A stretch of DNA of 37,730 nucleotides. Origin: a virus. Shown here piece by piece: positions 1 through 37,730 of this stretch (position 1 is its first letter; each line of letters opens with the position of its first letter). The position numbers and the translations under genes were made by a program. The DNA lies in IMG/VR virus record IMGVR_UViG_3300037189_006287, positions 1 through 37,730 of that record; one strand, written 5' to 3'. The notes beneath the pieces are model-generated. The model saw nothing but the letters and a program-made list of their open reading frames with translations. It had not been told where the DNA came from and made no database searches.

Positions 1-2
1 CT

Positions 3-95
3 TTCAAACTGCAATTTGCACCCAACAGCGAGTCAGCTAAAGGGCTAGAATCCTCAACGGAAGCAAATAGCGAAATCAAAAAGGAATGGGACATC
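3..95 (+). CDS. in-frame open sequence upstream of the capsid start (possible protease C-terminus or capsid N-terminal extension), partial
   Basis: The capsid reading frame stays open from the left edge to the ATG at 96, with 31 sense codons and no stop. It ends in a charged stretch containing SEIKKEWDIMDPK. The other two forward frames both hit stops within the first 50 bases. This may be the end of an upstream protein, such as a prohead protease, fused in frame to the capsid protein, or a longer capsid N-terminus cut by the window edge. Thirty-one open codons can also occur by chance, so the call is tentative. Confidence 0.35.
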
Positions 96-1460
96 ATGGA
101 TCCAAAACAATTAGAACAATTGCTAGCAGACACTGCTGCTAAAGCCGCAGAATCTACAGCCAAGGCTGTTATCGAAGCTCAAACTAAAGCCGCTGATCAA
201 AAAGCTGCTGCTGAAAAAGCACAAGCTGAGTTCGAAGCTAAAGTTAAAGCAGCCGTTGCTGCACAAGTATCTACTGTCGACACAGGCGCTGAGCGTTTGT
301 TAGCCGAAGTAGAAAAGCGTTTAGAAGCTCAAACAGAGCAAAGCAAATCAGCTTTAGCTGGTTTAGAAGCTGCTCTAAAAGATAAAGCTGCTGAAATCGA
401 AGCAATCACAAAATCTAAAATGACTTTCACTGACACTAAGTCTGGTGAAATGACTTATGCTGAAAAAGAGAAGGCAGTTTTGTTAGCCAAAATGGCTGGT
501 AAATCTATCGAAGGTACACGTACAGGTCGCGAATATGCCGAAAAGTATGGCAATCACGTTCCTAGCGCTACATGGGAAACAGAAGTTTCTTTAAATCTAG
601 AAGCTGAAGTTCGTCGTCGTTTAGTTGTTGCTCCTATTTTCCGCAACATTGCTATGCAAACTAACGTAATGACAATTCCAGTTAATCCAGAAGCAGGTAC
701 TGCTACTTGGGTTGCTAACAGCAACTTTGGTGCTGTTGCAGGTACACCTGGTACATCTACTGCTGGCGCTTCTGCTGGTGGAAATTCTACACACGCTATC
801 AAAGAAATTACTTTGAATGCATATAAAGTTGCTACTAACGAGTACACAGCTTACGAAGAAGAAGAAGACTCACTATTGGCTTTAATGCCAATCATCCGTG
901 ACGGCATGATTCGTCGTGTTGCTCGCGCTGTTGATGCAGCTTTCTTGTTAGGTGCTGGCGATGCTACAGTTCCTGTTAAGGGATTGTCTAACTGGGCTTC
1001 TAACACTACTGCTACTGGTAATACAGTTGCTGCTGGTATGACAGTTGCTAAAATGCGTACTCTACGCCAAGGCCTAGGTACTTGGGGTCTAGATCCACAA
1101 GAAGTAATTTATATCGTTAATACCGATACATACTACCAATTGCTAGAAGACACAGTGTTCCAAACAATGAACCAAGTTGGTACACAAGCTACATTACTAA
1201 CTGGTCAAATTGGCCAAATCGGTGGTAGCCCAGTATTAGTTTCTGGTGAATTTGCTACTCCAGGTACAGGTGTTGCTGGTGCAATCTGCTTGAACCCAGG
1301 TAACTTCATTGTTGGTAACCAACGCGGTCTACGTATCGACACACAAGAGTTGGTAGAGACACAACGTCGTGTTATGGTAGCTAGCCTACGTACAGGTATG
1401 ACACGTGTTACAAGTAACTACGGTAACGCAGTTACAGCACACAAGTACACAGCAACCTAA
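96..1460 (+). CDS. major capsid protein, HK97 fold
   Basis: This 454-residue protein should form the icosahedral head shell. Residues 1 to about 110 are rich in Ala, Lys, Glu and Gln and look like a long coiled coil, as in the scaffold-like delta domain of HK97-type capsid proteins that a prohead protease removes. The rest reads as an HK97 core, with a segment near 175-200 (RRRLVVAPIFRNIA, then MTIPVNPEAGTATWV) typical of the family's N-arm to E-loop region. The ATG at 96 has a good Shine-Dalgarno sequence (AAGGAA at 81-86, 9 nt spacing), so it can start here even though the frame is open further upstream. Codon use is the least AT-biased in the window, as expected of a highly expressed gene. 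A terminator follows directly. The fold assignment is by pattern and position. Confidence 0.9.
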   Translation: MDPKQLEQLLADTAAKAAESTAKAVIEAQTKAADQKAAAEKAQAEFEAKVKAAVAAQVSTVDTGAERLLAEVEKRLEAQTEQSKSALAGLEAALKDKAAEIEAITKSKMTFTDTKSGEMTYAEKEKAVLLAKMAGKSIEGTRTGREYAEKYGNHVPSATWETEVSLNLEAEVRRRLVVAPIFRNIAMQTNVMTIPVNPEAGTATWVANSNFGAVAGTPGTSTAGASAGGNSTHAIKEITLNAYKVATNEYTAYEEEEDSLLALMPIIRDGMIRRVARAVDAAFLLGAGDATVPVKGLSNWASNTTATGNTVAAGMTVAKMRTLRQGLGTWGLDPQEVIYIVNTDTYYQLLEDTVFQTMNQVGTQATLLTGQIGQIGGSPVLVSGEFATPGTGVAGAICLNPGNFIVGNQRGLRIDTQELVETQRRVMVASLRTGMTRVTSNYGNAVTAHKYTAT

Positions 1461-1476
1461 TCAGTTGATGAGTATT

Positions 1477-1504
1477 AACAAGACCCCAATGGGGTCTTGT
1501 TTTA
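1477..1504 (+). terminator. rho-independent terminator after the capsid gene
   Basis: A perfect 10-bp stem with arms ACAAGACCCC (1478-1487) and GGGGTCTTGT (1491-1500) and a 3-nt AAT loop is followed by TTTTAT. It should end or attenuate capsid transcripts and lower expression of the connector genes. No promoter is seen between it and the next gene, so those genes probably rely on read-through. Confidence 0.9.
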
Positions 1505-1533
1505 TAAAGGTATCACAAGTGCTTTTATAAAAC
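1499..1533 (+). repeat. inverted repeat overlapping the terminator's right arm
   Basis: GTTTTATAAA (1499-1508) and TTTATAAAAC (1524-1533) are perfect inverted copies around a 15-nt centre. The left copy shares bases 1499-1500 with the terminator stem, so the two structures may compete. The right copy ends just before the Shine-Dalgarno sequence of the next gene. The heptamer ACAAGTG also occurs twice here. Confidence 0.55.
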
Positions 1534-1546
1534 AAGTGAGGTGTAT

Positions 1547-2113
1547 ATGGCAACAAATTTAATTACAAGGACTAATTATAAGTCCTACATAGGCATCTCA
1601 AGTAATAACATGGATGCCGAAATTGATTTACTAATTCCTAAAGTATCTGATTTTGTAAAAACTTACTGCCGCAGAACATTTGTAGATTACTACGATGAGG
1701 CTAAAACAGAAACTTTTCATGGTGGGTTTACAACACTATTACTAAAAGAAACTCCAGTAGTTAATGTAACTAGTGTTCAATATAGTGCTGATTACGGCCA
1801 GACTTTTACTAAATTAACAAAATTTACAGATTGGGTTCAGGATGGTGACTCAATTCTATCACTAAATCCAACTGGTTTTACAAAACAAATTAATGGTTAC
1901 AAAGTAACCTACTTTGCAGGATACGAAACAGTACCACAAGATTTAACACTAGCAGTCTATGATTTAGTAACTTATTATCGCAGACATGATTCTAGTGTTC
2001 ACTCACAAAAAAATCCTGGTTCAAATACTGTGCAAATTGAGTATATTTCTACTACCAGTTTACCAGCACATATTAGACGCGTGTTAGATATGTATGCAGC
2101 GGACTATACCTAA
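1547..2113 (+). CDS. head-tail connector, HK97 gp6-like
   Basis: This protein of about 188 residues probably forms the adaptor ring between portal and tail. The N-terminal part, ending in a DAEIDLLIPKVSDFVKTYCRR helix pair, is the usual layout of gp6-like head-tail connectors: a short ordered start, a helical DNA-packaging-like domain and a beta region. It lies directly after the capsid gene, as in HK97 and lambda-like phages. A GTG at 1541 would give two extra residues, but the ATG at 1547 is preferred because GAGG at 1538-1541 then acts as its Shine-Dalgarno sequence. The stop overlaps the next start (TAATG), suggesting translational coupling. Confidence 0.75.
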   Translation: MATNLITRTNYKSYIGISSNNMDAEIDLLIPKVSDFVKTYCRRTFVDYYDEAKTETFHGGFTTLLLKETPVVNVTSVQYSADYGQTFTKLTKFTDWVQDGDSILSLNPTGFTKQINGYKVTYFAGYETVPQDLTLAVYDLVTYYRRHDSSVHSQKNPGSNTVQIEYISTTSLPAHIRRVLDMYAADYT

Positions 2114-3516
2114 TGGCACTAAAAATAACTCTCAAAGATTTGATCAATTCAATTGATCCAGAGATTAAAGCGTTATTAAGCAAAGATTTTCGTGAAGAAG
2201 ATTTAAATAAACGTCCACACGTTGTAGACATATCAAAAACCAGTTTACGTGTTAATGACCGTGATGGTCAAATTTTTAATTTTGATGAGTTGTACGATAC
2301 TTTTATTGAAGTAATTAAAAGTAAAGCTGGCAGAACAGTTGAATCAATTGAAAAAATTGGTAAAAATTATTTCCAAGGATCTAAACCATATTTAATATTT
2401 GTTAATAATCCAGGACAAGAACTACTATTAGCAAAATCAGCGGGACCTATTTCTACACTATTAAAAGAAGTAGTTAGAGACCCTAGATTAGTAGATACAG
2501 AATTTGGTGTAAAACAAATAAAAAAACAAAAACTGGATGCTAAAAAACGTGTAATACCTGGTGAATTTGATGTTACTGAATTAAGTCGACTTAATATAGG
2601 CCATATTGCTAGTGACTTAGATTTAGATCCAACAGCTTCACTAATATCACCACTACAACAAAAAGTTGGAGCAGTAATAGATGTATTAGACGCTAGTGGG
2701 GCAAGAACTGATGCAATAGATGCAGCAAAATATGCACTTAATAAATTAAATGAGATTCAAGCTGATTTTGAATATACAGTAAGAAATACTACTCCTGAAT
2801 TACTACAAGGTGTAGGTAATTTATTTGGGGAACAGTTTGTTACAGTAACTATTCATACTGTAGATGTTAACCAAAAAGAGTTCAATCCCATAGAAGCAAA
2901 AATATATACAGATTTTGTAAGAAATATAGCAATACTTTTAGCTGATCCAAAATATGTCAGAAAGTTTTTAGATTTAGAAGGTTCTAATACTATATTTCAA
3001 GATATTGAGCAGGCCTTAATTAGTACATTAAAAACAGGTAAAGCTAAGTTAACCAAACATCCTGCTAGAAATATTTCTACAGATAAAAAAACTATTGGTA
3101 ATAAAGGTGAAGTAGGTACAGGCGTGCCTATTGAAGCTAAATTTGCAAAACCACAAACTAGTTCTAGTATTTCTACATACGAACAAAATGTAGATTTATT
3201 AAACTTAAAAATGTTAATAGACTTACATTTACAAGATGTAATTAGTGCTAATATGGGTTCTGGCGAACGTAAAGATATATTAAATTATAGAACAGGAAGA
3301 TTTGCTGGCTCTGCAAAAGTTGAACGATTAACTATGAGTAAGCAAGGTATGATAACTGCTTTTTATAATTATATGAAATATCCTTATGCAACATTTAGCG
3401 AAGGTGGAAGGCAGTCAAAACCTACTAGTAGAGATCCTAAACTGTTAATAGCCAAATCAATTAGAGAAATTGTAACAGAAAATGTTGCAGCTAGATTAAG
3501 GGCCGTAGTAGTATGA
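2113..3516 (+). CDS. neck-region virion protein, possible head-closure or tail-completion protein
   Basis: The family of this 467-residue protein is not firmly recognised. It lies between the gp6-like connector and a tail-terminator-like protein, where phages usually encode a head-closure or gp10-like protein of 110-170 residues, so it is about three times the usual length. The last 80 or so residues, beginning NYRTGRFAGSAKVERL, resemble the TGRL-plus-Ser-Ile element of HK97 gp10-like tail-completion proteins. The first 380 residues are mixed alpha/beta with many Lys and Asp and no recognised motif. It may be a gp10-like domain carrying a large N-terminal extension. Start and stop codons overlap its neighbours by 1 and 4 nt (TAATG and ATGA). 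Confidence 0.5.
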   Translation: MALKITLKDLINSIDPEIKALLSKDFREEDLNKRPHVVDISKTSLRVNDRDGQIFNFDELYDTFIEVIKSKAGRTVESIEKIGKNYFQGSKPYLIFVNNPGQELLLAKSAGPISTLLKEVVRDPRLVDTEFGVKQIKKQKLDAKKRVIPGEFDVTELSRLNIGHIASDLDLDPTASLISPLQQKVGAVIDVLDASGARTDAIDAAKYALNKLNEIQADFEYTVRNTTPELLQGVGNLFGEQFVTVTIHTVDVNQKEFNPIEAKIYTDFVRNIAILLADPKYVRKFLDLEGSNTIFQDIEQALISTLKTGKAKLTKHPARNISTDKKTIGNKGEVGTGVPIEAKFAKPQTSSSISTYEQNVDLLNLKMLIDLHLQDVISANMGSGERKDILNYRTGRFAGSAKVERLTMSKQGMITAFYNYMKYPYATFSEGGRQSKPTSRDPKLLIAKSIREIVTENVAARLRAVVV

Positions 3517-3953
3517 GTAAACGAGCTAGTATAGTAAAAGCACTTGCAAATAAATTAAATGAACAATTAGATGGGGTTCAATACACAACTAACTTATTCG
3601 GAAATGCCTATCCAAAAATGAAATTTTGGGATGAAGTGCAAGATTTTCCAAGTGTGTATATAACTGCAGGAATGGGAGCCAGAGATTATCAACTATCTGG
3701 TTTTATTTGGGGCCTATTGAATGTTAGTATTAAACTGTATGTTAATAGTGAAGAACGAGCACAAGAAGAACTAGAAGTACTTCTTGAAGATATAAGCACG
3801 TGCATTGACGCAAATCGTCAACTTGTTTATGACACTACTAATAATCTTCAAACAACAGAAATACTGATTACAACTATCACTACAGACGAAGGCCTATTAC
3901 GTCCTTATGGAGTTGGTGAAATAAACTTACAGGTGCGATATGCACTACAATAA
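3513..3953 (+). CDS. tail terminator protein, gpU-like
   Basis: This 146-residue protein probably caps the tail tube where it joins the head. The short alpha/beta layout fits the tail-terminator fold: a helical start, then beta strands including DFPSVYITAGM and NVSIKLYVNS, an acidic helix with EELEVLLEDI, and a closing beta hairpin with INLQVRYAL. It lies immediately before the tail tube gene, the standard place for this function. Start overlaps the previous stop (ATGA at 3513-3516). Assignment is from layout and position. Confidence 0.65.
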   Translation: MSKRASIVKALANKLNEQLDGVQYTTNLFGNAYPKMKFWDEVQDFPSVYITAGMGARDYQLSGFIWGLLNVSIKLYVNSEERAQEELEVLLEDISTCIDANRQLVYDTTNNLQTTEILITTITTDEGLLRPYGVGEINLQVRYALQ

Positions 3954-4023
3954 TGTGATCGGTATCGAAACAGATAAATATCTAGTAGGTATGCCTAGCA
4001 TTACTAATTAAAAAGGAAAAGAA

Positions 4024-5577
4024 ATGGCAGTTAATTTAATTCGTAATAGTAGAGTATTCTTTACTACAAACGTTGACGGCAATGGAAGAGTAAGAGCTGG
4101 TACGCTTAAAAATGGTGCATTTCCATTTAAAGAAACCAATACTTTTGAAATTCAAGTTCTGGAAGGTTTAACTTTCAGTCAAAATACAACTCAAGATACA
4201 GTTACACTAAATGAAGCAGGCGCTGCTCCAAGCCGTGGCCAACGTAGCTTTAACACACAATTACAAGCACTAGATTTTTCATTTAGTACTTATATGCGCC
4301 CTTTCAATGATACTACTAATAGCAAGATCACTTGTGAAGAGCGTTTATTATGGAATGCTTTTGGTTCTGCAAATCCTATTGGTTCTGCTACAGCAGCTTG
4401 GTCAGAAACTAGTAGTGCAGCTACTATGGCTTTTACAAATTCTAATAAACACCAGTTACAGAGTTTTGGTTTAATTATCATTTTTGATAATAGCGCATAT
4501 GTTCTAGATAACTGTGCACTAAATACTGCTACTATTGATTTTGGTATTGATGCAATTGGTACTATTCAATGGGCAGGTAAAGGCTCTGCAATTCGTCCAT
4601 TAGATATTACAGCAGATACAAGTAGTCCTGTTGCAATAGGTGGTGCAGATGTTTTAAGTGGTGGTACTACTGAAAACGTTACAGTTACATTTAATAACAG
4701 TTTAACTGCTGGTCAAACATTTACAATTGGTGGATTAACCTACACTTCTACTGCCGGAACAACTGCAGTACAATTAGCTAATGCTTTTGCTAATTTAAGT
4801 AACGGTGCTACAACTGGTGGTGGTACACTAACAGGTGCTTATAGTGGTACATTAACAAACTATTTTACTAGTACTGTAGATGGTAGTAATGCAATTGTTG
4901 TTGCTGGAGCTACTGCAAATACAGATATTAATCCTAATATTACTATAGCTTCAGGTGGTACTGGAAGTCCTGCTCTTTCTAGTATTGCTACTGTTGGAAC
5001 AGTTAACAACGGTAGTACAACAGAACCTAGTGACTTTGCTAAAGCTAAAAATACTACTGCACAATATATTACCAATAAACTAAGTACACTAGTACTTAAT
5101 GCGGGTATTGATAATCTTACTGGAAGTGGTGCTGGTACAAAGTATACTATTGCATTAACAGGCGGTCAAATTAGTTTTAACAATAACTTGACATATTTGA
5201 TTCCTGCCAACTTAGCACAAGTTAATAATCCGATTACTTATTTTACAGGTACTCGTGCTATTACTGGTAACTTAACTGCTTATTTAAAAACAGGTACTAA
5301 TGAAGCTGGAAAACTATTGTCAGATTTACTAGCTGGAGCAGCTACAACAGTAGATCCTAAGTTTTCAGTAAATGTACAAATGGGTGGACCTAGTTCTAAC
5401 CCAACAGGTGTAGAGTTAAAAATGCCAGCAGCTATGTTACAGATTCCACAAATCAATACTGCACAAGTTATTTCTACAACAATTAACTTTACTGCTCAAG
5501 GTTCTGCAAGTTCTGCGTACGATATTACAGCTCAAAACGAAGCTACAGTTGTATACAGAGCAGCGGCTACATATTAA
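4024..5577 (+). CDS. major tail tube protein with an inserted surface domain
   Basis: At 517 residues this is long for a siphovirus tail tube protein (usually 150-350). Residues 1-197 and about 333-517 look like a split tube domain. Residues about 198-332, very rich in Gly, Thr, Ser and Ala with VTVTFNNSLTAGQTFTIGGL, read as a separate beta-sandwich insert resembling repeats of secreted bacterial surface proteins. Such inserts in other phages decorate the outside of the tail. The ATG has a strong Shine-Dalgarno sequence (AAAGGAAA at 4012-4019), and a terminator follows, as expected for a protein needed in hundreds of copies. The position between tail terminator and tail chaperones supports the call. 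Confidence 0.8.
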   Translation: MAVNLIRNSRVFFTTNVDGNGRVRAGTLKNGAFPFKETNTFEIQVLEGLTFSQNTTQDTVTLNEAGAAPSRGQRSFNTQLQALDFSFSTYMRPFNDTTNSKITCEERLLWNAFGSANPIGSATAAWSETSSAATMAFTNSNKHQLQSFGLIIIFDNSAYVLDNCALNTATIDFGIDAIGTIQWAGKGSAIRPLDITADTSSPVAIGGADVLSGGTTENVTVTFNNSLTAGQTFTIGGLTYTSTAGTTAVQLANAFANLSNGATTGGGTLTGAYSGTLTNYFTSTVDGSNAIVVAGATANTDINPNITIASGGTGSPALSSIATVGTVNNGSTTEPSDFAKAKNTTAQYITNKLSTLVLNAGIDNLTGSGAGTKYTIALTGGQISFNNNLTYLIPANLAQVNNPITYFTGTRAITGNLTAYLKTGTNEAGKLLSDLLAGAATTVDPKFSVNVQMGGPSSNPTGVELKMPAAMLQIPQINTAQVISTTINFTAQGSASSAYDITAQNEATVVYRAAATY

Positions 5578-5594
5578 GCCGTAACTTTATCGGC

Positions 5595-5628
5595 AAGTGC
5601 TGGGTTGATCTCCAGCACTTCTTTTTCT
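5595..5628 (+). terminator. rho-independent terminator after the tail tube gene
   Basis: The arms AAGTGCTGG (5595-5603) and CCAGCACTT (5612-5620) form a 9-bp stem with an 8-nt loop, followed by CTTTTTCTT. It separates the tail tube gene from the lower-expressed chaperones. A TATAAT lies downstream at 5635-5640, but no -35 at proper spacing is seen. Confidence 0.88.
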
Positions 5629-5653
5629 TAATTATATAATAATAGGACGCCAA

Positions 5654-6088
5654 ATGGCAACAGAAACATCTCAAGCACAACAACAAGTTAGTTTAAAATC
5701 ACTACTAGTACCTTCTAAAACAGTTGAAGTAGAATACCCAGGGCTACCTGGTTTCAAAGTTACATTAGGTTTTATGAGTCGTGAAAATTTAATTAACCTA
5801 CGTAAAAAATCTACAAAAACAACATTTAAAAACCGTCAAACTAGTGATGATTTTAATGAAGAATTATTTCTAGAACTTTACGCTGAAACAGCAGTTAAAG
5901 GTTGGACTGGTTTAAAATTTAAGTTTGTAGAACAACTAGTACCTGTAGACGTATCACAATATGACCCTGAAGATTTCTTAGGATTTAGCAAAGAAAATGC
6001 GCTAATGCTTATGAAAAATTCCAGTGACTTTGATAACTTTATTAGTGAATTTGTAAGTGACTTGGGAAAGTTTTCGAAGAACAGTTAA
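5654..6088 (+). CDS. tail assembly chaperone, gpG-like
   Basis: This 144-residue protein is the short product of a G/GT chaperone pair that keeps the tape measure soluble while the tail assembles. It starts with a Gln/Ser-rich segment, then a compact domain including VEVEYPGLPGFKVTLGFMS and a helical region, typical of siphovirus chaperones. It sits between the tail tube and tape measure genes, the diagnostic place. AGGA at 5642-5645 serves the ATG. Near its 3' end lies the slippery heptamer GGGAAAG; ribosomes that do not shift read six more codons and stop at 6088. Confidence 0.85.
   Translation: MATETSQAQQQVSLKSLLVPSKTVEVEYPGLPGFKVTLGFMSRENLINLRKKSTKTTFKNRQTSDDFNEELFLELYAETAVKGWTGLKFKFVEQLVPVDVSQYDPEDFLGFSKENALMLMKNSSDFDNFISEFVSDLGKFSKNS
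6064..6070 (+). other. programmed -1 ribosomal frameshift site, G GGA AAG
   Basis: The heptamer GGGAAAG is in the X XXY YYZ phase relative to the 5654 frame (G, GGA, AAG) and is identical to the lambda G-T slippery sequence. After a -1 slip, reading resumes with GTT at 6070 and runs without a stop into the frame ending at 6435. The shifted product would be about 260 residues: 139 from the first frame and 121 from the second. The spacing, phase and gene position all match the well-known mechanism. Confidence 0.92.
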
Positions 6089-6435
6089 CAGAAATTAGGC
6101 AAATGATCGAGAGTTATCTTCAAAATAGTGCGGTTAGTATGACCAAAGAGCAATATTTTGAAATGTGTGAAGCACTTGGATCAGAGCCAATAGAAGAAGA
6201 AATACCCGTAGAATATAATGACTTTCCAGACGAAATTCAAGTCGCACTTAGTATATACAGACTGATGCGAGATGAGTGGGAATATATGGGAGGCACTTAT
6301 ACTGGTAAAAACTTTAACGGAATTTTTGAACTGTTCGAAGTCTATGATATTGCACCGCTAGATAAAAGATATTATTTAGAATTAATACATATTATAGACG
6401 CTATTAGAATACAAGAAACTAGAAAAAATAAGTAA
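6070..6435 (+). CDS. T-domain of the tail assembly chaperone, made as a G-T fusion by -1 frameshift
   Basis: This frame is probably not translated alone. It is joined to residues 1-139 of the upstream protein by slippage at 6064-6070, giving a gpGT-like chaperone of about 260 residues. The T part is acidic and helical with an aromatic-rich end containing MRDEWEYMGG and FNGIFELFEVYDI. In lambda the T domain binds the tail tube protein and the G domain binds the tape measure. An ATG at 6103 lies in the same frame, but only a weak Shine-Dalgarno-like sequence precedes it. The lambda-identical slip site and the absence of stops between 6070 and 6103 support the fusion. A terminator follows. Confidence 0.85.
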   Translation, partial: VFEEQLTEIRQMIESYLQNSAVSMTKEQYFEMCEALGSEPIEEEIPVEYNDFPDEIQVALSIYRLMRDEWEYMGGTYTGKNFNGIFELFEVYDIAPLDKRYYLELIHIIDAIRIQETRKNK

Positions 6436-6438
6436 ACT

Positions 6439-6472
6439 AAAAACCGCTAACTAATAATTAGCGGTTTTTTTA
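6439..6472 (+). terminator. rho-independent terminator after the tail chaperones
   Basis: The arms AAACCGCTAA (6441-6450) and TTAGCGGTTT (6458-6467) form a perfect 10-bp stem with a 7-nt loop and run into a T tract at 6465-6471. It lies 20 nt upstream of a consensus promoter, so the tape measure unit is insulated from the upstream unit. Confidence 0.9.
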
Positions 6473-6491
6473 TTGCTTAAAATTTTTTGGT

Positions 6492-6520
6492 TTGACAACT
6501 AAGTCCTCAAGTGATATAAT
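6492..6520 (+). promoter_or_regulatory. consensus sigma-70 promoter with extended -10
   Basis: TTGACA (6492-6497), a 17-bp spacer and TATAAT (6515-6520) match the consensus perfectly. TG at 6512-6513 adds an extended -10 element. Transcription should start near 6527, giving a leader of about 44 nt before the tape measure ATG. Both hexamers being perfect in a phage structural region points to use of the unmodified host housekeeping sigma factor. Confidence 0.93.
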
Positions 6521-6537
6521 GGATCAAATTAATTATA

Positions 6538-6557
6538 TTATTGTACTTTTACAATAA
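6538..6557 (+). promoter_or_regulatory. leader stem-loop upstream of the tape measure ribosome-binding site
   Basis: TTATTGTA (6538-6545) and TACAATAA (6550-6557) form a perfect 8-bp stem with a CTTT tetraloop. It ends 4 nt before the Shine-Dalgarno GGAGAG (6562-6567), close to the 5' end of the predicted transcript. A very similar stem-loop precedes the gene behind the second promoter. It could stabilise the mRNA or tune initiation. Confidence 0.6.
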
Positions 6558-6570
6558 AATTGGAGAGTTT

Positions 6571-9500
6571 ATGGCAGACTATACCATTAAGGCAAATCTA
6601 CAAGTTACTGATGATGGGGCTACGGCACAAAAGCGTACCCAAGAAGCTCAGCGATTAAATCAAGAGTTAGACAAATTAGAAACTAGTAACAAACGTAGAA
6701 CTGCTGCAGCTGCAAAAGCTGAGAATACTGACTATAATGCCGCTCGTGCTATTGGCGGAGGAACAGGTGCGGCCGGTCGCGATTTTGGAAAAGAAGCTAG
6801 AAGTATTGGTGGTTTAGTTGCAATTTATGCACAATATGCAGCCACAATATTTGCTGTAGAAGCTGCATTTCGTAAATTAAAAGAAGCTGCTGACTTTGAA
6901 AATATGACTAAAGGCATGGAACAAATGAGCGCTAGAAGTGGCGTTTCATTAGGTGCTATGTCTAAACAATTTCAGGCAGCTACTGGATTTGCTGTAAGTA
7001 TGAAAGACAGCATGGAAGCAGTATCAAAAGCTAGTGGTGCTGGACTAAGTCAAGAACAAATATTAAAAATTGCAGATATAGCTAAAAAAGCTAGTGTGGC
7101 ATTAGGCAGAGATTTAAATGATTCTGTTAGTCGTTTATCGCGTGGTATTTCTAAATTAGAACCAGAATTATTAGATGAATTAGGTATATATACTAAATTA
7201 GGCCCTGCAGTAGAAAAATATGCTGCAGCATTAGGCAAACCAGTACATGCGCTTACTGAACTAGAAAGAGCCCAAGGCTTTGCTATTGCAGTATTAAAAG
7301 AAGGCGGCGATAAATATAACACTATTAAAGTAGATTCGAATCCCTATGATAAATTATTAGCAAGTATTACTAATTTATCACTACAAGGATTAACACTTAT
7401 TAATAGTGTATTAAAACCTTTAGTTGGATTTTTAAGTGAAAATCCTACTGCATTAACTGGTGTAATGATTCTATTAGCCAAAAGCATATTTGATAAATTT
7501 TTACCTGCTATTTCACAATTACGTCAAAGTGCTAGAGCTGAAGCAGATGCATTAGCAGTGGCAGCAGCAGCAAAATTAGACTATGCTAAAAAAGCAAATG
7601 CAGTTCAAAATGATTTACGTAGACAGGCTTTTCAAGCAGAAGTAGAAAATATTGAGCAATTAAAAGCTGCACAGGTTGGTGCTGCAGATAGTGCATTAAA
7701 AGTTGCTAAAAAAGGTATGAGTGATCGTGCTAAAACTATCACTGATCCTAATAGAGATATTTCAAAGATTAGTAAAGCAGAGTTAGCCTATATTGATGAA
7801 TTAGGTGCAAAACAAACTAAAGTTGCGCAACAATATAGAGATTGGTCTGCCGCAGTCAAAGACTATCAGAAAAATAATAGAGATGAAGCTGAAAAAACAG
7901 CGCAATTAGACAAAAAATTAAATGCTACTGCTGGAGTATTTAGTCCACAAGCCGCAATTAATCGTGATGCGGAGAAAGCAAGACAAAAAGCGGCGGCTGG
8001 TAATATTGTAGCTACCGCAGGCGAAACTGCTGGTATTCTAGGATTTAAAGCATCCTGGAATGAAATGACTGCAAATATTAGTCGTGCAGATCTTAGTATT
8101 CCACGCGCATTACTTACTGGCATTAGTGGAACAGCTGCAGCTGCAGCTACTAGATTAATGCAATTTGTAGGTGCACTAGGCAATGTAGGAATGGCAATTT
8201 CTATATTAGCAGGTACTAAAGCTATATTAGATATGTTTTTAAGTACAGCTGTAAAAGAAACTGAAGCATTAGCTAGTAAAACAGAAATTTTAGCTGAAGT
8301 TACTAAAACTGCAGTTGATGTATTTAAAAATTATGGTGACGAAACTACAGTAGCAGGTTTATCTGCAAAATCTAAAGCAATTGATGGAATTGCACAGTCG
8401 CTAAAAGAGTTGCCAAAGCAACTAGAAGAACAACAAAAAGCTCAAGGGGCTTGGTCAAAGTTTTGGGAAAATGTTTTACCAACTGCACTAGGTGGACAAA
8501 CTAGATCAAATGCTATTGAAGGATTTGGTAAATCTGTAATAGCAGCAATTAATGATGCAGCTACTCCTGAGCTAAAATCAAAAGCAGAAGAAAAGTTAAA
8601 AGATTTATTAGAGATAAAAGGTCCACTAACACAAGATAAGGTAACTGCTAAATTAGAAAATGCTAGCAGAGCTACAATGGAAAGTGTAACCGGTTTAGTT
8701 GAAGATATCAATAAAGCTAATAAAAAGATTGCAGCACCTGGCGAGGATGTTGCTGATAAATATAAAAAACTAGAAAAAGCATTTACAGATTTAAATAATA
8801 CATTTATTAGCAATGATGCTGGTACTAAATATGCACTTGCACTTATAGCTCAAATGAATTCACTAGCTACAGCTGTAGACGATCCTATAGCTAAATTAGC
8901 ACAATTAAGAGATTTAGCTAATAATACTAGTAAACTTGATTTATTGCCTGCTAATATACAGACTGAGTTCCGAGCAGCTACAGCCGAAATGCAAAAACTA
9001 GAAACACAGCTAAGACAGGCAAAAGATGAGCAAGCTGCTGCTGAAAAATTAATTCAACAGGGTAAACAAAAAGCAATTGATATTGCTTTTAACGGCGGCA
9101 ATACTGCAAACTATGCATCAAGTGCATCAATTATAGCAGATGGCCAAAGACAGCTAAATGCAGCATTAGATAAACAAAAAGATATTTTAGCAAAAGAAAA
9201 AGATCTTTCTGATAAAACTATTATTAAAATGTCTGGGTCAATGGAAACTGCTATTAAGTTTATTGAAGGACCATTAGTACGCGCAATTCAAAGTGCTTCA
9301 ATAAACTATCAAAAAGCTTTAGTAAGCACACTACCACGTACAGAAGCAACTGTTGCTATGACTGCCAAACTTGAGTTAGAGTCCATTGCTATTAGAAAAA
9401 GTGAAATTACAGCATTATACGAATTATCAAAAGAAACCAGACTATCTCGTTTAAATACAGAAAGAATTAATTTAGAGGCTAAATTAGCAGAAGAAACTGG

Positions 9501-11184
9501 TGGCGGAGCATTTAAACTTACAGGCGAAGATCGTGTAGCAGCTGAAAAACGTTTAAAACAAATACCTGCTGAGATAGAAGCTACTACTAGTAACAAAACA
9601 GCTAAAGAATTTGATAAAGAAGGCAATTTAACAGATACTATAGCTAATATTATTAGTGAAAGAATTGGTGTAAAAGTAAAATTAGCACAGTTAGGTGGTG
9701 AAGCAGGTGCAATTGAAGTAAAAAGAGTAACTGATACAATAGCTGCTAGATTTGATAAAATTAAACAAGAAGAAGACCAAAAACTACAAAAACTACAGGC
9801 TGAAAATAAACAATATCTTGGTGGAGAAGAGTTCAGAAAATTACCTACACAAGAAGCCAGAGATGTAGAAATTGCAAGAAGAACTGCACTAGAAGTGGCT
9901 CAGCAAAATAAAATTGCACAATTACCTTTTGAACAAAATAAAGCACAAGGTTCAGCAGTATTGGATCTTTCTAGACAAAAAGGATTTAGTGGTGTAGCTG
10001 CATTAGGTGCTGAAGCAATGGTAAATGCAGATAAAAATCTACAACAAATGCGGGAAACACAAGGTATTATAGAAAAAACTGTAGATGCAGAAACAAAAAG
10101 AAAAGCTCTATTAGATCAAACAGCTTTAACCAATGACAGACTTAATGCATCAACAGAAAATAATAAAAATTTAGACGTTCTTTCTCTTGATGCACAACTA
10201 AGAAATAATGATGCAAAATTAAAAGGTCTTCAAATTGATAAAGATAATGGCAAAATTAGTGAATTTACTTTTTCAGTTGAAAGTAATGCTCTTGCACTAA
10301 CTAATGCAGATATAGAAAGAAGAAAAGCTAAAGTAGTAGAAAACGCTAAGTATGAAGCAGACACTAGAAATTTAATATTAGAACAAAAGAAAAATAATAT
10401 TTATGAAACTGAGGAAGCTAAAATAGCAAGAAAACGTCAAGATGATAATCATAGTGCAGCTTTACAAGGAATTGATGATGAGTACTATGCTAAGAAAAAA
10501 CTCATTGATCTTGAACTAGAAGCGCAAAATGAAAAAAGTAAACGTGAACAAGCATATTCTCAAGTAATTGAAAAAGGAATTGATACAGCTGCTGATAAAT
10601 TTACGGAATTTGTTACTACTGGTAAAACTAGTTTCAAAGGTTTGATAGATTCTATGATTGCTGATTTAATTCGATATGAATTAAAACAACAGATGTTAAA
10701 GTTATATAATGGTCCTGATGGATTAGGTGGTGGACCTGGTATTATGTCAGCAGTTAAAAGTGGTGCTAGCGATTTATTTAGTTGGGGTAAATCACTATTT
10801 GCTTCTGCACAAGGTAGTGCCTGGGATCAGGGCGTTATGAAATATGCTATGGGCGGTATAGTTACGCAACCAACATTATTTAAATTTGCACAAGGTACTG
10901 GTATGATGGGCGAAGCAGGGCCTGAAGCTATTATGCCATTACGTCGCGACGGCGCAGGTAACTTAGGCGTAATTAATGGCGGCGGTGGCAATGTTGATGT
11001 TGTAGTTAATAACTATGGCAATGATAAAGCAACTACTACAGAAACTAAAGATTCTAAAGGCAACCGTAAAATTGAAGTTATTATTGGAGATATGGTTGCT
11101 GATCAACTCAGTACAACTGGCTCTAGTTCTCAGAAAGCTTTAAATTTAAATTATGGTAATCGTCCAGCATTGGTAAGGAGATAA
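6571..11184 (+). CDS. tail tape measure protein, lambda gpH family
   Basis: This 1537-residue protein sets tail length and probably helps DNA pass into the cell. It is mostly helical, with long Lys/Glu/Ala/Gln-rich coiled-coil stretches and several hydrophobic segments (near residues 84-110, 295-320 and 530-560). The C-terminal part has the lambda-type tape measure signature: FVTTGKTSFKGLIDSMIADL around 1343-1365, then FKFAQGTGMMGEAGPEAIMP near 1435-1455. At roughly 1.5 angstrom per residue it predicts a tail near 230 nm. A TTG at 6541 is also in frame, but the ATG at 6571 is preferred because GGAGAG lies 3 nt upstream of it and 6541 falls inside the leader hairpin. It is the first gene behind the 6492 promoter. 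Confidence 0.93.
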   Translation: MADYTIKANLQVTDDGATAQKRTQEAQRLNQELDKLETSNKRRTAAAAKAENTDYNAARAIGGGTGAAGRDFGKEARSIGGLVAIYAQYAATIFAVEAAFRKLKEAADFENMTKGMEQMSARSGVSLGAMSKQFQAATGFAVSMKDSMEAVSKASGAGLSQEQILKIADIAKKASVALGRDLNDSVSRLSRGISKLEPELLDELGIYTKLGPAVEKYAAALGKPVHALTELERAQGFAIAVLKEGGDKYNTIKVDSNPYDKLLASITNLSLQGLTLINSVLKPLVGFLSENPTALTGVMILLAKSIFDKFLPAISQLRQSARAEADALAVAAAAKLDYAKKANAVQNDLRRQAFQAEVENIEQLKAAQVGAADSALKVAKKGMSDRAKTITDPNRDISKISKAELAYIDELGAKQTKVAQQYRDWSAAVKDYQKNNRDEAEKTAQLDKKLNATAGVFSPQAAINRDAEKARQKAAAGNIVATAGETAGILGFKASWNEMTANISRADLSIPRALLTGISGTAAAAATRLMQFVGALGNVGMAISILAGTKAILDMFLSTAVKETEALASKTEILAEVTKTAVDVFKNYGDETTVAGLSAKSKAIDGIAQSLKELPKQLEEQQKAQGAWSKFWENVLPTALGGQTRSNAIEGFGKSVIAAINDAATPELKSKAEEKLKDLLEIKGPLTQDKVTAKLENASRATMESVTGLVEDINKANKKIAAPGEDVADKYKKLEKAFTDLNNTFISNDAGTKYALALIAQMNSLATAVDDPIAKLAQLRDLANNTSKLDLLPANIQTEFRAATAEMQKLETQLRQAKDEQAAAEKLIQQGKQKAIDIAFNGGNTANYASSASIIADGQRQLNAALDKQKDILAKEKDLSDKTIIKMSGSMETAIKFIEGPLVRAIQSASINYQKALVSTLPRTEATVAMTAKLELESIAIRKSEITALYELSKETRLSRLNTERINLEAKLAEETGGGAFKLTGEDRVAAEKRLKQIPAEIEATTSNKTAKEFDKEGNLTDTIANIISERIGVKVKLAQLGGEAGAIEVKRVTDTIAARFDKIKQEEDQKLQKLQAENKQYLGGEEFRKLPTQEARDVEIARRTALEVAQQNKIAQLPFEQNKAQGSAVLDLSRQKGFSGVAALGAEAMVNADKNLQQMRETQGIIEKTVDAETKRKALLDQTALTNDRLNASTENNKNLDVLSLDAQLRNNDAKLKGLQIDKDNGKISEFTFSVESNALALTNADIERRKAKVVENAKYEADTRNLILEQKKNNIYETEEAKIARKRQDDNHSAALQGIDDEYYAKKKLIDLELEAQNEKSKREQAYSQVIEKGIDTAADKFTEFVTTGKTSFKGLIDSMIADLIRYELKQQMLKLYNGPDGLGGGPGIMSAVKSGASDLFSWGKSLFASAQGSAWDQGVMKYAMGGIVTQPTLFKFAQGTGMMGEAGPEAIMPLRRDGAGNLGVINGGGGNVDVVVNNYGNDKATTTETKDSKGNRKIEVIIGDMVADQLSTTGSSSQKALNLNYGNRPALVRR

Positions 11185-11187
11185 TAT

Positions 11188-11550
11188 ATGGTTCAACCAT
11201 GGCCAGCAACACTGCCACAAGTACCACAAAAAGGTTTTCAAGAAACCATAGGTATTAATATTGTTAGAACCCAAACTGATGGTGGTCCTGCCAAACAGCG
11301 TTTGCGTGCTAGTCGTCCTAATGATATGCAATTATCATTTATTATGACGACTGCACAAACTGAAATACTAGATGATTTTATTAAAAACACTATAATGGGA
11401 ACCTCACGTTTTACATTTCCACATCCACGACTACTGGGTACAAATATTGATGTTAGAATTGTACCTGGTAGTAATGGTGAGTTTTTTACTGTACAATATT
11501 TAGCTCCTGGTTATTGGACAACTAGTTTAAAAATGGAAATAATGCCATGA
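11188..11550 (+). CDS. minor tail protein at the tail tip, gpM-like position
   Basis: This 120-residue protein lies directly after the tape measure, where lambda has gpM. It is a compact all-beta sequence with an aromatic N-terminus (VQPWPATLPQVPQKGF) and a segment with TSRFTFPHPRLLG, a layout shared with small tail-tip proteins of lambda-like phages. It probably forms part of the distal ring linking tube and hub. AAGGAG at 11175-11180 overlaps the end of the tape measure gene and gives strong initiation. The ATG itself lies in a small palindrome (ATGGTT-C-AACCAT). Its stop overlaps the next start (ATGA). Confidence 0.7.
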   Translation: MVQPWPATLPQVPQKGFQETIGINIVRTQTDGGPAKQRLRASRPNDMQLSFIMTTAQTEILDDFIKNTIMGTSRFTFPHPRLLGTNIDVRIVPGSNGEFFTVQYLAPGYWTTSLKMEIMP

Positions 11551-12086
11551 GTAGATTAACTAGTTTAAGTGCAAATGCTGTACAGGCAATGTTTAGTACA
11601 GAAACACAACAACAACTAATAATGCTTGTAACAATTTATGATCCTGCTGATTTAACAGGCAATGCTATTGCACTTAGATTAGCAGATACATTTACCAAAA
11701 GGCTGGATCCACCATTAACTACAGATAGTGAAATTGTGTATGGTGTAACTAGTCGTAGTAATGATTATATATTTTTACCATTACAAATTACACTACCTAC
11801 TGAAAATGATACCGGTACTGGAGGGTATAATATTAATTTGAACTATACTTCTCCAGAGATAGTTCAATTAATACGTACTCAACTAACTAAACCTACCAAG
11901 GTATTATTAGAATTAGTATTAGGTGCTACACCAAATACTGTAGAAGTTAGTTTTTCAGATTTTTATATTACTAGTGTAACTTATAATCAGCAACAAATAA
12001 CTCTTAGCTTAGAAATGATTAGTTTAAGTAGAGAGCCATTTCCTGCATTTAATTTTACACCAGGATATTTTCCGGGATTATTCTAA
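11547..12086 (+). CDS. minor tail protein, gpL-like (DUF1833-like)
   Basis: This 179-residue protein lies in the position of lambda gpL, just before the tip protease/hub gene. It reads as two beta modules: a first half with VTIYDPADL and LRLADTFTKRLD, and a second half with ISLSREPFPAFNF and a C-terminal YFPGLF. This organisation resembles the DUF1833 tail proteins found next to NlpC/P60 genes in other siphoviruses. No Cys cluster of the kind that holds the iron-sulphur centre of lambda gpL is visible. Start and stop overlap its neighbours by 4 and 1 nt, so it is translationally coupled on both sides. Confidence 0.6.
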   Translation: MSRLTSLSANAVQAMFSTETQQQLIMLVTIYDPADLTGNAIALRLADTFTKRLDPPLTTDSEIVYGVTSRSNDYIFLPLQITLPTENDTGTGGYNINLNYTSPEIVQLIRTQLTKPTKVLLELVLGATPNTVEVSFSDFYITSVTYNQQQITLSLEMISLSREPFPAFNFTPGYFPGLF

Positions 12087-15000
12087 TGAAATATGATAAG
12101 TATATAGGTTTACCCTACAAAGAAAAAGGTAGAGACATTACGGGCGTAGATTGCTGGGGATTGGTATGCCTATACTATCGTGATGAATTAGGCATAGAAT
12201 TACCTAGTTATCAAGAAGAATATAATAGCCCTGATGACCCTAATGTTATCAGGGCTATTAGTCTTTACAAAGACAGCTGGGAACTAACAACCACACCTAG
12301 TGAAGGTGATGTTGTTTTATTTAATATTTATGGCGAACCCCGCCATATAGGTGTATATCTAGGTAATAATAGATTTATACACAGCCGTGAAGGTAGTGAC
12401 AGTGTTATAGATTCTATTGCTAGTCCTCGTTGGGCTAGTAGAATAGAGGGTACCTATAAGTATTCTGAACATAATAATATTCAAGTGGTGGGAGCACCAC
12501 ACCCATTAAAAACTCAAATAATTCATGAATGGACTGTTGAAGGTACAACAGTTCAAGATTTTGTTAATTTTACAAAAGAAAAGTATAAAGTCAGTCCCGC
12601 TTTTGGTAGCCAATTAATTGTAGCAGTTGACGGTATTCCTGTTCCACAATCAGAATGGGAAACCACTGTACTAAAAAGAGGACAAGTACTAGCATATAAG
12701 TCAGTACCAGAAGGTGGTAACACGCTTAGACTGATTGCAATGTTTGCAGTCATTATTTTTGCACCAGAATTAAGTGAATTTATTTTACCAGCAGGCGAAT
12801 GGGTACCGGTATGGGCAACTAGGGCACTTACAGTAGCTATTAGTGTAGCAGGCATGGCACTAGTAGATGCAATATTTCCTATTAGAGAAGATCCCGTTAA
12901 TAATCCTGGTACACCAGGACAGATGAATTTATTTACTGGTGGGCAAAATCAAGCTAATAGATTTGGATCAATACCTGTTGTGTTAGGAAGAATGCGTTCA
13001 ACAGGACCTTTAGGTGCAGTACCGTATGTACAAACTGCACCAGATACAAATTTATTAAACCTATTAGTAGTTTGGGGATTTGGACCACTACAAGTTGATA
13101 ACTTATGTATTGGTTCAACACCCATTAAAGATTATTATATAGATAATATTGGTCCTGACATTCCTACTTATAAAACTTTATATGGTGTTCCTGGGGAAAA
13201 TGACGAACAATTTAACAGATTATATCCTTCAGATGTTCAGCAAATAAACAAAGGTGTTGAACTTGTAAATAATGTTCTTACAGGATATAATCCTTGGGTA
13301 GAAGTACCTTTTACACAAACAGGTACAAGTGTAGAAATATCTTTTACATTTCCAGAAGGTATGCGTTCTGTAAATACTAAAAATGGTGATGTGGGAATTG
13401 CACAAGCTGACATATATGTTCAACTTGGCAGATGGAATGGTACAGGCTATGATTGGTCTGATAATAGTCCTACATCATTATTTAATTCTACAACTAGTGG
13501 TAGCATGGCTAACACTTGGACAACAGAATTACCATTAGCAGCAATACCTAGTCAATATTATGATACTGCAGCACAAGAACTGTATCAGTATCATACTATA
13601 GCTTTAGTACCTGGTAATGGAATACAAGTTTATCATGGTGCAGCAACAGAACAATTAGGACAAAATCCTAGTAGTGCATTACAATCACGCTATAAAGAAG
13701 GTAGTTACAATACTTTAGTTAATCCAGACACACCAACTGATTATAATTATTTACCACAAGTGCCCCCAGGAGCATATAAGTTATATACTATTGTAATATA
13801 TGGAGGAACATATTTAGCTAGTTCTACCATAGATCATAGATCAATATATAGCAGTCAAGGATTACAAGTAACGGGTTTAGCACTATCACCCACACCTTAC
13901 TCAGTTACAGCAACAAATATTACGTATTATGATAATGTACCCACATCAGAAGAAATAGCAACAGGTACTACTAGAGTTAGTATTACTGCAGGCAGTATTA
14001 GACCTGGTACTCAAGATAATCCATTAACACCAATTACAGAACAAACAGTCTGTACATCACTAGATTTTGTAACTGGTGACTATGCTCGTGCTGGCAGTCA
14101 TAATTTTTGGAGCTCAATTATTAATGACTACGGTATTTGGAAAAGTTCGGCAAGTACTACAACATGGTCTGTGCCAAAAGTATTTGGCGCCGATAAATTT
14201 CAATGGAGTGGTTGGTACAGTATAGAAGCATCTGCGGATGATCAAGGCACTATATCTATAGACGGTGCAGTTGTAGCAACTATGCCTTATGCGGGCGGTG
14301 GTAGTAGTGTAAAAAATTGGGTATACCTTGAAAGAGGTACACACACAGTAACAGTAACTGCTGTTAATAGTGGTCAAAATATAAGTGGCGATGTACGTGG
14401 GGTAGGTTTTAAAATTAATTACTTTCCTGGCGGGTTAAATCCACAAAGTAGTTGGTCTACGACATTTCAGTTTGGGGTAGGCGGATTTTATGAAAAACGT
14501 AAAGATCCGTTTAATTTTAGTTATCGTTTTACTGATTTAGACAAAGACCCACAAAGATATGCAATTAGAGCCAAACGTGTAAATTTAGATACTGCAGAAA
14601 TTACTGAAGGTGATAATACTGTACACTATTATTATAAAGTTATATTGTCCAGTGCATCAAGTTTTAGTAATAATAATCCTGTAGTTAATCCTCCAAACTG
14701 TTATTTAGCTAAAACAGCTGTTAGGGTTCAAAGTACAAATAAAGCTAATGGACAAATTGATGGTATAAATGCTATAGTACAAACTATTGGATATGACTGG
14801 ATTGGTGGAAAATGGGTGGCTGGAAAACCTATAAACAACCCTGCAAGTTTATTACTATATGTACTAACACATCCTGCCAATGCCTATAAGTTAAACCAAA
14901 CTGAAGCAGGTATTAATAGTAGTGGTGTAGGTCATGGCACAAAAATCAATTGGGCTAAACTACAAGAATGGCACGAATTTTGTTCCAGCGGCAATCCGTC

Positions 15001-16657
15001 AGGCGGTAAATTATCTTATAATAGTATTATAACTAGTACTATAAGTATTATGGATATTATGCGTGATATTTGTGCTGCAGGTATGGCTAGCCCACAATAC
15101 AGTGATGGTAAGTGGACAGTTATTATTGATAAACCTAGAGATCATACTACACAGTATTTTACTACATATAATAGCTGGGGTTTTAGTGCTACTAAAGCAT
15201 TACCAAGACTACCACACGCATTTCGTATAACCATACCAGATGAAACTATTGCATATCAGGCAAATGAGTTTTATGTATATAATTATGGTTATAATGCTGA
15301 TGGTAGCGGTGGAAAAATAAAAGCAACATTATTTGAACAACTACAACTACCTGGCATAACTAATCAACAACAAGCTACATTTATGGCAAGATGGCATCTT
15401 GCACAGCTAACCCTAAGACCAGAAACATATTCATTAAATACAGATTTTGAACATTTAGTATGCCAGCGTGGTGATGTAGTTAAAGTTACACATGATGTTC
15501 CACAGTGGGGCGTTGGTAGCGGTAGAATTAAAAATCCACAAGTAGGCTCTAATACATTAGTACTTACTGAAAGATTATGGTTAACTGCAGGTAAGCAATA
15601 TCAAATATTAATTAGAACAAACAATCAATCACAGCCTGATGGTATTACTAAAAATATTGCAGCTATTACAACAACAGGATGGTATGATACTGTTAATATA
15701 GTTACTGTATCGGGAGGAACAACTACAGCAACTATTAGTAGTAGTGACGGTTTAGCAGATGATAATTTATTTTTATTTGGTGAGTTAAATAAAGTAAGTC
15801 AACAACTTGTAGTTATATCCATTGAACCTGGTGAAAATGCAACTGCTAAATTAACACTAGTAGATTATTCACCACAAATTTATACTAGTGATCTAACACA
15901 GTTATTAATCTATGATGCTAATATTACACCTATAAGTACACCAGTTATACAAAATACTATTAATAGTGCACCAATTATTGTTGATGTAACTAGTGATAGT
16001 GCAGTTAGTGAACAAATTAGTAATGGTATTTATAAAAATGTAGCCATTATTAGTTTTGCTAATCCTGCTGAATTAACAAGAAATGCAGAAATAGTACAGT
16101 TTCAAGTTGTAGATGGTACAGCTTCAATAGATTCAACTAGTTTAAATAATTTATACTATGTTAATAAAGAACAGGGTAGTATTATTATTAATGATTTAAT
16201 TACTGGTAAAATTTATAAAGTACGTGCTAGATACGCTAACCAAATGGGTACTATTTCGGGACCTTGGAGCGATGTATATACATTTACTAATATTGGTAAA
16301 GACACTAATTATTTTAGTGCTACAGGACTGTATTTAGATTTAGATGATGTTTATTTAGTAGCAACTCCAGTAAATATAACTAAACCAAGTGACTTTGATC
16401 ACTGGGAGTTTAAAATCTACAAAGATACTGGCTCTGCAGATTTTTGGGATACAACTACAACTTTAACAGATGGTATTTTAAATATTCAAACTGTTACAGG
16501 TTATGATTCAGGTAGGTTTGATTTAAGAAACCAACATAAACCAATTATATCTACTAGTGGCGTAGAGTATAGAGTAGCTTGCAGAGCTGTAGATAGAAAT
16601 GGTAATTATAGTGATACAAGTACACTTAATTCAATACTTGTAAAAACTATTCAATAA
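12086..16657 (+). CDS. tail tip fusion: NlpC/P60 peptidase, I-like region and J-like central hub
   Basis: This 1523-residue protein joins three functions that lambda encodes separately as K, I and J. Residues 1-135 are an NlpC/P60 peptidase with Cys23 (GVDCWGL), His87 (PRHIGVYLG) and His99 (RFIHSRE), expected to cut host peptidoglycan during DNA entry. Residues about 140-290 carry a small beta domain and two hydrophobic segments, as in gpI and the start of gpJ. From about 300 on comes the J-like hub (RFGSIPVVLGRM). An insert at about 663-781 (WSGWYSIEASADDQGTISID) looks like a carbohydrate-binding beta sandwich. The end (about 1290-1400) is fibronectin-III-like. It overlaps the previous stop by 1 nt and has no clear Shine-Dalgarno sequence, so it probably relies on coupling. 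Confidence 0.85.
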   Translation: MKYDKYIGLPYKEKGRDITGVDCWGLVCLYYRDELGIELPSYQEEYNSPDDPNVIRAISLYKDSWELTTTPSEGDVVLFNIYGEPRHIGVYLGNNRFIHSREGSDSVIDSIASPRWASRIEGTYKYSEHNNIQVVGAPHPLKTQIIHEWTVEGTTVQDFVNFTKEKYKVSPAFGSQLIVAVDGIPVPQSEWETTVLKRGQVLAYKSVPEGGNTLRLIAMFAVIIFAPELSEFILPAGEWVPVWATRALTVAISVAGMALVDAIFPIREDPVNNPGTPGQMNLFTGGQNQANRFGSIPVVLGRMRSTGPLGAVPYVQTAPDTNLLNLLVVWGFGPLQVDNLCIGSTPIKDYYIDNIGPDIPTYKTLYGVPGENDEQFNRLYPSDVQQINKGVELVNNVLTGYNPWVEVPFTQTGTSVEISFTFPEGMRSVNTKNGDVGIAQADIYVQLGRWNGTGYDWSDNSPTSLFNSTTSGSMANTWTTELPLAAIPSQYYDTAAQELYQYHTIALVPGNGIQVYHGAATEQLGQNPSSALQSRYKEGSYNTLVNPDTPTDYNYLPQVPPGAYKLYTIVIYGGTYLASSTIDHRSIYSSQGLQVTGLALSPTPYSVTATNITYYDNVPTSEEIATGTTRVSITAGSIRPGTQDNPLTPITEQTVCTSLDFVTGDYARAGSHNFWSSIINDYGIWKSSASTTTWSVPKVFGADKFQWSGWYSIEASADDQGTISIDGAVVATMPYAGGGSSVKNWVYLERGTHTVTVTAVNSGQNISGDVRGVGFKINYFPGGLNPQSSWSTTFQFGVGGFYEKRKDPFNFSYRFTDLDKDPQRYAIRAKRVNLDTAEITEGDNTVHYYYKVILSSASSFSNNNPVVNPPNCYLAKTAVRVQSTNKANGQIDGINAIVQTIGYDWIGGKWVAGKPINNPASLLLYVLTHPANAYKLNQTEAGINSSGVGHGTKINWAKLQEWHEFCSSGNPSGGKLSYNSIITSTISIMDIMRDICAAGMASPQYSDGKWTVIIDKPRDHTTQYFTTYNSWGFSATKALPRLPHAFRITIPDETIAYQANEFYVYNYGYNADGSGGKIKATLFEQLQLPGITNQQQATFMARWHLAQLTLRPETYSLNTDFEHLVCQRGDVVKVTHDVPQWGVGSGRIKNPQVGSNTLVLTERLWLTAGKQYQILIRTNNQSQPDGITKNIAAITTTGWYDTVNIVTVSGGTTTATISSSDGLADDNLFLFGELNKVSQQLVVISIEPGENATAKLTLVDYSPQIYTSDLTQLLIYDANITPISTPVIQNTINSAPIIVDVTSDSAVSEQISNGIYKNVAIISFANPAELTRNAEIVQFQVVDGTASIDSTSLNNLYYVNKEQGSIIINDLITGKIYKVRARYANQMGTISGPWSDVYTFTNIGKDTNYFSATGLYLDLDDVYLVATPVNITKPSDFDHWEFKIYKDTGSADFWDTTTTLTDGILNIQTVTGYDSGRFDLRNQHKPIISTSGVEYRVACRAVDRNGNYSDTSTLNSILVKTIQ
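12224..12259 (+). repeat. 12-bp perfect hairpin inside the peptidase domain
   Basis: AATAGCCCTGAT (12224-12235) and ATCAGGGCTATT (12248-12259) are perfect inverted copies with a 12-nt loop. There is no T tract, so it is not a classical terminator. A stem this long is unlikely by chance in coding sequence. It could be an RNA processing site or a translational pause element. A smaller 6-bp hairpin (GTGGTG/CACCAC, 12485-12500) lies near the boundary of the peptidase domain. Confidence 0.6.
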
Positions 16658-16666
16658 GGAATACGA

Positions 16667-19600
16667 ATGTCAGCAACTATTAATTCTGGTATAAAAGCCG
16701 TACATTTAGTATTATCACGCCCAACTTATACTAGACCTAATAACACAACAGATACTAGAGATGATTTAGTATCTGTTAAGGTTTGGTATAGTAAAGTAAC
16801 GCCTTTTGATCCACTTATAGCATATAATCCTGTAGATAATCCTTGGGTTTTATATAGTGATAATGGTGGTTTACTTACCACTATTGATGGTTTAGAAGAA
16901 GATACTACATACTATGTAAAATATGCATATATCAGTAAAATTGACCCAGATGCAATTACTGTCTCTAGTCAGCTAAGTGCCAAAACCTTAGCTGCTGGAG
17001 TGCACGTCTATGGTTATTTAAGCAATGATCCAGTTAATATTAGTACTGATAGTGCAGGAACTATTTTAGTTACTGTAAACGGTGTATTAGTAGCTAGCCC
17101 AAGCAATGCTCAGCAGCAGGCTGCCTGGACTACTGCTAGTCAAGGTGTGTTTAAGGTTTATAATGATAATTCAGAAGTAACTGGTGCAAACACTACTAAC
17201 GTTCTTGCAAGTGACGGATCAGTAGTAGGACCTAGATACAGTATTAAAGATAACAGCTATACAGGTGATTTAACTAGTAGTAATACATTTATTGATAGTA
17301 TTACTGGTGCATTTTATAGCACTGGTGTAGGTGTAACTAATTATAATAACAGTGTTATATTTTTGGCTAAGTATAATGGTGTTACTGTTGAACGTACCTG
17401 GACAGTAACTAAAGGCCGTGGTGGACAAACTGCTCCACTTATTCAGTTAAGTGCTAACACAACAGAATTTGTTTATAAACAAGAAATTGATACTACTTCA
17501 GTAACTACTAGCTCTGTTATTAAAGCTAGATTAGCAAATATTACTGGACAAATTACATGGTTAGCATACGCATACACTAGAAGCGGCTCACTCTTAGGTG
17601 CTATAAGTGGTACACAAGATCAAGTAAATAATACTTTTACAATCACTGCAGCACAATTCGGTTACTATGGAATAACTACAGGATACGTATTAGCTACAGC
17701 AACTAGCCAAGCTGATATTACTGTATCAGATACTATTACATTATATAGAATAAATGATGGTAGTAATCAGATAACAGTTGAACAAACTAATGGATCTCAT
17801 TTAATTACTGCTAATGCACTAGGTAATACTACCTATAATGACTATGATGGTAGTGGTAATACTATTACAGTTAAAAAAGGTAATAAAACACTTTTAATTG
17901 ATAATACTTCAAGTGATACTTTTAGTGCAGATACTTGGAGAATAGTTAGTGTTGTACCTTCAAAAAATACTAGTAATGTTGATACTATATCGTACGATGC
18001 TAGTTATGTAGCTACTCAAGGCAGTGATCACGTAACATTTAGTAGAGCAAGCAGCATGATTGCTGATGTTGCTTATATTGACTATACTATTCGTGTTCAA
18101 CAAATTGCAGGTACTGGCAATGATTCTACTCAATATTTAGATACTACAGTACGTCAAAGTTTTGCAAAATCAAAAGCTGGTGCTACAGGCCGCGGTGTTA
18201 ATTTAACTAGCAATTATGCTAATTTTACAACTGCTAGTGGCAGCTCAACAGTATTGCCTTCAACCATTGCATTAACAGCAACAACTAGCCAATATACTAA
18301 CCCACAATATCAATGGACAATAGATGGTAGTACTACTTTTGCTAGTTCAGTAGCAACTGTTTCTAATAATGTACTTACACTAAAATCATTCGCAAGTGGT
18401 AATCCAGTACCAGCCAAGTTAATAAGAGTTACAGTTAGTGAAACTGTAAATGGTACTACCTATGAACAGTTTGATGAGCTTTCTATTGCTTCATTAAAAG
18501 AAGGCGATCCCGGAATATCTTACAACCTAACAAACGGCAATCAGACTATATATTATGACAGTACTGGAAATATTAAAGCTGGACAGTTAGATGTTACTTT
18601 AAATACTACTACACCTGCAAATTTTAAATGTGTATATCAAGTTAAACGTGGTACTAATTCATTGAATGGTACAGGTGCAGTTACATTTGGTTTAGCAGCT
18701 GCATCTGGAATGACAGCAGATATTAATAGTAGCACAGGTGTAATTAGCGTAGCTACATTAACTAGTGAGTTTGCTAGTGCAACATTTAATGCTACTGTAG
18801 ATGGTCAAGTATATACGCAAGTATTAACACTAAATAGATCTCAAGATGGTGCAAGTGCTCCCAATATTAATTTAACTGGACTTAAAACAATTGCATTTGT
18901 AAAATCTACAGACAATGTATGGTCGCCTAATACTATTACTTTAAATGCAGATACTTTTAACATACCTTTAAATACAACATATTATTGGTATGAAGCTGTA
19001 AATGAGGGGGCTTTTACAGCTATTACAAGTGGAGTAGATCTTAAACAATACACAGTAAGTCAATTTACTAGCGGTACAAAAACTTATAAAATACAAGCTA
19101 CTGTTAATGGACAACTAGTTTATGATGTACAAACAGTATATTCATTAGAATCTGGTAGTGGTGGATTAGCAATTGGATTGGCTAATCCAAGTCAAAATAT
19201 TAGTAGTAGTGCTACTGGTGTACCTGTTTCAAATACAAGTATAACTACTACTTTACTTGTATATAAAGGAACAGATAGAATAACTACTGGCTTAACCTTT
19301 TCAGCTATTAGTTATTCAGGTTTAAGTGCCACAGGTATTGCTAACTATACTAGCACTATAAATAGTTCTGGTGATATTACTGTACCAAGTTCATACTTAG
19401 ATCAAGGTAGTGGCGTTAATCAAATTACCATTACTTATAGAGTAACTGGTACAAATATTGATGCTAGCAGAATACTAACAATTAATAAAACTCGTGATGG
19501 TGCAACTGGTAATTCCATTTATGTTGCTACTGTGTACAAGCAAAGTGTAACCAATCCCGGTAGTCCAGACTCCACTGGCCCAACTGGCGGTAGTTATAAT

Positions 19601-21244
19601 TTTAGTAATAATTATCTTACTGCACCAAGTGGTTGGAGCCCAACTCAACCTGCAACTACTACTGTACCTACTTGGGCTTGTGACTATACCTTTGTTGGCG
19701 CCCCAACCGCTACTATAACTGCTACTCAATGGAGTGATGTTTACGTAGAAGCACAAAATGGTACTAATGGTGAATATAGAGATATAATTGAACTATACGT
19801 AACTGCTGCAGCTACGCCAACTCCTACACCTCCAACTAGTGCTATATATTATTTTTATAATAATACAATTAGTACTAGCGGTGGTACTAGTGGTTGGAGT
19901 ATGACACGAGATAACTCTAGTACTACGCCTATCTGGATGACTAAGAGTTTAGCTACAACTACTACACCATATACAGGGGTTTCACTTACTACTTGGAGTC
20001 AACCAGTAATTGTAGCACAAAACGGCATTAATGGTACTAATGGAAAAAGTAGTTATACTGCAACAGTTTATACTCAGTCTGCTAGTATTCCTACTGTTGC
20101 ACCAACTGGTGGCAGTTATGATTTTAGTAATTCTACTCTATCAGTTCCTAGTAGTAGTGGATTTACTTGGTCACCAACACTACCAACATCTTCTGCTACA
20201 CTAACAACTTATTCTAGTAGTTATACTTTTATTAGTACTGGAACATCTACTCTTGTAAATGGAGGAACATGGTCACAACCAGTAGCTATTTTGAAAAATG
20301 GTACTAATGGTGTTAATGCGGATACATTAAGTTTTGAATACTCTAGCAATAATGTAAATTTTGATCCAAACTGGGTAAGTGGTAATGTATATGTTCGTGT
20401 TAAAAAGGTAAGTGGTGTAGATGGTAGCGTTACTTACGGTCCTAGTCAAAAATATATTCCTACACTAGGTGTAGAGTATACAGTAACTAACGGTAAAACT
20501 GCATATTTACACATAAAGTATAGTGATGACGGTGGTGCTAGTTTTACTGCTAATAGCGGTGAAAATACAGGTAGTTGGATAGGTACTTATAGTGATAATA
20601 CTGAAGCAGATAGTACGCTACTAAGTGCATATACATGGACTAAATTAACAGGTGATAAGGGCAATCCTGGTAATCCAGGTCCTAGAAATGCTTCTGGATA
20701 TTTATACTACAATACAGCACAATCTACTCAGCCTAATGCACCAGGTACTAACGGATTAGGATTATATAATTTTAGTACTAATACATTTGCTAGTTTGGGT
20801 TCATGGTCATTTACAGCACCTAGTCCCAGCGCTAGTACTAGTTATACCGGAACTGACAGTAAAGTATGGGCAATTAGATACAGTGTATCTGAAACTACAT
20901 ACAACTTAGATAGCTCACAAACTAGTACATTTACAAGTGCGTTTAATGCTATTAATTTTGAAGGATTAGTTACTTTTACTAATGCTACAACTAGCGGCAG
21001 TCCTATAAAAAGTGCATTAGATGCAAAATTAAGTGGTAGTGATATTTATACGACTAATACGACTACTATTGATGGTGGTAGAATTACTACTGGTACTATT
21101 GATGTAAATAGACTAACAGTAGGTCCATCTAATGCAGATGGCAGTCCACGTACTAGCGGTGAGCGTATTATTGTTTCACAAACTAAAATAGAAGTATTTG
21201 ATGCTAGTAATGTTAGACGTGTTGTTATTGGTAACCTAGGATAA
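16667..21244 (+). CDS. giant central tail fibre or tip adhesin with Ig-like and repeated domains
   Basis: This 1525-residue protein follows the hub gene and probably extends from the tail tip towards the host. It is Ser/Thr/Gly/Asn-rich and almost entirely beta, with a fibronectin-like start and a series of Ig-like domains each ending in a DG or NG turn. Three related repeats of 80-95 residues begin near 950, 1037 and 1128, sharing (I/Y)xATVYxQS, PTGGSY(D/N)FSN and WSQPVxxxxNG elements. A degenerate fourth lies near 1341, after a short collagen-like stretch (GDKGNPGNPGP). The C-terminal 70 residues (TTTIDGGRITTGTIDVNRL) resemble the end of lambda J-family tip proteins, suggesting the J role is split over two genes. 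AAGGAA at 16656-16661 overlaps the previous stop. Confidence 0.75.
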   Translation: MSATINSGIKAVHLVLSRPTYTRPNNTTDTRDDLVSVKVWYSKVTPFDPLIAYNPVDNPWVLYSDNGGLLTTIDGLEEDTTYYVKYAYISKIDPDAITVSSQLSAKTLAAGVHVYGYLSNDPVNISTDSAGTILVTVNGVLVASPSNAQQQAAWTTASQGVFKVYNDNSEVTGANTTNVLASDGSVVGPRYSIKDNSYTGDLTSSNTFIDSITGAFYSTGVGVTNYNNSVIFLAKYNGVTVERTWTVTKGRGGQTAPLIQLSANTTEFVYKQEIDTTSVTTSSVIKARLANITGQITWLAYAYTRSGSLLGAISGTQDQVNNTFTITAAQFGYYGITTGYVLATATSQADITVSDTITLYRINDGSNQITVEQTNGSHLITANALGNTTYNDYDGSGNTITVKKGNKTLLIDNTSSDTFSADTWRIVSVVPSKNTSNVDTISYDASYVATQGSDHVTFSRASSMIADVAYIDYTIRVQQIAGTGNDSTQYLDTTVRQSFAKSKAGATGRGVNLTSNYANFTTASGSSTVLPSTIALTATTSQYTNPQYQWTIDGSTTFASSVATVSNNVLTLKSFASGNPVPAKLIRVTVSETVNGTTYEQFDELSIASLKEGDPGISYNLTNGNQTIYYDSTGNIKAGQLDVTLNTTTPANFKCVYQVKRGTNSLNGTGAVTFGLAAASGMTADINSSTGVISVATLTSEFASATFNATVDGQVYTQVLTLNRSQDGASAPNINLTGLKTIAFVKSTDNVWSPNTITLNADTFNIPLNTTYYWYEAVNEGAFTAITSGVDLKQYTVSQFTSGTKTYKIQATVNGQLVYDVQTVYSLESGSGGLAIGLANPSQNISSSATGVPVSNTSITTTLLVYKGTDRITTGLTFSAISYSGLSATGIANYTSTINSSGDITVPSSYLDQGSGVNQITITYRVTGTNIDASRILTINKTRDGATGNSIYVATVYKQSVTNPGSPDSTGPTGGSYNFSNNYLTAPSGWSPTQPATTTVPTWACDYTFVGAPTATITATQWSDVYVEAQNGTNGEYRDIIELYVTAAATPTPTPPTSAIYYFYNNTISTSGGTSGWSMTRDNSSTTPIWMTKSLATTTTPYTGVSLTTWSQPVIVAQNGINGTNGKSSYTATVYTQSASIPTVAPTGGSYDFSNSTLSVPSSSGFTWSPTLPTSSATLTTYSSSYTFISTGTSTLVNGGTWSQPVAILKNGTNGVNADTLSFEYSSNNVNFDPNWVSGNVYVRVKKVSGVDGSVTYGPSQKYIPTLGVEYTVTNGKTAYLHIKYSDDGGASFTANSGENTGSWIGTYSDNTEADSTLLSAYTWTKLTGDKGNPGNPGPRNASGYLYYNTAQSTQPNAPGTNGLGLYNFSTNTFASLGSWSFTAPSPSASTSYTGTDSKVWAIRYSVSETTYNLDSSQTSTFTSAFNAINFEGLVTFTNATTSGSPIKSALDAKLSGSDIYTTNTTTIDGGRITTGTIDVNRLTVGPSNADGSPRTSGERIIVSQTKIEVFDASNVRRVVIGNLG

Positions 21245-21247
21245 GCT

Positions 21248-21571
21248 ATGGCATATGGAATGCAAATTAAAGATAGTGCAAATCAAATAGTATATAGCTC
21301 CGCCAGTCCTGGCGGAGTTTTTGTAGGATTTGAAACACTACTTGTAACTGGTAGTACTGATTTAACACAACATACTATTACTTACAATGGTACTGGTGGT
21401 AAGCCAAATCTATATGGTCTAGAATTAGTACCTGTAATTATTTATAGTGGTGATGTAGCATATAAAATAGTTTATCCTAATGGTTATCCTCAAATACAAT
21501 ATGCAGACTCAACACTATTAGGTTCAGTAAGTTATAGAGTAAATACAACTTTATTGGTAATGGCAAGATGA
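21248..21571 (+). CDS. small tail-tip associated protein
   Basis: The family of this 107-residue beta-rich protein is not recognised. The start MAYGMQIKDSANQIVYSSAS resembles the start of the next protein (MTYGFKFYNDNNNLVIDDTQ), so the two may share a domain that docks on the tip, with this one a short relative. It lies 3 nt after the fibre gene, with AGGA at about 21238-21241, and its stop overlaps the next start (ATGA). A terminator-like hairpin lies inside the gene 50 nt after the start. It is probably a minor virion component. Confidence 0.6.
   Translation: MAYGMQIKDSANQIVYSSASPGGVFVGFETLLVTGSTDLTQHTITYNGTGGKPNLYGLELVPVIIYSGDVAYKIVYPNGYPQIQYADSTLLGSVSYRVNTTLLVMAR
21298..21322 (+). promoter_or_regulatory. 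intragenic terminator-like hairpin, possible attenuator
   Basis: CTCCGCCAG (21298-21306) and CTGGCGGAG (21309-21317) are perfect inverted copies, in practice an 8-bp GC-rich stem with a GTCC loop, followed by TTTTTG. It is inside the 107-residue gene, 50 nt after its start. It is one of the most GC-rich spots in this region. When translation is inefficient it could terminate transcription before the 1474-residue adhesin. Confidence 0.6.
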
Positions 21572-24500
21572 CATACGGATTTAAATTTTATAATGATAAC
21601 AATAATCTTGTTATTGATGATACACAAGTTAAACCTTGGTATATTACTGATTCACAAATTGGTTTAAATTACAGTAATGTTGACGTAACTTCACAATTTA
21701 CTCAAATTCTTCAAAATCAACCTAGATTGGATGTAGGGTATGGTAGTCCTGCAGAAACTTGGGATGTTTATGAATTAAAATATTATGCACCTAGCGGACA
21801 AGCTTGTTTTGTAATATATACACTACCAGAAGGTAGTACTAATCATATTTGGTATAGTACTAAAACTGGTCCATATTCTTTAACACAAGGTGCTGGACAA
21901 GGTATTGCCGAATACGAAAATGGTAGACCAATATTTAGTATATATGCAATGGTTCCAAGAAGTTGGAGTGCTACAGCTAATAGTAGTGATATTAGTGCAG
22001 CTATTCCTAAAGTATACTTTTATGCTACTGGTAATCCTACGGCGGCTAATAGTGGCTATGGAATACAAGTTTATGATCCTAATGGACAGTGTACATATAG
22101 TTCAGCATATCAACATATTGAATTAGAATCTTATTCTTTTAAATCACCATCGTTACCTATTATTGATCCAAATTTTGTAGGACCATATTTGGCTAGTGCA
22201 TATGTTTATGAAACAGCTATTAATAGTCCAACACCAAACAATACAGGATTTTTAATACCTAAAACAACTTTTGATCGTTATCAATATAACAGTAGCACTA
22301 ATACTGCTCAATTATATGGTTCAAGAGTATTTTTCCAACGTCAAAGTAATACTCTTAGAGCAAGAAATATAGACACAGACTATTATGGAAATTTAAGTGC
22401 TAGTACATTTGGTATTTATCAAAGCACTTATTTAACCAAAGGTTTAAAAGTAACTAGTGGCAGCAATACAAACTATGGATTAGACACATACTCAGCAGAT
22501 ATATTAATACTAGATACAGGCCCATTAGATAGAGGTTATCAAAGTCAACCATTACCAGCAACTTACACACTACAATTAAGAAATACTGATGATATTTATG
22601 AGCAGGAGCCATCTGCATCAACTACTCCTATGTATAATCAAAGTATATACCTTTATGTTAGCGGTGTGACTAGTGGTACAATAGTGCCTTTTACTATTAG
22701 TGGCACTAATATTACCACTTCAGATTTTAGTGATATGATAGATGGTTATAGAGGTGGTAGTGGTCAAAGTTTTACACCAGCATTTAGTGGATATATTACA
22801 GTCTATAATGGTACAGCCATATTTAATTTTACTGTAGCAAATGATAATATATTAGAAGGTACGGAAACTTTTACATTTACAGTATATGATTCAAATAATA
22901 CTCAAAAAGCTTCAATATCTGTAAGTATTAAAGAGTTTAAAACTTATAGTTTAGCTTGGGTATCGCCAAATTCAAGCGGTGCTTATAATGAGGGTATAAC
23001 AGCAGTTGCCAGATTAACTACTAGAAATGTGACTAATGGTACAGTAATACCCTTTCAAATAGTTGCAGAGCCAGGTAACGAAAGTGTAATGATAGATGCT
23101 GATGATATTTTTGGATCGCAATATGGTTTAACAGGTAACTTTACAGTTAACACTAGTGGCACTTCTACTGGTACTGCAGATTTGACAATGGTAATAACAG
23201 CGGATCAAAAAACCGAAGGTTATGAGTATTTTAGAATTACAATACCAAGTGTTAGCACTATTTATTTAAGCGGAAGAATTAACGACACTAGTTTAGCGCC
23301 AGTTTATACATACTCTATTACTAGAGCTAATCAACAAACAGGCGATGTTTATGTAGACGAAGGTAGTTCAGTAACTTTTTATATAACTAGTAATGCACCT
23401 GATGGTACACGTGTATATCCTTCGTTAGTTAATCCAGCTACTGCAGGTGTAGCAGATATTGTTGCAACTGATGCTAGTGGTAATAATTTTTTTGTTAATG
23501 GTGTTAATAGTGGTGTAGTAATTAATTATGGCATTAGCAGTTTTACTGTTACCATGACGGCAGATAATTTGTTTGAAGGCACAGAATATTTTTCAGTAGC
23601 ACTAGATAAACCAATTGGTACACGTGTAGCTGATTATAATGGTAAAGTTTATATTAATGATACATCCAATGGTGCTACATATTATTTAGGTAATTCAACC
23701 ACTGAAACTTATAGTGAAGGTCAGTGGGTAGATATTGCTATGTATGAAATGGATAGTTATGGTACTAATATGTTCTGGACTTTAGAAGGTACAGGCATAG
23801 ATACTAATGATATTCAGTATATGCGCTATTATAATCCAAATACACAAGATATTGATTTTGGATTACCAGCATATCAAAGTATTACTGTAAGTTTACAAGG
23901 CACATTTACATTTCCAGATAGTTTAGAAAAACACTTACAGTTTTTTCTTAAAAATGACGTTGCTACCGAAGGCACTGAAACAATTACGTTTAAATTAAGA
24001 ACAGGCGGATATACTGGCGCCACAAAAGCATCAATGTCCATAGTAGTTACCGATACTAGTCAAGCACCAACCATAACAGCAACAATTACACCTAATACTA
24101 CTAGCATTAATGAAGGTGATAGTGTTACTTGGACTGTAAATAGTACTAATGTACCCAATTATACAAATTTATATTGGACAATGACAGGTACAGTTGATAG
24201 TAATGATTTTAGTGATAGCTATACCGCATATACGTATGGAACAGTACAGATTGTTAATAATACAGGCACTTTTACCCGAACACTAAAACAGGACTATACT
24301 ACTGAAAGTCAAGAAACTATTGTAATGACCATTAACAAAGATGTTAGTGGAAATGGAAGTTTATTACAAGCTTTAGGTACTGCATCTACAGTTTATGTAA
24401 CAGATAGTAGTGTAACACCAAATGAAAGTATATCTATTAGTGATAGTCAGCCTTATACAACTACTAGCTCTGTAACAATTTATGTTAGTGGTGCTAAACC

Positions 24501-25992
24501 AGGCGATACTATTCGATGGAATGTAGATAACTATGATAGCTCTGGCACGGGTACTATTAATAGTCTTGGAGGATTTACTTATACTACTGCACCGGGTAAT
24601 ACAACTACTCATACATTTAGTTGTACATTTGATTTTACAGGACACAGTAGAAGTATAACTTGGACACCACGTGCAGCAGCTCCAACATATAGTATAACAG
24701 CTAATTATACGCCTGCAGTTAGTACTACTACCTCATATGCAAGGAATGAAGGTGAAACTGGATATTTTTATATAACTAGTACTAATGCTGCAAATACAAC
24801 TATTAATTATAGATTTCCGTTTGTAAATATTGGATCACCATATGATTTTATTAGCAGTGATTTTACAGGTTCTAGTATAAGCGGAGGCACTGTTTCTTTA
24901 AATAGTGCTGGCGAAGGTTATATTACTGTTAATTTAACAAATAATCAACGCACAGAAACAGCTAGTCCTAGATATTTATTTTTACAAGTATATGATAATA
25001 ATGTAACTAGTAATTATGCATTTTTCTTAGTATATGATACTAGTCAAACGCCTACAGTAGTTACATATAATGAACAAGTAACTATTACTCCTTATCAAAG
25101 TTATGTTGGTGACGGAGTAGTTTTAGCAATTACTGGAGCTAAACCAGGTGATACCTTTACTTGGAGTGTTGATACTGAAACCTATCATCAGCCAGCTATT
25201 ACTATAGATGGAACAGGTGGTGGCGGATCAGGTACTTGGACAAATAGTAATGCAGGTACAGACATTGGTGTAGGATCACACTATTTTGCTGCAAAATTTG
25301 CATATACAGGACATACTACAAAAACTTACTTTAATAGAGTTTATCCATCCGCAGGAACTAAATTAACTGAATATTGCAGCGGTAATACTTTAATATATAC
25401 TTATGCTAATGGTAGTGGTGGAACCTATGATGTATCACAAGGACAAGTTGTAGGAAAATGCGGATATACTGCTCCAGCAGGTGTAACTGTAAGTAGTTAT
25501 AGTTTATCTGCTACTGGAGTTCCTAATAGTACATATTATTACGCTACTCCAAGTCCTAATGCTACTTATGATGGTATTCGTATTAATGCATTTAATACAT
25601 ACGATTTTGACTATTCAGTAACCAGACAATTTTATGTAAGCGCAGCATGTACTATTACTTGCTACTTAACAGTAAGTACTGAATCTAATTATGACTATGG
25701 TTATATTTTTGTAGATGATGTTGCTATGTATGAAAATTGGTGGCCAACAGTTAATTACGGAACTACTGCTGGTAATGGAGAGGGTAGCGGAGGAGCAACA
25801 GGATTAGTACCAGCACACGGACTAAGTGGTAGTTATAGTACTAATAGAATTGGTGAAAGTGGATATGTTTCATCAGGTGCAATGACTAGGGCATTATCTG
25901 CTGGGTGGCATACGGTTAAAGTACGCTATATGGCTGATTACTCTTTAAACGGAACTTACGGATTAGTTTTAGGCGAATATTCTATCGCTTAA
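21568..25992 (+). CDS. giant tail adhesin with Calx-beta-like repeats
   Basis: This 1474-residue protein is probably a receptor-binding tip fibre. After an N-terminal docking region (1 to about 330), repeats of 100-130 residues follow. Six have the Calx-beta pattern with an acidic turn such as NDNILEGTETFTFTVYD, TADNLFEGTEYFSVALD or KNDVATEGTETITFKL, and most are joined by a short (N/T/Y)DTS linker. Two Ig-like units starting ESISISDSQPY and EQVTITPYQSY, each with SGAKPGDT or TGAKPGDT, alternate with the later ones. The C-terminus (about 1340-1474) looks like a carbohydrate-binding sandwich (FVDDVAMYENWW). The acidic loops suggest calcium binding. It starts in an ATGA overlap. A hairpin (ATAACAA/TTGTTAT, 21596-21614) lies 28 nt after the start. 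Confidence 0.75.
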   Translation: MTYGFKFYNDNNNLVIDDTQVKPWYITDSQIGLNYSNVDVTSQFTQILQNQPRLDVGYGSPAETWDVYELKYYAPSGQACFVIYTLPEGSTNHIWYSTKTGPYSLTQGAGQGIAEYENGRPIFSIYAMVPRSWSATANSSDISAAIPKVYFYATGNPTAANSGYGIQVYDPNGQCTYSSAYQHIELESYSFKSPSLPIIDPNFVGPYLASAYVYETAINSPTPNNTGFLIPKTTFDRYQYNSSTNTAQLYGSRVFFQRQSNTLRARNIDTDYYGNLSASTFGIYQSTYLTKGLKVTSGSNTNYGLDTYSADILILDTGPLDRGYQSQPLPATYTLQLRNTDDIYEQEPSASTTPMYNQSIYLYVSGVTSGTIVPFTISGTNITTSDFSDMIDGYRGGSGQSFTPAFSGYITVYNGTAIFNFTVANDNILEGTETFTFTVYDSNNTQKASISVSIKEFKTYSLAWVSPNSSGAYNEGITAVARLTTRNVTNGTVIPFQIVAEPGNESVMIDADDIFGSQYGLTGNFTVNTSGTSTGTADLTMVITADQKTEGYEYFRITIPSVSTIYLSGRINDTSLAPVYTYSITRANQQTGDVYVDEGSSVTFYITSNAPDGTRVYPSLVNPATAGVADIVATDASGNNFFVNGVNSGVVINYGISSFTVTMTADNLFEGTEYFSVALDKPIGTRVADYNGKVYINDTSNGATYYLGNSTTETYSEGQWVDIAMYEMDSYGTNMFWTLEGTGIDTNDIQYMRYYNPNTQDIDFGLPAYQSITVSLQGTFTFPDSLEKHLQFFLKNDVATEGTETITFKLRTGGYTGATKASMSIVVTDTSQAPTITATITPNTTSINEGDSVTWTVNSTNVPNYTNLYWTMTGTVDSNDFSDSYTAYTYGTVQIVNNTGTFTRTLKQDYTTESQETIVMTINKDVSGNGSLLQALGTASTVYVTDSSVTPNESISISDSQPYTTTSSVTIYVSGAKPGDTIRWNVDNYDSSGTGTINSLGGFTYTTAPGNTTTHTFSCTFDFTGHSRSITWTPRAAAPTYSITANYTPAVSTTTSYARNEGETGYFYITSTNAANTTINYRFPFVNIGSPYDFISSDFTGSSISGGTVSLNSAGEGYITVNLTNNQRTETASPRYLFLQVYDNNVTSNYAFFLVYDTSQTPTVVTYNEQVTITPYQSYVGDGVVLAITGAKPGDTFTWSVDTETYHQPAITIDGTGGGGSGTWTNSNAGTDIGVGSHYFAAKFAYTGHTTKTYFNRVYPSAGTKLTEYCSGNTLIYTYANGSGGTYDVSQGQVVGKCGYTAPAGVTVSSYSLSATGVPNSTYYYATPSPNATYDGIRINAFNTYDFDYSVTRQFYVSAACTITCYLTVSTESNYDYGYIFVDDVAMYENWWPTVNYGTTAGNGEGSGGATGLVPAHGLSGSYSTNRIGESGYVSSGAMTRALSAGWHTVKVRYMADYSLNGTYGLVLGEYSIA

Positions 25993-26024
25993 TTGAACAA
26001 TTAACTAGTTAATCCTAAAAACTG

Positions 26025-26059
26025 ATACCCTGTCCAACCTATGGGCAGGGTATTTTTTT
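26025..26059 (+). terminator. strong rho-independent terminator after the adhesin gene
   Basis: Arms 26025-26035 and 26043-26053 form an 11-bp stem with one G-U pair and a 7-nt loop, followed by seven T (26053-26059). It ends the tape-measure-to-adhesin unit and lies 4 nt before the -35 box of the next promoter. A 12-base palindrome (TTAACTAGTTAA, 26001-26012) precedes it. Confidence 0.93.
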
Positions 26060-26062
26060 GCA

Positions 26063-26091
26063 TTGACAAGTAGCAGCCCTTATGGTATAAT
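26063..26091 (+). promoter_or_regulatory. consensus sigma-70 promoter with extended -10
   Basis: TTGACA (26063-26068), a 17-bp spacer and TATAAT (26086-26091) match the consensus perfectly, with TG at 26083-26084 adding an extended -10. Transcription should start near 26098, giving a leader of about 115 nt. It has the same architecture as the promoter at 6492. It is the only clear promoter seen upstream of the fibre, bilin and lysis genes. Confidence 0.94.
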
Positions 26092-26130
26092 ATATCAAAA
26101 TGTGAGAAAAAGTTCAGAATTTTTTCGTTT

Positions 26131-26151
26131 AAGGAATTAACTATGCTCTAA
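26131..26151 (+). promoter_or_regulatory. possible two-codon leader minigene
   Basis: AAGGA (26131-26135) lies 7 nt before ATG CTC TAA (26143-26151), so a ribosome could start and stop within two sense codons in the leader. Minigenes of this kind are known in lambda, where they can sequester tRNA or pause ribosomes. It could be chance. Confidence 0.3.
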
Positions 26152-26176
26152 AGGGATTTTGCCTATTTAGAATAAG

Positions 26177-26197
26177 TTATTATAACAGTTATAATAA
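26177..26197 (+). promoter_or_regulatory. leader stem-loop just upstream of the ribosome-binding site
   Basis: TTATTATAA (26177-26185) and TTATAATAA (26189-26197) form a 9-bp stem with a CAG loop, touching the Shine-Dalgarno region AAAGGTGG (26197-26204). It parallels the stem-loop at 6538-6557 in position and sequence (both begin TTATT and end AATAA). It is AT-rich and probably only moderately stable. Confidence 0.55.
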
Positions 26198-26213
26198 AAG
26201 GTGGTATCATATA

Positions 26214-26804
26214 ATGCAACCCGCAAAACTTAATTATAAAATTTATCAAGGCAGCACCTTTCAAGAGACATATCGCTGGGAATCAGAAACCAAAGTTTAT
26301 GCCCCAATTTCAGCAATTGCTAAAAGTGCTCCTTGCGTAATTACAACTACTTCGCCGCACACATTGCCTGTAGGGTGGCGATTTAAGGTAGCCGGTGGTG
26401 GTATGAAAGAATTATACCCAACTTCGGATACATACCATATAGCAACTAGCACTACTTCAACCGGTATAACAATAAATCAAGTTAATAGTTTAGCTTATAC
26501 CGCATATACTAGTGGTGGAGTTATTGAATATAATCAACCTGTTGATTTAGCAAACTATAATGCTAGAATGCAAATTCGCGAAACAGTCGATAGCCCTACT
26601 GTAATTTACGAAGCAACTAGTGCTGCTGGACAGATTGTGTTAAACAATACATACAAGACTATTACAATTACTATTTTAGGCAATGTTACACAAACGTTTA
26701 ATTTTAGTACTGCTGTATATTCTGTAGAATTGTTTGACAGTGCTAATAATATTTTGAGTTTCTTAGTAGGTAACTTAACATTAGTACCCGAGGTGACAAG
26801 ATGA
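26214..26804 (+). CDS. virion appendage protein with FCCH-like insert
   Basis: This 196-residue protein starts the fibre module. The N-terminal segment (LNYKIYQGSTFQETYRWES) and a later one (DLANYNARMQIRET) form the two halves of a small beta domain common in baseplate or fibre-attachment proteins of T4-like cyanophages and pelagiphages. Between them, residues about 33-108 carry an insert with PCVITTTSPHTLPVGWRF and YTAYTSGGVIEY. This resembles the short beta domain that databases often label FCCH-like (from E1 enzymes) in phage proteins. It probably attaches fibres to the tail tip. The ATG is preceded by AAAGGTGG (26197-26204), and its stop overlaps the next start (ATGA). Confidence 0.6.
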   Translation: MQPAKLNYKIYQGSTFQETYRWESETKVYAPISAIAKSAPCVITTTSPHTLPVGWRFKVAGGGMKELYPTSDTYHIATSTTSTGITINQVNSLAYTAYTSGGVIEYNQPVDLANYNARMQIRETVDSPTVIYEATSAAGQIVLNNTYKTITITILGNVTQTFNFSTAVYSVELFDSANNILSFLVGNLTLVPEVTR

Positions 26805-27067
26805 CAGATACCGTAGTTGTTCAATCTAATGATACTGCGGTTATACAGGCTCAAACAGTTAATCAAGTTGTTACCGAAGAAAAAGGAACAACACTAATTG
26901 TTACTGGTATAATGGGACCTCCAACTGTTAATAGCATATCAAATAGTGGTGATATTGACATCTCAAACCTACAGGCTGGCAGTATGTTGGTTTACAATAC
27001 CACAACAAATAAATGGGTAGCTACCAGGCTCTTAGATCAACAGACTATTGAAGCTGGTCAATTTTAA
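26801..27067 (+). CDS. small fibre-linker protein
   Basis: This 88-residue protein has a beta-rich start with many Thr and Val, a Gly-Pro-Pro turn ([13 protein letters not shown]), and an end with [20 protein letters not shown] and [11 protein letters not shown]. The phrase with Leu-Val-Tyr-Asn and Lys-Trp-Val-Ala-Thr recurs in short structural proteins and fibre starts of aquatic phages, where it appears as a trimerising shaft element. It is probably a linker or fibre-base protein. It overlaps the previous gene by 4 nt. Confidence 0.55.
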
Positions 27068-27078
27068 AGGATAATAAT

Positions 27079-28410
27079 ATGGCATCGTTTTTAAAGATTA
27101 AACGCAGTGACACTAGCGGAAACCCAGCCGTATTAGGTGCAGGTGAACTAGCGTACTCTGGGTTAGCAGATAATGGTTCGAATGGTGGTGACAGACTATA
27201 CATTGGTATGGGTACTGAAACTGCGGGAAATGCAGTAAACCACATTATTATTGGTGGTAAGCGATATACCGATATGGTTGATGCTGCTACTAATTTAAAT
27301 ACAATTTCGACATTAGTTAAACGTGATTCAAATGGTGATTTTAATGCACGTTATATTACAGCAGATTTAATTGGTAACGCAGCTACTACTACAAAATGGT
27401 TAAACGCACGTAACTTGCAGTTAACTGGTGACGCAACTGCAACTTTTAGTGGTGTAGATGGTTCGGCTAATGTCAGTACAGCAATTACATTAGCAAATAC
27501 GGCAGTAACTGCAGGTAGTTATGGAGATGCTACTCATATTCCTACTTTTACAGTTGATAGTAAAGGTAGATTAACTGCAGCAGGTACAGTAAATGTTGCT
27601 ACAAACTTATCAATTGCAGGTAATACAGGTACAGATACAGTTAGTTTGTTAACAGATACACTAACAGTTACAGGTGGAGTTGGAGTTACTACAGCAGTAA
27701 CAGATAATACAATTACCATTAACTTACCACAATCATTAGCACCTACAAGTAACGTTACTTTTAATGATGTAACAGTAAATGGTACATTAAATAGCAATGA
27801 CATTACTGCTACAAATATTAATATTGATGGCAATGCGTCGATTACTGGTAACTTAACAGTATTAGGTACTGTTACTACAGTAAATAGTACAACAGTTGCA
27901 ATTGGCGATAAAAACATTGAGTTAGCCAAAGACGCTACTAGTGCAGCAATGGCAGACGGCGGTGGTTTGACTATTAAAGGTCCTGCTACTGCAGCTACAT
28001 TAACTTATTCAAGTGGTGATGACCGCTGGAACTTTAACAAAGACTTAAATGTTGCAAATGTTTATGCTGAATTAGTGGGAAATGCTAGTACGGCTACAAA
28101 GTGGAAAACAGCACGTAATTTAAGTTTAACTGGTGATGCTACCGCTACATTGACTAGTGTTGATGGTTCGGCAGCCGTGTCGGCAGCACTAACATTGGCT
28201 ACAGTTAATGCAAATATTGGTAATTTTGGTGATAGTGTAACAGTTCCTACAGTAACAGTTAATGCAAAAGGTTTAGTAACTGCTGTAACACAAACAGCAA
28301 TTCCTTATGCTAGCACTACAGTTAAAGGTTTATCAAGTTTTGATAGTACACAGTTTACAGTAACTAACGGTGCAGTGTATTTAAGTACTGTTGATGCTGG
28401 TACTTATTAA
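27079..28410 (+). CDS. tail fibre protein with duplicated shaft repeat
   Basis: This 443-residue protein starts with a short attachment domain ([20 protein letters not shown]), followed by Thr/Ala/Val-rich shaft sequence. A repeat of about 75 residues occurs twice, near residues 96-170 ([19 protein letters not shown]) and 331-410 ([19 protein letters not shown]), each followed by LTGDATAT and a VDSKGRLTA or VNAKGLVTA element. This repeat is widespread in phage fibres. Between the copies lies a shaft stretch with [18 protein letters not shown]. It probably forms a trimeric fibre. AAAGG at 27066-27070 overlaps the upstream stop. Confidence 0.8.
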
Positions 28411-28422
28411 TAAAGGGTAGTT

Positions 28423-28863
28423 ATGACAACATTGACAGGTCCAATTACTTCCGCTGTACAATATGATACTATTGCGTCTTTTAATGGACAAACAGATATA
28501 GTAGTAAACGGTGGAAATGGCGATGCTAGGATCAGTATTAATAATGGTATCATAACTATCACTAATCCTGGTACTAGCTATGCTAATGGTATTGCAATCA
28601 TTGGCGGTGGCACCAGAATTGTAATTACAGTTGACGTAAAATTAAAAGTACAAGTTAGACGAAGTAACGTAGCAGGAAAAATTCCTACTCCTGCAGATTT
28701 AGAAGACGGTGAACTAGCATTAAATACTGCGGACGGAGTATTATACTATAAAAATAGTCAGGGTGCTATAACTTCATTGTCAAGTGGCGGTGGTGGCGGA
28801 AGTGCACTTACCGAACAAATAGCAACAGAAAAAGCCATTGTTATGGCAATTGCACTGGGGTAA
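28423..28863 (+). CDS. small fibre-associated virion protein
   Basis: This 146-residue protein has a beta start (SFNGQTDIVVNGGNGDARIS) and a segment RSNVAGKIPTPADLEDGELA followed by LNTADGVLYYKNSQG, a common element at the N-terminus of phage fibres and hyaluronidase-like fibre proteins. Then come a run of glycines and a helical tail. It may be the attachment base for the longer fibre encoded downstream. The ATG is served by AAAGGG at 28412-28417. Confidence 0.6.
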   Translation: MTTLTGPITSAVQYDTIASFNGQTDIVVNGGNGDARISINNGIITITNPGTSYANGIAIIGGGTRIVITVDVKLKVQVRRSNVAGKIPTPADLEDGELALNTADGVLYYKNSQGAITSLSSGGGGGSALTEQIATEKAIVMAIALG

Positions 28864-28866
28864 CAT

Positions 28867-29187
28867 ATGGCAACAACATTTACAAATGCAATTTCGCGCG
28901 CTGTAGGTACTACTGAAGTAGAGACTTTTAGTGCAGTAGACAAATCAATTGTGATTGGATGTAGTATTACAAATTTGTTATCTACAACAGTTCCTATTAC
29001 AATTAAAATGCGTAGAGGTGGAGTAGATACCTATATCCACAAAGATAAAAGAATAGAGAGTGGTGAACCATTCGAATTAATGAAAGGCAACAAACTTGTA
29101 CTTGCAACTAGCGACAAATTAATCGTTTCGTCAAAAGTAGATAGTAGCATAGATGTTGTCTTTTCCATACTACAAGGAGTTTCATAA
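28867..29187 (+). CDS. small virion structural protein
   Basis: This 106-residue beta protein starts ATTFTNAISRAVGTTEVETF and contains TIKMRRGGVDTYIHKDKRI. This resembles a family of small structural proteins in T4-like cyanophages, recalled from memory rather than searched. No enzyme motif is visible. It lies 3 nt after the previous stop and overlaps the next start by 1 nt (TAATG). It probably forms a small collar or sheath around the fibre base. Confidence 0.5.
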   Translation: MATTFTNAISRAVGTTEVETFSAVDKSIVIGCSITNLLSTTVPITIKMRRGGVDTYIHKDKRIESGEPFELMKGNKLVLATSDKLIVSSKVDSSIDVVFSILQGVS

Positions 29188-29420
29188 TGGGTGGCTTTTA
29201 TGAAGGAACGGATTTAGCTGATAAAGTATTTTATGGATTCCGTTTAGATCCTGATAGTGGAAATTTAAATATAGAAATTATAGACGACGGGGATACCCCA
29301 ATATCTTTGCCTCAAGATAATATTATTGATAAGTACGACTACAAACAATGGGTGTGGACAAAAGATACTATTCAGTTTTATTGGGGTAGCAACGGACACT
29401 TATTAATGAGGATGGTATAA
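29187..29420 (+). CDS. small protein of the fibre module, function unknown
   Basis: This 77-residue acidic and aromatic-rich protein (DKYDYKQWVWTKDTIQFYWG) lies between two structural genes and overlaps the upstream stop by 1 nt. It is not recognised beyond a general likeness to short proteins in cyanophage fibre clusters. The tight packing suggests it is translated with its neighbours and is either a virion component or a folding helper. Confidence 0.5.
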   Translation: MGGFYEGTDLADKVFYGFRLDPDSGNLNIEIIDDGDTPISLPQDNIIDKYDYKQWVWTKDTIQFYWGSNGHLLMRMV

Positions 29421-32400
29421 ATGAGCCAATTAATTGATTTAGGAAAATTACGTTTCAGTTTTGCTGGTGACTGGAGCAACACAACAACTTACGAATCAAA
29501 TGATATTGTTAAGTATGGTGGTAATGTATATGTTTATACTTATGCATTGAAAACTAGCGGTAATTTGCCAACAAATACAGCTTACTGGGCCTTAATGATT
29601 GAAGGCTTTAAATTCAAAGGTGTATTTAGTTCTACTACAGCTTATAAAGTTGGTGACGGTATTGCCTATGGTGGTAAAGTTTATGTTTCGGTATTAGACA
29701 GTACAGGACAAACTCCTCCTAATACAACATATTGGTCCTTATTTGCTGACGGTATTCAATATGAAGGTACTTTTAATAGTGCTACTGCATATCAAAAAAA
29801 TGACGTAGTTGTTTATGGTGGTAGTGCATATATTGCTAAACAGGATACTACAGGTAATTTACCTACTGCTACTACATATTGGGATAAGTTTGTTGAAGGT
29901 GTAAGTGCTAAAAGCATTTACAATAATGCAACTGCTTATGTTCCTAATGATTTAGTAGCCTATGGCCCAAATATTTATCGTGCCACAACAAATACTACTG
30001 GTAATTTACCTAGTGATACTACAAAATGGGAAATTTTTATAGGCGGTAGTAAGTTTCAAGGTGCATATAATGGTGCTAGTACATACTATTTAAATGATTT
30101 AGTTACCTATGGCCCTAACCTTTATCGTAGTAAACAAACACAGAGCGCTACCTTACCAACAGTTACTGCAAATTGGGAATTGTTAATTGGTGGTGTGGGT
30201 TATCAAGGTATTTATAGTGCTGGTACTACATATTATTTAAATGATATTGTTAGCTATGGTTCAAATAGTTATCGTAGTAAACAAACACAAACTGGTACAT
30301 TACCAACTACTACAGCAAGTTGGGACTTACTTACTGAAGGATTCAGTTATCAAGGTGTTTGGACAAGTAGCACAAATTATAAAATTGGTCATGTAATTAC
30401 TTATGGTGGATCGTTATTTCAAGCTATTACTGACAATCAGAATGTTAATCCTACTACAACTGCTACTTGGAATAAATTAGTATACGGTACTAAAAATCGT
30501 GGCAACTGGACAACTAGTACTCAGTACGGTATTGATGAAGTAGTTGTTTATGGTGGTAATACTTATATTTGTATTACTCCACATGCTAGTACAGTATTTG
30601 AAACAAATTTAACTGCTGGTAACTGGCAAAAGTTTAACAGCGGTATACGTTGGAGAGGCACTTGGACTGCAAGTACTGATTATCTAAAAGACGATATTGT
30701 TAAAGATAGTTTAGGCAGTGCATATATTGCAGTAATAGACCATACTAGTACAGCAAGTTTTACTAGCGATTTAAATGGTACTAAATGGACTGTATTTGTA
30801 GTTGGTGCTAGTGATGTACTACCTGTTGTTACAACCGCAGATATTGGACAAAGTTTAACAGTTACAAGTAATGGTATTAATATTGATTGGCTAGGTGCAA
30901 CACAAAGTGTTAACACATACTATGTAGCGCCACATGGAGTTGACGATGTTAATCAAGGTAAAAATTTAGCTGCTCCTTTTGCTAGTATTAAGTATGCTTG
31001 CCAACGAGCTGCTGCTGCAGGTCAAACTTCTACAATTTTTGTAAAAACCGGAACTTATCAAGAACAATTACCTATTGTTGTTCCTCCTAATACAGCAGTT
31101 GTTGGAGATAATCAACGTACTGTAATTGTTACTCCTAAATCAGGTTTAAGTGACGATGGTGTTACTACAAATACTACTGCTACAATGTGGCAACTAAGTA
31201 ATGGTAGTATTTTAAATAAAATGACTTTTACTGGTATGACAGGTTGGCAAGTAGGAACTACTGCAGCCGATATATCAACCAGTACACCAAAAGGCGTAGT
31301 AGTAGGATTTAACCCTGCTAGTCCTATAACTACAAAATCACCATATGTTTTAGAGTGTTCTGCAATTTCTGCAGGATGTATTGGAGCATTAGTAGATGGT
31401 ACTATACACTCTACTGGCGCTAAAACTATGATTTTTCATGGTTATACCATTATTACAGATAACGGTGTTGGATACTGGGTTAAAGACGGCGGTAAATCTG
31501 AAATTGTTTCATGCTTTACTTACTATGCATACTTTGGTTATGCTACTACTGGCGGCGGACATATTCGTGCATTGAACGGTAATAATAGCTATGGTACTTA
31601 TGGTGTATATTCAAGCGGATATGATGTTACAGAAACTGCAATAACAGGTACACTTGTTGGTAGAGTAATTCCATTTACATATACTGGTAATAATATTAAT
31701 GTTGGTGATACTGTTACTGGAGACACAAGTGGAGCAACTGCCACAGTATTAAATGTACAGTATAGTGCTAATAAATTATACGTTAAAAATATTAGTGGTA
31801 CTTTTCAGACTAGTGAAAACTTACGAATTGGTGGAAATATAATTGGTAATACTAAAGCGGCTGTAACAAATCAAAGTGGATTTGTTTTAGTTGCAAAAGG
31901 GTTTAGCAGTCTTCCAAAACCTGGTAGTTCAATTAGTTTAACCGGCGATACATACAGCTATGTTATTCAAAGTACTACCGGCACGTGGACAAGTACAAAT
32001 AGCGAAATTGTATTAGTATTATCACAAGAAAAACCAACTGGTAGTGCTGATGGTACAGCAGTAACAATTCGTACTAAATATTCACAAACACGTTTAACTG
32101 GTCATGATTTCTTATCAATTGGTACTGGTGGTGTTGCAACAACTAATTATCCAAATACGCCAACACAACCAGCTGCACAAGGTAATGAAACTATTGAAAC
32201 ATTCCCAGGTCGTGTATTCTATGTAAGTACTGATCAAGACGGTAACTACAGAGTAGGTAAATATTTTAAAATTGACCAAGCAACTGGTAAAGCTACATTA
32301 AATGCTAGCGCATTTGATTTGAGTGGTTTAAGTAGTTTGCGTTTAGGTAGTATTGGTGCTCAACTTGGTGAAACTATTAATGAGTTTTCAAGTGATGCCA

Positions 32401-33899
32401 CACTATCCGATGCTAGTAATGTTGCAATTCCAACTGAGTATGCAGTAAAAACTTATGTAGATGGTAAAGACAGTGCTCGCGCAACTGCTACTACAACAGC
32501 TATTAGTACAGCAACTACAAATATTACAAGTGCATATACTACTGCAGTTGCTGCTAAAGTAGATAAAGCTGGCGATACAATGACTGGTGCACTAACATTA
32601 AGTGGTGCTCCTACTATTGACTTACATGCAGCTACTAAAAAATATGTAGATGATTTATTTGGATCAAGCGGGCTACCTGCTACTCCAGGTGAGACAGGTT
32701 TACTACAAATTACTAGCAGTGGAGTAAAATCATGGTATCCATTAAGCACTATTACTAGCGGTAATTTTCCTCAGTTTACTGGAAGTACGTATAATACTAG
32801 CAACTATATTAATACTCAAGTAACATATTTCCAAGCAGTAAATAAAGCTGGTGCTAGTACTACACATAGCTTAATTAGCGGTAGTTTACCAAGCGGTTGT
32901 AGCCTAGGTAGTGATGGTATAGTAACTATTGGTGGTACTACAACAGCAGGTACTGTATCTTTTACCATTCAAGCTGTTAGTGCTGGACAAACTGTTACTA
33001 GAGCTTTTACTTGGACGTATGATATTGGAGCTGTACCAACTAGTCAAACACTATACGGTACAAACTTTGGTAGTGGAACATTTACCTGGGTTGCCCCAGC
33101 TAGAGTTACTACTGTAAGTGCAGTAGCTGTTGGTGGTGGTGGTGCTGGTGCCTATATTTGGTCTAACAATGGTGGCGGTGGAGCTGGATTAGGTTGGAAA
33201 AATAATATTCCTGTTACACCTGGTACTGGCTATACTGTAGTAGTAGGTGCTGGTGGTAGTAGATATAGTTTTGGCGGATTTAATGGAGGCACCAGTTACT
33301 TTATTAGTTCTAGCACAGTAGCTGGTTATGGTGGCGGTGGAGCTGGTCAAGGTAACACTGGTGGACCTAATCAACGCAGTTTTGCTGGTGGTGGTTATGT
33401 AGGTGATGGTGGTGGTGCTGGCGGATTTTCTAATAGCTATCAAGGTGGTGGTGGAGCCGGTGGCTATACAGGTAATGGTGGCGACGCTCCTGGAGGCAGT
33501 AGATTTGGTAACTTTGCACCAACAGGTGGTGGTGGACAAGCAGGTGACTATTACTCTAGTTTTGCTGGCAGTAGTGGCGGAGGCGGTGTAGGCTTACTAG
33601 GAGCTGGACCAAGCGGGTATTTTAACTATACACCTTATAGTGGTAACTCTAGTTATGGCGGTGGCGAAGGCGGTAGCGGTGGTGAAAGAGGTACCTATGG
33701 TGAAAATCCTTTTAGTGGTATGATGGAACAAGGTTCTTTTGGCAGTTCTCCTGGTGGTAACTATGGTGGCGGTGGTGGCGGTTCAGGTACCATGAGTTTT
33801 AGCTATAGTAGTACAGGTGGTAACGGCGGTCAAGGTGGTGTAAGAATCATCTGGGGACCCGGTAGAAATTATCCAGCAACAAATACAGGCGATAGATAA
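29421..33899 (+). CDS. long tail fibre with carbohydrate-binding-like repeats, beta-helix and glycine-rich tip
   Basis: This 1492-residue protein is the likely main receptor-binding fibre. Residues about 8-470 hold nine repeats of 45-55 residues with the pattern Y-x2-(N/G)D-x-V-x-YG-x2-Y and a closing Trp, resembling CBM5/12 carbohydrate-binding modules. Residues about 490-830 read as a pectate-lyase-like beta-helix (YYVAPHGVDDVNQG, then PFASIKYACQRA). Around 1000-1080 is a fibre shaft with GDTMTGALTLSG and ATKKYVDDLFG. The last 280 residues are glycine-rich (GTFTWVAPARVTTVSAVAVG followed by many GGGG and GGAG runs, ending GGVRIIWGPGRNYP). This fits a polyglycine-type tip that sets host range. 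The combination is familiar from T4-like cyanophage fibres. A fibre-assembly gene follows. Confidence 0.85.
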   Translation: MSQLIDLGKLRFSFAGDWSNTTTYESNDIVKYGGNVYVYTYALKTSGNLPTNTAYWALMIEGFKFKGVFSSTTAYKVGDGIAYGGKVYVSVLDSTGQTPPNTTYWSLFADGIQYEGTFNSATAYQKNDVVVYGGSAYIAKQDTTGNLPTATTYWDKFVEGVSAKSIYNNATAYVPNDLVAYGPNIYRATTNTTGNLPSDTTKWEIFIGGSKFQGAYNGASTYYLNDLVTYGPNLYRSKQTQSATLPTVTANWELLIGGVGYQGIYSAGTTYYLNDIVSYGSNSYRSKQTQTGTLPTTTASWDLLTEGFSYQGVWTSSTNYKIGHVITYGGSLFQAITDNQNVNPTTTATWNKLVYGTKNRGNWTTSTQYGIDEVVVYGGNTYICITPHASTVFETNLTAGNWQKFNSGIRWRGTWTASTDYLKDDIVKDSLGSAYIAVIDHTSTASFTSDLNGTKWTVFVVGASDVLPVVTTADIGQSLTVTSNGINIDWLGATQSVNTYYVAPHGVDDVNQGKNLAAPFASIKYACQRAAAAGQTSTIFVKTGTYQEQLPIVVPPNTAVVGDNQRTVIVTPKSGLSDDGVTTNTTATMWQLSNGSILNKMTFTGMTGWQVGTTAADISTSTPKGVVVGFNPASPITTKSPYVLECSAISAGCIGALVDGTIHSTGAKTMIFHGYTIITDNGVGYWVKDGGKSEIVSCFTYYAYFGYATTGGGHIRALNGNNSYGTYGVYSSGYDVTETAITGTLVGRVIPFTYTGNNINVGDTVTGDTSGATATVLNVQYSANKLYVKNISGTFQTSENLRIGGNIIGNTKAAVTNQSGFVLVAKGFSSLPKPGSSISLTGDTYSYVIQSTTGTWTSTNSEIVLVLSQEKPTGSADGTAVTIRTKYSQTRLTGHDFLSIGTGGVATTNYPNTPTQPAAQGNETIETFPGRVFYVSTDQDGNYRVGKYFKIDQATGKATLNASAFDLSGLSSLRLGSIGAQLGETINEFSSDATLSDASNVAIPTEYAVKTYVDGKDSARATATTTAISTATTNITSAYTTAVAAKVDKAGDTMTGALTLSGAPTIDLHAATKKYVDDLFGSSGLPATPGETGLLQITSSGVKSWYPLSTITSGNFPQFTGSTYNTSNYINTQVTYFQAVNKAGASTTHSLISGSLPSGCSLGSDGIVTIGGTTTAGTVSFTIQAVSAGQTVTRAFTWTYDIGAVPTSQTLYGTNFGSGTFTWVAPARVTTVSAVAVGGGGAGAYIWSNNGGGGAGLGWKNNIPVTPGTGYTVVVGAGGSRYSFGGFNGGTSYFISSSTVAGYGGGGAGQGNTGGPNQRSFAGGGYVGDGGGAGGFSNSYQGGGGAGGYTGNGGDAPGGSRFGNFAPTGGGGQAGDYYSSFAGSSGGGGVGLLGAGPSGYFNYTPYSGNSSYGGGEGGSGGERGTYGENPFSGMMEQGSFGSSPGGNYGGGGGGSGTMSFSYSSTGGNGGQGGVRIIWGPGRNYPATNTGDR

Positions 33900-33900
33900 T

Positions 33901-34407
33901 ATGAATAAAGATAAATTTTATATACAAGTAGACGAAAATGGGGTGATCACCGATCACCCCATGAATTTAGAAAGTGCTAAAAATTTAGTAGCTTTTAGAC
34001 AAAATAAATTTGACTATGAAATAACAGAAGAAATAATTTTAAACAGCGGATTTAAACTATTTGAATTTCATATTGAACCACCTACTGTACGAATTGTAGG
34101 TGAAGCTGGATATGAAGTGCAGCCTAGTGGTGTAGTTCACCGTAAATTCGATGTTGTACAACTAACGCAAGAAGAGCGTATAAATGAGTGGATTAGAAAA
34201 GGTAGAGATGATATGTTAATTAGAAGTGATTGGACACAACTTCCAGACACTAAATTAACTGCTGCAGAAAAAGCATTATGGGTTACGTTTAGACAACAAC
34301 TACGTGCTATGACAACAACTTTTAAAGATGTAACTGATCCTAGTCAAATTGTGTGGCCACAACCACCTACAACAGTTAATAGTACTTCTCCAAACACAAG
34401 TTTATAA
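33901..34407 (+). CDS. tail fibre assembly chaperone (Tfa-like)
   Basis: This 168-residue protein directly follows the long fibre gene, the usual place for a dedicated fibre chaperone. The C-terminal half has the characteristic pattern IRSDWTQLPDTKLTAAEKAL, then a WVTFRQQLRAM helix and a VWPQPP end, as in tail fibre assembly proteins and related chaperones. The N-terminal half is a small beta region. No good Shine-Dalgarno sequence is seen; the ATG comes 1 nt after the fibre stop, so translation is probably coupled. A perfect 11-bp hairpin lies 37 nt after the start. Confidence 0.8.
   Translation: MNKDKFYIQVDENGVITDHPMNLESAKNLVAFRQNKFDYEITEEIILNSGFKLFEFHIEPPTVRIVGEAGYEVQPSGVVHRKFDVVQLTQEERINEWIRKGRDDMLIRSDWTQLPDTKLTAAEKALWVTFRQQLRAMTTTFKDVTDPSQIVWPQPPTTVNSTSPNTSL
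33938..33962 (+). repeat. 11-bp perfect hairpin inside the fibre-assembly gene
   Basis: ATGGGGTGATC (33938-33948) and GATCACCCCAT (33952-33962) are perfect inverted copies with an ACC loop. There is no T tract. It lies 37 nt after the start codon, where a folded RNA could affect early elongation, and just past the end of the fibre gene, where it could mark a processing site. Confidence 0.7.
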
Positions 34408-34425
34408 AAACACAAAGGTAAATAA

Positions 34426-35151
34426 TTGTCACAGTTTATAAAAAATTTATTTGCTACACCAGTATTTACTGGTGTAGTAAGTAATATACAAATTACACAA
34501 TCTATTTGTGATTTGGCCTATAAATATAAAAGTACAGCTAAGGATGCCAGATTGGTGTCCGATAGCTGGAATTTTGGTAAAAAGAGTTCTGATCAAAAAG
34601 ATTTTAACGAAAAAGGTATAACTAGTTTTTGTTCTACTGAAGATTTATTTAATAGTCCTGAGTGGAATCATATTGCAAAATTTATTATAAATTTTGCAAT
34701 GGAAATGCTAGAGCCTGAAAATAACAATAAAGATCAGTTACTTACACTACAAAATATGTGGACAACTATATACCCAAAAGGTGCATTTGTTCCACAACAC
34801 GTTCATAGTAATACATTATTAAGCGGTGTATTTTATGCTAAAGCATTACCTAATTGTGGTGGTTTAAGTTTTCAAGATCCAGCATATATTGCAAAAACCA
34901 TGTATGCTAATGATTTTACTAATTTTCCTACTGTATTAACAAGGTATGTAGAGTCAGCAGAAACAGGAAAAATGATTATATTTCCTGGTTGGTTACCACA
35001 TGAGTCATTACCTAATAATAGTGAAGATGACAGAATTATTATTGGTTTTAATATTAATATGATTAATAAATCAGAATACGATCAATATAAAATAGTAAAC
35101 TCAAATAATGATTTAAAAAGATTTCGCCCAATAATGGTATTAGAAAAATGA
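34426..35151 (+). CDS. putative 2-oxoglutarate/Fe(II)-dependent oxygenase
   Basis: This 241-residue protein resembles the small 2OG-Fe(II) oxygenases found in cyanophages and aquatic bacteria (TIGR02466-like, from memory). The core is WTTIYPKGAFVPQHVHSNTL, then LSGVFYAKALPNCGGLSFQD. A later segment reads MIIFPGWLPHESLPN followed by DRIIIGFNINM. Candidate iron ligands are His125 or His127 and His192; Arg203 could bind 2-oxoglutarate. The usual Asp/Glu two residues after the first His is not obvious (Ser128 or Asn129), so activity is unproven. The substrate is unknown. The start is TTG with AAAGG 7 nt upstream. Its stop overlaps the heme oxygenase start (ATGA), linking it to the bilin genes. 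Confidence 0.7.
   Translation: MSQFIKNLFATPVFTGVVSNIQITQSICDLAYKYKSTAKDARLVSDSWNFGKKSSDQKDFNEKGITSFCSTEDLFNSPEWNHIAKFIINFAMEMLEPENNNKDQLLTLQNMWTTIYPKGAFVPQHVHSNTLLSGVFYAKALPNCGGLSFQDPAYIAKTMYANDFTNFPTVLTRYVESAETGKMIIFPGWLPHESLPNNSEDDRIIIGFNINMINKSEYDQYKIVNSNNDLKRFRPIMVLEK
34454..34477 (+). repeat. 11-bp hairpin inside the oxygenase gene
   Basis: CTACACCAGTA (34454-34464) and TACTGGTGTAG (34467-34477) are perfect inverted copies with a 2-nt centre, in practice a 9-10 bp stem. It lies 28 nt after the TTG start and has no T tract. It is one of several hairpins placed shortly after start codons in this region. Confidence 0.65.
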
Positions 35152-35669
35152 CTACATTAAAAGAACTGACCAATCATAATCATGTATTAGCCGAACAACA
35201 TAGTTTCACTAAATTGTTACTAAGTGGTAATATTACTAGTGGTATCTACACTACTTTTTTAGCAAATCAATTACTACAGTATCAAACACTAGAACACTGT
35301 GCTAAACATTTATTGAGTGAAATTCCAGGATTAGCTCGCAGTGAGTTGATTATGCAAGACGTATTAGAGCTGGATGAGCCTGTAATCTTTTTTGATACTA
35401 CGGCTGAATACTGTAATCATGTTAAACAGTTGAACGATAATGGTTTATGGGCACACATATATACCAAACATATGGGCGACCTATATGGCGGTCAAATACT
35501 TAAAAAAGTAGTACCTGGTAGTGGTTTAATGTATCAATTTGACAACAGAAAATTAATGATAGACAAACTAAGAACAAAACTAGATATTTCAATGGCACCA
35601 GAAGCAAACTATGCTTTTGAATCTGCAATCAAATTATTTAGCAGGATAGCAGATGAGTACAATCTTTAA
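35148..35669 (+). CDS. hemO: heme oxygenase (heme to biliverdin)
   Basis: The family's function is to open heme with O2 and reductant to give biliverdin IXalpha, CO and Fe2+. At 173 residues this is shorter than cyanobacterial heme oxygenases (about 235-240), but the core is intact. The N-terminus LKELTNHNHVLAEQHSF aligns with the proximal helix of known enzymes, with His12 in the position of human HO-1 His25. The segment HIYTKHMGDLYGGQILKK (103-120) matches the distal-helix signature (HAYTRYLGDLSGGQVLKK in HO-1), including Asp111 and the flexible glycines. The missing length is C-terminal. Electrons would have to come from host ferredoxin or another donor. It is coupled to the gene before it (ATGA) and overlaps the bilin reductase gene by 17 nt. 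The symbol is functional and not taken from a database. Confidence 0.9.
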   Translation: MTTLKELTNHNHVLAEQHSFTKLLLSGNITSGIYTTFLANQLLQYQTLEHCAKHLLSEIPGLARSELIMQDVLELDEPVIFFDTTAEYCNHVKQLNDNGLWAHIYTKHMGDLYGGQILKKVVPGSGLMYQFDNRKLMIDKLRTKLDISMAPEANYAFESAIKLFSRIADEYNL

Positions 35670-36339
35670 TAAACTTAAAAAGCACGCTACAGAAATGGAA
35701 AGCATTATCAGTACGCGTGCTTTTTTATTGGATAGTGGTGATCAATATTCGTGGATAAATAAAGTATATCAGTGTGCTTGGTTTCGCAGAGCACACATGG
35801 ATATTATAGACGCTATTGATACTAAAAAATTGTACATGATGCACATTTGTGTATTTCCACATACTTATGATGCGGCACCGCTATATGGTTTTGATATTAT
35901 AGCTGGCACAAATAAGGTAACCGGAGCATTTTTAGACTTTAGTCCTATTGGCGATCCTGATCATCCATTATGTAAATACTTTGCAGAACTAGTAGAACCT
36001 ACTCAGTGGTCTAAGCCACGAGAATTGCCCGAATGGGCACGCAATATTTTTAGCAAACAAATGGTAGCAGCTGGAAATATTAACACAGATTTTGAGCTGG
36101 ACGTTGTATTGGAGTTGTCTAAAAAGTCGTTAATATACTACTTAGACAATATTAAAACGCACAGACCTGCAATGACCTATGATGATCAGGTAGCTAAATA
36201 TAATTTTACTGATCAACAGAATTATTATTGCCAACAACAAAAACAAAACCCACATACTCCTAGAGTATTAAAAGGATTAGGTTTTTCAGAGGAAATGGCA
36301 CATGATTTTATACATAAAGAGTTATTTCCAGAAATATGA
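35653..36339 (+). CDS. pcyX: ferredoxin-dependent bilin reductase, PcyX/PcyA type
   Basis: This 228-residue enzyme should reduce biliverdin made by the upstream heme oxygenase to a phycobilin. Family hallmarks are WFRRAHMDII (residues 43-52), MHICVFPHTYDAAPLYGFD (63-81) and IIAGTNKVTGAFLDFSP (82-98). His64 and Asp81 are 17 apart, the same spacing as catalytic His88 and Asp105 of PcyA; His48 matches PcyA His74. PcyA Glu76, needed for the exovinyl reduction, is replaced by Asp50. Cyanophage PebS is understood to have Asn in place of His88, so PcyX-like activity (phycoerythrobilin) is the best guess. The ATG overlaps the heme oxygenase end by 17 nt, with AGGA at 35644-35647. A terminator-like hairpin lies 24 nt inside the gene. 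Family membership is clear; the exact product is inferred. Confidence 0.85.
   Translation: MSTIFNKLKKHATEMESIISTRAFLLDSGDQYSWINKVYQCAWFRRAHMDIIDAIDTKKLYMMHICVFPHTYDAAPLYGFDIIAGTNKVTGAFLDFSPIGDPDHPLCKYFAELVEPTQWSKPRELPEWARNIFSKQMVAAGNINTDFELDVVLELSKKSLIYYLDNIKTHRPAMTYDDQVAKYNFTDQQNYYCQQQKQNPHTPRVLKGLGFSEEMAHDFIHKELFPEI
35677..35726 (+). promoter_or_regulatory. terminator-like hairpin inside the bilin reductase gene
   Basis: AAAAAGCACGC (35677-35687) and GCGTGCTTTTT (35715-35725) are perfect 11-bp inverted copies with a 27-nt loop, followed by a T tract (T through 35726, then ATT). The loop is longer than usual for an intrinsic terminator. Translating ribosomes would normally prevent it from folding, so it could couple bilin reductase and lysis gene transcription to translation of this cassette. 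Confidence 0.55.
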
Positions 36340-36387
36340 AGTGGAAATATTACAGTATTTAGCAACATATGCTGAAGGACATGGTTA

Positions 36388-36822
36388 ATGTGGATATTAC
36401 AATTTTTACCTAATTGGTTATTTTATTTATTATTATTTACAGGCATAGTCGGTTATTTACTTAGTAATACATTATTAAAATTATTGCCTTATACTGATGT
36501 AATTAAAATCGCTAGCGTATTCACAATAGTATTTGGTATTTTTATGGTTGGTGCAGTACACGACAATGATGCCTGGGTTCAACGTAGTCAAGAATTACAG
36601 CAAAAAGTATTACAATTAGAAACAAAAAGCGCAGAAACCAATACTAAAATAGTAGAAAAAGTACTTGTTAAAAAACAAGTTATTAAAGAGCGCGGCGATG
36701 AAATTGTAAAGTATATTGACCGTGAAGTTGTCAAAGATAATGAAGTGGTAAAATATATTGAGCACTGCCCTAAACTGCCAACTGAAATAATTAACACAAT
36801 TAATCAGGCAGCAAAACCATGA
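36388..36822 (+). CDS. inner-membrane spanin-like protein with two membrane segments
   Basis: This 144-residue protein has two hydrophobic segments at about 4-26 (FLPNWLFYLLLFTGIVGYLL) and 38-56, then a charged coiled coil (about 62-125) and a short Pro/Ile-rich end. A membrane anchor plus periplasmic coiled coil directly before a small lipoprotein gene is the layout of Rz/Rz1 spanins, which fuse inner and outer membranes at the last step of lysis. Lambda Rz has only one membrane segment, so the extra one is unusual. No separate holin is seen in the window, and this protein might carry part of that role. GAAGGA (36374-36379) serves the ATG. Confidence 0.7.
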   Translation: MWILQFLPNWLFYLLLFTGIVGYLLSNTLLKLLPYTDVIKIASVFTIVFGIFMVGAVHDNDAWVQRSQELQQKVLQLETKSAETNTKIVEKVLVKKQVIKERGDEIVKYIDREVVKDNEVVKYIEHCPKLPTEIINTINQAAKP

Positions 36823-37082
36823 AATACTTATTAATCGTATTAATTTTATTATTAACTGGTTGTAGTACAACTGTACCAGTTAAACAAAAGTTTCCATTAG
36901 TGCCAGAGCAACTATTAACTAGTTGTAAGCCTCTACAATTAATGGATAAAGATAGCTCTATTATTGATGCTACTAAAGTAGTTGTTAATAATTATACTGA
37001 ATATTATCAGTGTACTGTTCTAGTAGATACTTGGCAACAATGGTATCGTGAACAAAAATTAATTTTTGAGGAATTACGATGA
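36819..37082 (+). CDS. outer-membrane lipoprotein spanin, Rz1-like
   Basis: This 87-residue protein starts with a lipoprotein signal peptide, MKYLLIVLILLLTGC, with the lipobox LTGC and Cys15 as the lipidated residue. The mature part is about 73 residues, with two further Cys and an aromatic C-terminal segment (WQQWYREQKLIF). Paired with the upstream coiled-coil membrane protein it forms a two-component spanin, which implies a Gram-negative host. The start overlaps the previous stop (ATGA), and the gene overlaps the endolysin start by 4 nt. A 9-bp hairpin (TTAACTGGT 36852-36860, ACCAGTTAA 36875-36883) lies 33 nt after the start, over the lipobox codons. Confidence 0.8.
   Translation: MKYLLIVLILLLTGCSTTVPVKQKFPLVPEQLLTSCKPLQLMDKDSSIIDATKVVVNNYTEYYQCTVLVDTWQQWYREQKLIFEELR
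36852..36883 (+). repeat. 9-bp hairpin with inner stem inside the lipoprotein gene
   Basis: TTAACTGGT (36852-36860) pairs with ACCAGTTAA (36875-36883). The loop can form an inner stem TTGT/ACAA. It covers the lipobox codons, 33 nt after the start. Chance formation is possible at this length, but the position repeats that of other hairpins in the region. Confidence 0.45.
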
Positions 37083-37696
37083 CTGAACTAACCCTAGCTC
37101 AATTAAAACAAATAATTCCTAAAAATAAATACCATCAGCACTGGTTTGATGTATTACAACAACTATTACCAGACTACGAAATCAATACTCCACAACGTAT
37201 TGCCAGTTTTTTAGCACAATGTGCTCACGAGTCTGGAGAGTTTGTTTTTATTAAAGAAAACTTAAACTATCGTGCTGCTACTTTACTAAAAGTATTTCCA
37301 AAATATTTTCCTGATTTGGCGCTGGCATCACAATATGCTGGCAAACCTGAACGCATAGCAAATAGAGTATATGCTAATCGTATGGGTAATGGTAGTGAAG
37401 AGTCGGGTGACGGTTATAAGTATTGTGGTCGTGGTTTAATACAAGTAACTGGTCATGATAACTATACTTGGTTTGCTGAATCTATACTAGTTAGTCCTGA
37501 AGAAGCTTCCGAATATATGGAAACTTTTGAAGGAGCGGCACAATCAGCTTGTTGGTTCTGGGAAACTGCTAATTTAAACACACTAGCAGATCGTGGCGAT
37601 ATTAAAGCCATGACAAAAACTATTAACGGTGGTTACATTGGTTTAGAAGATCGTATTAGCCACTATGAACATGCACTTCACGTTTTAGGAGTTTAA
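37079..37696 (+). CDS. endolysin, glycoside hydrolase family 19
   Basis: This 205-residue enzyme should cut peptidoglycan sugar chains at the end of infection. The GH19 core is clear: FLAQCAHESGEFVFIKENLN holds Glu51 (general acid) and Glu60 (likely general base), followed by ANRMGNGSEESGDGYKYCGR and GLIQVTGHDNY, then a tail with ETANLNTLADRGDIKAMTKT and INGGYIGLEDR. There is no signal peptide or cell-wall-binding domain, so a holin elsewhere is expected to release it. GAGGA at 37068-37072 serves the ATG, which overlaps the spanin stop (ATGA). Confidence 0.93.
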   Translation: MTELTLAQLKQIIPKNKYHQHWFDVLQQLLPDYEINTPQRIASFLAQCAHESGEFVFIKENLNYRAATLLKVFPKYFPDLALASQYAGKPERIANRVYANRMGNGSEESGDGYKYCGRGLIQVTGHDNYTWFAESILVSPEEASEYMETFEGAAQSACWFWETANLNTLADRGDIKAMTKTINGGYIGLEDRISHYEHALHVLGV

Positions 37697-37697
37697 T

Positions 37698-37730
37698 ATG
37701 GCAGAAAAAACAGTAGAACAAGCACACGAA
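37698..37730 (+). CDS. start of a further gene, cut by the window edge
   Basis: An ATG at 37698, 1 nt after the endolysin stop, begins 11 open codons (MAEKTVEQAHE) that run off the right edge. AGGAG at 37687-37691 is a good Shine-Dalgarno sequence at proper spacing. Too little is visible to name it. Confidence 0.55.
   Translation, partial: MAEKTVEQAHE

Follow-up and report, generated by a model that had tools for sequence, protein, structure and literature searches.

A heme oxygenase-PcyX bilin reductase pair in a group of T5-like siphoviruses

Genes for a heme oxygenase (HO) and a ferredoxin-dependent bilin reductase (FDBR) are known as phage metabolic genes from the cyanophages, which carry ho1, pcyA, and pebS; the phage DNA described here has the same combination of enzymes. 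HemO and an FDBR also occur together, again as here, in the hemO-pcyA/X-valaS cassettes (e.g., CB_2) of marine and freshwater phages with proposed non-cyanobacterial hosts, in which their function has been called enigmatic (PMC11480375). The published marine contigs with this cassette were placed among myoviruses by gp13, with siphoviruses going unmentioned (PMC11480375). The marine PcyX produces phycoerythrobilin (PEB) and the CB_2 FDBR produces PCB, and Asp55 has been named as a PcyX-specific residue (PMC11480375). In the Pelagibacter phage Mosig EXVC030M (MT647606), genes for a 2OG-Fe(II) oxygenase, an HO, and PcyX follow one another with overlaps near the tail genes, in the same order as at the locus studied here. 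What purpose bilins might serve in phages of apparently non-phototrophic bacteria has already been asked in print (PMC11480375), including the form in which an earlier note on this DNA posed it.

The two enzymes

The window, i.e., the whole stretch of DNA analyzed, is an entire IMG/VR contig of 37,730 bases and hence a fragment; all 28 of its called genes lie on the + strand. Two adjacent, overlapping ORFs, located as the earlier note had placed them, form the pair:

35148-35669, + strand: heme oxygenase (HemO), 173 aa (PF01126, 4.1e-17)
35653-36339, + strand: PcyX-type FDBR, 228 aa (PF05996, 2.2e-24; phrog_7278, 7e-26)
35653-35669, + strand: 17 nt shared by HO (its end) and PcyX (its start), seen in the sequence; within HO, an AGGA precedes the PcyX ATG

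Both genes significantly match their families above the curated cut-offs. HemO scores 63.1 bits against a cut-off of 23 (HMMER) over residues 2-123, and the C-terminal part is HO-like too by structure match; the PDB HO-1 structure 1we1 is matched at 1.2e-7. An AlphaFold model (pLDDT 97.4, from a 61-sequence alignment) predicts an all-helical HO fold, with HmuO, HO-1, and HO-2 recovered by Foldseek at a probability of 1.00 and a TM (query) of 0.77-0.87 among the 50 matches listed. With 173 residues versus 205-245 in most Foldseek targets, HemO is a compact form. His12, Tyr105, Asp111, Gly114, and Gly115 are invariant in 61/61 sequences; Lys5 is K or R, and Arg142 and the C-terminal Phe157 and Phe164 are kept in 60/61, 55/61, and 49/61, respectively. 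His12 and the distal motif G110-D-L-Y-G-G-Q116, which the earlier note had picked out, are thus borne out by conservation. We take His12, Tyr105, Asp111, Gly114/Gly115, and Arg142 to be the equivalents of human HO-1 His25, Tyr134, Asp140, Gly143/144, and Arg183, His12 presumably being the proximal His and the Lys, Tyr, and Arg positions the propionate-binding residues in HO-1 numbering. These features identify 35148-35669 as a complete, compact HO-1/HmuO-type heme oxygenase, which is predicted to turn over heme.

The second protein, whose PF05996 match is far above the curated cut-off (HMMER), has PcyX_EBK42635 (5owg) as its best solved structure by sequence (3.8e-52, versus 1e-15 for PcyA and 0.012 for PebA), and in the tree the PcyX reference falls within the phage clade that holds the window protein, with PcyA outside. 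The top Foldseek matches of its AlphaFold model (pLDDT 94.0) are PcyA and PcyX. The predicted active-site residues are Asp50, His64, and Asp81, the latter two, proposed earlier from the letters alone, being likewise conserved in the alignments. With residues numbered by a chain offset of 8 (Mosig PcyX starts at chain residue 9 of 5owg), Asp50 (chain residue 63 of 5owg) corresponds to PcyX Asp55, His64 to His69, and Asp81 to Asp86; this triad is common to the window protein, Mosig PcyX, and PcyX_EBK42635. Asp50 stands in place of PcyA Glu76: the position is Asp in 93/93 PcyX-like rows and Glu in 9/9 PcyA rows, and in a second alignment set it is Asp in 56/57. The exception, an FDBR paired with an HO (L126:4528-5202), has Asn at the Asp55 position. 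These observations support the affinity to PcyX, although the protein shares just 41-43% or so of its residues with Mosig PcyX and is similarly distant from characterized PcyX. By analogy with the latter, the product is very probably PEB.

Overlap and selection

The AGGA within HO suggests a probable translational coupling of HO and PcyX. Across 21 siphovirus pairs the overlap is 17 nt (n=11), 20 nt (n=9), or, with an uncertain start, 71 nt (n=1). Against the nearest relatives (L003, L004, L005, and L010), HO has a dN/dS of about 0.08-0.10 and PcyX one of about 0.05-0.10; in more distant pairs, in which synonymous sites are saturated, the ratio is still well below 1. These ratios point to strong purifying selection on both genes, and, as both frames are also intact at 18 other siphovirus loci, the pair is not a chance arrangement.

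A T5-like phage group

At its left end the window enters a capsid gene:

3-1460, + strand: major capsid protein, truncated at the 5' end by the contig edge (phrog_267, 1.5e-8; T5-like phage matches)

Further structural genes of the window encode a connector, a tail terminator, a major tail protein, chaperones, a tape measure, and J. The capsid is about 31% identical to those of Aeromonas, Klebsiella, and Vibrio T5-like phages and 63-83% identical to those of its closer relatives, two of whose contigs are as long as 99.9 and 102.2 kb; the complete genome of the window phage is probably near 100 kb. In relatives, the capsid is part of a prohead protease-capsid fusion of about 640 aa (L206:13626-15542 and L211:12739-14661), and the window start falls inside this fusion gene.

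The window holds only the capsid-to-lysis part of the genome, and the T5-type core genes were examined in the relatives G017 and G020. Their TerL is ~50% identical to that of Vibrio T5-like phages and their D5-like regulator ~47% identical to its counterparts there; they also encode DnaB, DnaG, an SbcC-like ATPase, a metallophosphoesterase, a 5'-3' exonuclease, and PhoH. The NAD-dependent DNA ligase is seemingly divided between neighboring ORFs, one for the adenylation/OB part and one for BRCT (L203:14024-15812), and one T5-like genome has a class II (B12-dependent) ribonucleotide reductase (RNR) near roseophage enzymes (L204:9596-11563). In the window's group, ten contigs yielded no sheath gene, a negative that is not absolute, as the same search found the sheath in one T4-like contig with the pair but none in a second T4-neck contig. 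The T5-type capsid, TerL, D5, and replication genes, together with the lack of a detected sheath, place the window phage in a T5-like siphovirus group related to the Demerecviridae. Of the earlier description as a lambda-like siphovirus, the siphovirus structural and lysis setting stands; the lambda-like label does not, for only the tail J homolog recalls lambda.

J has its best match in a Curvibacter phage, which we rejected as T5-like kin, its record annotation showing DNA polymerases A and B and a class Ia RNR. Since J points to this phage, TerL and D5 to Vibrio T5-like phages, and the class II RNR to roseophages, we name no host; it is presumably non-phototrophic. Within the window there are no tRNA genes, no Rfam matches, and no promoter-like sites above the shuffled-sequence count. 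The tail fiber encoded at 29421-33899, in a fast-changing part of the genome, contains six CBM_5_12 repeats and, at its C-terminus, a domain rich in glycine.

An accessory module beside the lysis genes

The surroundings of the pair in the window are as follows:

33901-34407, + strand: tail fiber assembly chaperone, bordering the accessory site on its upstream side (PF16778, 6.9e-14)
34426-35151, + strand: 2OG-Fe(II) oxygenase, an optional neighbor (PF13759, 2.7e-17; phrog_81, 8e-38)
36388-36822, + strand: Rz-like inner-membrane spanin (weak phrog_214/8821 matches; position; conserved downstream of PcyX)
36819-37082, + strand: Rz1-like outer-membrane spanin lipoprotein (PF23793, 1.2e-8)
37079-37696, + strand: chitinase-like endolysin (phrog_181, 1.1e-75)

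The siphovirus pair is found downstream of tail-fiber and chaperone genes and mostly right before those for Rz, Rz1, and the endolysin, with extra genes intervening in some contigs. The 2OG-Fe(II) oxygenase gene meets HO in a 4-nt ATGA overlap. The gene upstream of the pair varies, being one of two kinds of 2OG oxygenase, an epimerase, or none, and we rejected a 2OG-HO-PcyX trio as a unit because most related cassettes either lack the 2OG gene or have another in its place. An NAD-dependent epimerase gene overlaps the HO start in some relatives (L209:12451-13311), at the slot of the 2OG gene in the window.

Of nine capsid relatives with contigs extending to the endolysin, both genes are present in four (G025, G026, G031, and G032) and neither in five (G027-G030 and G033), other, mostly unassigned genes filling that stretch in the latter. 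This distribution identifies the HO-PcyX pair as an accessory module within the T5-like group. In 18 related contigs of the group, many of them incomplete, there was no match for a ferredoxin gene, an AlaS-type gene (Aminotran_1_2, PF00155), or a phycobiliprotein-family gene.

Distribution and exchange among viruses

The pair is less novel than the earlier note implied: PcyX relatives are encoded in at least 560 IMG/VR stretches, HO-PcyX is common in uncultured phages, and the closest pair in an isolate belongs to a SAR11 phage. HO adjoins or lies near PcyX in 84/86 non-cyanophage viral loci, the two exceptions ending at a contig edge. In the phage collection the HO matches are mostly cyanophages, and T5-like isolates gave no HO or FDBR match; no pair was found on plasmids. 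Mosig-like HO and PcyX genes are present on four metagenome-assembled genome (MAG) contigs labeled bacterial (L180, L181, L182, and L183). We did not accept these as bacterial carriage: over 20 kb, the 335-kb one among them, labeled Neomarinimicrobiota, shows no genes clearly of host type, and it may be a large phage binned in error.

Siphoviruses and T4-neck phages form largely separate groups within one PcyX family, which argues that PcyX was transferred, in either direction, between siphoviruses and T4-type phages. The HO gene appears to have been swapped between phages while the pairing and the overlap persisted. Few forks of the HO tree are strongly supported, and the sole well-supported swap is that of L006, with a window-type PcyX but an HO that groups with L018 and L021 (support 100/98); the HO of L020 groups with that of the T4-neck contig L043 at moderate support (88/92).

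Predicted pathway and possible benefit

Heme conversion through biliverdin to a phycobilin, as suggested in the earlier note, is supported as a prediction by the enzyme matches and active-site residues, and we consider it likely that a coupled HemO-PcyX module takes heme to biliverdin and on to PEB. This assessment covers the enzyme pathway and excludes its benefit, with activities and product taken from characterized homologs. HemO would open heme to biliverdin IX-alpha, freeing Fe(II) and CO, and PcyX would draw four electrons from the ferredoxin of the host, or from an equivalent donor, and reduce biliverdin to 15,16-dihydrobiliverdin and then to PEB, a pink pigment. As no phage ferredoxin was found in the 18 contigs, the pair presumably relies on host reductant. 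Its place between the tail and lysis genes suggests that the module would be expressed late.

As for the benefit, we tentatively propose a late breakdown of host heme, by which iron would be freed, free heme lowered, and biliverdin cleared by PcyX so that HO keeps turning over. We lean to biliverdin removal over a specific chromophore because HO and some FDBR are conserved while phages differ in which product they make (PEB or PCB). One caveat is that, with iron as the sole aim, HO alone might suffice.

It is somewhat unlikely that the bilin is itself the wanted product, with PEB being bound by a host phytochrome, a bilin-binding globin (BBAG), or a phage protein and altering host signaling or protecting from light or oxidants. 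Consistent with such a role, PcyX is always retained with HO, non-photosynthetic bacteria have bilin-binding globins linked to their pre-PcyA genes (PMC10151467), and the CB_2 PcyA yields a functional phytochrome chromophore (PMC11480375); however, the product differs from phage to phage (PMC11480375), and the 18 contigs, many incomplete, are without a phycobiliprotein-family gene.

We regard as unlikely the proposal that PcyX is secondary and that HO releases iron for use by iron enzymes of the phage or host, such as the adjacent 2OG-Fe(II) oxygenases, or for iron-loaded tails. A role involving iron has been put forward (PMC11480375), 2OG-Fe(II) oxygenases adjoin the pair in the window, several relatives, and Mosig, and the last also has a putative ferrochelatase, but the 2OG gene is optional. 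The variant with iron-loaded tails was rejected, as the tail fiber proteins of the window are devoid of the HxH iron-binding motif.

Heme breakdown with biliverdin removal also seems likelier than light harvesting. That the host is a cyanobacterium whose phycobilisome chromophores the phage sustains, as proposed for cyanophages, would accord with the ho1, pebS, and pcyA genes of the latter and with their predominance among the HO matches in the phage collection, yet it is very unlikely here: the FDBR is of the PcyX type and neither PebS nor cyanophage PcyA, the T5-like core has its nearest relatives among Vibrio phages, and the isolate with the closest pair is a SAR11 phage. Further, the earlier observation that no photosynthesis genes are in sight holds within the window, which is only part of the genome. 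That the genes are hitchhiking morons without present function is scarcely credible, for although the pair is in just 4/9 relatives covering the lysis region and occupies a variable stretch, it has stayed under purifying selection across long divergence, with its active sites intact and its pairing and overlap retained.

Returning to heme breakdown, we offer, more tentatively still, a wider proposal: T5-like siphoviruses of non-photosynthetic hosts might have swapped HO-PcyX with T4-like phages, with late heme breakdown and biliverdin removal, not pigment supply, as the selected function. Close relatives that either carry or lack the pair at one site, along with the natural HO swaps, would let its fitness effect be tested comparatively once a host is known, and T5-like relatives have been cultured on Vibrio and enteric bacteria.

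Comparison with known systems

Mosig is a T4-like myovirus, whereas the window phage is a T5-like siphovirus, and their HO and PcyX proteins are 40% and 41-43% identical, respectively. The pair is followed by neck genes in Mosig and by the spanins and endolysin in the window; Mosig additionally has the putative ferrochelatase and several 2OG oxygenases. The CB_2 FDBR, which makes PCB, lacks Asp55, whereas the window PcyX has its equivalent, Asp50. The valaS cassettes carry an AlaS gene, unlike the window group, in which PF00155 had no match in the 18 contigs, many incomplete. In cyanophage PcyA, which branches outside the PcyX clade, Glu occupies the Asp50 position, and at six IMG/VR P-SSM4-like loci with cyanophage PcyA no HO was found nearby. 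Vibrio T5-like siphoviruses such as vB_ValS_X1 and Thalassa (about 110-128 kb) are capsid relatives, and their TerL and D5 are similar to those of the window group, but, unlike the window phage, they have no HO or FDBR match. We found no paper in the open-access literature describing the pair in T5-like phages. What is new here is a second, unrelated phage lineage for the known HO-PcyX cassette.
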